A DNA stretch of 64,000 bases from Apibacter sp. B3706 (GTDB taxonomy: Bacteria > Bacteroidota > Bacteroidia > Flavobacteriales > Weeksellaceae), in NCBI RefSeq assembly GCF_011082725.1, contig NZ_CP049715.1, positions 1,302,001-1,366,000 of the forward strand, read 5' to 3'. The position numbers were made by a program, and so were the translations under genes. The first letter of the stretch is position 1. Each line of letters starts with the position of its first letter. This document shows positions 1 to 64,000 of this stretch, piece by piece. The notes under the pieces were generated by a model. It did not search any database. It saw nothing but the letters and a program-made list of their open reading frames with translations, and was not told the DNA's origin.

Positions 1-1
1 A

Positions 2-799
2 ACATGGAATATGTCTCCTGAATTTCTTCACTCCGCAATTGAAGATTTAAATAGAAAAGGTATAAAACCCAAAGTTTTAATCATTGCACATATTTACGGA
101 ATGCCTGCACAAATGGATAAAATAATTGATATATGCAAGGATAATAACATCATAATCATTGAAGATGCAGCAGAGGCGTTAGGTTCCTTTTACCATAATA
201 AGCCTTTAGGCTCGATGGGTAACTATGGAATTATTTCATTTAATGGAAATAAAATTATTACTACCTCTCAAGGGGGAGCTCTAATATTACCCAATAAAAA
301 AAGTTATAACTATGCTGAAAAATTAGCTTTTCAAGCAAAAGAAAAAGTCGATTATTATAAACATAATGAATTAGGATATAACTACTCTACAAGTAATATT
401 CTTGCCGCTTTAGGTAGTGCACAATTTGATAAATTGGAAATAAAAGTAAAAAGAAGAAGACTAATTTTCGATTATTATCTTTCAAATCTGGAAAAACGAT
501 TCACCATAGACTATCAAAAAGAATTAAATCACAGCTTTTCTAATCGTTGGTTAAGCTCTTTTATATTTCCAACCTCATTAAATAAAAAAATTAAAAGTTT
601 GCTTGATAAAAACAATATTGAATCAAGATTTCTTTGGAATCCACTAAATTATCAGAAAGTTTTTAAAAATTTTTCATTTTATGGTGATTCTTTTTTTGAA
701 AATAGCCTTTTCAAAAACGGACTGTGTCTACCCTCCGGAGATAATTTAAACGATGAAGATTTAAATAAGATTATTACTATTATCGATAAAAATATTTAA
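2..799 (+). CDS. DegT/DnrJ/EryC1/StrS family sugar aminotransferase (5' end outside the window)
   Basis: This is the C-terminal part of a PLP-dependent aminotransferase that transfers an amino group to a 4-keto sugar nucleotide. The frame is open to the left edge and reads TWN before the first Met at base 11, so that Met is internal. Family motifs are clear: HIYGMPAQMD, then EDAAEALGS, then SFNGNKIITT, whose Lys (bases 251-253) is the expected PLP Schiff-base lysine. The SFNGNKIITT form is typical of the PglE-like branch that makes UDP-4-amino-4,6-dideoxy-GlcNAc. The stop lies 6 bp before a UDP-sugar 4,6-dehydratase, which would supply the keto substrate. The exact sugar is not determinable here. 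The family is certain and the PglE-like role is likely. Confidence 0.9.
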   Translation, partial: TWNMSPEFLHSAIEDLNRKGIKPKVLIIAHIYGMPAQMDKIIDICKDNNIIIIEDAAEALGSFYHNKPLGSMGNYGIISFNGNKIITTSQGGALILPNKKSYNYAEKLAFQAKEKVDYYKHNELGYNYSTSNILAALGSAQFDKLEIKVKRRRLIFDYYLSNLEKRFTIDYQKELNHSFSNRWLSSFIFPTSLNKKIKSLLDKNNIESRFLWNPLNYQKVFKNFSFYGDSFFENSLFKNGLCLPSGDNLNDEDLNKIITIIDKNI

Positions 800-805
800 A
801 AAATA

Positions 806-1852
806 ATGCCAAAAAAAGAAGATGTAATCAAAATTCAAAATCAAAATATTTCCTTTGAAGAATTATTTAATAAAAAAATAGATTATTCAAATAAAGAATA
901 TGATTATTTAAATCAAAAAGTAATTTTAGTTACCGGTGGTGGAGGTTCCATAGGAAGCGTACTAATACAAAGATTATTGGAAAGTTCATGTAAAAAAATT
1001 ATAATCTTAGATCATTCTGAATATGCAATTTTTAAAATCAAATTAAAATTTAAAGATGAAATTAACAATAATCGCATACAGTTATTTTTAGGAGATATTA
1101 GAAATAAAGAATTATTAAAAAAATTATTTTCTTTATTTTCTATTCAAATAATTTATCATGCCGCAGCTTATAAACATATTGATATTTTAGAGCATAACGT
1201 AGAAGAGTCTCAATCCGTAAATATAGATGCTACTTTAAACTTATTGGAAATTGCATTAACTAATCAAAATGTCGAACAGTTTATCTTTATTTCAACCGAT
1301 AAAGCAGTTCAACCCATAAATATTATGGGAATATCTAAACGAATTGCGGAACTGAATCTTCTAAAAAAAATTATAAAAAAAGAAATTCCTACGACGTTAG
1401 AAATTAAAATTATTCGATTTGGAAACGTTTTCAATAGTAGCGGATCGGTTTTCACTATCTTTAAATATCAAATTGAAAACCAATTGCCTATTACTATTAC
1501 AAATAAAAACATGAACCGATATTTTATTTCCAAATATCAAGCCTCCAGAGGATTAATTGAAATAGCCTCTCCTACAAACCGTTCCGGTATATATATTTTA
1601 GATATGGGAAATTCTTATAATATTAATGATTTGTTAAACAAATTTTTACAAAAATTAAATCTCGACTACAAGCCAAAAATTAGTTGTTTAAATAGAATTT
1701 CAAATTTTGAAAAATTTGAAGAACAATTATATTTTCCTTTTGAAGGAATTGAAAATAATATATCTATTTATAAAAAAATAATTTTAAATAATTATGATAT
1801 AAGTAATATTGAAACAGAAATTACAAATCTTATGCAAATATTAAAAAATTAA
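806..1852 (+). CDS. UDP-GlcNAc 4,6-dehydratase-like protein (CapD/PglF family, soluble form)
   Basis: This is an extended short-chain dehydratase that removes water from a UDP-HexNAc to give a 4-keto-6-deoxy sugar, the substrate for the aminotransferase just upstream. The Rossmann NAD motif TGGGGSIGS lies at residues 43-51, HAAAYKH at about 118-124 and STDKA at 163-167. In the catalytic YxxxK position there is Met174-GIS-Lys178, as in the membrane-bound PglF/WbpM group rather than the FlaA1 group, which has Tyr. Unlike full-length PglF/WbpM (about 600 residues with N-terminal membrane helices), this 348-residue protein has no membrane segments and begins about 40 residues before the nucleotide fold. 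It is probably cytoplasmic and co-transcribed with the aminotransferase. Confidence 0.88.
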   Translation: MPKKEDVIKIQNQNISFEELFNKKIDYSNKEYDYLNQKVILVTGGGGSIGSVLIQRLLESSCKKIIILDHSEYAIFKIKLKFKDEINNNRIQLFLGDIRNKELLKKLFSLFSIQIIYHAAAYKHIDILEHNVEESQSVNIDATLNLLEIALTNQNVEQFIFISTDKAVQPINIMGISKRIAELNLLKKIIKKEIPTTLEIKIIRFGNVFNSSGSVFTIFKYQIENQLPITITNKNMNRYFISKYQASRGLIEIASPTNRSGIYILDMGNSYNINDLLNKFLQKLNLDYKPKISCLNRISNFEKFEEQLYFPFEGIENNISIYKKIILNNYDISNIETEITNLMQILKN

Positions 1853-1853
1853 C

Positions 1854-1861
1854 TATTTTTG
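1854..1861 (+). promoter_or_regulatory. Candidate -7 element for the polysaccharide export operon
   Basis: TATTTTTG matches the Bacteroidota -7 consensus TAnnTTTG, 16 bp before the ATG of the Wza-like gene. TATG lies 19 bp upstream in the -33 position, one mismatch from TTTG. It overlaps the end of the dehydratase gene's stop region and would give the export genes their own promoter. Confidence 0.5.
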
Positions 1862-1877
1862 CAGTTTAAGTTATTAT

Positions 1878-2684
1878 ATGAAATTTAATCAAGCTATTTT
1901 TATTATTTCTTTTGCTTTATTATTATGTTCTTGCATCGGTGTTAAAGATTTAAAATATCTTCAACCTAGCGAAAACCTACATTATAATGAATATGGATTA
2001 GTTCCGGTAATCTATGAAAACTACAGGGTAAAAAAAGACGATATTTTAGCAATGACCCTTATCACTTCGGATAAAAACGCTTCTCGATTTTTAAGTGAAG
2101 AAAACACAACGGCATTTAAAGGAGGTGCTAACAGTGGAGATGGAAGATTAAGAACTAGTGGATTAATTGTTGATGCCAATGGATATATAACCATATATGG
2201 ATTAGGTGAATTCTATGTATATGGGTTAACTTTAAATGAAATAACAGATTTAGTTCAGTCTAAACTAAATGAAGTATTATATAATGATGGAAAAGCTGAA
2301 GTTCGAATGAATATTGGAGCCATCAAATATTATATGGTAGGTGAAATTGCATCACCCGGAGAAAAAACGGAGTTGTCTAACCGGGTCGATTTATTACAAG
2401 CGATAGCTAAATCGGGAGATTTAACAAGATACGCTGACAGGCGCCATATTAGAATCATCAGAGAATACCCGGAAGGTAAAAAAAACATTGTGCTTGATAT
2501 AACCCGCGATGATATTCTAAACTCTCCCTATTTTTATTTACAATCTGGAGATCAAATTATTATAGACCCATTAAAAGAGAAAATATCTGGTTTAGGAGGT
2601 GGAACCACTATTGGAGATGTTACCCAATTCCTATCTGTAGGTATTCAGGCAATTACAACGTATTTATTTTTCAAAACATTATAA
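1878..2684 (+). CDS. Polysaccharide export lipoprotein (Wza-like)
   Basis: This is a periplasmic/outer-membrane export protein of the Poly_export and SLBB class that forms the conduit for capsule or exopolysaccharide. Residues 1-19 form a lipoprotein signal with lipobox L-C-S-C, acylated at Cys19. The Poly_export region follows (YRVKKDDILAMTL, about 50-130), then a ligand-binding SLBB-type segment (YMVGEIASPGEKTEL, about 155-165). A hydrophobic C-terminal segment (about 245-265) could sit in the outer membrane, as the Wza C-terminal helix does. At 268 residues it is the short Bacteroidota form. It lies 19 bp upstream of the tyrosine autokinase, its usual partner. Confidence 0.88.
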   Translation: MKFNQAIFIISFALLLCSCIGVKDLKYLQPSENLHYNEYGLVPVIYENYRVKKDDILAMTLITSDKNASRFLSEENTTAFKGGANSGDGRLRTSGLIVDANGYITIYGLGEFYVYGLTLNEITDLVQSKLNEVLYNDGKAEVRMNIGAIKYYMVGEIASPGEKTELSNRVDLLQAIAKSGDLTRYADRRHIRIIREYPEGKKNIVLDITRDDILNSPYFYLQSGDQIIIDPLKEKISGLGGGTTIGDVTQFLSVGIQAITTYLFFKTL

Positions 2685-2703
2685 TAAATTTTAGTATCGA
2701 AAC

Positions 2704-5211
2704 ATGAATACCACTGACCAGCAAAATACTAACCAAAATAAAACACAAAAAAATAAAAATTCCGATTTTCTCGAAAATAATTTTTTTAGTCTTGAAAGAT
2801 TTATTCGAAGGCTTATAAAAAATTGGTATTGGTTTTTAATCGCTTTTATATTTGGATGGACCATAGCTTTTCTTGTCAATCGATTTTCTGATCGATTTTA
2901 CCAATCTTCTACCACAGTCAGTATATCTTCCGGTACATCAAGCGTTCTGGCACCCAATCAATCCATAAACTTTATTTGGGGAGGAAATTCAGGGGCTACG
3001 CAAGGTATATATTATAAAAAATTACTGACTTCCAGAACTCACAACGAAAATTTAGTCAAATCGCTTAATCTATACATAAATTATTATTTAAAAGGTAATT
3101 TTAAAACAACTGAAATTGACTATGTGGATGTACCTTTCAAAATAGTAGTGGATACAAATTATCCCCAATCTTTGTATACAGATATTAAAGTGGATATACT
3201 CCCTGATCATAAATTTAAACTCACTTTTCCTGATAACTTAAATGAAACGTGTTTTCTTTATACAAACGAAAACTATTATATACGTAAAGACAAATATATA
3301 AAAGAGCTCATTGTCCCTTTAAATACATGGGTACAAACAAATAATTTAAAATTTAAGTTTGTTAAAAATAAAGAATACGGGGGCAGATTTGGAGATAACA
3401 TTACAGATCTCAGTTTTTATTTTTACTTATCGACCATAAATTATTCTGTATCCAAAATTAAATCTTTAGTTTCTATAGACTTTGATCAAGACCTTCCATC
3501 CATCATGATTATGACAAAGAAAGGATTAAGTTTAAATGGGACTATTAATTTCTTAAATAAATCGGTAGATGAATTAATAAAAAGAAGACTTGAAGATAAA
3601 AATAAAGTTAATTTAAATACCATTGATTTTATTAAAAAACAAATTATAATAACAAAAAGAAAATTAGATAGTGCTACAGTAATCTTTCAGAAAGTACAAA
3701 TGGATAATAAGATTTTTTCAAAATCTGACGTTAGTACCAATGTTATCTTATCTAAAATTCAAGGTTTAGATCTTAGAAGAGAAGAATTAAAATCTAAAAT
3801 TGAGGCTTTAAATAATTTAAAAAAATCATCTTTCAATAAAAACACTTATTTAAATGGAGATATTTTAGGAATATCGGATAATAATATAGATGGTTTGATG
3901 CAAAATGTTCAAACCTTAGAACAAGAAAAAAGAGATTTATTATTAATATATAGAGATCATTCAGAACCTATTAATGAAATAAATTACAAAATTAATAATG
4001 CCAAAAATAAGGTTATATCCTTACTAGATAATTCATCTAAAGATCTCGCTACCAATTTAAAAAATGTAAATAATCAAATAAGTAATTTAGAACTCGATAT
4101 TGAATCTCTTCCGGAAAAAGAACGATTATTTGTCAATGCGCAAAGAGGTTATTTACTAAATGACGGTATATACAATACCCTTTTGGATAAATTATCTGAG
4201 GCAGAAATGAGGAAAGCTACTACAATTTCTGATATAACTGTATTAGATAAAGCAAAAAATACGGGACAAGCTCCTATAACTCCAAACATTCAAAAAAATA
4301 AATATAAATATATAGGGATATCATTGGTTATTCCTCTTATATTGTTGTTCTTAATCGAACTATTAGATAATAAAATAAAATTAATTTCAGATTTAAAATC
4401 AGTTACTAAAATCCCAATTATAGGTACTATCGGACCTAAAAATACCGAAAATAATTTAGCTGTACTGGCACGACCTAAATCGAGTATTTCTGAAAGTTTT
4501 CGAGCTATTAGATCCAATTTGAGGTTTTTATATAATGAAAAGGATGTGAAGGGTGGAAAAGTTTTTTTAATAACCTCGTCTATAGGCAGTGAAGGAAAAA
4601 CCTTTATAGCAATTAACTTAGCTTCTGTTTTAGCGTTAAGCGGTAAAAAAACGGTTTTAGTTGGAATGGACTTGCGAAAACCTAGAATTTTTGATGACTT
4701 TAAAATTAGTAATAAAGTAGGATTATCAGGTTATCTTTCCGGATCAAATTCACTTGAAGATATTATTAAAAAAACAGAATATGAAAATTTAGATATTATT
4801 CCGGCAGGACCTATACCTCCAAATCCGGGTGAATTATTAATTAGTATGGAAAATGAAGAATTGATTAAAAAATTAAGAACTATGTATGATTATATCATTA
4901 TAGATTCTCCACCGGTTGGTTTAGTTATTGATGCATACGATTTAATGTCTCTTTCTGATGCCAGAATTTATGTTGCCCGTTGCAATTATACGTATAAACA
5001 GCTTTTAAAAGGCATTAACGAGAAATATAATAATGATGAGGTAAATCACATTGGAATTATTTTCAATGATTACGTTAATCCGGGAGGATATGGTTATGGG
5101 TATGGCTACGGGTACGGATATGGTTATGGATATGGTTATGGATATTTTGAAGAAGATGAAAACTATGACAATTCATTATTTACACGAATAAAACGTTTAT
5201 TTAAAAAATAA
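2704..5211 (+). CDS. Wzc-like chain-length determinant / tyrosine autokinase (BY-kinase)
   Basis: This inner-membrane co-polymerase controls polysaccharide chain length and links synthesis to export. A Wzz-type domain is bounded by membrane helices at about 40-58 and 537-555. The periplasmic part contains long helical, coiled-coil-like stretches (about 290-480). The cytoplasmic kinase domain has a Walker A-like SSIGSEGKT (about 625-633), a Walker A' VLVGMDLRKPR (about 650) and a Walker B IIIDSPPVG (about 732). The C-terminus carries the tyrosine cluster that is autophosphorylated in this family; here it is ten consecutive Gly-Tyr pairs at residues 795-814, followed by an acidic and then a basic tail. 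It is the last gene of the operon and is followed by a hairpin. Confidence 0.93.
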   Translation: MNTTDQQNTNQNKTQKNKNSDFLENNFFSLERFIRRLIKNWYWFLIAFIFGWTIAFLVNRFSDRFYQSSTTVSISSGTSSVLAPNQSINFIWGGNSGATQGIYYKKLLTSRTHNENLVKSLNLYINYYLKGNFKTTEIDYVDVPFKIVVDTNYPQSLYTDIKVDILPDHKFKLTFPDNLNETCFLYTNENYYIRKDKYIKELIVPLNTWVQTNNLKFKFVKNKEYGGRFGDNITDLSFYFYLSTINYSVSKIKSLVSIDFDQDLPSIMIMTKKGLSLNGTINFLNKSVDELIKRRLEDKNKVNLNTIDFIKKQIIITKRKLDSATVIFQKVQMDNKIFSKSDVSTNVILSKIQGLDLRREELKSKIEALNNLKKSSFNKNTYLNGDILGISDNNIDGLMQNVQTLEQEKRDLLLIYRDHSEPINEINYKINNAKNKVISLLDNSSKDLATNLKNVNNQISNLELDIESLPEKERLFVNAQRGYLLNDGIYNTLLDKLSEAEMRKATTISDITVLDKAKNTGQAPITPNIQKNKYKYIGISLVIPLILLFLIELLDNKIKLISDLKSVTKIPIIGTIGPKNTENNLAVLARPKSSISESFRAIRSNLRFLYNEKDVKGGKVFLITSSIGSEGKTFIAINLASVLALSGKKTVLVGMDLRKPRIFDDFKISNKVGLSGYLSGSNSLEDIIKKTEYENLDIIPAGPIPPNPGELLISMENEELIKKLRTMYDYIIIDSPPVGLVIDAYDLMSLSDARIYVARCNYTYKQLLKGINEKYNNDEVNHIGIIFNDYVNPGGYGYGYGYGYGYGYGYGYGYFEEDENYDNSLFTRIKRLFKK
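5086..5145 (+). repeat. Hexanucleotide tandem repeat encoding (Gly-Tyr)10
   Basis: Ten in-frame six-base units (GGN TAY) encode the tyrosine tail of the autokinase. Codons vary in the middle (ggg, ggc, tac), but the 12-mer GGATATGGTTAT occurs exactly at 5086-5097, 5116-5127 and 5128-5139. Units of six keep the frame, so gain or loss would change the number of phosphorylatable tyrosines without truncating the protein. Confidence 0.9.
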
Positions 5212-5218
5212 TAATCAA

Positions 5219-5244
5219 AAAGGTTGGAATATATTCCAACCTTT
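5219..5244 (+). terminator. Hairpin terminator after the polysaccharide genes
   Basis: A 12-bp perfect inverted repeat (AAAGGTTGGAAT / ATTCCAACCTTT) with a very short loop lies 8 bp after the autokinase stop. Only a weak T-rich tail (TATTTAAAAT) follows. Confidence 0.65.
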
Positions 5245-5300
5245 ATTTAAAATATATATATATACCTCAAAATTTTCGTATATAACATAATTAATCGTAA

Positions 5301-6503
5301 GTGAAAAAGCTTATCATTATAGGAGGCGGAGCTTCCGGATTTTTTTTAGCATCCAACATTAATTCCAATAAATGGGAAACAATTATATTAGAACAAGCTA
5401 AAAGTCCCCTTCAAAAATTAAAGATATCGGGCGGAGGAAGATGTAATGTAACTAACGCTTGTTTTATACCTAAAAAACTGGTAAAATTCTATCCTAGGGG
5501 ATCCAAAGAACTTTTAAGTGTATTCAATCATTTTCAACCATCTGATACTTTTGAATGGTTTGCTCAAAAAGGCGTTAATTTAAAAATTGAAAACGATAAT
5601 AGAGTATTTCCCGAATCTAATTCTTCTCAAACCATTATAGATACATTTATTGAGCAGGCAAACAATAAAAATATAGAAATTAATTACAATTCAACGGTAA
5701 TTAACCTAAAAAAAATAGAAAATCAATTTGAAATAATTACTACTCATTCCACTTACTATGCTGATGCCCTTGTAGTTGCAACAGGAAGTTCCTTAAAAAT
5801 GTGGAAAATCCTAAATCAAATAGGTCATACCATCATTCCTCCTGTCCCTAGCTTATTTACCTTTTTATGTGATGATCCACTGATTCGCAATTTACAAGGA
5901 ATTACTTTTCCAGAAGCAGAAATACATATTCCTTTATTAAAATACAAAGAATTCGGGCCTTTACTTATCACGCATTGGGGTATAAGTGGACCTGCCGTAT
6001 TAAAATTATCTGCATGGAGTGCCCGAGAATTATATAATCTTAATTATAAATTTGTTGTACGGGTAAATTGGATTTCTGAAACTTTTGATAAGGTAAAAGA
6101 GGCATTAATTCAAGAAAAAGAAAAACATCCCAAAAAATCGATTTATAGTTTAAAACTATACCATTTAACTCATCGATTTTGGAATAATCTTTTAGAACAT
6201 CTCCAAATTAACGATAAAAATCTATCAGATTTAAGTAAAAAAGATATCAATAAAATAGCCGAATCACTTACCAATACGCAATTATCCATTACTGGTAAAA
6301 ATACGCATAAAGATGAATTTGTAACTGCCGGAGGTGTAGATTTGAAAGAAGTTGATTTTCGCACTATGCAATCTAAATTAATACCTAATTTATATTTTGC
6401 GGGTGAAGTTTTAAATATTGATGCATTAACGGGAGGATTTAATTTTCAAGCATGTTGGAGTGAAGCATATATCATAAGCCAACAGCTTAATTTAAATAAT
6501 TGA
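5301..6503 (+). CDS. NAD(P)/FAD-dependent oxidoreductase, HI0933/YhiN (BaiN-like) family
   Basis: This is a flavoprotein of unknown physiological substrate. The FAD dinucleotide-binding motif GGGASG is at the extreme N-terminus (residues 8-13), followed by the family signature KISGGGRCNVTN (about 46-57). The C-terminal FAD contact TAGGVDLKEVDFRTMQSK (about 344-361) and LYFAGEVLNIDALTGGFN are also present. Length (400 residues) is normal for the family. The start is GTG; the Rossmann strand begins three residues later, so no other start fits. Some homologues were named BaiN for a proposed bile-acid reductase role, but that is not supported for this context. It stands alone after the polysaccharide terminator. 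Confidence 0.85.
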   Translation: MKKLIIIGGGASGFFLASNINSNKWETIILEQAKSPLQKLKISGGGRCNVTNACFIPKKLVKFYPRGSKELLSVFNHFQPSDTFEWFAQKGVNLKIENDNRVFPESNSSQTIIDTFIEQANNKNIEINYNSTVINLKKIENQFEIITTHSTYYADALVVATGSSLKMWKILNQIGHTIIPPVPSLFTFLCDDPLIRNLQGITFPEAEIHIPLLKYKEFGPLLITHWGISGPAVLKLSAWSARELYNLNYKFVVRVNWISETFDKVKEALIQEKEKHPKKSIYSLKLYHLTHRFWNNLLEHLQINDKNLSDLSKKDINKIAESLTNTQLSITGKNTHKDEFVTAGGVDLKEVDFRTMQSKLIPNLYFAGEVLNIDALTGGFNFQACWSEAYIISQQLNLNN

Positions 6504-6835
6504 AATTTAAATTTTATTTAGTAAATTGAAAAATAAAATTTATACTAACTATTATAAAAGCAATTTAAAGATTTTAACCATGATTTTATTAGAAACCTAT
6601 TTAAAACATGTGAAAGATCTTACTATATAAATTATTTATTAATTAAATACTCAACAACAGTTAGTCCGACAAGCTATCATTTTAGATGCTCTTTTACTAA
6701 TAAAAAATAATTTAACTACTATGAATTTTATGTATCCGTTCATTTTAAATAAAAACATTATATCCTTAAAAAATAACTATGTAACATCTAATTATATTTA
6801 TATTTCATTTTTATACTAACTAATACACAAATTAT
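6504..6835. other. 332-bp AT-rich intergenic region
   Basis: It separates two co-directional genes and is extremely AT-rich. The only reading frames are trivial ones, such as a 16-codon frame from about 6580. I see no convincing hairpin terminator, RNA gene or consensus promoter, although the DUF4919-like gene must be transcribed from within it. Confidence 0.5.
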
Positions 6836-7507
6836 ATGAAACCTTTCTATTCTATTTTAACCTTATTGGTATTTAATTTGTCATTTTCACAAACGATAAA
6901 TTTTGAAATCATAAAAGAAAATGTAACGGATAAGAATTCGTCCTATTATTATGATCATTTAATATCTGAATTCTTAAATAATGCGTCTGACTTCCATAAT
7001 GAAAAGGTGAAATCGTATTACCTTTATTATGGTAAGCTATATACTTCATATTATACTAAATCTTTGGAAGGAAAAAACAATTATTTAAAATTCATGAAAC
7101 AAATAGCAGCTAAAAAATATACTAAGGCAGTTATTTTAGGAGAAGAATTACTAAAAAATGATCCGGTTAATCTTACGGTAATTTTAAATCTAATTATATG
7201 TTATAATGAAAATAATGAAAATGAAGAAAGATTAAAACTATTAAAAAATCAAGCTGAAATTTTAATGAGAGCTATTGCCGACTATGGAGATGGAAAGAAT
7301 AAGGAAACCGCTTTTAAAGTTATTTCATTAAGTGATGAATTTGCACTTTTAAATTATTTAGGAATTAATCTTGAAATGTATAGTAGAAATTCTGAAAAGC
7401 TAAATTCAACTACTATCTTAGATATTTGGACTAAAGAACAAAAATATCAAAAAGATAAAAGAAATAAAATTTATATAGAGGTTTTTACAGAATCTTCTGA
7501 TAAATAG
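6836..7507 (+). CDS. Exported hypothetical protein (DUF4919-like)
   Basis: The function is unknown. Residues 1-19 form a signal peptide (MKPFYSILTLLVFNLSFSQ) with a Gln following the expected signal peptidase I site, the usual flavobacterial pattern, so the protein is periplasmic or at the outer membrane. The rest is soluble and mostly helical (223 residues in total). The segment with SYYLYYGKLYTSYY followed by an ALKL-like helical repeat resembles the Bacteroidota family DUF4919, a helical, TPR-like domain; I recognise this by style and am only moderately sure. It lies 81 bp upstream of upp, with no obvious functional link. Confidence 0.6.
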   Translation: MKPFYSILTLLVFNLSFSQTINFEIIKENVTDKNSSYYYDHLISEFLNNASDFHNEKVKSYYLYYGKLYTSYYTKSLEGKNNYLKFMKQIAAKKYTKAVILGEELLKNDPVNLTVILNLIICYNENNENEERLKLLKNQAEILMRAIADYGDGKNKETAFKVISLSDEFALLNYLGINLEMYSRNSEKLNSTTILDIWTKEQKYQKDKRNKIYIEVFTESSDK

Positions 7508-7588
7508 AATAACTAAATCATCTTTGTAGTCACTACTTAGTTTATAAACTATTAAAGTAAATAACTTATATTTACAAAAATAATATTT

Positions 7589-8248
7589 ATGATAGTCCAC
7601 GATTTCAGTAAATCTAAATCCATTTTAAATCATTTTGTAGGAGAATTAAGAGATGTCTCTATTCAGAAAGACAGAATGAGATTTAGAAAAAATTTGGAAA
7701 GAATAGGTGAAATTTTAGGTTACGAACTAAGTAAGACGCTTGAATACCAAACTGTTAACATTACTACTCCTTTAGGTAGTAAGCCTACAGAATTGATTAT
7801 CCAGCAACCTGTACTATGTACTATTTTGAGAGCGGGATTACCTTTACATCAAGGAATGATGAATTTTTTTGATCAAGCGGAAACCACATTCGTATCCGCA
7901 TTTAGACATCATCCGAACAGTAATAAAGAATTTGAAATAGTGGTTGAATATTTGGCAACTCCTTCTTTGCAAGATAAAACATTAATAATTTCAGATCCTA
8001 TGCTGGCTACCGGTGAATCTTTGGCAAATGTTTATGAAGTTTTATTAAGTCAAGGAAAGCCCAAGAAAGTACATATTGTTGCAGCCATAGGCTCCAAACC
8101 GGGAATTGATTACATTAAAACTAAATTACCTGAAAATTCAGAACTATGGATTGCGTCTGTTGATGATGAATTAGATGAAAATAAATATATCGTACCGGGA
8201 TTAGGAGATGCCGGTGATTTGGCTTTTGGAAAAAAATTATCCAAATAG
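7589..8248 (+). CDS. upp: Uracil phosphoribosyltransferase
   Basis: This is a cytoplasmic pyrimidine salvage enzyme converting uracil and PRPP to UMP. The PRPP-binding loop DPMLATGES starts at residue 136, the LRAGLPL segment lies near 83-89, and the C-terminal uracil-binding region contains PGLGDAGDLAFG. Length (219 residues) is slightly above the 208-210 typical of proteobacterial Upp. TATATTTA lies 12-20 bp before the ATG and is one base off the -7 consensus. The gene ends before a strong hairpin shared with the convergent isomerase gene. Confidence 0.95.
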   Translation: MIVHDFSKSKSILNHFVGELRDVSIQKDRMRFRKNLERIGEILGYELSKTLEYQTVNITTPLGSKPTELIIQQPVLCTILRAGLPLHQGMMNFFDQAETTFVSAFRHHPNSNKEFEIVVEYLATPSLQDKTLIISDPMLATGESLANVYEVLLSQGKPKKVHIVAAIGSKPGIDYIKTKLPENSELWIASVDDELDENKYIVPGLGDAGDLAFGKKLSK

Positions 8249-8285
8249 ATAAAGAGGATTGTTTTTTTAGCTAAAATAATAAAAT

Positions 8286-8326
8286 AAAAAAAAGAGTAAC
8301 GTTTAATTTAACTTACTCTTTTTTTG
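8286..8326. terminator. Bidirectional terminator between upp and the RpiB-like gene
   Basis: The arms are AAAAAAGAGTAA and TTACTCTTTTTT around an AT-rich loop. The stem is flanked by an A-run on the left and a T-run on the right, so it can serve both convergent genes. Confidence 0.8.
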
Positions 8327-8389
8327 ATTGAATAATTATTAATAACTATTTAAAAATAAATAAAAATATCTTTTTTAAAATTTCAAAAT

Positions 8390-8851
8390 TTATTTTTTGA
8401 AATATTCTTCTTCGTAATCACAGATTCGTTGAACTTTTGGAGCAGAACCGCCACCGCTAAATTCTGACTCTAACCAAGTATTCAACAAACTTTTCGCAAG
8501 TTCATGCCCAATTACTCGTTCACCAAAACAAATAATTTGTGCATTATTACTTTTTCTTGCTCTTTCAGCAGAAAAAGGATCATGACAAACCGCTGCTCTA
8601 ACTCCCGGTATTTTATTGGCTGTTATTGCCATTCCTATACCCGTTCCACAAGTTAACACAGCTCTTTCAAATTCTCCTGCTGCTACAGCCTTTGCTACTT
8701 TTGCTGCAACATCCGGATATAAAACCACCTCTCCTTTTTCAGCACCAAAGTCTTTGACTTCATATCCTAATTTTTCTAAATGATCTTTTAAGACAATTTT
8801 TAAAGCATACGCTGCCTCATCGCAGCCTATTGCTATTTTTTTCTTACTCAT
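8390..8851 (-). CDS. rpiB: RpiB/LacA/LacB-family sugar-phosphate isomerase
   Basis: This belongs to the family that interconverts aldose and ketose phosphates (ribose-5-P/ribulose-5-P, galactose-6-P/tagatose-6-P, tetrose phosphates). The catalytic Cys is present in TCGTGIG (Cys68), as is the phosphate-binding region GVRAAVCHDPFSAERAR. Two usual histidines are missing: the GCDH motif is GCDEAAY (Glu12), and the RxHND motif near residue 99 of E. coli RpiB is KSNNA. The C-terminus (SGGGSAPKVQRI) matches the family's C-terminal substrate loop. The symbol is therefore a family label and the substrate may not be ribose-5-phosphate. No sugar-catabolic genes lie nearby. Confidence 0.8.
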   Translation of the reverse strand: MSKKKIAIGCDEAAYALKIVLKDHLEKLGYEVKDFGAEKGEVVLYPDVAAKVAKAVAAGEFERAVLTCGTGIGMAITANKIPGVRAAVCHDPFSAERARKSNNAQIICFGERVIGHELAKSLLNTWLESEFSGGGSAPKVQRICDYEEEYFKK

Positions 8852-8898
8852 AATATTGTTTGTGTGTTTTAGTTAAATCTTTATTAAGATTTCTTTAA

Positions 8899-8929
8899 CA
8901 AATATAAATACTATTTAGCAGTTTACCAA
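8899..8929 (-). promoter_or_regulatory. Bacteroidota-type promoter for the RpiB-like gene
   Basis: On the minus strand, TTG (8927-8929) is separated by 20 bp from TATATTTG (8899-8906), a full TAnnTTTG element. The start codon lies 47 bp downstream. Confidence 0.7.
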
Positions 8930-9253
8930 CAGAAATTTTAATTTTTATTCACAATTGTAAATAATTTCACCTTTAAGTTAGCAAAAAAATATTTTGTAAA
9001 AAATTACAATACAATTAAATACATTAAAAAACTCAAGTAAAAATCTGATGAAAATTTTTTATTGATTTCTTAAAATTATCTTAAGAAAAAAAATAAATGT
9101 TAATAAAATTAATACTATTGAAAAGTAAAATTTCTTTATTTCACGGAAGCAAATTTTAAAAATCTTGATAGAAATTAAGATAAATAGGTAAATTATGAAC
9201 AGGGTAGCCGGATCAATTAACACACAATTTGTTTATAAATAATTTAGCAAAAA
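8930..9253. other. Remainder of the intergenic region between rpiB and uvrA
   Basis: This AT-rich stretch follows the uvrA stop and lies upstream of the isomerase promoter. I see no reading frame of useful length and no strong terminator hairpin for uvrA. Confidence 0.45.
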
Positions 9254-12076
9254 TTATAATTCATCCTTTAAAAATTTTGCAGTATAACTGCTTTTATTTT
9301 TAACTACTTCTTCCGGGATACCTTGTGCAATTATTTTACCTCCTTTATCTCCCCCTTCCAATCCGATGTCAATAATATAATCTGCTGCCTTAATAACATC
9401 GAGGTTATGCTCGATAATAATAATTGAATTACCTAAATTTACCAAACGATTGATTACTTCCATTAAAATTCTGATATCTTCAAAATGTAAGCCTGTAGTT
9501 GGCTCATCCAATATATAAATGGTATTTCCTGTTTGTTTTTTACTTAATTCTTTAGCTAATTTAACTCGTTGAGCTTCCCCTCCCGATAGGGTTGTTGATT
9601 GCTGTCCTAAAGTAATATAACCTAAACCTACTTCTTGTAAGGCTTTAATGATGCGATGAATTTTAGGAATTGGCTGGAAAAAATCTACAGCTTCATCTAT
9701 GGTCATATCCAATACATCTGAAATAGATTTACCTTTGTATCTTACCTCTAAAGTTTCTCTGTTAAATCGTTTTCCATGACAGGCTTCACAATGAACATAT
9801 ATATCCGGTAAAAAATTCATTTCAATCAATTTCAATCCGGAACCTTGACAAACTTCACATCTTCCTCCTTTCACATTAAAAGAAAACCTGCGCAATTGAT
9901 ATCCTCTTATCTTTGATTCAGGCAATTGAGCAAACAAGTTTCGTATATCTGTAAAAACTCCTGTATAGGTTGCAGGATTGGATCTTGGAGTTCGACCAAT
10001 TGGCGATTGGTCTACATCCACAATCTTGTCTAAAAATTCTATGCCTTCTATCTTCTTATAAGGAAGAGGTTCTTTTTCAGCACGATAGAAATGTTTGTTT
10101 AATATAGGATATAATGTATTAGTTATTAACGAAGATTTTCCACTACCGGAAACTCCGGTTATGCAAACCAATGACCCTAAAGGTATATCGAGGGTTACAT
10201 TTTTTAAGTTATTTCCTGTACATCCTGTTAATTTTAAATGATTTCCATTTCCTTTTCTTCGTTCCTCGGGTATGGGAATTTGTAATTCTCCATTAATATA
10301 TTTTGCAGTTAATGTATTTGCTTTTGATATATTTTGTGGTTTTCCTTCCCAAACTACCTCACCTCCTCCCTTTCCGGCCAATGGTCCCATATCTATTACA
10401 TAGTCTGCATTTAGGATCATATCTTTATCATGTTCCACTACTAAAACAGAGTTTCCTAAATCTCTAAGTTTTTTTAAAGAGTCTATTAATTTAATATTAT
10501 CGCGTTGATGTAGACCAATGCTGGGCTCATCTAAAATGTATAAAACATTGACCAATTGAGAACCAATTTGTGTAGCCAAACGTATTCTTTGAGATTCTCC
10601 ACCGGATAAGGTCTGCGAGGGCCGATCCAAACTAAGATAATCTAAACCAACGTCAACTAAAAAACTAAGTCTCTTGGAAATTTCTTGAATTAAATCTTTA
10701 GCAATTATTTGGTTATTTTCAGATAATTTTGAAGGCAGTTCATGAATCCATTCACTTAATTTTTGTAAAGAAAAACGGGCTATTTCCGAAATGTTTTTGT
10801 TATCAATCTTAAAAAATAAACTTTCTTTTTTTAAGCGTGCTCCCTCACAAACCGGACAAATTCTATCTTCAAATACCTGAGTTTTAAATTTTTGAGATTC
10901 TTCTTCATCTTTTCCGGTGGACAAACGAGTTATATAATCAATGATTCCTTCAAAATTTACTTTATAGGTTTTCTTAATTTGAGCATAATCTAAATCTAAG
11001 GTAACCTTATCATTTATTCCATAGAGGATTTCATCTTTTGCTTGATCAGAAAGTTTTTCCCACGGAGTAGACATTGTAAAACCATTCTTTTTTAGGATAA
11101 CATCTATTTGAGATAAAATCCATCCGGTATGACTAAGTTCTTCAAAAATTGGAAAAACGTTTTTATCAAAAGATAATTTGGGATTGGGCACCAACTTATT
11201 TATATTGATTTCCTTAACTCTTCCTAATCCGTTACAGTGCTCACACGCTCCTTTAGGAGAATTAAAAGAAAATGTATTTGGCTCCGGCATTTGGTAAGAA
11301 ATCCCGGTACTGGGACACATTAAATTACGACTAAAATATTTTCCCTGCTCCTCTCCTTGCTTCAAAAGCATTATGGTACCCTCTCCATATTGCATGGCTA
11401 AACGTATCGACTGTATGATCCGTTGAGTATTCTCTTTTGTATCTATAATCAGCTTATCTATTACAACCTCAATATCGTGAATCTTATAACGGTCTAATTT
11501 CATATCCGGAACAATGTCCAATAATTCTCCATCAACTCTAACTTGTAAAAAACCCTTTTTAGCCAGATTTGCAAACAACTCTCTATAATGTCCTTTTCTT
11601 GATCTAATTAATGGTGCTAAAACTAACACCTTTTCTCCTGAAAAATCTTTATAAATTAAATCAGTAATTTGATCTTCCGAATAAGTAACCATTTTTTCAC
11701 CCGTCTTGTATGAATATGCGTCCGAAGCTCGGGCATATAACAATCGAAAAAAGTCATACAATTCTGTTACGGTTCCTACAGTTGAACGTGGGTTTTTCGA
11801 TGTGGTTTTTTGTTCAATAGCTATAACTGGAGATAAACCATCTATTTTATCTACATCCGGACGATCTAAAGTTCCCAAAAATTGACGTGCATAGGCTGAA
11901 AAGGTTTCGATATATCGTCTTTGACCTTCTGCATATATTGTATCAAAAGCCAACGAAGATTTTCCACTTCCGCTTAAACCGGTAATTACTACTAATTGAT
12001 TTCTGGGAATTTTAAGAGAAATATCTTTGAGGTTATGTTCTCTTGCTCCATAAATATTTATATAATCCTGATTCAT
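9254..12076 (-). CDS. uvrA: Excinuclease ABC subunit A
   Basis: This is the damage-sensing ATPase of nucleotide excision repair. It has two ABC halves. The first has Walker A GLSGSGKS (residues 33-40), signature LSGGESQRIRLA and Walker B DEPSIGLHQRD. The second has GVSGSGKSS, LSGGEAQRVKLA and DEPTTGLHFED. The Cys pairs of the zinc modules are visible as CEHCNGLG, CPVCEGARL, CEVCQGSG and CEACHGKRF. Length (940 residues) is normal. The gene stands alone. The stop is followed by an AT-rich region without an obvious terminator. Confidence 0.98.
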   Translation of the reverse strand: MNQDYINIYGAREHNLKDISLKIPRNQLVVITGLSGSGKSSLAFDTIYAEGQRRYIETFSAYARQFLGTLDRPDVDKIDGLSPVIAIEQKTTSKNPRSTVGTVTELYDFFRLLYARASDAYSYKTGEKMVTYSEDQITDLIYKDFSGEKVLVLAPLIRSRKGHYRELFANLAKKGFLQVRVDGELLDIVPDMKLDRYKIHDIEVVIDKLIIDTKENTQRIIQSIRLAMQYGEGTIMLLKQGEEQGKYFSRNLMCPSTGISYQMPEPNTFSFNSPKGACEHCNGLGRVKEININKLVPNPKLSFDKNVFPIFEELSHTGWILSQIDVILKKNGFTMSTPWEKLSDQAKDEILYGINDKVTLDLDYAQIKKTYKVNFEGIIDYITRLSTGKDEEESQKFKTQVFEDRICPVCEGARLKKESLFFKIDNKNISEIARFSLQKLSEWIHELPSKLSENNQIIAKDLIQEISKRLSFLVDVGLDYLSLDRPSQTLSGGESQRIRLATQIGSQLVNVLYILDEPSIGLHQRDNIKLIDSLKKLRDLGNSVLVVEHDKDMILNADYVIDMGPLAGKGGGEVVWEGKPQNISKANTLTAKYINGELQIPIPEERRKGNGNHLKLTGCTGNNLKNVTLDIPLGSLVCITGVSGSGKSSLITNTLYPILNKHFYRAEKEPLPYKKIEGIEFLDKIVDVDQSPIGRTPRSNPATYTGVFTDIRNLFAQLPESKIRGYQLRRFSFNVKGGRCEVCQGSGLKLIEMNFLPDIYVHCEACHGKRFNRETLEVRYKGKSISDVLDMTIDEAVDFFQPIPKIHRIIKALQEVGLGYITLGQQSTTLSGGEAQRVKLAKELSKKQTGNTIYILDEPTTGLHFEDIRILMEVINRLVNLGNSIIIIEHNLDVIKAADYIIDIGLEGGDKGGKIIAQGIPEEVVKNKSSYTAKFLKDEL

Positions 12077-12127
12077 TATAGGTTATCTCAAGTTAATTGA
12101 TTAACTGACTTAAATTAAAGTAGTGCG

Positions 12128-12135
12128 CAAAGATA
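12128..12135 (-). promoter_or_regulatory. Candidate -7 element for uvrA
   Basis: TATCTTTG on the minus strand matches TAnnTTTG, 51 bp before the uvrA ATG. No good -33 TTG was found at the usual spacing. Confidence 0.5.
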
Positions 12136-12460
12136 TGAAAATTTGCTTCTTTTTATTTAAATCTGTAGTTAACATATTATGTATAAATAACACAAATAAT
12201 CATACCAAATCTTTGACATATATATGTTCTGAAAAATTAGGTAAATTTGAACCTATAATTAATCATCAAGGGTTATTCCAATTTTATAAAATATACATTA
12301 CAAGCAAGTAGTAATGAGATAATTAAATCCCGTATTTTATAGAGGAAATAATTCTTATATATCCCTCTAATTAAAAGTTTTGGTTTTTGATATTTTATAA
12401 TTTTAACCAATCAAAATTTAGTTAATTAAATTAGTAACGTTCAAACCGGCTAATGCTAAA
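12136..12460. other. Divergent intergenic region between uvrA and the TRIC-like gene
   Basis: This holds AT-rich sequence between the uvrA promoter and the promoter of the next plus-strand gene. A 62-codon GTG-started frame (12123-12311) begins inside the uvrA promoter and has no recognisable features, so it is not called. Nothing else is supported. Confidence 0.45.
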
Positions 12461-12466
12461 TTATTG

Positions 12467-12474
12467 TAATTTTG
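12467..12474 (+). promoter_or_regulatory. Candidate -7 element for the TRIC-like channel gene
   Basis: TAATTTTG matches TAnnTTTG and sits 24 bp before the ATG at 12499. The longest possible frame would start with TTG at 12472, inside this element, which argues for the ATG. Confidence 0.55.
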
Positions 12475-12498
12475 CAAGTTTTAATTGAATTGATAACC

Positions 12499-13143
12499 AT
12501 GAAAGAATACGTTTTTGAATTAGTTCGACAAATCCGCTTCGTTGACATTATTGAATTTATAGGAACATTTGCCTTTGCAATCAGTGGTGTTCGGGGTGCT
12601 GCAACAAAAAAATGCGATTGGTTTGGTGCTTTTGTTTTAGGTTTTGTTACTGCCGTTGGAGGGGGAACTTTTCGTGACCTTCTTTTGGGTATAACTCCTT
12701 TTTGGATGCTTAATAGTATCTATGTATGGTGTACTCTTTTCTCTTTGTTATTTTATATATTTCTACGTGAACATCTTAATCATTTGAATAGTTTCTTTTT
12801 TTGGAGTGATAGTATCGGTCTTGGATTATTTGTTGTAGTAGGCGCTGAAAAGGCTATGTTACTAGGATATGACTCATGGGTCATAGTGATTATGGGAACT
12901 ATTACAGCTGTTTTAGGTGGAGTAATTCGTGATATTCTTTTAAATAAAGTCCCTCGAATCTTTAAGCGTGAAATTTATGCTTCTCCCTGTATAGTTGGAG
13001 GTATTTTTTTTGTAACGCTTCAATTCTTCAACTTTAATTTACCTTTTATTAGTGCTGTAACTATCGGAATTGTAGTTTTATTAAGATATATAGCTGTTAG
13101 ATGGGATTTGCAAATCCCTAAACTTAAAAGTGAAAAACTTTAA
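12499..13143 (+). CDS. Trimeric intracellular cation (TRIC)-type channel, UPF0126 family
   Basis: This is an inner-membrane protein with about seven hydrophobic segments in two repeated halves. Each half carries the family motif: GGGTFRD (residues 54-60) and GGVIRD (about 140). Prokaryotic members (YadS/YicG type) form homotrimeric cation-permeable channels; some Bacteria use relatives for glycine transport. The ATG at 12499 (214 residues) is chosen over the in-frame TTG at 12472 because the latter overlaps a -7 promoter element and adds nine non-conserved residues. It stands alone and is followed by a hairpin shared with the convergent oxidoreductase. Confidence 0.88.
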   Translation: MKEYVFELVRQIRFVDIIEFIGTFAFAISGVRGAATKKCDWFGAFVLGFVTAVGGGTFRDLLLGITPFWMLNSIYVWCTLFSLLFYIFLREHLNHLNSFFFWSDSIGLGLFVVVGAEKAMLLGYDSWVIVIMGTITAVLGGVIRDILLNKVPRIFKREIYASPCIVGGIFFVTLQFFNFNLPFISAVTIGIVVLLRYIAVRWDLQIPKLKSEKL

Positions 13144-13246
13144 ATCATTGTATGTCTTTACTTTATAACCTAAATTTATAAATTAATTAAGAAGTTAGAT
13201 CATTTCAATTTAAAAATTTAAAATATACACTACTATATAAAAAGAA

Positions 13247-13275
13247 AAAGGGAGTTTAAACACTCCCTTTTTTAA
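13247..13275. terminator. Bidirectional terminator between the TRIC-like gene and the oxidoreductase
   Basis: AAAGGGAG and CTCCCTTT form a stem with an 8-base loop, with A-run and T-run flanks on both sides. It overlaps the stop of the minus-strand gene. Confidence 0.78.
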
Positions 13276-13922
13276 TATCCTATGGTAAATCTTTGTTGAT
13301 GATGTTTTGGATTTTCAAGTTCGTCGACCATAGCTTTCGCATAATCCTGAACAGATATTTTACTGTTCCCTTGATCATCTGTAATAAGATCATCTAATCC
13401 TAAACGATATTTTCCTGTTCTTTCTCCCGGCTCTATAGTTCCGGCAGGTGAAAAGAAAACCCAATCTAGTTCTTTTTCCGGTAAAAATTGATCTTTTAAG
13501 ACTAATGCTAATGCCTTAACTCCCGGTAAAATTTCGTCCGGAATGGCTCCTGAATCTACAACGGTTTTACCCGGAGCTACCAATAAGCTTCCTGCTCCAC
13601 CAACCGCTTGTAATCTCTTAATACCCGCTTTTTTAACAGCCTCAATTATTGATTGATATCCTTTTATTGTATCATCGTAAATATTGGGATTAGTCCAGCC
13701 CGGATTATATGCACTTATTACTGCATCATTATTTTTTAAAACTTCTGCTAATTTATCTGTGTCAAATACATCTGCACTTACCACTTTTAAATTTTTATCG
13801 TCATTCTTAATTTTATCAGCCGAACGAACGATTGCTGTTACTTGGTACCCTCTGCTCAGTAATTCTTTTACTAATTGTGACCCTATAAATCCTGAGGCAC
13901 CTATTAATGCTACTTTTTTCAT
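13272..13922 (-). CDS. NAD(P)-binding oxidoreductase (atypical SDR, YwnB-like)
   Basis: This is a small Rossmann-fold protein with the nucleotide motif GASGFIGSQ (residues 8-16). The segment AISAYNPGW and the conserved VGGAGSLLV follow, as in the NAD(P)H-binding family that includes B. subtilis YwnB. Such proteins have flavin/quinone reductase-like or unknown roles. At 216 residues it has no YxxxK catalytic pair. It lies 80 bp downstream of an Rrf2-family regulator on the same strand, and Rrf2 proteins commonly control such neighbouring reductases, so a stress-induced or redox role is inferred. Confidence 0.82.
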   Translation of the reverse strand: MKKVALIGASGFIGSQLVKELLSRGYQVTAIVRSADKIKNDDKNLKVVSADVFDTDKLAEVLKNNDAVISAYNPGWTNPNIYDDTIKGYQSIIEAVKKAGIKRLQAVGGAGSLLVAPGKTVVDSGAIPDEILPGVKALALVLKDQFLPEKELDWVFFSPAGTIEPGERTGKYRLGLDDLITDDQGNSKISVQDYAKAMVDELENPKHHQQRFTIGY

Positions 13923-14002
13923 AATTTGTATACTAATATTAATAATTAATTCTTTGATAACTTATTTTCATATAATAAATGAGATTTCCATATTTGTTTT
14001 CC

Positions 14003-14410
14003 CTAAAATTTCATGCTGAAATCTAGAAGGGTTACTCCTTCCAGTTTTTTAAATACTACCTCTTCAATAGTTTCATTCAATTCGCAAATGTTTTGATTAA
14101 TTTTTTTTCCAACACAACATAAAGGATTGGGAGATGGTAAAAGTTTTCCTACTAGCGATTGATTGTAAACACTTAAATAAATTTCAGACAATGAAATTTT
14201 TTCAGGAGATTTTAATAATCTACTTCCCCCGTTCTTTCCTTCTTTTGTTTCTATAAAACCATGTTTTTGAAGGTTGGTTAATTCTTTCCTGACTATAACA
14301 GGATTAAGATTTAAACTTCCTGCTATATAAGCTGACGGTAGCCATTGATCCAAATTTTTTGCCAAAAGAGTAAGTATATGCATGGAAACTGTAAAATGGC
14401 GGTCATTCAT
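14003..14410 (-). CDS. Rrf2-family transcriptional regulator (YwnA-like)
   Basis: This is a 135-residue winged-helix DNA-binding protein. The N-terminal part (SMHILTLLAK, then the recognition helix LNPVIVRKELTNLQKHG, about residues 32-48) and the wing GKNGGSRLL are typical of Rrf2. Cys residues occur in NPLCCVGKK (about 97-98) and INQNIC (about 108), a possible thiol sensor, but the three-Cys cluster spacing of IscR (Fe-S) is absent. A perfect 8-bp inverted repeat between its -7 element and start codon suggests autoregulation, probably extending to the oxidoreductase downstream. Confidence 0.88.
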   Translation of the reverse strand: MNDRHFTVSMHILTLLAKNLDQWLPSAYIAGSLNLNPVIVRKELTNLQKHGFIETKEGKNGGSRLLKSPEKISLSEIYLSVYNQSLVGKLLPSPNPLCCVGKKINQNICELNETIEEVVFKKLEGVTLLDFSMKF

Positions 14411-14411
14411 T

Positions 14412-14434
14412 ACTGTAATATTTTTAATTACAGT
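14412..14434 (-). promoter_or_regulatory. Palindromic candidate operator for the Rrf2 regulator
   Basis: ACTGTAAT and ATTACAGT are perfect 8-bp inverted arms around a 7-bp AT spacer. The site lies between the regulator's -7 element and its ATG, a repressor-like position. Confidence 0.65.
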
Positions 14435-14435
14435 T

Positions 14436-14443
14436 CAAATATA
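14436..14443 (-). promoter_or_regulatory. -7 element for the Rrf2-oxidoreductase operon
   Basis: TATATTTG on the minus strand matches the TAnnTTTG consensus, 25 bp before the start codon and directly next to the palindrome. Confidence 0.6.
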
Positions 14444-14652
14444 AGCTTTTTTTATAAAATATTTACATATTTATTAAGTTATTCAATATTTATTAAAATA
14501 AATTAGTAAACTATTATTCTAATTATTTTGTATTGTCTCTATTTCAAAATGAATTAGTTTCCGATATTTAACTTTTATTTACTAGTTATACAGAGCTTAA
14601 AAAATCAGATATAAAAAAAGGGATTCAAAGAAATGTTACAGTAATAAGATAC

Positions 14653-14683
14653 AACAAAAAAAGAGCTATTAAAATAGCTCTTT
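14653..14683 (-). terminator. Terminator of the PhnA-like gene
   Basis: The 10-bp arms AAAGAGCTAT and ATAGCTCTTT surround a 4-base loop. Read on the minus strand, the stem is followed by a run of T residues, consistent with termination of the PhnA-like gene. Confidence 0.8.
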
Positions 14684-14709
14684 CATAAGTATAAATATAT
14701 TAGTAAATT

Positions 14710-15033
14710 CTATTTCTTAAGAAAACAGGTCTTTAAAACAATACTTGAACCGTCAATTTTACAATCTACTTCTTCCGGATTATCAGTTAATCGGATGCTT
14801 TTTACTTTAGTTCCTCTTTTAATTACCATAGAAGAACCTTTTACTTTAAGATCTTTAATGACTGTAACCGCATCTCCATCTTGAAGTTCAGCTCCGTTGC
14901 TATCTTTAACTATTGAATTACCTGCCGATTCTTCTCCCGACCATTCATAAAAACAATCCGGGCATACGTAGGAAGTACCATCAAAATAAACATTTTCCAT
15001 TGAACATTTTGGGCACTTTAAAACATCTGTCAT
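14710..15033 (-). CDS. PhnA/YjdM-like zinc-ribbon protein
   Basis: This is a small cytoplasmic protein of 107 residues with an N-terminal zinc ribbon (CPKC at residues 7-10, CPDC at 24-27) and a C-terminal SH3-like PhnA domain (DGDAVTVIKDLKVKGSS and a final basic segment). Despite the historical PhnA name, family members are not established phosphonate enzymes and the role is unknown. Length is normal. It is a single-gene unit with a near-perfect promoter and a terminator. Confidence 0.88.
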   Translation of the reverse strand: MTDVLKCPKCSMENVYFDGTSYVCPDCFYEWSGEESAGNSIVKDSNGAELQDGDAVTVIKDLKVKGSSMVIKRGTKVKSIRLTDNPEEVDCKIDGSSIVLKTCFLKK

Positions 15034-15073
15034 TATTTTTTCTTTTTAAAGATTACTAAATTTAATTGGGTTG

Positions 15074-15105
15074 CAAATATAACTTATTTAAACGCAGAGA
15101 ACAAA
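15074..15105 (-). promoter_or_regulatory. Consensus promoter for the PhnA-like gene
   Basis: On the minus strand, TTTG (15102-15105), a 20-bp spacer and TATATTTG (15074-15081) give a perfect match to the Bacteroidota promoter. The start codon is 40 bp downstream. Confidence 0.8.
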
Positions 15106-15258
15106 TATTCAATTTATTATTACATTTATATTATTCTTCTATCTAATTATATACATAGTATTTTTCCATATTTTAAAAACATTTATATATAGGTTTCTTT
15201 ATAACTATATAAATTATTCTTTAATTTATAAGATTCTTTTAGTCAAAATAAAAAAGTT

Positions 15259-15266
15259 TACCTTTG
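15259..15266 (+). promoter_or_regulatory. -7 element for proBA
   Basis: TACCTTTG matches TAnnTTTG, 25 bp before the proB ATG. The -33 region (TTTTAG) is weak. Confidence 0.55.
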
Positions 15267-15291
15267 TTTTATTTCGACAAATTCATTTACC

Positions 15292-16368
15292 ATGAAAGAT
15301 AGAATTGTTGTAAAAATTGGAAGTCAGCTGTTAACCCGTAAGGATGAAACTCTTGACATTACCCAAATGTCTGATATCGTCGATCAGATTGCCGAACTAC
15401 ATAAAAATAATACGGAAATCATTCTGGTATCATCCGGAGCGGTAGCGTCCGGTAAAAATGAATTTAAAATCCATTCAAAGCTTGACAGTATTTCTGCTCG
15501 CCAGTTATATTCTTCTGTTGGACAGGTAAAACTAATTCATAGATATTACGACCTATTTAATCAACACGGAATTCTATGCGGACAAATCTTAGCAACTAAA
15601 GAAGATTTTTCGACACGTAGACATTATCTAAATCAAAGAAATTGCATGAATATTATGCTTGAAAATCATGTGATTCCAATTGTAAATGAAAACGATGCGA
15701 TTTCCGTTAATGAACTAATGTTTACGGATAACGACGAATTATCAGGCTTGATAGCTGCTATGATGGATTGCAAAAAATTGATCATTTTAAGTAATATCGA
15801 TGGAATTTACACCGGCGATCCTTCAGACCCTGAATCTAAGCTTATAAAAGAAATAGACAGTTCAAGTGATTCTGTTGAGGATTATATACAATCCAAGCGG
15901 TCGACTACCGGAAGGGGAGGAATGAAAACCAAATATAATATAGCTAGAAAAGTAGCAGAAGAAGGCATAGAAGTTATTATCGCCAATGGAAGGATAAAAA
16001 ACATCATTTCTCGACTTGTAAATGGCGTTGACACACCTTCCACCCGATTTATTCCGGCGTCTAAAGAAATTTCAGGCGTAAAAAAATGGATCGCCCATTC
16101 TGAAGGTTTCGCTAAAGGAGAAATACATATTAATGAAGGAGTAAGAAAAGCTTTATTAAATTTTAAAGCCGTCAGCATATTGCCTGTAGGCGTAACTCGG
16201 ATAGTCGGAAATTTTGAAAGTGATGACATTGTTCGCATTATTGATCATACCGGAAAACAAATTGGAATAGGCCGATCTTCCTATTCCAGCGAAAAAGCGA
16301 AAGAAATTTTAGGACAGGCCAACAATAAGCCGATCATACATTACGACTATTTATATATTGAAAAATAA
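15292..16368 (+). CDS. proB: Glutamate 5-kinase
   Basis: This catalyses the first step of proline synthesis, ATP-dependent phosphorylation of glutamate. The amino acid kinase fold shows VVKIGSQLLT at residues 7-16, VSSGAVASG (about 46-54), the substrate loop VNENDAIS and GRGGMKTK (about 206-213). The C-terminal about 80 residues match a PUA domain (LPVGVTRIVGNFESDDIVRI). Length (358) is normal for the two-domain form. The stop codon TAA abuts the proA ATG, so the two are translationally coupled. Confidence 0.96.
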   Translation: MKDRIVVKIGSQLLTRKDETLDITQMSDIVDQIAELHKNNTEIILVSSGAVASGKNEFKIHSKLDSISARQLYSSVGQVKLIHRYYDLFNQHGILCGQILATKEDFSTRRHYLNQRNCMNIMLENHVIPIVNENDAISVNELMFTDNDELSGLIAAMMDCKKLIILSNIDGIYTGDPSDPESKLIKEIDSSSDSVEDYIQSKRSTTGRGGMKTKYNIARKVAEEGIEVIIANGRIKNIISRLVNGVDTPSTRFIPASKEISGVKKWIAHSEGFAKGEIHINEGVRKALLNFKAVSILPVGVTRIVGNFESDDIVRIIDHTGKQIGIGRSSYSSEKAKEILGQANNKPIIHYDYLYIEK

Positions 16369-17625
16369 ATGATGTCTTCTATACAACAAAATATTTTTAC
16401 CTCATCCGTTAAAGCGGTAAATAAACTAAATTTAGTTGATATTGATAAAATCAACCAAGTTTTAGAAGTTCTTGCCAAAGAAACTGAAAATTCTATTCCC
16501 TATATTCTTTCTGAAAATAAGAAAGATATACAAAGGATGTCTACTTCCGATCCGAAATTTGATCGGTTGCTTTTAACTGAAGAACGCATACAAGATATAG
16601 CAAAAGATATTCGCAAAGTTGCCTCTCTTCCCTCACCTGTAGGAAAAATAATTTCAGAAAAAATTCTTTCCAATGGTCTTAAGTTATCTAAAATTACAGT
16701 TCCTTTCGGAGTTATAGGAATTATTTATGAAGCCAGACCGAATGTAAGTTTCGATGTATTTTCTTTGTGTTTAAAATCGGGTAATGTTTGTATTTTGAAA
16801 GGAGGCTCTGATGCTTTTTTTTCTAATACAGCGATTGTTTCGATTATTAAGAGGGTTTTATTACAAGAGGGTTTGAATCCCGATATTTGTAATTTATTGC
16901 CCGCTGATCGTTCTTCGACTTTACAATTATTGAACGCAAGTAATTATATTGATCTTCTTATTCCGAGAGGAAGTAAAGAGCTTATTAATTTTGTTCGTGA
17001 AAATTCGAAAATCCCAGTAATCGAAACCGGTGCAGGAGTATGTCATACTTATTTCCACCTGGAAGGTAATTTAGAAATAGGAAAAGAGATCATCTTTAAT
17101 GCTAAAACCCGAAAAGTTAGCGTTTGCAATTCGTTGGATTGCTTACTTATTGATAAGGAAAGAATACAGGACCTTCCCGATTTGTGTAAAAAATTAATTG
17201 AGAAAAAAGTAGTTATTTATGCGGATGAACCTGCATACGCTCAATTAGAAAACTCTTATCCATCCAATTTACTGCATAAAGCAACTTCCGCAAATTACGG
17301 AATGGAATTCTTGGATTATAAAATGTCTATAAAAACGGTAAATTCTATTAAGGAAGCAATTGAACATATAGCGAACTACGGATCCAAACATAGCGAAGCA
17401 ATAATAAGCGAAAATAAATCATGTATAAAAATTTTTGAAAAGCTGGTAGATGCCGCTTGTATTTATGTTAATACTTCTACTGCCTTCACAGATGGCGCAC
17501 AATTCGGAATGGGTGCAGAAATAGGGATCAGCACGCAGAAAATGCATGCAAGAGGTCCTATGGCTCTGGATGAATTATGTTCTTATAAGTGGATTGTAGA
17601 AGGTAACGGTCAAATAAGACCGTGA
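16369..17625 (+). CDS. proA: Glutamate-5-semialdehyde dehydrogenase
   Basis: This reduces glutamyl-5-phosphate to glutamate-5-semialdehyde with NADPH, the second step of proline synthesis. Family motifs include [16 protein letters not shown] (about 118-133), LKGGSDA and IPRGSKELI. The catalytic Cys lies in [13 protein letters not shown] (about 255-264), and [11 protein letters not shown] is near the C-terminus. Length (418) is typical. Two adjacent ATG codons lie at the start; the first directly follows the proB stop. There is no proC in the window. Confidence 0.96.
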
Positions 17626-17781
17626 ATAATTTAGATAGTAGCTAGACTGTTTTTATTTCTTAAACTATAATCTTTTCTGTTTTTAAATTCAGTATAAAAA
17701 TTGGAATTAAAAAAAGATGAATGCTTTATCTTTATATGAAAAAAATTTCATTAAATAAAAATTTTGAAAATAATAAAAGGC

Positions 17782-17830
17782 AATGGATGAACTAAATTTT
17801 AATCAGTTTGTAAAATTTAATTCATCCATT
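17782..17830. repeat. Long imperfect hairpin between convergent genes
   Basis: Two 19-base arms (17782-17800 and 17812-17830) are complementary with one mismatch around an 11-base loop. The arms begin AATGGATGAA and end TTCATCCATT. No T-run follows on either strand, so it is not a classical terminator, although it lies between the ends of proA and the purine permease gene. Confidence 0.75.
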
Positions 17831-17921
17831 ACAAATACAAAATATATATTAATTAAAATCAGTTCCTATTCAAAATATCTAAGTATTAATTAGTTATTAT
17901 TTTCATCACCGTTTTTCAATC

Positions 17922-19265
17922 TCATCCTAAAATCTTCGATGCATCCAAAACTATTTTTACTAAAAACAGTAACGAAACAACATAAACTGTTGGAGTAACC
18001 TCTTTTCTTCTGCCTCCTAATACTTTCAATAAAGTAAAGCTTAGCATACCAAATACAATACCTTCCGCTATACTAAATGTAAAAGGCATAAAAATTATGG
18101 TTAAAAATGCGGGTAAACCTTCCGTGATATCATTAAAATTAATTTTTACAACAGAAGAAATCATAAAGAGACCGACAATAATTAAAGCCGGAGCTGTGGC
18201 AGCTGCCGGAACCAGTAAAAATATAGGTGCTAGAAATAAAGATAAAAAGAACATCAAAGCTGTACTAACTGCTGTAAGGCCGGTACGCCCTCCGGAGGCT
18301 ACTCCGGAAGCACTTTCTACATATGAAGTAATCGTGCTGGTACCCAAGATCGCTCCAACCGTCGTTCCCAATGCATCAGACAATAATGCTTTTTTCATTT
18401 GAGGAAAATTTCCTTCTTCATCCGTGAATCCCAATTTAGATACAACTCCTATTAATGTTCCAATCGTATCAAACAAATTAACAAATAGAAAAGTGAAAAC
18501 TACAATCAACATATCCACTGAAAATATTTTGTCCCATCCTTCAGAAGAAAACATCGGTTCGACAGCTTTACCAAATATAGGTTCAATGGAAGGAGGCATG
18601 CTTACCAATGAACCTGGTAATTGTATGTCGCCCAACAAATAGCTGAATAAAGTGGAAACTACAATTCCCGCTAAGATAGATCCATTTATATTGCGCGAAT
18701 GAAGTACAGCCGTAACCAACAATCCCGCAAAAGCAATCCATACCGAATGTTGTTTAAAATCACCTAAAGCAAGAAAAGTATTGGGATCTGAAACAATGAT
18801 ATTCGCTCCTTTTAGTCCTATTAAAGTAATAAATAATCCAATTCCGACAGGGATTGCCTCTTTCAGTACTCTAGGAATGCTTTTAACTATCATTTCCCTG
18901 ACATTCAAAAAAGTAAGAATTATAAATATAAGCCCCTCTATAAAAACAGCTGTTAGAGCAAATTGCCAAGAATATCCAAGTCCTAAAACTACAGAAAAAG
19001 CAAAAAAGCTGTTCAGTCCCATTCCGGGTCCTTGAGCTATGGGCAATTTTGCCAATATTCCCATTAACAACGTCGCAAAAATAATAGCTAACGTAGTTCC
19101 TGTAAAAAGAGCTTCTCTATCCATTCCCGTTTCCGATAAAATACTAGGATTGACTATCAAAGCATAGGACATGGTTAAAAAAGTGATGATCCCGGCTACT
19201 AATTCTTTTTTAATAGTTGTACCATTTTCGGATAGCTTAAAATATCCGTCTAGAAAAGTTTTCAT
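17922..19265 (-). CDS. NCS2-family purine permease (AzgA/PbuG-like)
   Basis: This is an inner-membrane nucleobase:cation symporter of 447 residues with about 12-14 hydrophobic segments. The N-terminus (KKELVAGIITFLTMSYAL) and the motif AQGPGMGLNSFFAF (about 77-90) are typical of the AzgA/PbuG/PbuO subgroup for adenine, guanine or hypoxanthine, as is the ESASGVASGGRTGL segment (about 315-328). The exact base cannot be told. TACTTTTG at 19296-19303 on the minus strand is a plausible -7 element. I saw no purine riboswitch in the 118-bp leader. Confidence 0.92.
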   Translation of the reverse strand: MKTFLDGYFKLSENGTTIKKELVAGIITFLTMSYALIVNPSILSETGMDREALFTGTTLAIIFATLLMGILAKLPIAQGPGMGLNSFFAFSVVLGLGYSWQFALTAVFIEGLIFIILTFLNVREMIVKSIPRVLKEAIPVGIGLFITLIGLKGANIIVSDPNTFLALGDFKQHSVWIAFAGLLVTAVLHSRNINGSILAGIVVSTLFSYLLGDIQLPGSLVSMPPSIEPIFGKAVEPMFSSEGWDKIFSVDMLIVVFTFLFVNLFDTIGTLIGVVSKLGFTDEEGNFPQMKKALLSDALGTTVGAILGTSTITSYVESASGVASGGRTGLTAVSTALMFFLSLFLAPIFLLVPAAATAPALIIVGLFMISSVVKINFNDITEGLPAFLTIIFMPFTFSIAEGIVFGMLSFTLLKVLGGRRKEVTPTVYVVSLLFLVKIVLDASKILG

Positions 19266-19383
19266 GTTATCAGTTTAGTTTAGTTTAGTAAAAAGCAAAA
19301 GTACTAACAAATAAGTAATATTGGTTAGTGTTTTTGTGTGTAAAGGCTGCCTTTCCACTCATTTAATCAATTGCAATTTTTAT

Positions 19384-20310
19384 TTAATTAATTATCAGTT
19401 TATTAAAATCTAAAGTTAAAAGCTCTTCGGGTAAAATCGTATTGAAAAAGACTTGACCGGCTTCTTCTTTTAGTATGGATATATCGGTGTAACGATTGGA
19501 AAAATGCCCTAATATTAATACTTTAACGTTTGCCATTTTTGCTATTTCTGCGGCTTGATGTGCTGTGGTATGTCCTGTTTTAGAAGCTAATTCTCTTAAT
19601 TCATCTAAAAAAGTAGCTTCATGGTATAAAACATCTACCCCTTTAATTAACGGGACTATATTGGGACTGAATTTAGTATCTGAACAAAAGGCATAGCTGT
19701 AAGAATGTTTAGGAGGAAGGGTAAGATACTCATTTTTTATGATATCTCCGGATTGAGTTATAAAATCTTTACCTAATTTCAAATTATGATAATCGCATAC
19801 TTCAATTTCGGGATTGTATTTAATTACATCCATATTAAGCCTTCTCGACTTTACTTTTTCTTTAAATAAAAACCCATTGGTGTAAATACGATGGTTTAAT
19901 GGAATCGTCCAAACACACAATTTATTATCTTCATAAATTAATTCACTTTTTAAAGAAGTCAGTTCAATAAAGTTAATTTCAAAATGATTACTACTCTCAG
20001 TTAATAGTAATTGAACTTCAATTAATTTTTTAATTCCTTTGGGCCCATAAATGGTTAAAGGTTCGGTTCTTCCCAATAAATGAAAGGAAGATATAAGCCC
20101 GATCAAACCAAAAACATGATCGCCATGCAGATGAGAAATAAATATAGTATTTATATGGGTAAATTTTACTCTTGCTTTTCTAAGTTGTACTTGAGTCCCT
20201 TCTCCACAATCTATTAGAAAATATTGGTTATTACATTCTAATAACTGTGATGTAGGATTGGTACGAACAGTCGGAACCGCTGAGTTATATCCTAAAATAG
20301 TAAGTTTCAT
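19384..20310 (-). CDS. rnz: Ribonuclease Z
   Basis: This is a metallo-beta-lactamase-fold endonuclease that trims tRNA 3' ends or degrades RNA. The zinc motif HLHGDH is at residues 60-65. Further ligands are visible as SDTKF (Asp, about 213), and HEA and GHTTAHQAAEIA later in the sequence. The N-terminus MKLTILGYNSAVPT and the exosite region fit the short RNase Z form, and 308 residues is normal. It is followed by the purine permease on the same strand, 118 bp away, with no obvious link. Confidence 0.94.
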   Translation of the reverse strand: MKLTILGYNSAVPTVRTNPTSQLLECNNQYFLIDCGEGTQVQLRKARVKFTHINTIFISHLHGDHVFGLIGLISSFHLLGRTEPLTIYGPKGIKKLIEVQLLLTESSNHFEINFIELTSLKSELIYEDNKLCVWTIPLNHRIYTNGFLFKEKVKSRRLNMDVIKYNPEIEVCDYHNLKLGKDFITQSGDIIKNEYLTLPPKHSYSYAFCSDTKFSPNIVPLIKGVDVLYHEATFLDELRELASKTGHTTAHQAAEIAKMANVKVLILGHFSNRYTDISILKEEAGQVFFNTILPEELLTLDFNKLIIN

Positions 20311-20631
20311 AAATTTTAAGTTGTATTTTTGAGTTTTTACAAACTATTACCTTACTAATATTTTTCATAAAAATACATGATTTTTTTCATTTGATAAATA
20401 AAAAATTAATTTTTAAGGCACTTTTTTTTACGCTTTTTTTTCATTTTTAACACATTTTTTAAGAAAAATAAGTGATTTTTTAATGAATTTTTTCTTAATT
20501 AAATTAGCGCAAAATACTAAATTTCAAACAATTACATTTTAAAAAAATGTTTTTTAAAGAAAAAAATTACAATTTATAACAATTCAAATATATTATTCAT
20601 ATATTACTGTCCTTAATAAAATAAAAACATT
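20311..20631. other. Divergent intergenic region between rnz and dctA, rich in A/T tracts
   Basis: Contains many T- and A-tracts of 5-8 bases at near-helical spacing (about 20400-20515), which should make the DNA bent or stiff. Promoters for both flanking genes must be here, but I found no complete consensus, only partial elements. There is no RNA gene or reading frame. Confidence 0.5.
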
Positions 20632-21933
20632 ATGAAAATACTTAAAAGTCTTTACGTACAAGTAATAATTGCCATAATTATAGGTATTCTTATTGGATAT
20701 TTTTTCCCAAGTGAAGATATTATAGTTAATGGAGTTAAACAACACAGTACGGGACTTGGTGAAATGCTAAAACCATTAGGAGACGGATTTATCAAGCTAA
20801 TTAAAATGATCGTAGGACCTTTGATTTTCTGTACCATTGTGCTGGGTATTGCAGGAATGGAAGATACTAAAAAGGTTGGTAAGGTTGGTTTAACAGCTAT
20901 TGTTTATTTTGAAATTATGACAACAATAGCTTTAATCATCGGCTTGGTTTTCGTTAATGTGCTAAAACCCGGAAACGGCATGCATGTAGATCCTTATGCA
21001 TTGGATTCTTCATCTATGTCCCATTATATAGAAAAAAGTAAAGAAGATCACGGAATTATTACGTTTATTTTGGATATGATTCCTGAAAATGTTATTGCTT
21101 CAATTGCTTCTAATAATTTACTTCAAGTGTTGGTATTTGCCATTCTTTTTGGTTTTGCCATGACGAAAATTGGACCTAAATCTTCAAAACCGGTTCTATC
21201 CGTAATGCAATCTTTCCTGGATGGACTTTTTGCTATTATAAAAATAATTATGTATCTGGCACCTTTAGGAGCCATGGGTGCTATGGGATATACCATTGGA
21301 GTTTACGGATTGAAAGCATTGAGTAATTTAGGAATGTTAATCTTATGCTTTTATCTAACGTGTATTGTTTTCATTTTCGGAGTTATCGGAGCAGTTCTTT
21401 ATTACAATAAAGTCAATATATTCAAATTTATTAAATATATTAAAGAGGAACTTTTAATTGTGCTCGGCACCTCATCTTCCGAATCAGCATTACCGGGAAT
21501 TATGAGCAAGATGGAGAAGATAGGATGTTCTAAGTCTGTCGTTGGTTTGGTTATACCAACCGGCTATTCTTTTAATCTCGACGGTACTTCCATTTATCTT
21601 ACCATGGCTGCTGTTTTTATTTCTCAAGCTTTAGACATGCATTTGAATTTACAACAAGAAATTACGCTTCTTTTAGTATTGCTTTTAACCTCAAAAGGTG
21701 CAGCCGGGGTAACAGGAAGTGGTTTTATTACTCTTGCCGCTACCCTTCCGGTAGTAGGACATGTACCGGTTGAGGCTGTGGCGTTAATATTCGGTATTGA
21801 TAAATTCATGAGTGAAGCAAGAGCTTTAACTAATTTAATAGGTAATGCAGCAGCTACAATTGTTGTTGCCAGAAGGGAAAATGAATTTAATTACGATAAA
21901 GCTGAAAGCATTTTAATATCCAATAAGTCTTAA
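20632..21933 (+). CDS. dctA: C4-dicarboxylate:cation symporter (DctA-like)
   Basis: This is an inner-membrane transporter of the dicarboxylate/amino acid:cation symporter family, 433 residues with eight predicted helices and two re-entrant loops. The first loop reads [12 protein letters not shown] (about 279-290), the DctA form rather than the glutamate carrier form. [16 protein letters not shown] (about 306-321) and [13 protein letters not shown] follow. It likely imports succinate, fumarate or malate. It is a single gene, with a strong stem-loop about 110 bp downstream. No partner two-component system is present. Confidence 0.92.
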
Positions 21934-22401
21934 GTGTGATTTGTAATTTATTTTTAAAAAATATAATTTGTTAAATAAATATTATCATTTTTTTGGTAAA
22001 ATTATAAATTAAAAATAGATTTGTATAAAATATACTAGTTTTGAAAGTCCTGGTAGATAATTTACTAGGGCTTTCTTAGTAAATTTTCTATTTTTTACTT
22101 CGACTTATTTATAAATATTCTTTTTAACGCAGGCTTACGTAAATTTATGAACATATATTTTTTATTTTTGTAATACTATGGATTAGCATAATATTAAATT
22201 TTTTAAAAGAAATTTGAAATTTTAGATTAATAAAATTTATTATTAGAAAATATTGAAAATATAAAAGATTTACTATGTTAATTTTTATTTAATATTTTAA
22301 ATGTTAATCTTATGAAGTAATTTATTTCGATAAATAAATTATCTTCAAGCATTTAAAATAGAATACGAGCAACTTTTGAATTATAATTAAGCAATTAACC
22401 G
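21934..22401. other. 468-bp intergenic region between dctA and the cysteine desulfurase gene
   Basis: Highly AT-rich. It contains one clear structure, the stem-loop at 22043-22075. The rest has no coding frame, no RNA gene and no full consensus promoter. Confidence 0.5.
22043..22075 (+). terminator. Stem-loop after dctA, probable terminator
   Basis: A 15-base stem runs from GAAAGTCCTGGTAGA to its partner TTTACTAGGGCTTTC with three wobble pairs and a short loop. A modest T-rich tail (TTAGTAAATTTTC) follows, then TTTTTT about 15 bases later. Confidence 0.55.
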
Positions 22402-23577
22402 ATGAAAAAAATATATTTAGACAGTGCCGCTTCAACCATTATAGATGAAAGAGTTATTGAAGCAATGATTCAATCTATGAAAGAAGATTTTGGTAACCCT
22501 TCTGCTATACACAGCTTTGGGCAAGAAAGTAAGTCAAAAATAGAAATGGTCAGAAAAAATATAGCTCAATGGTTGCATGTAAATCCTAATGAAATCATTT
22601 TCACAAGCTGCGGTACTGAATCTAATAATTTAATTTTACGTTCTTGTATAGAAAACTTATCTATTAAACGGATCATATCTTCTCCCTTAGAACATAAATC
22701 TGTTTTGGAAACCATCAGAGATCTAAAAGAAAAACATCCTGAAATTGAAGTTGTTTTTCTTCCTTTGAAGAATAAAAAAGGAGATTTGGATATTGCTTTT
22801 TTAGAAGATTTACTAGAAGATAAAATTCCAACATTAGTTTCTTTAATGCATTCCAATAATGAAATTGGAAATTTAACGGATATTGATAGTATTGCTCAAT
22901 TATGTAAAAAATATGGAGCTTTATTTCATTCAGATACTGTTCAAACTATGGCTCATTACCCTTTAGATTTCTCTAAAACACCCATTGATTTTGCTTCTTG
23001 CAGTGCCCATAAATTTCATGGTCCTAAAGGAATAGGAATGGCTTTTATAAGAAAATCAAGCGGTTTAAAAGGTATTATTACCGGAGGAACTCAGGAGCGT
23101 AATTTACGAGCAGGAACTGAAAATGTTTACGGTATTGTTGGCTTAGGTAAATCTTTTGATTATGCTATGCAAGAATTAAAGGAAAGAAGAAAGATAATTG
23201 AAGATTTAAAACAATATACAATAGATCAATTGTCTAAAAATATACAAGGGGTTTTGTTTAATGGGCATGGAACAGATTTTACTAAAAGTAACTATACACT
23301 TTTAAGTATTTTGCTTCCTTTTCCCAATACATTGGTTGGTTTTCAACTCGATATGAAGGGTATCGCCGTTTCTCAAGGAAGCGCCTGTGCTTCCGGTGCT
23401 TCTAAACCGTCAAAAACCATGTTGCAGCTTTATACTGAAGAAGAATTAAAAAATACAACGACGTTACGCATTTCATACAGCCATTATAATACAAAAGAAG
23501 AAATAGATGTTTTGATCAATTTTCTTTCTGAGATACAAAAGAATTTAACTAATACCATCCCCGCCGAAAATGGGTAA
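22402..23577 (+). CDS. Cysteine desulfurase (IscS/NifS class)
   Basis: This is a PLP enzyme that removes sulfur from cysteine for Fe-S clusters or tRNA thiolation. It opens with YLDSAAST, the PLP lysine lies in SAHKFHGPKG (Lys204) and the catalytic Cys in SQGSACASG (Cys329). The active-site loop is the class I (IscS/NifS) form, unlike the SufS RxGHHCA. It is 391 residues and no iscU, sufE or other cluster-assembly gene is adjacent, so the target pathway is open. Its last 29 bases overlap the convergent M1-like gene. Confidence 0.93.
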   Translation: MKKIYLDSAASTIIDERVIEAMIQSMKEDFGNPSAIHSFGQESKSKIEMVRKNIAQWLHVNPNEIIFTSCGTESNNLILRSCIENLSIKRIISSPLEHKSVLETIRDLKEKHPEIEVVFLPLKNKKGDLDIAFLEDLLEDKIPTLVSLMHSNNEIGNLTDIDSIAQLCKKYGALFHSDTVQTMAHYPLDFSKTPIDFASCSAHKFHGPKGIGMAFIRKSSGLKGIITGGTQERNLRAGTENVYGIVGLGKSFDYAMQELKERRKIIEDLKQYTIDQLSKNIQGVLFNGHGTDFTKSNYTLLSILLPFPNTLVGFQLDMKGIAVSQGSACASGASKPSKTMLQLYTEEELKNTTTLRISYSHYNTKEEIDVLINFLSEIQKNLTNTIPAENG

Positions 23578-26392
23578 CCACAGCGCTTAAGTTAAAATTA
23601 AAGGTAAATCGAATATGGGATAAATAATTATTTTTTGCCGGTTCAAATCCCAACGTTGATTGAATGGGTAAATACAATTCTAAAAATTCAGGTATTATGT
23701 TCAATTTAACTCCTGAATCGTAGATAAAATACGTAGATTTCTTTTTATTCGAATACAATCCCATATCTGCATATAAGTCAAAAGGCTTCCATAAATGTAT
23801 TTCTCCATTTAATGAAGTAATCCATTTATTGGCTGATTTATCCAACATGGATTTAAAACCTCCTTCAGCCATTATATATTGTTGATAAAACAATCCACCG
23901 GTTGCAGATCTTCCTAAATAATCCATGTAATTAAAACTATAATCTGTGATATGATCTACTCCGAAATCGAAGTAAGTAGAATTGGAATGATTGTTTATAA
24001 AATATCCTCCAAAATAGCGTAAACTTATTTTTTTATTCGGCGCATATTCATGTCTAAAATATATTTCTGTACTTATTTTATTGAAAATATTAGAATGTTG
24101 GAAGTTCGTTTTACTATACCATTCATTAATGATTCTTTTATCTGAATGAGAATACGACAGATCCAGCAGATTATAATGGGAATAATCATTTTTTTCAAGA
24201 ATTTTAAACGGATCTTTTTCTCTTTCAACACTATTAAATGAAATTCCTATGGTTCTGTTAATATCTGATCTGGGCCTCTTTTTAAATATAAGATTTACAT
24301 TTCCTGAATATTTTTTATAACTCAAATTCTTATCATAATGATAATAAGTATATCCTGTTCCCATAGACATTCTTCTGAATAAGCCCTCTTCCATATCGTA
24401 ATTGTAATTTAAGGCACCTGAACCCGTTAAACTTTTGGTTCCTGTGGAATAGGTTGGAGAAAATGAATATTCAAAAGGTCTTGAAAATGGAGAACTATTA
24501 TAAAAACGTAATCCTAGTATAAATTTATCGTAATTGTTCCAGTTTATATTGGGTTCATAAAAAATTTGTGTATAATTAGGATTATCAACGTCTGCATAGA
24601 ATTTCATTTGCAATTTCTTTCTGTTCTTATAGATACCCTCTGTATTCAATAAATTATCATTATCGTTAATTTCCGGAAACAGGTAATTTTTATTTATAAG
24701 TAAACGATCATATTCTCCATTTTTAAATGAATATAAAGAATCTTTATTGGTTGAAAACACCCATTTCTGATTGATTATCTTCTTGTTTTTTTCTCCCGTG
24801 ATTAATATTGGAATCGGTAAAGCCGTTTTATTAGTGATACGTACTTTTATAGTATCTTTTTCATACTTATCCTCATAAAATTTTTTAATCTTAAAATTAA
24901 TACGATCATTGGTAACTATATAATTTTGAAAAAACCATGCTAAATTTTTTTGAGAGTTTATTTCTAAAATCCTTTGAAAGTCTGATGAAGTAATTTCACG
25001 ATCTTTTCCTTCTTCTATAAGCTTTTTAACTGAATTTTCGAAAAGATCCGCTCCCAAATAGGCGGATAGAAAATTAAAACTTAATCCCGATTTAAATCCA
25101 CTAATTATATACTGATTGATATTGCTCAATTCTAAAAAATCTTCACTTATCGGCTGATCATAATTTTGAGTGGCTATATATCTGTAACCTAATTTATATC
25201 GATCGGTTATAGGAACTTTAGATATGAAAAAATATTGTAACGGTTTAATTTTTATTATGCTAAGTTCTTTAGGAAGATTACCTAATAATTTAGTGTCAGG
25301 ATAATACTTCTTTAAATAATTTAATTGATAATAGGTAAGCAAACCGTTAGGTATCCAATGATATTTATTTTTATCCACTTGTATTACCTGATTGATAACT
25401 GAATAGGCTATTTGCTGAAACATTTTAAGATCAATTTTTACGTCATCAGGAAAAAGTTTCCATTCTTTTAAACCCAATAATTTAATATCATCAACTCCTA
25501 TAAAATTGCGATCTTTTTTAATTTTAGAGCTAATTAATAATTTTGAGGGTAGTTTGCCTAATTTTTCATTTAAAAATAGTAATTCGCGTTTAATATTTTT
25601 ATAATAAACTTCTTTAAATTTTTCATTAATGGAATATCCAATTACTACTTCGGTTTGCGATCCGTTTATAGTATAAATAAAAGAAATCGGTTTATTTTTA
25701 GTAAGGATCATAGTTACAGCATCACCGGATGTTCCCTGTAATTGATTTTCTCCCGCTTTTGTAAGATCTCCATCCATATATAAACCCATAGGATGGTAAA
25801 AGTTAATAGTATAATTGGTTTTTCTATAGGGATTAAACTCAGTATCGGTAAATGGCTCCAACTTGGGTTTTGAATTGATAAAATCTAGAGGCTGTATAAA
25901 AAAGTTTTTTAAAACATAAGTACCTTTTGAGGAAAATCCATATCCGGTAATTTTATTGGAAGGTATTTTTATATTATAATTTAAATCCAAAGATATACTA
26001 TCATTGGGTAATAAAGGAGAAAAAAGATTTACTTCGTAAAATTCAAAATCTCTAAGTAAAAAAACGGGTTGTCGTTTATTTATAAAGATGGTCAAATCAT
26101 TGATTCGACCTCTATCCATATATTTAGAAAAATATAAAGTTTTATTTCTATCCTCTAATTTTCGTTTTCCTAATACCGTATTAGTATTAGAATAGGAATT
26201 AGCGGCTGCGTGTAAATATATTTTATCTAAAGTTATACCCGTATTATTATAAAAAACGATCTTTTGTTTTACGGATATATTTTTAGTTAGACTGTCTAAG
26301 GTTGCTGATATGAGTATTTTGTCACTTTGTGAAAAGCACAATACAGGTAAAATTACTAAAATTATATTCGATAAGATTCTTAGAATTTTCAT
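23549..26392 (-). CDS. Degenerate M1-peptidase-like protein with C-terminal outer-membrane barrel
   Basis: This 947-residue exported protein starts with a signal peptide ending in CFSQS. Residues about 25-250 resemble the M1 aminopeptidase N-terminal domain and about 250-500 the gluzincin domain. The zinc-binding HEXXH site is absent: the aligned segment reads QQIAYS (about 326-331), followed by WIPNGLLTYYQ in place of WLNEG..TYY, so the zinc ligand Glu is also lost. The C-terminal half (about 600-947) is rich in alternating aromatic/polar strands and ends in a beta-signal-like Phe/Trp-Tyr, indicating a barrel. It probably binds rather than cuts. The ATG at 26392 is used because the longer frame starts with TTG. 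The downstream end overlaps the cysteine desulfurase gene. Confidence 0.72.
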   Translation of the reverse strand: MKILRILSNIILVILPVLCFSQSDKILISATLDSLTKNISVKQKIVFYNNTGITLDKIYLHAAANSYSNTNTVLGKRKLEDRNKTLYFSKYMDRGRINDLTIFINKRQPVFLLRDFEFYEVNLFSPLLPNDSISLDLNYNIKIPSNKITGYGFSSKGTYVLKNFFIQPLDFINSKPKLEPFTDTEFNPYRKTNYTINFYHPMGLYMDGDLTKAGENQLQGTSGDAVTMILTKNKPISFIYTINGSQTEVVIGYSINEKFKEVYYKNIKRELLFLNEKLGKLPSKLLISSKIKKDRNFIGVDDIKLLGLKEWKLFPDDVKIDLKMFQQIAYSVINQVIQVDKNKYHWIPNGLLTYYQLNYLKKYYPDTKLLGNLPKELSIIKIKPLQYFFISKVPITDRYKLGYRYIATQNYDQPISEDFLELSNINQYIISGFKSGLSFNFLSAYLGADLFENSVKKLIEEGKDREITSSDFQRILEINSQKNLAWFFQNYIVTNDRINFKIKKFYEDKYEKDTIKVRITNKTALPIPILITGEKNKKIINQKWVFSTNKDSLYSFKNGEYDRLLINKNYLFPEINDNDNLLNTEGIYKNRKKLQMKFYADVDNPNYTQIFYEPNINWNNYDKFILGLRFYNSSPFSRPFEYSFSPTYSTGTKSLTGSGALNYNYDMEEGLFRRMSMGTGYTYYHYDKNLSYKKYSGNVNLIFKKRPRSDINRTIGISFNSVEREKDPFKILEKNDYSHYNLLDLSYSHSDKRIINEWYSKTNFQHSNIFNKISTEIYFRHEYAPNKKISLRYFGGYFINNHSNSTYFDFGVDHITDYSFNYMDYLGRSATGGLFYQQYIMAEGGFKSMLDKSANKWITSLNGEIHLWKPFDLYADMGLYSNKKKSTYFIYDSGVKLNIIPEFLELYLPIQSTLGFEPAKNNYLSHIRFTFNFNLSAVVTHFRRGWY

Positions 26393-26424
26393 AGTTAACA
26401 GCAAGAAGTCACAGGAGATGATTA

Positions 26425-26940
26425 CTATTTAAACCTTATTTCAACGGCTCCAAAACGATATTTAATTATATCTGCTTCAAAATATTCAATATCATCCATA
26501 CTATTTAATATTTTATAAATTTCTTTTTTTAATACTCCTTTACCTTTGCCATGTATTAGTATCAACTTCTTAACCTTATCTTTCTTGGCTGATTTTATTT
26601 CCTCCATAGCTTTATTAATTTGCTTTTCAAGCATTTGATGAGGCATCATGTTTTTAAAAGAATCAACAATATTTCCTATATGCAAATCAATAATTCTTTC
26701 TTGTATAGTTTCTTTTTTTACATTATTGGTCTTTTTAGAAGATACATCTTCTTTTTTAGCATTAAAATCGGTAGCTTCAGTATACATGCTTGCATATTTA
26801 TCATAGGCAATTAAGTTATTTAGTGAATGAGTAACTTCAAATCCATAAGAATCTATTAAAACTGCTTTATTTCCTATAAAATTTTTTATAGTAAAAATTC
26901 CTTCTTCATCCAGTAGTTTAACTTTATCCCCGATCTTCAT
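26425..26940 (-). CDS. Smr-domain protein (DUF2027-type, short)
   Basis: This 171-residue cytoplasmic protein has an N-terminal SH3-like segment (MKIGDKVKLLDEEGIFTI) with an acidic/basic linker (about 65-80) and a C-terminal Smr domain. The Smr motifs are IDLHIG (about 84-89), in the LDLH position, and LIHGKGKGVLKKEI (about 127-140). Smr domains of MutS2 and related proteins are nucleases or nucleic-acid binders acting at branched DNA or collided ribosomes. Bacteroidota relatives with DUF2027 are usually about twice as long, so this is a reduced version. It lies 32 bp upstream of the M1-like gene and may be co-transcribed with it. Confidence 0.82.
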   Translation of the reverse strand: MKIGDKVKLLDEEGIFTIKNFIGNKAVLIDSYGFEVTHSLNNLIAYDKYASMYTEATDFNAKKEDVSSKKTNNVKKETIQERIIDLHIGNIVDSFKNMMPHQMLEKQINKAMEEIKSAKKDKVKKLILIHGKGKGVLKKEIYKILNSMDDIEYFEADIIKYRFGAVEIRFK

Positions 26941-26955
26941 ATAGATTGAATTAAT

Positions 26956-26986
26956 AAAGAAGGCTATCTTGAGGATAGCCTTCTTT
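26956..26986 (-). terminator. Terminator hairpin after gldJ
   Basis: The 13-bp arms AAAGAAGGCTATC and GATAGCCTTCTTT surround a 5-base loop, 31 bp past the gldJ stop on the minus strand. The T-run is short (TTTATTAATT), so strength is uncertain. Confidence 0.65.
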
Positions 26987-27017
26987 GTTTTGTTTATACT
27001 ATTTAATTTATTTTACA

Positions 27018-28688
27018 TTATTTTCTGGGAACTCTATTGCTGGCTCCTCTTTTGGTTCTTTTAGAAGAAGATTCTTTACCTTTGTGATCTTGAGCTACCC
27101 TAAATCCAACCCATACGGCAGACTCATTTTCAAGCATATATCTTCTTTGTCCCGGATCTAACCAATAAGCGGTATCATTCCAAGATCCTCCTTTAATAAC
27201 CCTTAAATCATTACTGATTTGAGAAGTTCTTTGTTTGGAATCCTTATCTAAAACTACTCTTCCGTTTTTATCTACTGTCCAGTTTCTAATAGGTGAATTG
27301 TAGTAATTAAAAGTACCGGTTGAATCAACACGACCATCTCCCGATTCTAAAGATGATTGTAAATCTCCGTCTCTAAAGTTTCTTGCATCATCAACAATCT
27401 CTGTTTCAAATTTTCCGGATAAATTTCTATATAATTTTCTTCCATCTGCTAAAGTATCATATTGAATAGTACCGTCATCAACTTTTTTAAATCTGCCGGG
27501 ATTTCCTTCTTCACTAATAAATTGTTGATAAACGTTTCCTCTATAATAGTTGAAATCATTAAAATCAGTATCTATTAACGGTCTATAAACGTCTTGTGTC
27601 CATTCAGCAACATTTCCATACATACCATACAATCCAAAAGGGTTGGATGGATATGCTCTAACATCGGAAGTAATTGCATTCCCATCATTAGCCCAACCTC
27701 CACTACCGGAATAATCTCCTTGTCCACCGGATTTAAAATTATCCAGGAATTGACCTCTATTTCTTCCTTTTTTAGCACGCATTCTATTGATCATTACATC
27801 TTTACCTTCAATGATGTTATACTGTCTGTTATCTGCTTCAGCCAGTGCAGCATATTCCCATTCAGCTTCTGTAGGTAATCTGAATTTTTGTACTAAATTT
27901 CCTTGAGCACTTTTATTAACTGCTATAATTCTTTCATTTTTGCTGGTAATACCACTTTGTTTAGCGATTTTATCTTGATTGACAATACCTTCCAATTCAG
28001 GATCATTGTATTTATATTTTTCAACATTAAATGAATTTGAACCCACATTATTGGCCGGATTACTATAAAAATCTTTTGGGATAATACCTTTATTCATTAA
28101 TTCTCTTTCATTGGCTCTATCGGTCAACCAATCACAATATCTTTGAGCTTGTAACCAACTTACTCCAACTACCGGGTAGTTATCAAATTGAGGGGCCCTG
28201 AAATAATCTTCTGAATAAACATCGTTTCTGGACAATTTATTTTTCCAAACAAGAGTATCAGGAAGGGCTCCATAATAAATATCTTTATAATTCTCATCCG
28301 TTGGTGAATATACATACTTTAACCAAGTTACATATTCACGATATTCATAATTTGTTACTTCAGTTTCACCGATAAAAAAAGATCTTACTTGCATTCGGTT
28401 AGGGGTATTGTTCCAATCATGCATTACATCGTCTTTAACTAATCCCATAGTAAAAGCTCCTCCTTCCACGAATACCATTCCAACCCAACCTTTTTCAGTC
28501 TTTTTCTTTTTACTATAAAACCAGCCGTTTCTATCATTGGCCTTCCATCCGGTCAAACTTTTTGTATTTTTAGTTCCACCGCCAGGTTTAGTTCTCCCAC
28601 CACCGCAACTAACTAATGCTAAGGAAATTGAAGAAACAACGGATAATAATAATATGAATTTCCCGATTCTCATTGTATTTATTTTCAT
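27018..28688 (-). CDS. gldJ: Gliding motility / T9SS lipoprotein GldJ
   Basis: GldJ is an outer-membrane lipoprotein of the gliding and type IX secretion apparatus, required in Flavobacterium johnsoniae and homologous to PorK-associated components. A lipoprotein signal ends at Cys28 (lipobox L-V-S-C). The body is an FGE-sulfatase/SUMF1-like domain (MVFVEGGAFTMG, about 75-86; VSWLQAQRYCDWL, about 190; GMYGNVAEWTQDVY, about 375; GGSWNDTAYWLDPGQRR, about 500). The C-terminus is lysine/arginine-rich. About 556 residues, normal length. ATG 28688 is preferred because TATTTTTG (28702-28709) ends just before the longer frame's ATG at 28700; ATG 28673 is also possible. It is divergent from porU. Confidence 0.92.
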   Translation of the reverse strand: MKINTMRIGKFILLLSVVSSISLALVSCGGGRTKPGGGTKNTKSLTGWKANDRNGWFYSKKKKTEKGWVGMVFVEGGAFTMGLVKDDVMHDWNNTPNRMQVRSFFIGETEVTNYEYREYVTWLKYVYSPTDENYKDIYYGALPDTLVWKNKLSRNDVYSEDYFRAPQFDNYPVVGVSWLQAQRYCDWLTDRANERELMNKGIIPKDFYSNPANNVGSNSFNVEKYKYNDPELEGIVNQDKIAKQSGITSKNERIIAVNKSAQGNLVQKFRLPTEAEWEYAALAEADNRQYNIIEGKDVMINRMRAKKGRNRGQFLDNFKSGGQGDYSGSGGWANDGNAITSDVRAYPSNPFGLYGMYGNVAEWTQDVYRPLIDTDFNDFNYYRGNVYQQFISEEGNPGRFKKVDDGTIQYDTLADGRKLYRNLSGKFETEIVDDARNFRDGDLQSSLESGDGRVDSTGTFNYYNSPIRNWTVDKNGRVVLDKDSKQRTSQISNDLRVIKGGSWNDTAYWLDPGQRRYMLENESAVWVGFRVAQDHKGKESSSKRTKRGASNRVPRK

Positions 28689-28701
28689 AATTAAGATCAT
28701 G

Positions 28702-28709
28702 CAAAAATA
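28702..28709 (-). promoter_or_regulatory. Candidate -7 element for gldJ
   Basis: TATTTTTG on the minus strand ends two bases before the most upstream ATG, so the transcript must begin inside the longer frame. The -33 region has no TTG. Confidence 0.5.
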
Positions 28710-28836
28710 ATATAATATTACTGAAAGAAAAATTTTTTCTACTTTATATTACATAACCTCAAATAACGTTAACTTATTTGTAGATATTGTATATTTAGTA
28801 AAATATTATTTCTACTTATTCGTTATTTAGAGGTAA

Positions 28837-31800
28837 ATGAAAAGATTTTTATACATTTTTATAGCGTTTTTCATTCAAGTGTCCACATTTATCCCTGTGG
28901 CACAAACTATTACGATTAATTGGGACGGTATAAAGAATTTTTATTATTCCACTGAGCAAGTAAAAAAATATCCTTTCTTTACCAATGATAACTATTCGAT
29001 TGATGAAGGAATACCTACTTTATATTATGCCGAAAAAACTGATTTTAATGGAGATGTATATCTAACCAATTTACAATGGCAACCTATTGAAAAATCGCAA
29101 CTTGGCGATACGCCTTTGGACTTCATTCCCGATGATGATATTTTCAGCGCGTCAATTACTAAGTCACGAGATCAAAAATTTATATCTGTAACCATTAAAA
29201 CATTAAAGAAAACAGGCAATACCATTTTTAAACTGATACGTTTTACCATTGAGAAAAAAAATTCGTATAGTAAAAATTTTTCATCTACAGATTCCTTTTT
29301 GAATGTTGAAAGTGTTCTAAAAAACGGATCATGGTATAAAATTAAATTAGCTAAAACAGGAATTTATAAAATTGATCGGAATTTCTTACAATCATTAGGA
29401 ATAAATTGTAATTCTTTAGATCCAAAAACCATACGAATATTTGGCAATGGAGGAAAAATGCTTCCGGAACCAACCTCATCTTTCAGATACGATAACCTAA
29501 AAGAAAATGCCATTTTTGTCCGAGGAGAAAATGATGGAATTTTTGATTCAGATGATTATATATTATTTTATGGGCAAGGACCGGACTATTGGATAAGAAA
29601 TTCAAAGGTTAGGCATAAAAAAAATATATATGAAGATTATGCATATTATTTTATTAACGTCAATCAAACTTCGGGAAAAAGAATTCAATCCAATCCATAC
29701 AAGACACCGAATGCTAAAGTATATGTAGAATACGATGATCATCAATTCTTTGAAGAAGATAGACTAAATTTAAATCAATTAGGTAAAATTTGGGTGGACG
29801 AAAATTTGGGATTGAAAAATTATAAAGAAATCCTATTTCCGGTTCATGACATGGTTCCGGGTTCAAGCATAACTTGGAAATATGCTTGGGTATCAAGAAA
29901 CGGTATTAATGGAAAAATAAATGTGTCGTATAATGATAATCCGGTATATTCATCGATTTTAAGGCCATCTCCTAATGAAATTGATTTTGCAATTGGAAGC
30001 CAAACACAAACTATCACTCCAACTAATAATCAATTAAAATTTACTTTAGGATTTGATAACTCTACTAATCCCTCGGCTGAATTTTATCCCGATTATTTTG
30101 AAGTTTTATATAAGCAAAAGCTTAAATTTAATGGTAGTCAAATGAATTTCAGAACATTTGATCCCATTGAAGATGGAAAAATATATGGATTTACTTTTGT
30201 TCCTTCTGAAGATTGCGAAGTTTGGGATGTTTCAGATGTTGTCAACGCAAAAAAACTGGAACGATCAGCAAATGCTTTTACGTATTCCTATCAATTGTTA
30301 TCAACTAATTTTAAAAACGAAATGATCGCCTTTAAGCACTCAGCTGCCTACATTCCGGAAGTTGTTGGTAAAATTTCAAATCAGGCTTTACATTCCATAT
30401 CCGATGTAGATTATATTGTCATAACTGTTCCTGAATTTGTTTCTCAGGCAAATCGCATTAAAAATTTACATCAATCTAAAAATCGATTAAAAGTAGAAGT
30501 AGTTACAGTAAATCAAATTTATAATGAATTTAGCTCCGGGGGACAAGATTTAACCGCAATAAGGGATTTTTTACGTTATCTATATAAGAAAGACAATGGA
30601 AAATTAAAATATGTGCTTCTACTGGGCTCTGCCTCGTATGATTATAAAAATAAAACCGGAACCGGACATAACTTAATTCCTACCTATCAAAGTTATAATA
30701 GCACCGGTCTTAATTACTCTTATGCAACAGATGATTTTATAACGATATTGGATGATGATGAAGCTAATTTAATAGGAGAAGATGCCAATCTTTCAGCTAC
30801 TCAATTAGATATAGCAGTGGGAAGAATGATTGCAAAAAATCTATCCGAAGCAACAGCGTGTGTAGATAAAAGTGTAAAATACGATAATGGAAAAGCTCCT
30901 CAAGGTACTCCTTTTGGAAATTGGAGATTAAACGCCTCTGTTATTGTAGACATTGACAGTGATAACAATTTCCATAAAAAAATTGAAGAAACTATTGCTC
31001 AAAATATTTTTGATAAATCTTTAAAAGAATATACACTTAAAAAATTATATATAGATTCTTATAATGCAGATTACACTACAGGTGGAGCCAGATTTCCACA
31101 GGTAAATGAAGCTATAAAAGCCGCTTTTAACAATGGTAATTTAGTAATAAATTATTTTGGACATGGCGGCACATTATCTCTTTCTCAATATAGGCTATTT
31201 TCAAAAGAAGATGTAAACAGCTTGTCTAATTTCAACAGAGATTTTTCTCGACTTCCTTTATTTATTACTATCTCATGCGATGTTTCCGTATGGGACAATC
31301 CTTCTTTAAATTCTTTAGGTGATTTATTATATCTCAAAAAAAATGGTGGAGCAAATTCCATGATTACAACCAATAGGGCGCTATCAATCTATTATGGGTT
31401 GAATATGAATCCTATAATCATGAAAAACATATTCACAAAAAAAACTGAAAGTAATCAATATATAGCTCTAGGTGAAGCGCTTCGACTTTCCAAAAAAGAA
31501 ATTTTAAGTGGAGAAAGTCGAAAAATAAATTTGTTCGGAGATCCCGCGCAATCTTTGGTATACCCAAAACGTAAAATTAAGGTCACTAAAATAAACGGAT
31601 TGGATGCAGACCATTTCTCGAGTGTTATAAAAGCCCTTGATTTTATTACCATTGAAGGCCAAGTACTAAATGAAAATGGAGATGTTGATCCCTCTTTTTC
31701 GGGAAATATCCAAACTGTTTTATATGATAAACCTGTGGATAAAAAAACTCTAAATAATTTTAATTATAATTCACTTAAACCACCTCTTGAATATAAAGAA

Positions 31801-32715
31801 CAGGTTAATTCCATATATAAAGGCGGTTCACAAGTTAAAGATGGAAATTTTAAAATAGAATTTTACGTTCCTAAAGATATTAATTATGATATCGGTGATG
31901 GCAAATTACTTTTATATGCCGATAATTCTGAAATTGATGCCTTATATTTTAAAAATGATTTAAAAATTGGAGATATAAATCCCAATGGAATAAATGATTC
32001 GGAAGGCCCAAAAATAGGTTTATACATGAATAATCTAAATTTTGCTAATGGAGGAATAACTGATCGCTCACCGTATCTTTTAGCCTGTGTAACGGATAGT
32101 ACCGGTATTAATTCAACCGGTTTAGGAATTGGACATGATATCACTGGCGTTTTAAATAATAATGTAAACGGTACCATTATTCTGAATGATTTTTATACCG
32201 GAGGAGAATCTTCTCCTTGTCTAAATCCGAATTTAAAAGATTATCAAAAAGGAAAAGTTTGGTATCGATTAGAAAATCTTGAAACAGGAAATCATTCAAT
32301 TAAATTCAAAGTTTGGGATATTAATAATAATTCATCTTCTGCTACCTTAGATTTTTTAGTTGTTGATAACGGTGATCAGGGATTAATAATAAAAAAATTA
32401 TTAAACTGGCCTAATCCATTTACAACTAAAACATTTTTTCATTTTGAACATAATTGTCCCGATATTCTTGATGTTCAAGTCCAAATTTTTACCGTGTCAG
32501 GAAAATTAGTAAAAACTATTAATAAAACCGTTACTTCTCAGCCTTTTAACGAAGGATACAGAACTGACAAATTTGGAATTGAATGGGACGGATTGGATGA
32601 TTTTGGAGATAAAATCGGAAAAGGTGTGTATATTTATCGTGTAAAAATAAAAGGAACATCTGAATTTTGTAAGGGTTCAGTTTCTCAAGTGGAAAAATTG
32701 GTAATATTAAAATAA
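28837..32715 (+). CDS. porU: Type IX secretion system sortase PorU
   Basis: PorU is a surface-exposed gingipain-like C25 peptidase that removes the C-terminal signal of T9SS cargo and attaches it to anionic LPS. A signal peptide (residues 1-23) is followed by beta-rich N-terminal domains, then the C25 domain (about 500-900). The catalytic His is in YFGHGG (His776) and the catalytic Cys in TISCDVSVW (Cys814). An Ig-like region follows, and the last about 75 residues are a C-terminal signal-like domain (WPNPFTTKT, GKLVKTI, KGVYIYRVKI). The length, 1292 residues, is normal. It lies between divergent gldJ and co-directional porV, an arrangement seen in flavobacteria. Confidence 0.96.
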   Translation: MKRFLYIFIAFFIQVSTFIPVAQTITINWDGIKNFYYSTEQVKKYPFFTNDNYSIDEGIPTLYYAEKTDFNGDVYLTNLQWQPIEKSQLGDTPLDFIPDDDIFSASITKSRDQKFISVTIKTLKKTGNTIFKLIRFTIEKKNSYSKNFSSTDSFLNVESVLKNGSWYKIKLAKTGIYKIDRNFLQSLGINCNSLDPKTIRIFGNGGKMLPEPTSSFRYDNLKENAIFVRGENDGIFDSDDYILFYGQGPDYWIRNSKVRHKKNIYEDYAYYFINVNQTSGKRIQSNPYKTPNAKVYVEYDDHQFFEEDRLNLNQLGKIWVDENLGLKNYKEILFPVHDMVPGSSITWKYAWVSRNGINGKINVSYNDNPVYSSILRPSPNEIDFAIGSQTQTITPTNNQLKFTLGFDNSTNPSAEFYPDYFEVLYKQKLKFNGSQMNFRTFDPIEDGKIYGFTFVPSEDCEVWDVSDVVNAKKLERSANAFTYSYQLLSTNFKNEMIAFKHSAAYIPEVVGKISNQALHSISDVDYIVITVPEFVSQANRIKNLHQSKNRLKVEVVTVNQIYNEFSSGGQDLTAIRDFLRYLYKKDNGKLKYVLLLGSASYDYKNKTGTGHNLIPTYQSYNSTGLNYSYATDDFITILDDDEANLIGEDANLSATQLDIAVGRMIAKNLSEATACVDKSVKYDNGKAPQGTPFGNWRLNASVIVDIDSDNNFHKKIEETIAQNIFDKSLKEYTLKKLYIDSYNADYTTGGARFPQVNEAIKAAFNNGNLVINYFGHGGTLSLSQYRLFSKEDVNSLSNFNRDFSRLPLFITISCDVSVWDNPSLNSLGDLLYLKKNGGANSMITTNRALSIYYGLNMNPIIMKNIFTKKTESNQYIALGEALRLSKKEILSGESRKINLFGDPAQSLVYPKRKIKVTKINGLDADHFSSVIKALDFITIEGQVLNENGDVDPSFSGNIQTVLYDKPVDKKTLNNFNYNSLKPPLEYKEQVNSIYKGGSQVKDGNFKIEFYVPKDINYDIGDGKLLLYADNSEIDALYFKNDLKIGDINPNGINDSEGPKIGLYMNNLNFANGGITDRSPYLLACVTDSTGINSTGLGIGHDITGVLNNNVNGTIILNDFYTGGESSPCLNPNLKDYQKGKVWYRLENLETGNHSIKFKVWDINNNSSSATLDFLVVDNGDQGLIIKKLLNWPNPFTTKTFFHFEHNCPDILDVQVQIFTVSGKLVKTINKTVTSQPFNEGYRTDKFGIEWDGLDDFGDKIGKGVYIYRVKIKGTSEFCKGSVSQVEKLVILK

Positions 32716-32727
32716 AATTTATTTTTG
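32698..32727 (+). promoter_or_regulatory. Consensus promoter for porV inside the 3' end of porU
   Basis: TTG (32698-32700), a 19-bp spacer and TATTTTTG (32720-32727) overlap the porU stop. porV can therefore be transcribed separately; the transcript would start about 50 bp before its ATG. Confidence 0.72.
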
Positions 32728-32782
32728 CATTATAAAAACGCTATAATAAAAAAAATTTATATCATTTTAACTCAAATAGTTC

Positions 32783-33943
32783 ATGAAAAAAAGAATTTTA
32801 ATTCTGACGTTGTTATTATTTAGCGCCTTTAAGGCTCAGAATAGAAATTACGCCATAGTCACCGGAGCACCCTTTTTAAGAATATCACCGGATGCTCGTT
32901 CTGGCGGTTTAGGTGATCAAGGGGTGGCAACGTCACCCGATGGGTTTTCCCAATTTTGGAACCCTTCAAAATATGTTTTTGGAACTAGTTATTCCGGAGT
33001 AGGTCTTTCATATACTCCCTATATGAATAAACTAACTAGCGATGTATTTTTATTAAACGGAACTTTTTATACATTCCTCGGTGAAGAAGAAAGAAGCACA
33101 TTAGCCGCAAGTATTTATTATTTCAACATGGGTGAAATCCAACTTAACGAATTATTGGGAAATAACATTGTTGAAAAAGGTATTTCTAAACCTAATGAAT
33201 TTGCATTAGATGTGTCTTATGGACTTAAATTAGCGGATGTATATTCCATGGCGGTTACCGCAAGGTATGTTCGTTCCGATTTATTTAACAATGTTGATAA
33301 TTCATCTGCCCAAACAAAGGCTGCCAATACATTTGCAGTTGATGTAACAGGATATTTCCAATCTGAAAAAAGCAGTTCTTTCGGCAATTATGAAGGAAGA
33401 TGGAGAGCTGGTTGGGGATTATTTAATATGGGACCTAAATTAGATTACTCTGACAGCAAAGAAAATTCCAGCTATTTGCCTACTAATTTAAGATTAGGTG
33501 TGGGTTATGACCTATATTTCGATGACGATAATAAATTGGGATTGACTTTTGAAGCTACAAAATTACTTGTTCCTGCACCCGAAGAAGTTAAAAATCCCGA
33601 CGGTAGCATAACATATCAAGTTCCCGATAAAAGTTTTATTTCCGGAATGTTTAAATCATTTAGTAATAAAGATGTGGGCAAAGAAATTACGTACAGTATT
33701 GCTGGTGAATATACTTTCAATAACGCATTTGCTTTTCGTACCGGTTATTTCTACGAAAATCCTGACAAAGGAGGAAGACAATATGTAACACTGGGAGCAG
33801 GTCTTAAATATCAATCGTTCGGTATTGATTTTTCTTATCTGATTACAACTTCAAGTGTTAATAATGCTTTAGACAATACATTACGATTTGGATTGACGTG
33901 GGATTTTGGTGGTGATGCAACCAATGCTTACGACAATTATTAA
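32783..33943 (+). CDS. porV: T9SS outer-membrane protein PorV (LptO/PG27)
   Basis: PorV is a 14-strand FadL-like outer-membrane barrel that shuttles T9SS cargo from the translocon to PorU. A signal peptide (MKKRILILTLLLFSAFKAQN, residues 1-20) precedes the family opener YAIVTGAPFLRISPDARSGG, rich in Gly-Phe-Asn (GDQGVATSPDG, WNPSKYVF). The barrel ends with Phe-rich strands (DNTLRFGLTWDFGGD). At 386 residues it is of normal length. It lies 67 bp after porU and is followed by a terminator, and has its own promoter. Confidence 0.95.
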   Translation: MKKRILILTLLLFSAFKAQNRNYAIVTGAPFLRISPDARSGGLGDQGVATSPDGFSQFWNPSKYVFGTSYSGVGLSYTPYMNKLTSDVFLLNGTFYTFLGEEERSTLAASIYYFNMGEIQLNELLGNNIVEKGISKPNEFALDVSYGLKLADVYSMAVTARYVRSDLFNNVDNSSAQTKAANTFAVDVTGYFQSEKSSSFGNYEGRWRAGWGLFNMGPKLDYSDSKENSSYLPTNLRLGVGYDLYFDDDNKLGLTFEATKLLVPAPEEVKNPDGSITYQVPDKSFISGMFKSFSNKDVGKEITYSIAGEYTFNNAFAFRTGYFYENPDKGGRQYVTLGAGLKYQSFGIDFSYLITTSSVNNALDNTLRFGLTWDFGGDATNAYDNY

Positions 33944-33975
33944 AATTTCAACTAAAATATCTAATCTATAGTAAG

Positions 33976-34007
33976 AATCACTCTGTATAAAAGAGTGATT
34001 TTTTTTA
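33976..34007 (+). terminator. Terminator after porV
   Basis: A stem (AATCACTCT / AGAGTGATT, 9 bp, 7-base loop) is followed by eight T residues. It ends the porU-porV unit. Confidence 0.88.
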
Positions 34008-34031
34008 CATTTACCAAAATTATACAGTACG

Positions 34032-35045
34032 ATGTTTACACCTGAAAAACTCAATGAATTAAAACAATTAATAAAAACAAAAAAAAATATACTCATTTTG
34101 GCTCATCAGAATCCGGATGGTGATGCCATTGGTTCTTCTTTAGGATTATATCATTTTTTACGTTACCTTGGAGTTCAATCCACGATAATTGTACCGAATG
34201 AATTTCCTAAATTTTTAAAATGGTTGCCGGAAGCCAAAAATATCATCATTGGTGAATATCGGGTAAAATTCGTTGAAATAGCTTTTAGAAATGCAGATTT
34301 AATTTTCTGTCTTGATTTCAATACTTCTTCAAGGATTAATCAATTGGAAACAAAATTAAATGAATCAAGAGCCATTAAAGTCTTGATTGATCATCATCAA
34401 AACCCGGATAATTTTGATTATATATATTCAGATACTTCTCAACCGGCTACTTGCCAAATGATTTATAAATTTATTGATGCCTTAGGTGAAGTATCAAAAA
34501 TCGATGAAAAAATAGCAACTTGTCTATATACCGGAATTTTAACTGATACCGGAAGTTTTCGGTTTAGAAATACCACCGCTGAAACTCATAAAATTATATC
34601 CGTATTTTTGGAAAAAGGAGCTAAACCGGATCTTATAGCTTCCAATATTTTTGATTGTAATACACCGGAACGACTAAAACTTTTAGGCTGTGTTTTAGAA
34701 TCCATTGAACTTATTCCTAATAAAAATACTGCAATATTGTATGTAACCAGAAATCAATTGTTAGAATTGGGTTATCAAAAAGGAGATACGGAAGGATTTG
34801 TTAATTACGGACTTTCTATTATAGGAATTAAATTTGTTGCATTTTTTATGGAAGATCTGCAAAATGATTTTGTTAAGATTTCTTTCCGTTCCAAAGGTAA
34901 TTTTGACGTTAACGCGTTTTCTCGAAGCTATTTTAATGGAGGTGGACATATTAATGCTGCCGGTGGCAGAAGTGATCTTTCTTTAAAAGATTCTATTTCA
35001 AGATTTAAAAATATAATTGAAAACGAAATCCATGAAATTTCTTAA
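34032..35045 (+). CDS. nrnA: Bifunctional oligoribonuclease and PAP phosphatase (NrnA-like DHH protein)
   Basis: This DHH/DHHA1 phosphoesterase degrades nano-RNA to mononucleotides and may hydrolyse pAp. Metal-site motifs: HQNPDGDAIGSS (about 25-36), LDFNTSSR (about 97), DHHQNPDNF (about 118) and TDTGSFRFRN (about 175). The DHHA1 domain at the end has GGGHINAAGGR (about 308-318). 337 residues is typical. A Bacteroidota promoter was not found (TACATTTA is one base off). Its last 14 bases overlap the gldI start, so translation is probably coupled. Confidence 0.93.
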   Translation: MFTPEKLNELKQLIKTKKNILILAHQNPDGDAIGSSLGLYHFLRYLGVQSTIIVPNEFPKFLKWLPEAKNIIIGEYRVKFVEIAFRNADLIFCLDFNTSSRINQLETKLNESRAIKVLIDHHQNPDNFDYIYSDTSQPATCQMIYKFIDALGEVSKIDEKIATCLYTGILTDTGSFRFRNTTAETHKIISVFLEKGAKPDLIASNIFDCNTPERLKLLGCVLESIELIPNKNTAILYVTRNQLLELGYQKGDTEGFVNYGLSIIGIKFVAFFMEDLQNDFVKISFRSKGNFDVNAFSRSYFNGGGHINAAGGRSDLSLKDSISRFKNIIENEIHEIS

Positions 35046-35586
35046 CATTGCAATTATATACTCATTTTGTATAGGCATTTTATTCTCGTGTCAGAAAAAA
35101 GAAATTTTCCTTCCGGTTACTAATTCAAAATCTGCATATGGCAAAAAATTATTAGAAAACTCTAAAGCTAGAGAAGATAAGGAAAGGGATTTCTTGCAAA
35201 ACTGGATTAGTAAACGAGAGGATTCTTTACATGTAAAATTTGTGCCTACTTCTTCGGGTATTTGGATTCGATTTATTTCACATAAAAAATCTCCACAACC
35301 TAAAAATAATAGTTGGATTAAATATTCTGCTGAAATAAAAACACTTTCAGGAGATGTAATTTATTCTTTTGATGAGTTTGGTGAAAAGCAGGGAGTTTTA
35401 GGAAAATTTAAAGAGATAAGAGGAATTGAGTCAGCATTGTACATGATGGAGAAAGGGGATATAGCTGAAATAGTCCTCCCCTCCTTCACTGCCTATGGTT
35501 TATATGGTGATGAAAATAAAATTGGATCTAATGTACCCCTCTTAGTAACCCTTACTTTAATCGACGTTAAACCTTTATCGAAATGA
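35032..35586 (+). CDS. gldI: Gliding-associated FKBP-type peptidyl-prolyl isomerase lipoprotein GldI
   Basis: GldI is a periplasmic or outer-membrane-anchored prolyl isomerase associated with gliding and T9SS in flavobacteria. The protein has a lipoprotein signal with the lipobox L-F-S-C20. The rest (about 110-180) is an FKBP domain with the hallmark AYGLYGDENKIGSNVPL (about 155-171) and LVTLTLIDVKP. The N-terminal helical region precedes it. At 184 residues it matches other GldI. ATG 35032 is used; the frame could start at TTG 35017, but that adds no signal-peptide feature. It overlaps nrnA by 14 bp, and nrnA-gldI adjacency is common in flavobacteria. Confidence 0.82.
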   Translation: MKFLNIAIIYSFCIGILFSCQKKEIFLPVTNSKSAYGKKLLENSKAREDKERDFLQNWISKREDSLHVKFVPTSSGIWIRFISHKKSPQPKNNSWIKYSAEIKTLSGDVIYSFDEFGEKQGVLGKFKEIRGIESALYMMEKGDIAEIVLPSFTAYGLYGDENKIGSNVPLLVTLTLIDVKPLSK

Positions 35587-35627
35587 TTATCTTATAAAAT
35601 TTGGGCGGATACACTTATTTTGAAAAA

Positions 35628-36560
35628 TTAATTATATAAATCTTTAAAATAGTTTTGTGTATTTTTTTTATCCAAAATCAATCTAGCCTTAAGTTCATCT
35701 AATGAAGAAAATTTGATCTCATCACGTGCTCTATCATAGAAATAAATTTCAATTTCTTTTCCATATAAATCCCTATCAAATTCAAGTATATGAACTTCAA
35801 TTTGTTTTTGTAAACCTTGTATGGTAGGACGCATTCCTATGTTCATCATCCCGTAAAAAAATTCATCTTTAATCTTAACTTTCACATAATATACCCCATT
35901 TTTTGGACATATCTTGTGTGGATCAATTTCAATATTTGCAGTAGGAAAACCGATGGTTCTTCCTATCTTATCACCGGTAACCACTTTGCCCTGCATGAAA
36001 AAATTATATCCTAAATACTCGTTTGCTTTAGCAATTTTACCTTCGCTAATTTTATTTCTAATTTTAGTCGAACTGATTACGGAAGTATATCCACTTACTG
36101 AAGGAAGTTTGTAAAGAGTAAATCCAAATTGTTCGGAATATGTTTGCAAGCGTTCGTAATTTCCATCTCGATTATTACCAAATTGATGATCATAACCAAT
36201 AACTAATGAATGTATATGTAATTGGGATACCAATAGATCTCTAACAAATTCTAAGGCACTTAACCGGCTAAACTCTTTCGTAAATTCTTGTATAAATAAA
36301 TGCTGCACATTAAATTTTTCCAAAAGTTGTATTTTTTCATTTAAAGTAGTTAAAAGCTTAAGTTCAGTTGTGGGTTGTAAAACGAATCGGGGGTGTGGAT
36401 TGAATGTCATAACTGCTGTTTCAGCTCCCTCTTTAATTGCAATATCATGCAAATAGTTTAAAACAAACTGATGGCCCAAATGCACACCATCGAACATACC
36501 TAAAGTTAGTATAATTTTATTTTCTTTAGCTACTTTAAAATTTTTAGTATGAATATTCAC
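35628..36560 (-). CDS. ribF: Bifunctional riboflavin kinase / FAD synthetase
   Basis: RibF makes FMN and FAD from riboflavin. The adenylyltransferase half begins with LTLGMFDGVHLGH and continues to YDHQFGNNR; the kinase half has GDKIGRTIGFPTANIE (about 190) and GVYYVKVKI, with a C-terminal EFDRDLYGKEIEIYF. No Met lies between the conserved core and the upstream limit of the frame (TTG at 36656), so the start is non-ATG. A promoter (-7 at 36584-36591) lies inside that frame, so GTG at 36560 (310 residues) is favoured; TTG at 36575 is next. It diverges from atpD. Confidence 0.9.
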   Translation of the reverse strand: MNIHTKNFKVAKENKIILTLGMFDGVHLGHQFVLNYLHDIAIKEGAETAVMTFNPHPRFVLQPTTELKLLTTLNEKIQLLEKFNVQHLFIQEFTKEFSRLSALEFVRDLLVSQLHIHSLVIGYDHQFGNNRDGNYERLQTYSEQFGFTLYKLPSVSGYTSVISSTKIRNKISEGKIAKANEYLGYNFFMQGKVVTGDKIGRTIGFPTANIEIDPHKICPKNGVYYVKVKIKDEFFYGMMNIGMRPTIQGLQKQIEVHILEFDRDLYGKEIEIYFYDRARDEIKFSSLDELKARLILDKKNTQNYFKDLYN

Positions 36561-36583
36561 CGGTAATGAAAACAAATTGTCTG

Positions 36584-36616
36584 CAAAAATATGATATTTT
36601 TTTGGTTTTTTTTCAA
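36584..36616 (-). promoter_or_regulatory. Promoter for ribF
   Basis: On the minus strand, TTG (36614-36616), 22 bp and TATTTTTG (36584-36591) form a promoter upstream of GTG 36560. It excludes the TTG at 36656. Confidence 0.6.
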
Positions 36617-36637
36617 CGCCTATAAGCTTTAAAATAG

Positions 36638-36645
36638 TATATTTG
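36638..36645 (+). promoter_or_regulatory. -7 element for atpDC
   Basis: TATATTTG matches TAnnTTTG, 42 bp before the atpD ATG. No TTG at the usual -33 spacing. It lies back-to-back with the ribF promoter. Confidence 0.55.
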
Positions 36646-36675
36646 TAATTCCACAAAGGAAATGTAATTATTTGA

Positions 36676-38202
<1,527 letters not shown>

Positions 38203-38210
38203 TTATTTTG

Positions 38211-38480
38211 ATGAAAATACAAATACTTACTCCGGAAGAGGTTATTTTTGACGGTGAAGTGTCATCTATAACAGTTCCCGGTTCATTGGGTGAATTTCAA
38301 ATGTTGGAAAACCATGCTTCTATTGTTTCTACTCTTGAACCCGGAATCATTAAGCTTGAAAATGTAAGTTCTTCTTCCAACGCTACTAAATTAACGAATG
38401 ATGGCAAATACCAAACATTCACTATTAAGAGCGGATTATTAGAATTTAATAATAATAAAGGTATAATACTTTGTGATTAA
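38211..38480 (+). CDS. atpC: F1-ATPase epsilon subunit (short)
   Basis: This rotor subunit of F1 has the conserved N-terminal beta-sandwich (MKIQILTPEEVIFDGEVSSITVPGSLGEF). At 89 residues it has only that domain and lacks the C-terminal helical hairpin of the longer (about 135-residue) epsilon subunits, as is usual in Bacteroidota. The ATG at 38211 is preferred over the TTG at 38208. It is 8 bp after atpD and followed by a strong terminator. Confidence 0.93.
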   Translation: MKIQILTPEEVIFDGEVSSITVPGSLGEFQMLENHASIVSTLEPGIIKLENVSSSSNATKLTNDGKYQTFTIKSGLLEFNNNKGIILCD

Positions 38481-38510
38481 AATATTTATACAATAATATT
38501 ATAATAACAT

Positions 38511-38540
38511 AAAAAAGGATTGAATAACAATCCTTTTTTT
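38511..38540 (+). terminator. Terminator after atpDC
   Basis: The 12-bp stem AAAAAAGGATTG / CAATCCTTTTTT, with a 5-base loop, ends in a run of seven T residues. Confidence 0.88.
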
Positions 38541-38621
38541 ATTATATATAATTTACATTTAGAGTATCTAGTTAAGATATTTATAATAGGTTAATCATAT
38601 AGCATGAAATTCCGTTTATAG

Positions 38622-39293
38622 TTATATTTTAAAATTCAAATAGGTGATAGGTTTACCTTCTTTTAAAAACATATTCTCATAAAAAGTTTTTATTTCTCTT
38701 ACGTAAGAAGGTAATTCGTATTCCGGCGCTCCATAAATATCATGGTGAGAAGATAACACGGTATATCCCAAACCATGTATTAATCCGTTGGCATACCCAT
38801 GTAAAAATTCACTATCCGTTTTTAAATGGATACTACCTCCTTCTTTCATAATTCTTTTATACTTTTCAAGAAAAATAGAATTTATTAATCGGTGCTTTGT
38901 CCTTTTATATTTAATTTGTGGATCCGGAAATGTTATCCATATTTCATCTACTTCTCCGGGAGAAAATACATGTTCAATTAATTCAATTTGAGTGCGCAAA
39001 AAACCAACATTTTTTATTTGTTGTTCTATGGCTGTTTTTGCTCCTCTCCAAAAACGTGCTCCTTTAATATCTATTCCTAAAAAGTTTTTATCAGGAAAAT
39101 GTTGCGCTAAACCAACGGAATATTCGCCCTTTCCACAACCCAATTCAATGATTATGGGATTATCATTTTTAAAAAATTCTTCTTTCCATTTACCTTTATA
39201 ATGAAAATTAGAAAGTATTTCATCTCTCGTAGGCTGTATTACATTATTAAAAGTCTTGTTTTCAGCAAATTTACGAAGTTTATCCTTGCCCAT
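38622..39293 (-). CDS. trmB: tRNA (guanine-N7-)-methyltransferase
   Basis: TrmB methylates G46 of tRNA using SAM. The SAM-binding motif ELGCGKGEYS (about 50-59) and the substrate loop FPDPQIKYKRTKHR (about 130-143) are clear, along with the LKTDSE segment (about 166). 223 residues is normal. It is a single gene with a perfect promoter and is convergent with atpDC, across their terminator. Confidence 0.96.
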   Translation of the reverse strand: MGKDKLRKFAENKTFNNVIQPTRDEILSNFHYKGKWKEEFFKNDNPIIIELGCGKGEYSVGLAQHFPDKNFLGIDIKGARFWRGAKTAIEQQIKNVGFLRTQIELIEHVFSPGEVDEIWITFPDPQIKYKRTKHRLINSIFLEKYKRIMKEGGSIHLKTDSEFLHGYANGLIHGLGYTVLSSHHDIYGAPEYELPSYVREIKTFYENMFLKEGKPITYLNFKI

Positions 39294-39311
39294 AATTTAG
39301 TATTGAATGTA

Positions 39312-39342
39312 CAAAAATAACTATATTCGTACACATTTCAAA
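39312..39342 (-). promoter_or_regulatory. Consensus promoter for trmB
   Basis: On the minus strand, TTTG (39339-39342), a 19-bp spacer and TATTTTTG (39312-39319) are an exact Bacteroidota promoter, 18 bp before the start codon. Confidence 0.8.
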
Positions 39343-39573
39343 TTTCTTTATTGTTAGCTAGTTTCATAATGTGACAATAAATGAATACCCCTAAATATAA
39401 TTAAGATCTGCTAACTAAAAACGTTTCCTTTTAAATCTTCTTAAATTTCTTTAAAATTCATTAAAATATTAAAATTAAAGTTTCAATTATTATCGTATTT
39501 ATTAATTCATTCATAAAAAATTTCATATACTTAAAATTAATTTAATATTTTTATGGATTAAACACTATTATCA

Positions 39574-40752
39574 ATGAAACTTTCTCAACCAAAACTTACT
39601 CCTAAAATACTTTGGCTTATGGCTATTAGTTCAGGACTAGTAGTAGCAAATAACTATTATAACCAACCATTATTGGGTTTAATGGCCAAAGATTTTAATG
39701 TCAGTGAATCAAAAATAAGCGGAATAACCATGTTTACGCAGATCGGCTACGCTTGTGGACTATTTTTTCTGATTCCTTTAGGTGACATGTTTCGTAGAAA
39801 AAAAATTATTCTTATTGATTTTATATTCATTATTGGTAGTTTATTAGCTATGGCTGTCAGTCCTTCCATAGAATTATTATTTCCTATAAGTTTTATAATA
39901 GGCTTTACCTCAGTTATTCCACAATTGTTTATACCCATGGCTGCAACTTTGGCAGCTCCGGAAGATAAACCTAAAGCCGTTGGATTTGTGATGAGCGGAT
40001 TACTCATCGGTATATTGGGATCGAGAGTTTTAAGTGGATATATCGGCGATATTTTAGGATGGAGAGAAATGTTTTATATCGCAGCTATATTAATGGGTGT
40101 TGTGTATCTTTTGATATATTTTAATTTACCGGAAATCTACCCGAATTTTAAAGGAAATTATAAAAAGTTAATGCTTTCACTCGTTGAGCTTTTTAAAACA
40201 GATTCATCATTACGCTCTGCCGCTTTACGAGGAGGACTTAGTTTTGCTTCTTTAAGTGCTTTTTGGACTCCTTTGGTTTTCCATCTTGAAGAAAATTTTC
40301 ATTTAAGCGACGGAACAGCAAGTAATATAGCCGGAAAATTTGGCTTAATAGGTGCATTTGGAGCTCTGGCTGCTGCCCTCATGGGAAAAGTTATATCTAA
40401 ATTCAATAAAAATACAATACTTGTTTTTACTGCATTATTGATTTTACTTTCATGGATTATATTCTACTATGGAGGTTATTCTTATTTGGGTTTAACTATT
40501 GGGATCATATTAATTGATATTGGGGTGCAATCTACCCAAATTACTAATCAATCTATTATTTTTTCAAATCACCCGGAAGCAGGTAATCGTGTAAATACTA
40601 TTTATATGACCAGTTATTTTATCGGTGGATCACTGGGAACCTTTATTTCCGCCTATGCTTTTGAAATTTATAATTGGACCGGTGTCATTAGTGTAGGTAG
40701 TTTTTTCGCTATAATAATGTTAATATTCCATTTACTTTCAATAAAACGATAA
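39574..40752 (+). CDS. MFS transporter (DHA-type)
   Basis: This is a 392-residue major facilitator with 12 hydrophobic segments. It contains NYYNQPLLG (about 27-35) at the end of TM1 and the loop motif GDMFRRKKII (about 69-78). This NYY.QPL signature is typical of a subgroup of MFS exporters of unclear substrate. It lies alone between trmB and a small barrel gene; a hairpin terminator lies about 100 bp after it. The upstream 280-bp gap has TATTTTTA, one base off the -7 consensus. Confidence 0.85.
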   Translation: MKLSQPKLTPKILWLMAISSGLVVANNYYNQPLLGLMAKDFNVSESKISGITMFTQIGYACGLFFLIPLGDMFRRKKIILIDFIFIIGSLLAMAVSPSIELLFPISFIIGFTSVIPQLFIPMAATLAAPEDKPKAVGFVMSGLLIGILGSRVLSGYIGDILGWREMFYIAAILMGVVYLLIYFNLPEIYPNFKGNYKKLMLSLVELFKTDSSLRSAALRGGLSFASLSAFWTPLVFHLEENFHLSDGTASNIAGKFGLIGAFGALAAALMGKVISKFNKNTILVFTALLILLSWIIFYYGGYSYLGLTIGIILIDIGVQSTQITNQSIIFSNHPEAGNRVNTIYMTSYFIGGSLGTFISAYAFEIYNWTGVISVGSFFAIIMLIFHLLSIKR

Positions 40753-40850
40753 TGTATTGTTAGTTTATTTCTTTTATAATTATTGATAGTATAAAATAAA
40801 CAAGTATTATTTAATTCATTAAACCGGTGACAACTGACTTTATTTCATAA

Positions 40851-40880
40851 AAAAAACTCCTATTTTCTAGGAGTTTTAAT
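40851..40880. terminator. Bidirectional terminator between the MFS and outer-membrane barrel genes
   Basis: The 10-bp arms AAAACTCCTA and TAGGAGTTTT surround TTTTC, with A- and T-rich flanks. It lies between convergent genes. Confidence 0.82.
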
Positions 40881-40901
40881 TTTTTTTTAACAGCAGCTAA
40901 A

Positions 40902-41489
40902 TTATTTGGATTGTGGAATATAAATTTGAAATCCTAAACCAAAACCTAAACCACTTTGTTTGTTTCCGTTGTTAATATTTTGAATTGCAGCTGCATAGTT
41001 ATATCCGATTGTACCTTCTAACGCTACAGAACGGGTAATAAAATGAGCGTAACCCACATTTACACCAAAGGCAAATCCACTGTCTGAGCTTCCGTTAACT
41101 GCTGCTCCTTTGAATCCAACATCACCTTCAGCAAAAAATCTTCCGGTTTCTTTAGCACCTTCAGGGAAGTAATACCTTACAAAAGGCATAACCCCATAGT
41201 TCCAAATAGGTTTTTCATCATCTTGAAATACTGCCCCGAAATCTATAGCTGCACCAACGGCTATTCCATGAGAAAGAAAATACCCAACTCTAGGAGTTAA
41301 ATTAAATGAAAATCCTTTGTTTTCGAAATCATAGCCGAGATTTGTAATACCTGCTCCGGTCAACCAGCTTCCTTTTTGAATTGGTGTAGAACCTACGTTA
41401 GCCGAAGTTTGTGGTGTAGTTACAATCTGTGCATTTGATATTGCTATACTACCTAAAAAAATAGTAAACAATAAAAGTACTTTTTTCAT
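40902..41489 (-). CDS. Small outer-membrane beta-barrel protein
   Basis: Likely an eight-strand OmpA/OmpX-type barrel (OMP_b-brl). A signal peptide (MKKVLLLFTIFLGSIAISNAQ) precedes alternating amphipathic strands with a Gly/aromatic pattern (FNLTPRVGYFLSHGIAVGAAIDFG; FFAEGDVGFKG; FGVNVGYAHFITRSVALEG; GLGFGLGFQIYIP). Length is 195 residues from ATG 41489; the frame extends 13 codons upstream but those residues look non-signal (MSFTMVYKN). Function unknown, probably structural or porin-like. Confidence 0.8.
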   Translation of the reverse strand: MKKVLLLFTIFLGSIAISNAQIVTTPQTSANVGSTPIQKGSWLTGAGITNLGYDFENKGFSFNLTPRVGYFLSHGIAVGAAIDFGAVFQDDEKPIWNYGVMPFVRYYFPEGAKETGRFFAEGDVGFKGAAVNGSSDSGFAFGVNVGYAHFITRSVALEGTIGYNYAAAIQNINNGNKQSGLGFGLGFQIYIPQSK

Positions 41490-41566
41490 AATTATTATAT
41501 TATTTTTATACACCATAGTAAACGACAAAACCTATGCCAAAATTTTAACAAAATATTATATTTTTT

Positions 41567-43027
41567 TTAATTAGAATAATTTGGTGCTTCTTGAGTAATT
41601 ATAACATCGTGAGGATGACTTTCTTTTAGTCCTGCTGAAGAAATTTTAACCATTTTACTTTCTTTTTGCAATTTTACTATATCTTCTGTACCGCAATAGC
41701 CCATACCTGCACGAATTCCTCCACATAATTGATAAACCACATCGGATAATTTTCCTTTGTAAGGAACTCTTCCTTCAATTCCTTCCGGTACTAATTTTTT
41801 TGTTCCTGACTGGAAGTAACGGTCTTTGCTTCCTCTTTTCATGGCAGAAATTGAACCCATACCTTGATAACTTTTGAACTTTCTTCCTTGAAAAATAATT
41901 TCATCTCCTGGTGCTTCATCGGTTCCGGCAAATAAAGATCCCAACATGACACAGGATGCACCGCTGGAAATAGCTTTAACTATATCTCCCGAAAGTTTAA
42001 TTCCTCCATCTGCAATCACCGGTATTTGATGCTGATTTGCATATTCATAGACATTATATATGGCAGATAATTGCGGCACTCCCACTCCCGCTACTACTCT
42101 AGTGGTACATATAGATCCGGGACCTACTCCCACTTTTAATGAATTGGCTCCGGCTTCTATTAAATCTTTTGCCGCTTGTGCGGTAACTATATTTCCACCA
42201 ACAATATCTAAATCAGGAAAAGAAGCTCTGATTTCTCTGATTTTATTTAATACATTGATTGAATGTCCATGAGCAGAATCTACTGCAATTATGTCCACTC
42301 CGGCTTTAACTAATGCTTCAACTCTTTCTAAGGTATCATCCCCTACTCCTACCCCTGCTCCCACTCTAAGTCTTCCTTCAGAATCTTTACATGAATTGGG
42401 ATATTCCAACAAATTATCAATATCTTTAATGGTAATCAACCCTATTAATTTGTTGTGATCATCTATAATAGGGAGCTTTTCAATCCTATTATTTAATAAT
42501 ATTTGCTTGGCTTGTTCCAAAGAAGTATTTTTTGAAGAAGTAATAATATGTTCTTTGGACATGACATCTTCTACTTTCTGATTTAAATCCGATTGATATT
42601 TAATATCTCTATTGGTAATTATTCCGACTAAGGTATCATCTTCTTCTATTACAGGCAAACCGGATATTTTATATTCTCTCATTAGCATAAGCGCATCCTG
42701 TAAGGTATGGTTTCGACTTAAGGTAATGGGATTGGAGATCATGCCGTTTTCTGACCTCTTTACTTTGTTAACTTCAACAGCCTGTTGATCTATCGGCATA
42801 TTTTTGTGAATAAATCCAAGACCTCCTTCTCTGGCAAGAGCAATGGCTAAACCTGATTCAGTTACAGTGTCCATAGCTGCTGAAACTATTGGAATGTTTA
42901 ATTGAATTCTTTTAGTTAACTGGGTTTTTAAATTTACTTGAGAAGGTAGAATCTCTGAATAAGAAGGAATAAGCAAAACATCATCAAATGTGATAGCTTC
43001 TTCTACAATTTTAGAACTAAGCGACAT
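41567..43027 (-). CDS. guaB: Inosine-5'-monophosphate dehydrogenase
   Basis: GuaB catalyses NAD-dependent oxidation of IMP to XMP, the committed step to GMP. The catalytic-barrel N-terminus ([20 protein letters not shown]) leads into two CBS domains (about 90-210), and the active-site Cys lies in [13 protein letters not shown] (about 300-312). The flap and C-terminal glutamine-type motifs ([10 protein letters not shown]) are also present. Length is 486 residues. ATG 43027 is chosen because TATATTTG (43044-43051) lies immediately before, and the longer frame from TTG 43042 overlaps the transcription start region. Confidence 0.96.
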
Positions 43028-43043
43028 ATTGTTTTTTGCCAAG

Positions 43044-43051
43044 CAAATATA
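43044..43051 (-). promoter_or_regulatory. -7 element for guaB
   Basis: TATATTTG on the minus strand matches TAnnTTTG, 16 bp before ATG 43027. The -33 region is only T-rich (TTTTTTAG). Confidence 0.5.
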
Positions 43052-43271
43052 TAATTTTTTTTCTAAAAAAATAATTTAATTTTTTTAAAAAAGTATATAA
43101 TCAAAATAATACATGATAAAATAATACGTAATTTTTTATAAAAAGACTAATTATTTATAAAAATAAATTAAATTGATATAGATATTTTGGATTTATTTTT
43201 ATTAAAATTATAAATATTTTTTTCTACAATTTAAATTAATTCTTACTACAATTTTTTACATTGTGAATTTC

Positions 43272-43967
43272 TTACGCTTGATTTTTATCCACATTTCTTT
43301 TTTGATATTCTGCTTTCAGTTTATAATTAAATCTCGCTTTAAATTTTTGGATTTTAGGTGCAATCGTATAGCTGCAATAAGGTTGATTAGGATTTTGTTC
43401 GTAATATCTTTGGTGATAATCTTCAGCCGGATAAAATTCTTTAAAAGGTACTATTTCTGTCACATATTTACCTTTCCATAAGTCAGAAGATTCTGATTTT
43501 TTTAAAGATTCTTGAGCAAGAATTTTTTGTTCTTCGTTTCTATAAAAGATAACAGATCTATATTGAGTGCCAATATCATTTCCTTGTCTGTTTAATTGAG
43601 TCGGATCATGTAAAAACCAAAAAACATCTAATATTTCTGAAAAAGAAATTTCTTCAGGATCATATTCAATTTCAATTACTTCCGCATGTCCCGTAGTGCC
43701 CGTACAAACATCTTTATAATTAGCATTTTCTTTTTTTCCTCCGGAATATCCTGCCGTAACCTTAGTAATACCGTTTAACATTTCAAAACAAGGACTTAAA
43801 CACCAAAAACATCCTCCTCCTAATGTAATTTTCTCTAATTTTTTTCTCATTATATCCGTTTTCTTTTCTTGTGATTGATTGGTCTGACAACTAAACAAAA
43901 GTAAATTAATAGCATTAAAAAAAATAAATAATTGCTTTTTTATATTATTTGTTAGAACTAGTTGCAT
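43272..43967 (-). CDS. msrA: Peptide methionine sulfoxide reductase MsrA, lipoprotein form
   Basis: MsrA reduces S-methionine sulfoxide in proteins. Catalytic motif GCFWC (Cys53 is nucleophilic); after it the usual TEAIF-like sequence is replaced by LSPCFEML. The family segments GYSGG, TGHAE (about 92-96), FWFLHDPTQLNRQGNDIGTQYRS and YCSYTIAPK are present. The extra N-terminus (1-27) is hydrophobic and ends in a lipobox L-L-F-S-C27, so this MsrA is probably anchored outside the cytoplasmic membrane. The length is 231. No msrB is adjacent. Confidence 0.9.
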   Translation of the reverse strand: MQLVLTNNIKKQLFIFFNAINLLLFSCQTNQSQEKKTDIMRKKLEKITLGGGCFWCLSPCFEMLNGITKVTAGYSGGKKENANYKDVCTGTTGHAEVIEIEYDPEEISFSEILDVFWFLHDPTQLNRQGNDIGTQYRSVIFYRNEEQKILAQESLKKSESSDLWKGKYVTEIVPFKEFYPAEDYHQRYYEQNPNQPYCSYTIAPKIQKFKARFNYKLKAEYQKRNVDKNQA

Positions 43968-44189
43968 ATTTATAAAACAGTTATAAAAATTTAAGTATTT
44001 AATATTATTCTTTATTAAACAAAAACTGTACTAAAATTTATTTTTTTTTAAATATTTTAGACAAACAAAAGGATTTATTTATATTTTTTTTTGAATAAAT
44101 AAATTATTCCATAAAAAAAATATTTATTTTGTTTAGGAAATCATTCTAAATTATGTTATAAGAAAGTATGATTACGGTAATTAATTTGC

Positions 44190-44197
44190 TAACTTTG
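44190..44197 (+). promoter_or_regulatory. -7 element for the fur-ostA-like operon
   Basis: TAACTTTG matches TAnnTTTG, 20 bp before the ATG of the Fur-like gene. TATG lies at the -33 position with a 19-bp spacer. Confidence 0.6.
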
Positions 44198-44217
44198 CAT
44201 ATTACCTATTCTATAAC

Positions 44218-44670
44218 ATGAGTACAGATACTGCAAATAAAAATTTTGAAATTGTTAAAGATGTTTTTATAAAATATTTAGAAGATCGAGGTCATAGAAA
44301 AACTCCTGAAAGATTTGCTATCGTTGAGGAGATCTATTCAACGGATGAACATTTCAATATCGATTGGCTGTATATGAGAATGAAAGAAAAAAATTATAGA
44401 GTGAGTAGAGCCACTATTTATAATACCATTGAAATTCTTTTAGATGCCAAGTTAGTCCGAAAACATCAATTTGGAGAAGGACTTCAAGCTTTATATGAAA
44501 AATCATATTTTGCTAAGCAACATGATCATATCTTAATGATCGATTCGGGAGAAGTTATTGAATTTTGTGATCCTAGACTTCAAACAATTAAAGATTCTTT
44601 AGAAAAAATATTTAATATTGAAATCGAAAGTCATTCTTTATATTTTTATGCAAAAAAGAAAAGTAAGTAA
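44218..44670 (+). CDS. Fur-family metalloregulator
   Basis: This is a 150-residue metal-responsive transcription factor. The winged-helix DNA-binding region reads [16 protein letters not shown] and [25 protein letters not shown] (about 60-85). The regulatory region keeps [15 protein letters not shown] (about 101-115) and the final [12 protein letters not shown] (about 138-149). The CxxC structural-zinc motif seen in E. coli Fur (LCLDCG) is replaced by LMIDSG. Iron is the likely ligand but zinc, manganese or peroxide sensing cannot be excluded. It is co-transcribed with the OstA-like gene. Confidence 0.88.
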
Positions 44671-46329
44671 ATGAATTTAAAAATTATATTTTTTATTTTC
44701 TTTATATTCACAGGTGTATTTTTATTTTCTCAAGTTACCCCTCCGGCTTCTTCAAAAAAGGATAATCCCAAACCCATAAATCTTATCAATGCCGACATGG
44801 AAGAGGTGAATGAGCATGTATTTAACGGAAATATTGTTTATTCAGGACATGTCATAGCAGAACACGAAACTTCTCATTTAGAAGCAGATTCAATCATTTA
44901 TTTTAGCGATAAAAATTTTATTGAAGCAAGAGGAAATGTTTTTTTTAGGGATAAACAATCTACCTTGAATTGTAAAAAATTGACTTATAATGGAATAACC
45001 AGAAATGCCATCGCCTATCATAATGTAAAATTAGTTACCCCTGATCAAACGGTTGAAACCGAGGAAATGATCTATGATGCCAATCGGGATGTTGCCTATT
45101 TTGACAATTGGGGAACAGTTTATAAAGGCGAAAATATAACTCATACAAAAGTTGGAAAATATTTTGTTAAAGATAATCGAATTGAATTAGGGGAAAATTC
45201 TACGTTAGAATCTCCGGAATATATATTAGAAGGGTCTGATATTAAATACGATGCTAAAAATGAAATTGCAACATTTACTAAATTTACCCGCATAACCAAT
45301 AAAAAAGATCCCACCGTTTACGTAACGGGAAGTACGGGTTCTTACAATACCAAAACCAAACAATCCGATTTAAAAAATGACGGAAAGGTTTATTACCAAG
45401 GGAAAATATTATCCGGCAATGATTTATTTTTTGATGAAATAAAAGGTTTTGGTAGAGGAATTAAAAACGTTAAATTGGAAGAACCTAAAGAAAAAAGATT
45501 TTTAATCGGTGAATATGCTGAAGTATATCAATTTAAGGATTCTGCAATGATTACAGGAAGGCCTTATATGGTAAAAGCATTTACTAAAGATTCTTTATAT
45601 ATTCATTCCGATACCTTGATTGCTATTCAAGGAAAAGATAAAAAATCCACCATTCGGGGGTATCATAACGGAAGGCTTTTCAAATCGAATGTTTCCGGAA
45701 AAAGCGATTCTCTGGTGTATCAAGAAACCATTGGTAGAATTGATTTTTATAAAAAACCCATATTTTGGTCAACAGGAGGAAGACAATTAACCGCAGATAC
45801 TCTTTCTGCGTATTTAAATAGTTCCAGTCAAGCCATAGATTCCATTTATGGCAGATCCCATGCTTTTGTAATTAGTAAAGTAGATTCTTTAAGTCCTAAA
45901 TTGGAATTCAATCAAGCAAAAGGAAGAATGCTTCATGCCTATTTTCAAAACGAAGAACTTCATTTAGTAGATTTAAAAGGTAATGCCGAATCCATCACTT
46001 ATGTAGAAGAAGAATCTAAAACGAAAGGTAAACAACGGACGGGAATCAGCATATCTGTATGTGGAATTTTACAAGGTGAGTTTGTTGAACGCAAAATGGA
46101 TATTGTTTCTTGTCAGCTAAGTGCAGAATCAAAATTATACCCTGAAAGTAGGCTTCCCGAGCAAAACAGATATTTACCTGAATTTGAATGGAGAGATGAC
46201 GAAAGATTAAAAAAATGGCAAGATATATTCCCGGATGTCTTTCCCTATAATAAAAACGAGCCTAGAAAAACCATTGAGCAACTATTGGAAGAAGAGAAAA
46301 AACAAAATGCAAAAGTCAGCAATCGATAA
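44671..46329 (+). CDS. OstA-like / LptA-domain envelope protein
   Basis: This is a 552-residue periplasmic protein of the Bacteroidota OstA-like group, related to LptA/LptD N-domains that carry lipopolysaccharide across the periplasm. A signal peptide (residues 1-21, ending FLFSQ) is followed by repeated jelly-roll strands (EVNEHVFNGNIVYSGHVIAEH, LEADSIIYF, EARGNVFFRD, VYYQGKILSGNDLFFDE). There is no C-terminal barrel. The ATG directly follows the TAA of the Fur-like gene. Such proteins are often important for LPS or surface lipid assembly; a link to metal-regulation is only inferred from the operon. Confidence 0.85.
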   Translation: MNLKIIFFIFFIFTGVFLFSQVTPPASSKKDNPKPINLINADMEEVNEHVFNGNIVYSGHVIAEHETSHLEADSIIYFSDKNFIEARGNVFFRDKQSTLNCKKLTYNGITRNAIAYHNVKLVTPDQTVETEEMIYDANRDVAYFDNWGTVYKGENITHTKVGKYFVKDNRIELGENSTLESPEYILEGSDIKYDAKNEIATFTKFTRITNKKDPTVYVTGSTGSYNTKTKQSDLKNDGKVYYQGKILSGNDLFFDEIKGFGRGIKNVKLEEPKEKRFLIGEYAEVYQFKDSAMITGRPYMVKAFTKDSLYIHSDTLIAIQGKDKKSTIRGYHNGRLFKSNVSGKSDSLVYQETIGRIDFYKKPIFWSTGGRQLTADTLSAYLNSSSQAIDSIYGRSHAFVISKVDSLSPKLEFNQAKGRMLHAYFQNEELHLVDLKGNAESITYVEEESKTKGKQRTGISISVCGILQGEFVERKMDIVSCQLSAESKLYPESRLPEQNRYLPEFEWRDDERLKKWQDIFPDVFPYNKNEPRKTIEQLLEEEKKQNAKVSNR

Positions 46330-46353
46330 TTATCAGATACCTATATAAATATC

Positions 46354-46361
46354 TATATTTG
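46354..46361 (+). promoter_or_regulatory. -7 element for tag
   Basis: TATATTTG matches TAnnTTTG, 24 bp before the ATG. No -33 TTG is evident. Confidence 0.5.
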
Positions 46362-46385
46362 CATCTTACATTAATATAAATTAGT

Positions 46386-46958
46386 ATGGAAAGAGAAATA
46401 ATTCGATGCGAATGGGTAGGATCTGATGACATATACAAAAAATATCATGATGAGGAATGGGGCAAACCGGTATATGATGACCGATTACTATTTGAATTTC
46501 TTTTACTTGAAGGATTTCAAGCCGGTCTTAGTTGGATTACGGTATTAAAAAAAAGAGAGAGTATTCGTGAAGCTTTTGACCATTTTGATTATAAAAAAAT
46601 TTCACAATATACTCAGGAAAAAATGGATCGTTTACTTCTCAATGAAGGTGTTATTAGAAATAAATTAAAAATTAAAGCTGCCACAACCAATGCACAAAAA
46701 TTTATGGACGTGCAAAATGAATTCGGAAGTTTTAGCAATTATTTATGGAACTTTGTCAACCACACACCTATTTGCAACCACTGGGAGACCATTAAAGAAG
46801 TTCCCGCTTCAACTCAACTTTCCGATAGTATTTCAAAAGATTTAAAAAAGCGTGGATTTAAATTTGTGGGTACAACTATTATTTATGCATTTTTACAGGC
46901 AGTTGGAGTGGTTAATGATCATACTCTTACTTGCTCATTTCATCCTGTTAATCATTAG
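46386..46958 (+). CDS. tag: DNA-3-methyladenine glycosylase I
   Basis: Tag removes 3-methyladenine from alkylated DNA. The family motifs are all present: RCEWVG (about 6-11), YHDEEWGKPVYDDRLLFEFL (about 20-39) and LLEGFQAGLSWITVLKKRE (about 41-59). The zinc-binding C-terminal DHTLTCSFH lies at about 178-186 with the matching N-terminal Cys7 and His21. 190 residues is normal. It is monocistronic, on the same strand as the hflX gene 256 bp further on. Confidence 0.95.
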   Translation: MEREIIRCEWVGSDDIYKKYHDEEWGKPVYDDRLLFEFLLLEGFQAGLSWITVLKKRESIREAFDHFDYKKISQYTQEKMDRLLLNEGVIRNKLKIKAATTNAQKFMDVQNEFGSFSNYLWNFVNHTPICNHWETIKEVPASTQLSDSISKDLKKRGFKFVGTTIIYAFLQAVGVVNDHTLTCSFHPVNH

Positions 46959-47171
46959 TTGATTGTAAACATGTTTTTTTCAATTTACTTTTATATTTAA
47001 TGACTAATTATAAAAAATCTCTCTTTAGGACCCATTGTACTATTCAGTAAAAAACACAGAATTAAAAAAATTGTATAATTATTGAAAGATACCTGTTATG
47101 TTAAATCACATTATGCAGTAATTACACATACCTTATAAAATTTAATAGTATTACACATTATTAAAAAACAA

Positions 47172-47179
47172 TACATTTG
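47172..47179 (+). promoter_or_regulatory. -7 element for hflX
   Basis: TACATTTG matches TAnnTTTG, 35 bp before the ATG; the -33 region is unclear. Confidence 0.45.
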
Positions 47180-47214
47180 ATAAATAAATCGAGTTTAAAG
47201 CAGATTAATTTTAT

Positions 47215-48432
47215 ATGTTAGAAAAAAAAGAAGCATTATATGAAAAAGCTATTCTAATCGGATTGATTACTCAAAACCAAGATGAAGAAAAGTTAAATGA
47301 ATACATGGATGAATTGGAGTTTTTGGCAAATACAGCCGGAGCTGTAGTTTATAAAAGATTTACGCAAAAGCTGGATCAGCCACACTCTAGAACGTTTGTA
47401 GGAAAAGGAAAGTTGGAAGAAATTAATAGTTATGCTAAAGAACATGAAATCGATACAATTATTTTCGATGATGAACTGACTCCTTCTCAACTTAAAAATA
47501 TAGAAAAAGAATTAGACAGGAAAATTATTGACCGTACGAATCTTATATTAGATATTTTTGCTCAACGAGCAGAAACATCCTATGCCAGAACACAAGTGGA
47601 ACTTGCTCAATATGAATATCTTCTTCCTCGCTTAACTCGTATGTGGACTCACCTGGAACGTCAAAAAGGAGGTATTGGATTGAGAGGACCGGGAGAAACT
47701 GAAATTGAAACCGACCGACGTATTATCAGAGACAGAATATCCTTGCTTAAAGAAAAATTAAAATCGATTGATAAGCAAATGTCAACTCAACGAAACAATC
47801 GAGGAAAATTAGTTAGAGTAGCTTTGGTTGGATATACTAATGTAGGAAAATCTACCTTAATGAATGTGTTGAGTAAATCGGAAGTTTTTGCCGAAAATAA
47901 ATTATTTGCAACACTAGACACAACTGTAAGAAAAGTTGTAATAGGTAATCTTCCTTTTTTACTAACCGATACAGTCGGCTTTATAAGAAAATTACCTACT
48001 CAGCTGGTAGAGTCGTTTAAATCAACGTTAGATGAAGTAAGAGAGGCTGATCTCTTGATCCATGTAGTTGATATTTCTCATCCCAGCTTTGAAGATCATA
48101 TTAATTCCGTAAATACCATATTGGCTGAAATAGGTTCTGCAGATAAACCAACAATAATGGTATTTAATAAAATTGATAATTTTTCTTATGAAAGAAAAGA
48201 TGAAGATGATCTAACACCGGTTACCAAAAGAAATTATTCGTTAGACGATTGGAAAAAAACATGGATGGCTAAATCCAAATATCCTAGTGTTTTTATTTCT
48301 GCTTTAACTAAAGAAAATTATGAAGAATTGAAGAAAATTATTTATAATCAAGTTAAAGATATCCATACACAACGATTTCCTTATAATGATTTCCTCTTTG
48401 AATATTACGATCAAGAAGGAAAAGAAATATAA
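47215..48432 (+). CDS. hflX: GTPase HflX
   Basis: HflX is a ribosome-associated TRAFAC GTPase that can split stalled ribosomes. The N-terminal domain has KGGIGLRGPGETEIETDRR (about 151-169), then the G domain: G1 GYTNVGKST (206-214), G3 DTVGF (about 252), G4 NKID (about 321) and G5 SALT (about 362). The length of 405 residues is standard. It has a terminator immediately after the stop. Confidence 0.96.
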   Translation: MLEKKEALYEKAILIGLITQNQDEEKLNEYMDELEFLANTAGAVVYKRFTQKLDQPHSRTFVGKGKLEEINSYAKEHEIDTIIFDDELTPSQLKNIEKELDRKIIDRTNLILDIFAQRAETSYARTQVELAQYEYLLPRLTRMWTHLERQKGGIGLRGPGETEIETDRRIIRDRISLLKEKLKSIDKQMSTQRNNRGKLVRVALVGYTNVGKSTLMNVLSKSEVFAENKLFATLDTTVRKVVIGNLPFLLTDTVGFIRKLPTQLVESFKSTLDEVREADLLIHVVDISHPSFEDHINSVNTILAEIGSADKPTIMVFNKIDNFSYERKDEDDLTPVTKRNYSLDDWKKTWMAKSKYPSVFISALTKENYEELKKIIYNQVKDIHTQRFPYNDFLFEYYDQEGKEI

Positions 48433-48442
48433 TTTAAAATAC

Positions 48443-48471
48443 AAAAGGGCTTAATAATAAGCCCTTTTTGT
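48443..48471. terminator. Bidirectional terminator after hflX and the SPOR gene
   Basis: AAAAGGGCTTA and TAAGCCCTTTT form an 11-bp stem with a 4-base loop and a T-run on the plus strand. On the minus strand an A-run likewise gives T residues. Confidence 0.85.
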
Positions 48472-48494
48472 TTTATATTTTTTATTAAAAAAAA

Positions 48495-49004
48495 TTATTT
48501 TGCTCGGTTACAATAAATTCTCCAATTAACTAATAAGGCGGAAGGAAAATTCCTTTTAATTCTTTTTAAATCAGATTTTGCTGATTCTCTCTTAAAATAA
48601 TCTCCGGCCAAAAGTCTCCAATCAGGACGTAAATAACTTTTTTCAACCCGTAACTCAGGGAATAACTTTCTAAATTCTGTAGTCAACGTATTAATTTCCT
48701 TCTCTGTTTTAGCTTCTCCAACTTTGATCATAAAACCGGGTATATCGTTACGTCTGCCACAAATGTTTTCAGGAGAAACAGGCCTGTTCACCGGTTTTTT
48801 ATCGGTGGAAGAAATAGGTTTAGATTCTCGCGTGGTGTCTCCAAATTTTTTGCATAATTCATCTTCACTAACCATTTTCAATATTTCTTCATCAGCATTA
48901 ATAATCAGCTTTCCCCCGGTAGCTGAATCTACTTTAGTAATGATTTGCTGGGCTTTAAAAGAAATACATATAAAAAAAAGTAATAAAAAAATATAGCTTT
49001 TCAT
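48495..49004 (-). CDS. SPOR-domain exported protein
   Basis: A 169-residue exported protein with a signal peptide (1-18, ending FKAQ) and a C-terminal SPOR domain (about 89-165; GFMIKVGEAKTEKEINTLTTEF, WRLLAGDYFKRESAKSDLKRI, ALLVNW). SPOR domains bind denuded glycan strands at the division septum. The N-terminal third is a short, unique linker with an Asp-Lys-rich part. TATTTTTG at 49032-49039 on the minus strand is a fitting -7. The target or partner is unknown. Confidence 0.82.
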   Translation of the reverse strand: MKSYIFLLLFFICISFKAQQIITKVDSATGGKLIINADEEILKMVSEDELCKKFGDTTRESKPISSTDKKPVNRPVSPENICGRRNDIPGFMIKVGEAKTEKEINTLTTEFRKLFPELRVEKSYLRPDWRLLAGDYFKRESAKSDLKRIKRNFPSALLVNWRIYCNRAK

Positions 49005-49073
49005 TTGGATATTATGATAAAATTAACTACACAAAAATAGCATTTTATAATTAAATCTAAAGAAATATGCTAT

Positions 49074-51203
49074 TTAAAAGAGACTAAAAGTTAATTTAAG
49101 AAATAAATTTTTATCGAAAGTTGGAAGGTGATAGGCTCCCATTCTATAATAAATTCCCAATCCAAAATAGTAAATTAGCTTATTAAGCTCCATTCCAACT
49201 TCTTGATAATAGTTGTCGGGAACTGAAAAAGAAGTTAATTTATGGATTTCTTTATGATTCATATTTCCTAGTAATCCATTATAAACTAAAGAAAATTGCA
49301 ACCTACTGTTTCCTATAAAATTTATGTCTTTAAAAGAATGAGTTAAGAAAAAAGCCACATATTTATCCGCATAAAACTCTCCGGGTGCTAAGGTTTCCAG
49401 TGATCGATAGCCTTTCATTGAAAATCTATTTCCTATTGATTTTCCTACTTTCGCAGTACCAAAACTTCCATAATTATTCCATAAAACCGTTTTTCCGAAA
49501 ATATATCCGGAATTCATAACTAAGGAACTCTCCCCTATTGGATTAATTACAGATATATGAGCAGCTAAATCAAAACGATCATAGTTGAAATCAGCTCCTA
49601 AAGTTTTCCACCCTTTGGTATAATCAAAGTATAAATAAACGGGCTTATCTTCTACCGTCATTTTTCCTTCCGGAGTCATCAGGTATTTAGCAAATGGTGT
49701 GTATTTAAGGTGTAAAGAAGTTGAAAATAAAGTAAATTTATGAGAAGGCGAATAAGATTTAAATGAATATTCATAATCCGATTTTTGAACTTCATAATTC
49801 GCTTCCACCGAAGCAGTAACTTTCTTTACTATATCTTGTTCATAAGCGAGCTTTCCTCCTCTGTAAGTATAAAAAATTGAATTTTGAATGTAATTTAATT
49901 CGTCCTTTATTTGTTCCTCACGATTAGGGAATCTATCAATAGTTTTCGAAAATGGATTTACATCAGAGTATCCTAAAAGCTTTATTTTTCCATTATTTTT
50001 TTTGTTGACATTAAAATCCATTCCCAACGCACCTTTACTGTTGGTATTTTTCGTCCCGAAGGCAAGATATCCGAGTATGGATATATTTTTACTAAACTTG
50101 TAATTGGTTTTTCCTCCTAACTGAAACCTAAATCCTTCATAATCATTATAATTCATCAAATTCAATACATTTAAATCCACTTTACCTAAAGGTAATTTCC
50201 AATTTTTTACCGAATTCAAAAGACGAACATTTTTTTCAATGGGTAACACATTGAAAAAGCTGGAATTTGCATAGGTATTCTTTTCTCGTTGCGTTAAAGG
50301 AGTTTTACGAAAGTTTTTAATTTTAGATTCCGTATTCGTATTAAAATCTTTTTCCAATTCATATTCATACCCTCTAAAATCTTTTCTTGTAAAAGACTTA
50401 TTGGATGTAAAATGAGACGTTGTCATCTGGATAACTATCCAGGGAGAAAACAAAAATTTTTGTTCCTTGTTGGAATTTGTCAAAAATTTGGTAACATCAA
50501 TGGTACTTACTCTTATTTTATTGGTTTTAGACTTTAAATACCATATCCCTTTGAACGATTTCCATTGATATTCAAAATAACGAGTATAATTTGAGTTATA
50601 TTCCTCACCTGAATATTTAACCACTGCAAAACTTTTAGCGTCAATATACAATGTTCCCCTGCTCCCATTTACTAACAAGTTTTTTTTGGATCCGAATGAA
50701 ATAATGTAATTTTTTTTAGTATCGATTACAATACTGTCAATTAATTTAAAATTATAGGAATTGAATTTATTCTTGAAAAGATTAGGAAATTCTTCTTGAA
50801 AAAAAGGTTCAGAAAACAACTCATAAAAAGGTTTTTTAAAGCCCGAAACCTGATCGGCTAAAATTATATTTTTTTTCCCGTATCTTGTGTCATATCTGCA
50901 TTTCAACACCCGCTCTCCTAAAAATATATATTCCTTTTTCTCAAACTTTGCAATCTCAGATGAATCACTATTTATACTATGCATAACATTACTAAAATCA
51001 TCAATATAGAATTTAGTATATAAAAAATAATTATAAGAATTTAAATGATTAGGATGGTTAATTTTTTCGTTCTTTTTAACCATTTTTAAAATTTTATAAA
51101 CACGGGAATGAGGATGATCCGGTACATAATATTTCATCTCTAAATTCTGAGAGAACATAAATATTTGAAATAATAAAAAAATATAAACCGGAAAATTCTT
51201 CAT
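49074..51203 (-). CDS. DUF5686-family outer-membrane protein
   Basis: This 709-residue protein has a signal peptide (residues 1-18, ending MFSQ), a central beta-rich domain with conserved YKILKMV...NSYNYFLYTKFY and GTLYIDAKSFAVVKYSG, and a C-terminal barrel about 400-709 (strands such as FGLGIYYRMGAYHLP, ending LKLTFSLF). Members of DUF5686 usually begin with a carboxypeptidase-regulatory-like (CarboxypepD_reg) domain; this one lacks it. Function unknown; the protein is at the outer membrane. It diverges from an ABC exporter, with overlapping promoter regions. Confidence 0.75.
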   Translation of the reverse strand: MKNFPVYIFLLFQIFMFSQNLEMKYYVPDHPHSRVYKILKMVKKNEKINHPNHLNSYNYFLYTKFYIDDFSNVMHSINSDSSEIAKFEKKEYIFLGERVLKCRYDTRYGKKNIILADQVSGFKKPFYELFSEPFFQEEFPNLFKNKFNSYNFKLIDSIVIDTKKNYIISFGSKKNLLVNGSRGTLYIDAKSFAVVKYSGEEYNSNYTRYFEYQWKSFKGIWYLKSKTNKIRVSTIDVTKFLTNSNKEQKFLFSPWIVIQMTTSHFTSNKSFTRKDFRGYEYELEKDFNTNTESKIKNFRKTPLTQREKNTYANSSFFNVLPIEKNVRLLNSVKNWKLPLGKVDLNVLNLMNYNDYEGFRFQLGGKTNYKFSKNISILGYLAFGTKNTNSKGALGMDFNVNKKNNGKIKLLGYSDVNPFSKTIDRFPNREEQIKDELNYIQNSIFYTYRGGKLAYEQDIVKKVTASVEANYEVQKSDYEYSFKSYSPSHKFTLFSTSLHLKYTPFAKYLMTPEGKMTVEDKPVYLYFDYTKGWKTLGADFNYDRFDLAAHISVINPIGESSLVMNSGYIFGKTVLWNNYGSFGTAKVGKSIGNRFSMKGYRSLETLAPGEFYADKYVAFFLTHSFKDINFIGNSRLQFSLVYNGLLGNMNHKEIHKLTSFSVPDNYYQEVGMELNKLIYYFGLGIYYRMGAYHLPTFDKNLFLKLTFSLF

Positions 51204-51270
51204 ATAGTCAAATAAAAGTGTATTACAACTAAGTTTAAAATTAAAACTTAATCATACTTTATTTTAGGGG

Positions 51271-51278
51271 CAAATATA
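51271..51278 (-). promoter_or_regulatory. -7 element for the DUF5686 gene
   Basis: TATATTTG on the minus strand matches TAnnTTTG, 67 bp before the start codon. TTTG is 16 bp upstream, slightly closer than typical. Confidence 0.5.
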
Positions 51279-51313
51279 AAGTATTTAACATAAACAAATT
51301 TCTATAAAAATAG

Positions 51314-51321
51314 TACATTTG
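51314..51321 (+). promoter_or_regulatory. -7 element for the ABC exporter operon
   Basis: TACATTTG matches TAnnTTTG, 34 bp before the ATP-binding subunit's ATG, only about 35 bp from the DUF5686 promoter on the other strand. Confidence 0.5.
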
Positions 51322-51355
51322 CTATTTATGATTGAATAAATAATACAACTCAAAA

Positions 51356-52279
51356 ATGGATTATTTTATTGTAGCTGAAAATGTTACCCGAACTTATGAA
51401 GACAAAATTGCCTTAGATAACTTCAACATAAAAATTCCTAAAGGCAGTATCTATGGAATTTTAGGTCCGAACGGTGCCGGAAAAACTACGTTTATAAGAA
51501 TCATTAATCAAATCACTAAGCCGGACAGCGGTACAATTTATTTTAATGGAGAGCCTCTACAACCCAAACATATTTCACATATAGGTTATATGCCGGAAGA
51601 AAGAGGACTGTATAAAAATATGAAAATTGGCGAACAGGCAATTTATTTAGCCCAGCTCAAGGGCATGAATAAAACGGAGGCCAAGTCGCGTTTAGAATAT
51701 TGGTTTGATAAACTAAAAATTGAAAAATGGTGGAATAAAAAATTGAGCGAATTATCTAAAGGAATGGCTCAAAAAATTCAATTTGTAGTTACTGTATTAC
51801 ATAATCCCGAATTATTAATTTTTGACGAGCCTTTCAGCGGATTTGATCCTGTAAATGCCAATCTTATAAGAGATGAAATTCTAGAGCTTAAAGAAAAAGG
51901 GACTACCATTTTATTTTCATCTCATCGAATGGAATCTGTTGAGGAACTTTGTGATTATGTTGCTCTTATCCATAATTCAAAAAAAATTTTAGATGGTTCA
52001 GTTAAAGATATCAGACATAAATTTAAACAAGGAAAATTTAATATCAGGATTACTGATATACAATCCCATGATATTGAACACCTACTATCTAATCATCCGA
52101 TCGAAAATTTAATAAAAATGGATAATGAATATTCATTTTCAATTAAACTAACCGACCGGGAAAGCTCAAAATCCCTTTTATCAGAACTTTCATCTATAGG
52201 AACAATCCTTTCTTTTTATGAAGAAATCCCCGGTATGAATGAAGTTTTTATTAATGCTGTAAATTCAAAAAATCTATGA
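51356..52279 (+). CDS. ABC transporter ATP-binding protein (NatA-like)
   Basis: This 307-residue ATPase belongs to the ABC-2 export family. It has a Walker A GPNGAGKTT (about 36-44), a degenerate signature ELSKGMAQKIQF (about 132-143, with SKGM in place of SGGQ) and a Walker B LLIFDEPFSGFDP (about 152-164). The C-terminal about 80 residues form an extension typical of NatA-like proteins. It overlaps the permease start by 4 bases (ATGA). The substrate is unknown; sodium extrusion is a family-based guess only. Confidence 0.9.
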   Translation: MDYFIVAENVTRTYEDKIALDNFNIKIPKGSIYGILGPNGAGKTTFIRIINQITKPDSGTIYFNGEPLQPKHISHIGYMPEERGLYKNMKIGEQAIYLAQLKGMNKTEAKSRLEYWFDKLKIEKWWNKKLSELSKGMAQKIQFVVTVLHNPELLIFDEPFSGFDPVNANLIRDEILELKEKGTTILFSSHRMESVEELCDYVALIHNSKKILDGSVKDIRHKFKQGKFNIRITDIQSHDIEHLLSNHPIENLIKMDNEYSFSIKLTDRESSKSLLSELSSIGTILSFYEEIPGMNEVFINAVNSKNL

Positions 52280-53583
52280 GAAATATCTTTTTGGTAATGA
52301 GAAGAGAATTTCTTACTCAGGCAAGAAAAAAATCTTTTGTTCTTATTACTTTTTTTGCTCCGATATTAGTAATCCTAGCCGTAGCAATCATTGGTTTTAT
52401 GATTAAAATTAATGAAAGCAATTCACGTATTGCAATCATTGATTCAACCCATGAATTTTATTCTGATTTTAAGAGTAATGAAAAAAATATCTTTAATTTT
52501 TATACAGAAAATGATTTACAAGCTTTAAAAGATTCTTTAGCACAAAGTAATTCATTAGATGCTATCTTGTATATACCCAAAACCAAAGATTTTCTATTAA
52601 ATAATTTACAAGATCATATCCAACTTTATACAAACAAAAATCTGAACAAAAATCTTCTCTATTCATTAGAAAAAACTATCAATAAAAAAATTGAAGAAAA
52701 AAGAAGAAAATTATTAGGAATAAATCAATCTGATATAGATAAAATTAACTCCAAAATATCTTTACAAATTACTAATGTTAAAGAAGGCAAATCAGAGGAT
52801 AACCACTTAATTAAAGAAATTCTTTCTTTGTCATTAATGTATATAAATCTTATGTTTTTTATTATTTACGGAACACGTGTAATGAGAAGCATTATGGAAG
52901 AAAAAAATAACAGGGTGGTTGAAATAATTATTTCATCTGTTAAACCTTTTGAATTAATGATGGGAAAAATATTGGGTACAACGTTAATTGCTTTAACTCA
53001 ATTTTGTATATGGATTGGAATGACCCTGCTCCTTCTTAGTATGGGTAAATTGATATTAGGACATGAATTAACGCTTTCCATTCAACAAAATGATTTACGA
53101 AATATTCTTAATCAAGAAATGCAAATTCAAATTAGCGACACTATTAATGCCCTTTTCAATCTTAACTATCCGTTAATTATTTTCGTTTTTCTTTTCTTCT
53201 TTTTTACGGGATATTTATTTTACAGTTCTTTTTTTGCTGCCATTGGAGCAGCAGTGGATAATGATACAGAAACTCAACAATTTATTCCAATAATTGTAAT
53301 CCCCCTACTTTTAGGCGCTTATGGATGCATAAGTATCATAAACAATCCGGAAGGACCTGTGGCATTTTGGTTAAGCATTATTCCTTTTACCTCTCCCATG
53401 GCTATGGTTACCAGATCCTTTTATGGAATACCGGGTTGGCAATTGGCAATATCAATTATTACCATGGTCGGATCGGTATTAGTAATGGTTTTTATTGCAA
53501 GTAAAATTTATAGGATTGGTATACTTATGTATGGAAAAAAAGTAACTATAAAAGAAATTTTCAAGTGGATTAAACAATCATAA
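52276..53583 (+). CDS. ABC-2 permease (NatB-like)
   Basis: A 435-residue inner-membrane subunit with one N-terminal helix (about 20-42), a large extracytoplasmic domain (about 45-180) and five further helices in the C-terminal half (about 190, 230, 300, 340 and 400). The NatB signature region RSIMEEKNNRVVEIIISSVKP is at about 207-228. It pairs with the preceding ATPase to form a homodimeric half-transporter; the export substrate is unknown. Confidence 0.88.
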   Translation: MRNIFLVMRREFLTQARKKSFVLITFFAPILVILAVAIIGFMIKINESNSRIAIIDSTHEFYSDFKSNEKNIFNFYTENDLQALKDSLAQSNSLDAILYIPKTKDFLLNNLQDHIQLYTNKNLNKNLLYSLEKTINKKIEEKRRKLLGINQSDIDKINSKISLQITNVKEGKSEDNHLIKEILSLSLMYINLMFFIIYGTRVMRSIMEEKNNRVVEIIISSVKPFELMMGKILGTTLIALTQFCIWIGMTLLLLSMGKLILGHELTLSIQQNDLRNILNQEMQIQISDTINALFNLNYPLIIFVFLFFFFTGYLFYSSFFAAIGAAVDNDTETQQFIPIIVIPLLLGAYGCISIINNPEGPVAFWLSIIPFTSPMAMVTRSFYGIPGWQLAISIITMVGSVLVMVFIASKIYRIGILMYGKKVTIKEIFKWIKQS

Positions 53584-53794
53584 TATATTTCTCTGCTTTA
53601 TTTCTTACTCCGAAAATTAGTAAATAAGAATTCAATTGATGTTTTTATGTAAAGGGCTTTAATTTATTTTTAAATCAATCGGTACCTCTATAGCACAATC
53701 AAAAATTTAAAAAGTAAAAATTTAGAACATGAATTAAAATAAATTTTATATTTATGCTCAAATACCATCTTATTAATTAAAAAAATCCGTTCTG

Positions 53795-54658
53795 ATGGAA
53801 AAAAACTCTTTTATTAAATCCCAAGGCTTGGGTAACGAATACATAGTAATCAATGAAGATACTATTACTTTTCCTTTAACTGAAAAAGCCATTCAAAAAA
53901 TCTGTAACGTAAACTTCGGAATAGGTTCTGATGGAATATTAGTAAAAACAAAGTCAGAAACGGCTGACATAGGTCTGAAAATTTTTAATCCGGATGGTTC
54001 CGAAGCAGAAAAAAGCGGAAATGGATTAAGAATTTTTTGTAAGTATGTATACGATTATAAAATTATTCCTCAAAAGGAATTTACAGTAGAAACCAAAGGA
54101 GGAAAAGTTCGTGCAACCATACAAGAAACTTTAAATGAGAGGGCTGCTTTAATAACAGTAGATATGGGTCATGCCATTTTTGATTCAAAACAAATACCCA
54201 CTTCCTTTAATTCGGAAGAAGTACAAGATGAACGTATTACTATCGATGATCAAGAGTTTCTAATCAATTGTGTTTCTGTTGGAAATCCACATTGTGTGAT
54301 TCTCAAAGAAAATTTAGATAGTGAGGAAATAAAAAAATATGGACCTAAAATTGAAACGTTTTCAAAATTTCCTAACCGTATAAATGTTCAATTTGCAAAA
54401 GTACTGAATAGAGATGAAGTTCAAATATTAATTTGGGAAAGAGGGGCCGGTTTCACTTTAGCCTCAGGAAGTTCGTCTTGTGCGGTAGCAAGTGTATTAA
54501 GAAAAAAAGGGTTAATAAATAATAAAGTAACCATTAAAATGCCCGGAGGAGAACTTAAAATAGAAATTGATGATCATTGGCAAATAAGAATGACCGGAGA
54601 AGTTCGCCAAATTTGTGAAGGTGTTTTGCATGAAGAATTAATAAACAGTTTTTTATAA
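53795..54658 (+). CDS. dapF: Diaminopimelate epimerase-like protein lacking both catalytic Cys
   Basis: The family (DapF) interconverts LL- and meso-diaminopimelate for lysine and peptidoglycan, using two cysteines. The fold is well preserved: GLGNEYIVI, NPDGSEAEKSGNG (Ser74), VGNPHCVIL, ERGAGFTLASGSSSCA (Ser224) and MPGGELKIEI. Both catalytic Cys of classical DapF (Cys73 and Cys217 in Haemophilus) are serines here. The size, 287 residues, is normal. Either it uses another chemistry, has a different substrate, or is non-catalytic. The symbol is by family only. TATATTTA lies shortly upstream, one base from -7 consensus. Confidence 0.7.
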   Translation: MEKNSFIKSQGLGNEYIVINEDTITFPLTEKAIQKICNVNFGIGSDGILVKTKSETADIGLKIFNPDGSEAEKSGNGLRIFCKYVYDYKIIPQKEFTVETKGGKVRATIQETLNERAALITVDMGHAIFDSKQIPTSFNSEEVQDERITIDDQEFLINCVSVGNPHCVILKENLDSEEIKKYGPKIETFSKFPNRINVQFAKVLNRDEVQILIWERGAGFTLASGSSSCAVASVLRKKGLINNKVTIKMPGGELKIEIDDHWQIRMTGEVRQICEGVLHEELINSFL

Positions 54659-54830
54659 TTATTCTCAATAAAAAAATATTTTCTGAATTTGATAAATGAT
54701 AACTTAAAATTGTTAAAATATTTTTAAAATCTAATATTTGATGGAAAAAATTATTAATTTTTTTAAAAAAGCATTTATTAACTAGTAAATTTATAGATAT
54801 TTGTAATCTGATTTTTTTCCACTATTTAAA

Positions 54831-56222
54831 ATGAAAATAAAGTATCACGATTTAATTCAACAAACTTTTGATTTTCCACAGCCCGAATTTAAGGTTGATA
54901 ACGGAAATTTATTATTTCATGACATCCCTTTAATGGACTTAATTGAAAAATTCGGAACTCCTTTTAAGTTCAATTATTTACCTAAAATATCGCAAAACAT
55001 ACAACAAACCAAAAAATGGTTTAAAAAGGCTTTTAAGGAAAATAATTACAATAATGAATATAGATATTGTTATTGTACGAAATCAAGTCATTTTTCATTC
55101 GTGGTTGAAGAAGCTTTAAAAAATAAAATTAGTTTGGAAACTTCTTTTTCAAACGATATGGAAATTATACGAAGATTATACGATAAAGGAATTGTCGATA
55201 AAAATATAGAAGTTGTTTGCAACGGATTCAAAACCGATGAATATTTAAAAATTATTTCGGAAATGATTAACGGCGGCTTTTCTAACATATTACCTGTATT
55301 GGATAATTTCAGAGAAATCGATCGACTTTCCGACAGCATAGATACTAATTTTAATATAGGTATTCGAATTGCCTCTGAGGAAGAACCTAAATTTGAGTTT
55401 TATACTTCTCGTTTGGGAATCGGATATAAAGATATTGTTCCCTTTTATGCTCAAAAAATCCAAAATCATCCTTTTGCTCGTTTAAAGATGTTGCATTTCT
55501 TTATCAACACGGGGATTAAAGATACTTCCTATTATTGGAACGAACTTTATAAATGTTTGCGAGTTTATGCTCGATTGAAAAAAATCGCACCCGAAGTGGA
55601 TTCGCTCAATATAGGAGGAGGTTTTCCTATAAAAAATTCCTTGAATTTTGATTACGACTATTATTATATGGTCAATGAGATTACTTACCAAATAAAAAAA
55701 TTCTGTGTTGAAGAAGGAGTAGAAGAACCTACTTTATATACCGAATTTGGTTCATTCACTGTTGGAGAAAGTGGAGGGATTGTTTACAAAATTTTAAGTC
55801 AAAAAAGACAAAATGATCGGGAAAAATGGGATATGATTGACAGTTCTTTTATGACAACATTACCTGATTCTTGGGCTATTTCTCGTCGTTTTACCATGCT
55901 TCCTATCAATCGTTGGGAAGATTCCTATGAACGGGTTTTCTTAGGAGGTCTTACTTGTGATAGCGATGATTATTACAATTCAGAACAACACGTTAATGCC
56001 ATTTATCTTCCTATTTTCAGTGAAGAAAAACCTCTATATATAGGTTTTTTCAATACAGGAGCTTATCAAGATGCCATTAGCGGGTTCGGAGGGGTGCACC
56101 ATTGTCTAGTTCCGCAGCCAAAACATATTTTGATCAATAAAAATAAAGACGGCGAATTTACTTATGAGGTATTTCGAGAGGAACAAAATTATAAGCAAAT
56201 TTTAGATCTTTTAGGTTATTAG
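54831..56222 (+). CDS. Arginine decarboxylase (fold-III, flavobacterial type)
   Basis: This 463-residue PLP enzyme of the alanine racemase-like fold forms agmatine from arginine in polyamine synthesis. The PLP lysine is in YCTKSSHF (Lys84); conserved GGGFPIKN (about 263-270), TEFGSFTVGESGG (about 305-317) and the C-terminal active-site GLTCDSDDYY (about 378-387) match the shorter Bacteroidota arginine decarboxylases, not the 630-residue SpeA of Enterobacteria. No agmatinase gene is in the window. It lies 172 bp after the DapF-like gene, with no evidence of co-transcription. Confidence 0.85.
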   Translation: MKIKYHDLIQQTFDFPQPEFKVDNGNLLFHDIPLMDLIEKFGTPFKFNYLPKISQNIQQTKKWFKKAFKENNYNNEYRYCYCTKSSHFSFVVEEALKNKISLETSFSNDMEIIRRLYDKGIVDKNIEVVCNGFKTDEYLKIISEMINGGFSNILPVLDNFREIDRLSDSIDTNFNIGIRIASEEEPKFEFYTSRLGIGYKDIVPFYAQKIQNHPFARLKMLHFFINTGIKDTSYYWNELYKCLRVYARLKKIAPEVDSLNIGGGFPIKNSLNFDYDYYYMVNEITYQIKKFCVEEGVEEPTLYTEFGSFTVGESGGIVYKILSQKRQNDREKWDMIDSSFMTTLPDSWAISRRFTMLPINRWEDSYERVFLGGLTCDSDDYYNSEQHVNAIYLPIFSEEKPLYIGFFNTGAYQDAISGFGGVHHCLVPQPKHILINKNKDGEFTYEVFREEQNYKQILDLLGY

Positions 56223-56317
56223 TAGCCCCATACAATAAATTGACAGATTCATAGTTTATAATTACAAAAAAGTACCATCAAGCGTACCTGATTTATTTTC
56301 TTGTAATTTTTACTATA

Positions 56318-57334
56318 ATGCGTCTATTGCATAAATTTATACTAATTATATTCATTAGTTTATACTCCATTGTCTATTCTCAAAACGGGCAAGAAATATA
56401 TACTTTTATGAATATGACCGTATCTGCCCGTCAAGCAGCTTTAGGAGGTAATGCTAATTCTTCTTGGGACAATGATCCTAATATGGCTATGTTCAATCCG
56501 GCAATGATGAACGATAAAATGCATAACCAAGCGGGAATAAATTATTCCTCTTATCTTGCAGATGTCAAATTGGGAGCTGTTTCCTATGTCTATAATCCCA
56601 AAGAAAGTAAGCACTATTTTTCCCTTCATGGAAGATATGTAGATTATGGAGATCTTAAAGCCGCCGATGAAATTGGAAATGTAACCGGAAAATTTACAGC
56701 AAAAGACGCAGCAGTAACTTTGGGTTATGCTTATAATATCTCTGATTTCTTTACCGTAGGCGGAAATTTATCTTATGTTACCAGTAAAATTGAAAGTTAT
56801 ACTTCTTCCGCTCTTTTGGCTGATCTTGGGGTGGTATTTCACGACATTGATTATTATACTACCGTTTCTGCTGTGGTTAGAAATTTTGGAGGGCAATTAA
56901 CTTATTATAATGATAGAAGAGAAAAATTACCCATTCAAGCAAATTTAGGAATCTCGCAACGATTCGAAAAATTACCGATGGAGTTAACTCTTACCTTACA
57001 TGACTTACAAAAATTTGATATTTCTTCACCAACTAATAAAAAGGGAGAAAAGATCAATGGAGGAAGAAAAATTATAGATCATATTTCGCTAGGCGCCGAA
57101 CTTTTTCCCGAATCAGGATTCAACCTCAGAGCCGGATATAATTTTAAGAGAGGTAATGAATTGGCCATTGAAGATCAACGGTCATTTGCCGGATTAACTC
57201 TTGGTTTTGGTGTGAAAATTTCATATTTTCGCTTTGATTACGCTTGGGGGCGATATAATGCTGCGGGAAACACCAATACTTTTGGACTACGTATAGACTT
57301 GGAAAATATGTTTGCTCCTCGTTATGACTGGTAA
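56318..57334 (+). CDS. porQ: T9SS protein PorQ
   Basis: PorQ is an outer-membrane beta-barrel of the PorV family that belongs to the type IX machinery for cargo attachment. It begins with a signal peptide (1-21, ending VYSQ) and a FadL-like repeat of strands with family features such as MTVSARQAALGGNAN (about 32-46) and MAMFNPAMM (about 56). The C-terminal strands end RIDLENMFAPRYDW. Length is 338 residues. It is followed directly by cmk, the same arrangement as in many Bacteroidota. Confidence 0.92.
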   Translation: MRLLHKFILIIFISLYSIVYSQNGQEIYTFMNMTVSARQAALGGNANSSWDNDPNMAMFNPAMMNDKMHNQAGINYSSYLADVKLGAVSYVYNPKESKHYFSLHGRYVDYGDLKAADEIGNVTGKFTAKDAAVTLGYAYNISDFFTVGGNLSYVTSKIESYTSSALLADLGVVFHDIDYYTTVSAVVRNFGGQLTYYNDRREKLPIQANLGISQRFEKLPMELTLTLHDLQKFDISSPTNKKGEKINGGRKIIDHISLGAELFPESGFNLRAGYNFKRGNELAIEDQRSFAGLTLGFGVKISYFRFDYAWGRYNAAGNTNTFGLRIDLENMFAPRYDW

Positions 57335-57338
57335 TAAC

Positions 57339-58037
57339 ATGAAAAACAACAAGATAAAACCTATAATTGCCATTGATGGTTATTCTTCCACTGGTAAAAG
57401 CTCCTATGCAAAAATGTTAGCCAAAGAATTTGGATGGATTCATATAGACACCGGTGCTATGTATAGAGCTGTAACTTTATATGCTATTGAAAATTTTTAT
57501 AAAAATAATACTATAGATGAGTTAGCTTTACTAGCCCATTTAAATGATATTCATTTGGACTTTAAGCTAAATTCTGATTCCAATACCAATGAAATTTATC
57601 TTAATGGGAAAAATGTTGAAAATAGAATTCGTGCTTTTGACATATCTGAACATGTTTCATGGGTGGCAAAAATACCTGAAGTAAGAGAATATTTAGTAAA
57701 ACAACAGAGAAATATCGGAAAAAACGGTGGGATTGTTATGGATGGTAGAGATATTGGAACGGTCGTATTTCCAAATGCTGATTTAAAATTTTTTATTACT
57801 GCCAGTATAGAAGAAAGAGCTAAACGAAGATTCACTGAATATAAAAATAAACACAAAAACATTTCTTTAGAAGAGGTTCAAGAAAATCTTAAGCAAAGAG
57901 ATTACATCGATGGCAACCGATCGGTGTCACCATTAATTCAGGCCGCAGACGCCATTCTTATCGATAACACTCATTTAAGCAAAGAAGAAACCTATAATAA
58001 AATGGTTCAAATTGTTAAAGATAAATTTAAAATCTGA
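57339..58037 (+). CDS. cmk: Cytidylate kinase
   Basis: This phosphorylates CMP and dCMP. The P-loop is GYSSTGKSS (14-22), with the conserved HIDTGAMYRA (about 34-43) and the substrate motif MDGRDIGTVVFPNA (about 131-144), and RSVSPLIQAADA near the end. ATG 57339 gives 232 residues, a normal length; ATG 57324 would overlap the porQ stop, and the longest frame starts at TTG 57312. It is co-transcribed with porQ. Confidence 0.95.
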   Translation: MKNNKIKPIIAIDGYSSTGKSSYAKMLAKEFGWIHIDTGAMYRAVTLYAIENFYKNNTIDELALLAHLNDIHLDFKLNSDSNTNEIYLNGKNVENRIRAFDISEHVSWVAKIPEVREYLVKQQRNIGKNGGIVMDGRDIGTVVFPNADLKFFITASIEERAKRRFTEYKNKHKNISLEEVQENLKQRDYIDGNRSVSPLIQAADAILIDNTHLSKEETYNKMVQIVKDKFKI

Positions 58038-58240
58038 TTTATAAAATAATCCTTTTTTATTTATCTTGATGCTGCTGATAATTCAGTTTATTTATAAAAA
58101 ATTCGAAAATATAACTATTTGTTTATAGTTAACGGATTAATTTTTATAAAACAGTTTCTTATTGAATCTTATTAATAAGTAAATTTATAAGGATATTATT
58201 TTTCAATAAGATCTTTTATTGTAGAGAAGAAAATGAAAAA

Positions 58241-59194
58241 CTATTCTTCTATCTCTTCTTGTTTATGATAGGCTTCTAAAATTTTTCTTACTAATTTATG
58301 TCTTACCACATCAATTTCTGTCAATTGCACAAAACCTATTCCCTTAACTCTTTTTAAAAGATGAACAGCTTCTTTTAAGCCGGATTTCTGGTGTTTAGGT
58401 AAATCTATTTGTCCGGGATCTCCCGTAATAATAAACTTCGCATTAGCCCCCATACGCGTTAAAAACATTTTCATTTGCAGATGGGTCGTATTTTGAGCTT
58501 CATCTAAAATTACAAAGGCTTCATCTAATGTTCGACCTCTCATAAATGCCAAAGGAGCAATTTGTACGACTCCTTTTTCAATATAAGAAGCAAGTTTTTC
58601 ATGACTGATCATATCTCGTAATGCATCATACAAAGGCTGAAGATAGGGATCTAATTTATCTTTTAAATCACCGGGTAAAAATCCCAAACTTTCCCCTGCT
58701 TCCACAGCCGGACGAGTAAGCACAATTCTTTTTACTTGTTTATCTTTTAAAGCTTTTACAGCTAAAGCAACGCTAGTATAGGTTTTCCCTGTTCCTGCCG
58801 GACCAATGGCAAATACCATATCATTGTTTTCGACTGCTTTCACCAGCTTTTTAAGATTTTCTGTTTTAGCCCTAATAAGTTTTCCTCCTATTCCGTGAAC
58901 GATAATATCTTCAGATTCGGATCTAAGCTCATTCTGCTTTTCTCCATTAGAGAGTATTCCCTCCAGAGCAATATCATTTAACTTATTATATCTGTTTATA
59001 TATTCAGTTATTTCTTTAACTTTATTATTAAACAAAGTTAAATCCGCATCATTTCCTGCTGCCGACACTACCCGATCCCTTCCTGTAATTTTTAATTTGG
59101 GAAAATGATTAATCAACAGATTAAAGTTTTGATTATATTCACCATAGAAAGTTTTTAAATCCACCCCTTCTAAAGTAATTCGTATTTGATTCAA
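58241..59194 (-). CDS. PhoH-like ATPase
   Basis: This is a 317-residue PhoH/YbeZ-family cytoplasmic ATPase, implicated in RNA metabolism with the endoribonuclease YbeY. Walker A GPAGTGKT (131-138), VEAGESLGFLPG (about 166), the Walker B FVILDEAQN (about 230) and FIITGDPGQIDLP (about 252) are visible. The N-terminal part resembles KH-like folds. The start is TTG 59194, supported by an in-frame stop just upstream and an AAAGGAG ribosome-binding sequence, which is unusual in this genome. No ybeY is adjacent. Confidence 0.93.
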   Translation of the reverse strand: MNQIRITLEGVDLKTFYGEYNQNFNLLINHFPKLKITGRDRVVSAAGNDADLTLFNNKVKEITEYINRYNKLNDIALEGILSNGEKQNELRSESEDIIVHGIGGKLIRAKTENLKKLVKAVENNDMVFAIGPAGTGKTYTSVALAVKALKDKQVKRIVLTRPAVEAGESLGFLPGDLKDKLDPYLQPLYDALRDMISHEKLASYIEKGVVQIAPLAFMRGRTLDEAFVILDEAQNTTHLQMKMFLTRMGANAKFIITGDPGQIDLPKHQKSGLKEAVHLLKRVKGIGFVQLTEIDVVRHKLVRKILEAYHKQEEIEE

Positions 59195-59201
59195 ATTTTA
59201 A

Positions 59202-59208
59202 CTCCTTT
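59202..59208 (-). promoter_or_regulatory. Shine-Dalgarno sequence deciding the TTG start of the PhoH-like gene
   Basis: AAAGGAG on the minus strand lies 7 bases before the TTG start. Good Shine-Dalgarno sequences are rare in this window, so it supports this non-ATG start. Confidence 0.65.
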
Positions 59209-59223
59209 TTTAATTTTACATAA

Positions 59224-59244
59224 CAAAAATAAGCAATAACTTTG
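59224..59244. promoter_or_regulatory. Back-to-back -7 elements of the phoH and SAM hydrolase genes
   Basis: Minus-strand TATTTTTG (59224-59231) and plus-strand TAACTTTG (59237-59244) are just 5 bp apart, each 17-30 bp before a start codon. Only one RNA polymerase could bind at a time. Confidence 0.5.
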
Positions 59245-59260
59245 TGTAGGATAATAAAAA

Positions 59261-60085
59261 ATGGGAATAATAACACTTACCACCGATTTTGGTTTAGACG
59301 ATTACCATGTGGCTGCTCTTAAAGGTGCTATATACAGCCAAATTTCGGATATTATAGTCGTTGATATCTCACATCAAATTATGCCTTTTGATTTAATTCA
59401 AACTGCTTATATTATTCAAAATTCATACAAAAATTTTCCTAAAGGAACCATTCATATAATTGGTGTCGACGCGTTGCCTTCTCCTTTTGTAAAATCTTTA
59501 GCTGCAGAAATCAACGGTCATTTTTTTATATGCAATGATAACGGCATTCTTTCTTTAATCGCTGAAGAATATATTCCCGATCAGGTATATGAAATCACGA
59601 TTAATAAATACGATGATCTTCATTTTTTAACTAAAGACCTTTTCATTCCTGTGGCCTGTCATCTTGCCAGAGGCGGAAAAATAGAATTAATAGGTAGAAA
59701 AATAAATTCTTATAAAGAATTAACTCAACCCAAACCGGTAGAAAAAAGCGAAGATAATTCGTTAACAGGAATGGTTATTCATGTAGATAATTTCGGTAAT
59801 GCAATAACCAACATTAGTAAAGAACAATTTCACCAATTTGGAAAAAAAAAGGACTTTATAATTTTTGCCAGAAACGTTCAATTCACTGAAATTAAATCTA
59901 AATATACCGATATACTTGGGACAGATTCTGAGGACAAAAAATATCATGGAAAAGCTTTTGCTATTTTTAATTCTTCGGGCTATTTACAAATTTCCATGTA
60001 TAAGAGTAATTTAAAAACCGTTGGAGGGGCCAGTTCTCTAATGGGCTTATATATAGGAACTAATATTCGCATTGTTTTTTCTTAG
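59261..60085 (+). CDS. SAM hydrolase family protein (DUF62)
   Basis: This 274-residue protein is of the S-adenosylmethionine hydroxide adenosyltransferase family, related to fluorinase and chlorinase. The active-site aspartate-rich start ITLTTDFGLDDYHVAALKG (residues 4-22) is intact, followed by VVDISHQI (about 33-40) and the C-terminal domain HVDNFGNAITNI (about 175-186). The fluorinase-specific loop is not evident, so SAM hydrolysis to adenosine and methionine is the likely reaction. It is a single gene. Confidence 0.9.
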   Translation: MGIITLTTDFGLDDYHVAALKGAIYSQISDIIVVDISHQIMPFDLIQTAYIIQNSYKNFPKGTIHIIGVDALPSPFVKSLAAEINGHFFICNDNGILSLIAEEYIPDQVYEITINKYDDLHFLTKDLFIPVACHLARGGKIELIGRKINSYKELTQPKPVEKSEDNSLTGMVIHVDNFGNAITNISKEQFHQFGKKKDFIIFARNVQFTEIKSKYTDILGTDSEDKKYHGKAFAIFNSSGYLQISMYKSNLKTVGGASSLMGLYIGTNIRIVFS

Positions 60086-60119
60086 TTAGTAAATCATATT
60101 TTTTATACTTCCTATTTTA

Positions 60120-60157
60120 TACACATGTTTACCTATACATGTGATCATTCATGTGTA
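60120..60157. repeat. Cluster of CATGTG motifs after the SAM hydrolase gene
   Basis: TACACATG (60120-60127) is perfectly complementary to CATGTGTA (60150-60157), with a further CATGTG (60138-60143) between them. No T-run follows, so it may be a weak transcript end or a binding site. Confidence 0.4.
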
Positions 60158-60336
60158 ATACTTTTATAAATTCTGATTTATATTTTTTAGAAAAAAAATA
60201 AGAACACAAAAATATACTTTGGTACAATATTTTCACATCTACACATCAGAATAAATTTAAAAATTATTTATAACATTCTATTTTATAAAAAAATTAGTTT
60301 ATTTTGTTCGTTTAAACAATTAAAATATAATATATT

Positions 60337-61215
60337 ATGAAAATTACCATAGATGATTTCCGTGTGTTAGAAGGAAAATCAGTAAACCTTAAAAATTATA
60401 CTACTCAATCACCTGAAAATTTCAAAAAAAATAAAAAAGAGATAAAGAAAATAATTAAAAGTATAGATTATTATCAAAATATTTTAAATGCTGAAAACAA
60501 ACAATCTTTATTAATTATTTTACAAGGAATTGATGCTGCCGGAAAAGACAGTTCCATACGAGCAATCATGACGGGAGTAAATCCTCAAGGAGTAAATGTA
60601 TCATCTTTTAAAACACCTTCTTCTTTAGAGTATGAACATGATTATTTATGGAGACATATTATCAAAATTCCCGAACGTGGGAAAATAGAAATATTTAATC
60701 GTTCTCATTATGAAAACGTATTAGTTTGCAAAGTACATCCTGAATTTATTTTAAATGAAAAAATTCCTACTATAAATTCTGTCAAAGATATTAATGATGG
60801 GTTTTTCGAAAAAAGATATGAGGAAATTAAAAATTTTGAAAATCGTATGTTTAACAATGGTACTCGAATTATTAAATTTTTTCTCAATATAAGTAAAGAC
60901 GAGCAGAAAAAAAGATTTATTAAGAGAATTAATGAAAAAGAAAAAAATTGGAAATTTTCAGCTTCTGATTTAAAAGAACGTAAATTTTGGAATGAATATC
61001 AAAAAGCATTTGCAATGGCTTTTGAAAAAACATCCACTGAAAATTGTCCCTGGTTTATTGTTCCTTTTGATAATAAATCTTACGGGCAATTGGTAATGGC
61101 TTACATTATAAATGAAACATTAAAATCTATGAACCCGAAATATCCGGAAGTTAATAAACAAGAAAAAGAGGCTTTAAAAATTGCTTATCAAGATTTACTC
61201 AATGAAAAAGATTAA
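60337..61215 (+). CDS. Polyphosphate kinase 2 (PPK2) family protein
   Basis: This 292-residue enzyme transfers phosphate between polyphosphate and nucleotides. The Walker A is GIDAAGKD (64-71), with the lid and PPK2 motifs IFNRSHYENVLVCKVHPE (about 125-142) and SKDEQKKRF. It lacks the fused two-domain form and is class I-like by the single domain; whether it prefers ADP, AMP or GDP cannot be told. A short AT-rich 5' gap precedes it and no ppk1 or ppx is nearby. Confidence 0.9.
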   Translation: MKITIDDFRVLEGKSVNLKNYTTQSPENFKKNKKEIKKIIKSIDYYQNILNAENKQSLLIILQGIDAAGKDSSIRAIMTGVNPQGVNVSSFKTPSSLEYEHDYLWRHIIKIPERGKIEIFNRSHYENVLVCKVHPEFILNEKIPTINSVKDINDGFFEKRYEEIKNFENRMFNNGTRIIKFFLNISKDEQKKRFIKRINEKEKNWKFSASDLKERKFWNEYQKAFAMAFEKTSTENCPWFIVPFDNKSYGQLVMAYIINETLKSMNPKYPEVNKQEKEALKIAYQDLLNEKD

Positions 61216-61453
61216 AATTCACACTTTGTTTATTTTAGTTGGATAGAACTAACAACTTCCCTATCCTTGCTCAACAATTTTTATTTATCTTATAATTGTT
61301 TCTTTCACCTTTGAGATAAATAAAAACTGTTTTTTCGAGTTTATAATTAATTTCTTCGCTGAGATTACCTTAAATCTATATTATATTAAAAAAACTTTTT
61401 TAATAGAATTATAAATTATACTCAAAATTATAACAAAGGAACTATATAATAAA

Positions 61454-63679
61454 TTATTTTTTTATCTCAGATCTTTTAACATTGGTTATACCTTCAATAT
61501 TATGCAACTCTTCTATAATTTGTTCTAATTGAAGAGTATTTTTTACAAATAATATTAAATTTCCGTAAAATATTCCATCTTCGGAATTAATATTTATTTT
61601 TTTTATACTAATTTTAAATTTATTAGAAATAAGAGTGGTTATATCATTAAAAATACCGTTTCTGTCAATTCCTTGTAATGAAACTTCTATCAGAAAATCC
61701 CTGCTTGAACTACTTACCCATTTAGCCGGAATTACTCTGTAATCATAATTAGCTCGCATATCAATAGCATTGGAACAGCTTTCTTTATGAACTTTTATAC
61801 CACTGTTTATGGTTACAAATCCAAAAATATTATCACCCGGAATTGGATTACAGCATTGCGCTAATTGATAGTTTAGTTTTTCTTCATCGTCTCCAAAAAC
61901 AATCATATCATAATTTTCCTCTTCTTTGGGTTCCAGAAAATTATTTTCAGTGATTATAGAGGTTTTTTTTCTTAATTTGGATAATAAATTAGTTAAAACA
62001 CCTTTACTGTCTCTATATTTTTTTAGTGCTTTACTATCGATGACTCCGGTAGCAACCTGATAAAAAACATCGTGACTGGTTTTTGCTCCGAAAAATTTTT
62101 GAATGGAATTTAATTCTTCTTCTGAAAAATTTATTTTTAAATGCCGTAACTTACGAATTAATAATTCTTTACCTTCTTCTGTATATGTTCTTTTTTCCGA
62201 ATTCAATGCCGCTTTGATCCTTGATTTTGCTTTTGAAGTGGCGACAAAATCCAACCAATCTGCTTTAGGTTTTTGAACATTGGACGTCAGTATTTCCACC
62301 TGATCTCCACTTGATAACTTATAACTTAACGGCACCAATTTATTATTCACTTTAGCTCCTAAACAATGATCTCCGATACCCGAATGCACGGAATAAGCAA
62401 AATCTAAAGCCGTAGCTCCTGCCGAAAGTACTTTTAAATCTCCTTTAGGAGTAAAGACAAAAATGTCCTTTGTGTATAAATTTAATTTAAAATCATCTAA
62501 TAATTCCTTTGTAGAAGCCGTTCCCAAGTTTTCCAACATTTCTCTGACTTGAGATATCCAATTTTCAATTTGATTATCTTCTCGTCCCTTATATCCTTCT
62601 TTATATTTATAGTGAGCGGCAATACCTTTTTCAGCCAATTCATCCATTCTCTCCGATCGGATTTGTACTTCCACCCACTTAGATTCCGGACCAATGACAG
62701 TAACATGCAAACTTTCATATCCCGTAGATCTGGGAGTTGTAATCCAATCCCTCATTCTGCTGGGATTAGGCATAAATTTATCCGTAACTATGGAATAAAT
62801 TTTCCAAGCCAGGAATTTTTCATTTTTATAATCAGATTTATATATAATTCTAATAGCAAATAAATCAAAAACTTCCTCAAAGGAAACATCTTGTTTTTTC
62901 ATTTTTTTATAAATTGAAAAAACGGATTTATGTCGTCCTTTAATAGTAAAATTCAAACCTTCGGCATTTAAGCTTTCTTGCATAATCCTTGAAAACTCTT
63001 CAATATATCGTTGTCTATCTTTTTCTGTTTCCTCAAGTTTTTTTACGATTAAAGAATAAGATTCCGGATCGGTATATTTTAAACTTAAATCTTCAAGCTC
63101 GGATTTGATGGTATAAAGACCCATTCTATGGGCTAAAGGAGCATATATATAGGTGGTTTCAGCAGCAATTTTTTTCTGTTTAGAACTTTTCATGCTGTCC
63201 AAAGTCCTCATATTATGAAGTCTGTCAGCTATCTTAATTAAAATAACTCTAACATCTTCAGACAAGGTAAGTAACAGCTTTCTATAGTTCTCGGATTGTA
63301 ATGAAAGATTTTGATGGTCTATGTTGGATATTTTGGTAAGTCCATCTATAATTTTAGCTACTTTAGGATTAAATAAATTGGAAATATCTTCAATGGTATA
63401 TTGAGTATCTTCCACTACATCATGCAATAAAGCACATGCTATGCTTGTTGCTCCTAAGCCTATTTCATCAGCAACAATTTTAGCTACGGCTAAAGGGTGA
63501 TATATATAAGGTTCTCCGGTTTTTCTCCTTTGATCCTTATGGGCCTCTTTTGCAACTTCAAAAGCTTTTCTAATCAGAGATTTATCTTCTGTAGTCAAAT
63601 CTCTGTAGGTGTTACGAAGCATATCTTTGTAACGTTTGACTATTTCTTCTTCTTCTTTTTTTAAGTCTATTTCGTCCAT
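61454..63679 (-). CDS. rel: Bifunctional (p)ppGpp synthetase/hydrolase (Rel/SpoT)
   Basis: This makes and degrades the stringent-response alarmone. The 741-residue order is an HD hydrolase domain (His61, then HD at 86-87 in LLHDVVEDTQYT), a synthetase domain with SRMRDWITTPRSTGYESLHVT (about 310-330), a TGS domain (FTPKGDLKVLSAGATALDFAYSVH, about 405-428), a helical region, a zinc-finger-type CCNPIPGD (about 608) and a C-terminal ACT domain (about 665-735). Both catalytic sites look intact. It is divergent from the S46 peptidase gene. Confidence 0.95.
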   Translation of the reverse strand: MDEIDLKKEEEEIVKRYKDMLRNTYRDLTTEDKSLIRKAFEVAKEAHKDQRRKTGEPYIYHPLAVAKIVADEIGLGATSIACALLHDVVEDTQYTIEDISNLFNPKVAKIIDGLTKISNIDHQNLSLQSENYRKLLLTLSEDVRVILIKIADRLHNMRTLDSMKSSKQKKIAAETTYIYAPLAHRMGLYTIKSELEDLSLKYTDPESYSLIVKKLEETEKDRQRYIEEFSRIMQESLNAEGLNFTIKGRHKSVFSIYKKMKKQDVSFEEVFDLFAIRIIYKSDYKNEKFLAWKIYSIVTDKFMPNPSRMRDWITTPRSTGYESLHVTVIGPESKWVEVQIRSERMDELAEKGIAAHYKYKEGYKGREDNQIENWISQVREMLENLGTASTKELLDDFKLNLYTKDIFVFTPKGDLKVLSAGATALDFAYSVHSGIGDHCLGAKVNNKLVPLSYKLSSGDQVEILTSNVQKPKADWLDFVATSKAKSRIKAALNSEKRTYTEEGKELLIRKLRHLKINFSEEELNSIQKFFGAKTSHDVFYQVATGVIDSKALKKYRDSKGVLTNLLSKLRKKTSIITENNFLEPKEEENYDMIVFGDDEEKLNYQLAQCCNPIPGDNIFGFVTINSGIKVHKESCSNAIDMRANYDYRVIPAKWVSSSSRDFLIEVSLQGIDRNGIFNDITTLISNKFKISIKKININSEDGIFYGNLILFVKNTLQLEQIIEELHNIEGITNVKRSEIKK

Positions 63680-63874
63680 ACCACTATTTAGTCTATTTTA
63701 CTAGTTACAATTTATATGCGAATCATAACATTAATCTTTACTTATGTGTTAAAATCTTAACTTTTATTAGTTACACAAAGCTAATTAATTTTTCTTTTAA
63801 ATATGCATTCTAACTTTTTTATGTTATTATATTATTTATAAATTTATATTTTTAAAAAACTAATTATAGTATCA

Positions 63875-64000
63875 ATGAAAAAAATTACACTAAAATCTTT
63901 TTTATTAACCTGTTTTTTTAATGCTTCATCATTAGTCGCTCAAACGGGTGGGGGTATGTGGATACCTAATCAGCTCAATGAAAAAGAAATGAAGGAATTG
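63875..64000 (+). CDS. S46-family dipeptidyl peptidase, 5' fragment (DPP7/DPP11-like)
   Basis: The first 42 codons before the window edge encode a signal peptide (MKKITLKSFLLTCFFNASSLVAQ), then GGGMWIPNQLNEKEMKEL. The GMW.P..L motif at the mature N-terminus is the hallmark of S46 dipeptidyl peptidases (DPP7, DPP11), periplasmic serine peptidases that trim oligopeptides for uptake. The catalytic residues lie outside the window. It diverges from rel across 195 bp. Confidence 0.75.
   Translation, partial: MKKITLKSFLLTCFFNASSLVAQTGGGMWIPNQLNEKEMKEL

Follow-up and report, generated by a model that had tools for sequence, protein, structure and literature searches.

Can an epimerase of the DapF type convert LL-diaminopimelate (LL-DAP) to meso-DAP when both of its catalytic cysteines are replaced by serine? 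The DapF step supplies an essential building block of the cell wall and of lysine. Catalysis by racemases that need no cofactor is explained through a thiol-thiolate pair, and it is these thiols that aziridino-DAP and other DapF inhibitors are designed to trap. The question is raised by a dapF-like gene in a 64,000-nucleotide stretch of DNA (the window) from an Apibacter-type host, a bee-symbiont-like bacterium whose genome is a single contig of 2.30 Mb.

Serine at both catalytic cysteine positions

Profile searches of ORF 53795-54658 identified a full-length DapF homologue (TIGR00652, 251 bits against a cut-off of 114.65), two stretches of which correspond to both halves of PF01678 (186 bits against 34.7). 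The translation of 287 aa contains NPDGSEAEKSGNG and ERGAGFTLASGSSSCA, and its nearest named relative is a protein of Apibacter mensalis (88% identity). Both the bifunctional DapF/glutamate racemase model NF038284 (71 bits, cut-off 350) and the PhzF family model TIGR00654 (24 bits, cut-off 76) scored below their cut-offs. The gene and its two key codons are as follows:

53795..54658, + strand: Ser/Ser DapF homologue, 287 aa, with TIGR00652 and PF01678 matches; the single PF01678 protein of the genome
54014..54016, + strand: Ser74, codon AGC, first catalytic Cys position (Cys73 of H. influenzae DapF), from direct codon reading and alignment
54464..54466, + strand: Ser224, codon TCA, second catalytic Cys position (Cys217 of H. 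influenzae DapF), from direct codon reading and alignment

The original prediction of serine at both catalytic Cys positions was confirmed when the codons were read directly and the Cys columns aligned. In an alignment with 42 Cys/Cys DapF sequences, including E. coli DapF, Ser74 and Ser224 align precisely with the columns of the two catalytic cysteines, and HMMER alignments to solved DapFs place them likewise. Since the catalytic Cys pair of DapF is missing, the Ser/Ser protein is not an ordinary member of the family; it represents a distinct DapF subfamily that agrees with DapF in every other feature tested.

The remainder of the protein had been described as intact, and this is borne out by the dN/dS values of the Ser/Ser genes (0.04-0.09, rough estimates with several dS values near or above 1), which rule out gene decay. 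Throughout 48 Ser/Ser sequences, the codon of Ser74 is always AGY and that of Ser224 always TCN, with all four TCN codons in use; a single base change separates either codon type from a Cys codon, though not the same change in the two cases. Both serines are retained despite free drift among their synonymous codons. A sequencing error or chance was rejected, because the same serines recur in the 48 sequences with such drift and in all eight Apibacter carriers.

A single copy in place of the Cys/Cys dapF in Apibacter

A PF01678 profile search of the window genome recovered only one ORF, as two domain hits, and no second dapF with both cysteines was found, in agreement with the suggestion that this gene could be the organism's only DapF. 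(Sole-copy status refers to the PF01678 search for Apibacter and for genome G011, and to profile cut-offs elsewhere.) Eight of the nine Apibacter genomes encode the Ser/Ser protein as their single PF01678 protein. In G001, the ninth, there is only a Cys/Cys DapF, 26% identical to the Ser/Ser protein, and the two types never occur together in any of the nine.

The gene order in G001 is aroE, dapF (Cys/Cys), mltG. In six Ser/Ser genomes (the window genome G000, G002, G003, G004, G005, and G008), dapF is gone from this site, aroE and mltG lie 97-137 bp apart, and no Cys/Cys remnant was found in the gaps. The Ser/Ser gene of the window is located away from aroE-mltG, between an ABC-2 transporter gene and a pyridoxal phosphate (PLP) decarboxylase gene. 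Thus, the Ser/Ser gene stands in for the Cys/Cys dapF that is absent from the aroE-mltG site. No Ser/Ser remnant was found in the truB-speA gap of G001. This gap (L168:1482-2611), where G004 has the Ser/Ser dapF, holds an RNase P RNA-like stretch, GAGGAAAGTCCGGACACC, recognised by eye, as well as the gene of a small, multidrug-transporter-like membrane protein.

The downstream neighbour in the window is:

54831..56222, + strand: PLP decarboxylase of the arginine/DAP decarboxylase superfamily (PF02784; speA-type models below cut-off)

It also adjoins the Ser/Ser dapF in G002, G008, and G004; it is a neighbour only, and our argument does not depend on it. Positions 56318-57334 encode the type IX secretion protein PorQ (NF033711, 384 bits, cut-off 220).

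The pathway requires an LL- to meso-DAP step

The window genome contains dapA, dapB, dapD, and lysA above NCBIfam cut-offs, and homologues of these four genes were matched in the other Apibacter and in the tested Ser/Ser Aquificota, with a few gaps in draft genomes. A weaker point of the pathway is dapE, for which only an M20 candidate below the cut-offs was detected in the window genome. Its murE carries the DNPR motif, which in MurE is linked to meso-DAP-type substrates, and LysA requires meso-DAP. The DapF step can be bypassed by meso-DAP dehydrogenase (Ddh). No Ddh above the curated cut-off was found in 12 + 38 genomes, including every Ser/Ser genome checked; these 50 genome checks gave weak partial matches only, and a Ddh bypass was rejected. 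DapL of the TIGR03542 type was also discarded: it remained below cut-off in 12 of 12 genomes, the matches resemble general aminotransferases, and dapD is present instead. The window genome thus requires the LL- to meso-DAP step, and neither Ddh nor DapL of the TIGR03542 type was detected as a bypass. With dapA, dapB, dapD, lysA, and a DNPR-type murE, and with neither Ddh nor another DapF, the Ser/Ser protein is the only route from LL- to meso-DAP visible in its gene content.

Distribution and evolution of the Ser/Ser type

Among 90 sampled homologues, 48 have serine at both positions and 42 are Cys/Cys, and a mixed Cys and Ser pair was not observed. A clade with the double substitution had been suspected and does exist: when the residue pairs were mapped on a tree of the 90 proteins (quick method, motif columns removed), the 48 Ser/Ser sequences formed one clade (SH-aLRT 100) adjoining Bacillota Cys/Cys DapFs. 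Replacement of the Cys/Cys pair by a Ser/Ser pair on a single occasion would best explain this topology.

Close Ser/Ser relatives are found in Clostridium intestinale, Niastella, and one Hydrogenothermaceae genome. The type is present in two of 395 Bacteroidota genomes (the window genome and one other). In the heat-loving Aquificota, 32 of 121 genomes contain the Ser/Ser type (divided between contigs in two of these genomes), 41 contain a canonical-type DapF at E<=1e-20, and none contains both at this threshold, a clean split between the two groups of genomes. About a quarter of the sampled Aquificota genomes therefore have the Ser/Ser type with no Cys/Cys partner detected, and several of them had a single candidate at first look. 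The sequences of Apibacter, Niastella, C. intestinale, and genome G089 group together inside the otherwise Aquificota part of the tree, as horizontal transfer would be expected to give. Mobile carriage was not supported: no close relative was detected on plasmids, phages, or viral contigs, and plasmid and phage matches were below 60% identity (40% for the best among the matches listed).

A deeper Ser/Ser branch occurs in seven further Bacillota genomes, in some of them beside a Cys/Cys copy. Both types were found together in C. intestinale, Niastella, G773, and G771. The last of these, a Bacillota genome, encodes a divergent Ser/Ser homologue (L119) that lacks Lys73, Ser45, and Ser227 in addition to having a Cys/Cys DapF in the same genome; this homologue may have another function or be a pseudoenzyme. 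The literature searched contained no account of a Ser/Ser DapF, and a paper beyond that literature may exist.

Residues that changed together with the serines

Four further positions distinguish the two types:

53840..53842, + strand: Tyr16, present without exception in the Ser/Ser sequences; replaced by Phe in 41 of the 42 Cys/Cys sequences
53927..53929, + strand: Ser45; 38 of the 42 Cys/Cys sequences have Ala
54011..54013, + strand: Lys73, directly preceding Ser74; found in 47 of the 48 Ser/Ser sequences, where the Cys/Cys sequences have Met or Gln
54473..54475, + strand: Ser227, near the start of helix 225-237; Gly in 42 of 42 Cys/Cys sequences

These residues are nearly invariant among the Ser/Ser sequences, and very few Cys/Cys sequences have them; in addition, Ile80 of the Ser/Ser protein stands where most Cys/Cys DapFs have Cys. 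Their fixation on one branch links the co-changes to the serines but does not make them a requirement for serine function. They are proposed to activate the hydroxyls, and Lys73 would be the first candidate for an activator of Ser74.

Conserved substrate-binding residues and predicted fold

In the 90-sequence alignment, Asn14, Asn65, Asn76, Asn164, Asn197, Glu215, and Arg216 are conserved in 48 of 48 Ser/Ser sequences, and position 226, also a DAP contact, is Ser or Thr in this set. All residues that contact the two ends of DAP are thus retained, and they match the DAP contacts in solved DapFs (PMC5296763, PMC12039745).

The AF2 model (mean pLDDT 88.8) has the DapF fold by both Foldseek and VIA-align, and its PDB matches are DapFs. 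Foldseek ranked the closed, aziDAP-bound Anabaena DapF (9mro) first. In VIA-align, O-ureidoserine racemase (7vdy) and the best DapF were tied in Z, and therefore the fold is not sufficient to assign the substrate; in sequence, the Ser/Ser protein is nearer to DapFs than to 7vdy.

A putative serine-based epimerase and its alternatives

Taken together, the catalytic-position residues, sole copy, pathway context, replacement of dapF, conserved DAP-binding residues, fold prediction, and purifying selection indicate that this gene is quite likely the organism's functional LL-DAP epimerase, using a serine pair. Serine chemistry in the ordinary DapF reaction is most probably the right, if putative, reading. 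In the proposed mechanism, the substrate would close the two domains, with Ser74 and Ser224 each at the N-terminus of one of the two central helices, facing the alpha carbon from opposite sides. One serine would take a proton and the other would give one back, and the meso-DAP formed from LL-DAP would feed LysA and MurE. The serines are thereby proposed as the bases, and Lys73, Tyr16, Ser45, and Ser227 may help by lowering the pKa of the serines or by orienting their hydroxyls. Such an enzyme might also gain in that it would escape the Cys-Cys disulfide (Cys83-Cys221) by which DapF of C. glutamicum is switched off (PMC5296763).

Evidence against a serine-based epimerase is that laboratory Cys-to-Ser changes nearly abolish the activity of relatives. 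In PddB, such changes leave <0.1% (PMC8225329), the same loss is cited there for MtDapF, and the activity of HisR is greatly reduced by C67S and C209S (PMC11602996). A plain swap should therefore fail. However, the related proline racemase superfamily includes a naturally occurring Ser/Cys 4-hydroxyproline epimerase that is active (PMC4113996), and thus serine can serve on one face.

A variant of this explanation, in which the protein is a DAP epimerase but proton transfer falls to Lys73, Tyr16, or an activated water, held in place by the serines, seems rather unlikely, but it has some evidence in its favor. Serine is a poor base, and the thiol-thiolate pair of H. influenzae DapF has measured pKa values of 6.5 and 8.5 (PMC12039745). 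The near-fixation of Lys73, Tyr16, Ser45, and Ser227 in the Ser/Ser set would fit a base other than serine. In the Anabaena structure, both sulfurs are free of basic residues out to 4 A (PMC12039745). Against this variant, serine is found in 48 of 48 sequences at both positions, compared with 47 of 48 for Lys73.

It is improbable that the protein acts on another substrate or catalyzes another reaction (as a diamino acid racemase or in an elimination) while an unrelated enzyme supplies meso-DAP. Relatives sharing the fold do act on histidine, diaminobutyrate, and O-ureidoserine, and the Ser-type relatives of proline racemase include a dehydratase (PMC4113996). Moreover, where a Cys/Cys DapF is also present (C. 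intestinale, Niastella, G773, and G771), a second role for the Ser/Ser protein is possible. However, the two types exclude each other in Apibacter and Aquificota, no Ddh was found, and the residues binding both ends of DAP are all conserved. The original prediction thus held with regard to an intact Ser/Ser protein that is the sole DapF and belongs to a clade, but its option of a paralogue with another substrate was not upheld for the window genome, given that there is no second DapF and no Ddh, the DAP-binding residues are kept, and dapF has been replaced. Finally, a dead or regulatory pseudoenzyme, with LL-DAP used directly or meso-DAP and lysine scavenged, would agree with the nearly dead Cys-to-Ser mutants of relatives, but it is very improbable in view of the low dN/dS (0.04-0.09), the invariant surroundings of the active site, the presence of a LysA that needs meso-DAP, the substitution of this gene for the Cys/Cys dapF, and the Aquificota genomes in which no Cys/Cys partner was detected.

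If serine-based epimerization is correct, a two-hydroxyl enzyme would test the need for a thiolate and would show how a protein can bring serine within reach of a carbon acid whose pKa is ~29. Organisms with such an enzyme would be expected to be insensitive both to inhibitors directed at the DapF thiols and to shut-off by oxidation. C. intestinale and Niastella, with both types, and Apibacter, with one or the other, make this reading directly testable. Should the protein have no activity on DAP, an unknown epimerase must exist in these organisms, which would be equally interesting.

Comparison with known systems

The closest known system is DapF itself (EC 5.1.1.7; structures from H. influenzae, B. 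anthracis, Anabaena, and C. glutamicum), which the Ser/Ser protein resembles in fold, length, the two PF01678 halves, a TIGR00652 score above cut-off, the DAP-binding residues, and the pathway slot. The catalytic pair is Cys/Cys there and Ser/Ser here, and where the Ser/Ser protein has Lys73, Tyr16, Ser45, Ser227, and Ile80, the residues usual in Cys/Cys DapFs are Met, Phe, Ala, Gly, and Cys. The H. influenzae DapF mutants C73S and C217S (PDB 2q9h and 2q9j) are close structural matches to the model; each has one serine, as a single engineered change without the co-changed residues of the Ser/Ser clade. Natural serine at the first catalytic position is known from two groups of the proline racemase superfamily (PMC4113996), namely the Ser/Cys 4-hydroxyproline epimerases, which have a related fold and do epimerise, and the Ser/Thr trans-3-hydroxyproline dehydratases. 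These enzymes belong to another superfamily and use other substrates, and among those described in that work there is none with two serines. O-ureidoserine racemase (7vdy), HisR, CntK, and PddB share the DapF-like fold and the two-base scheme with the Ser/Ser protein, but they are Cys/Cys enzymes with other substrates.
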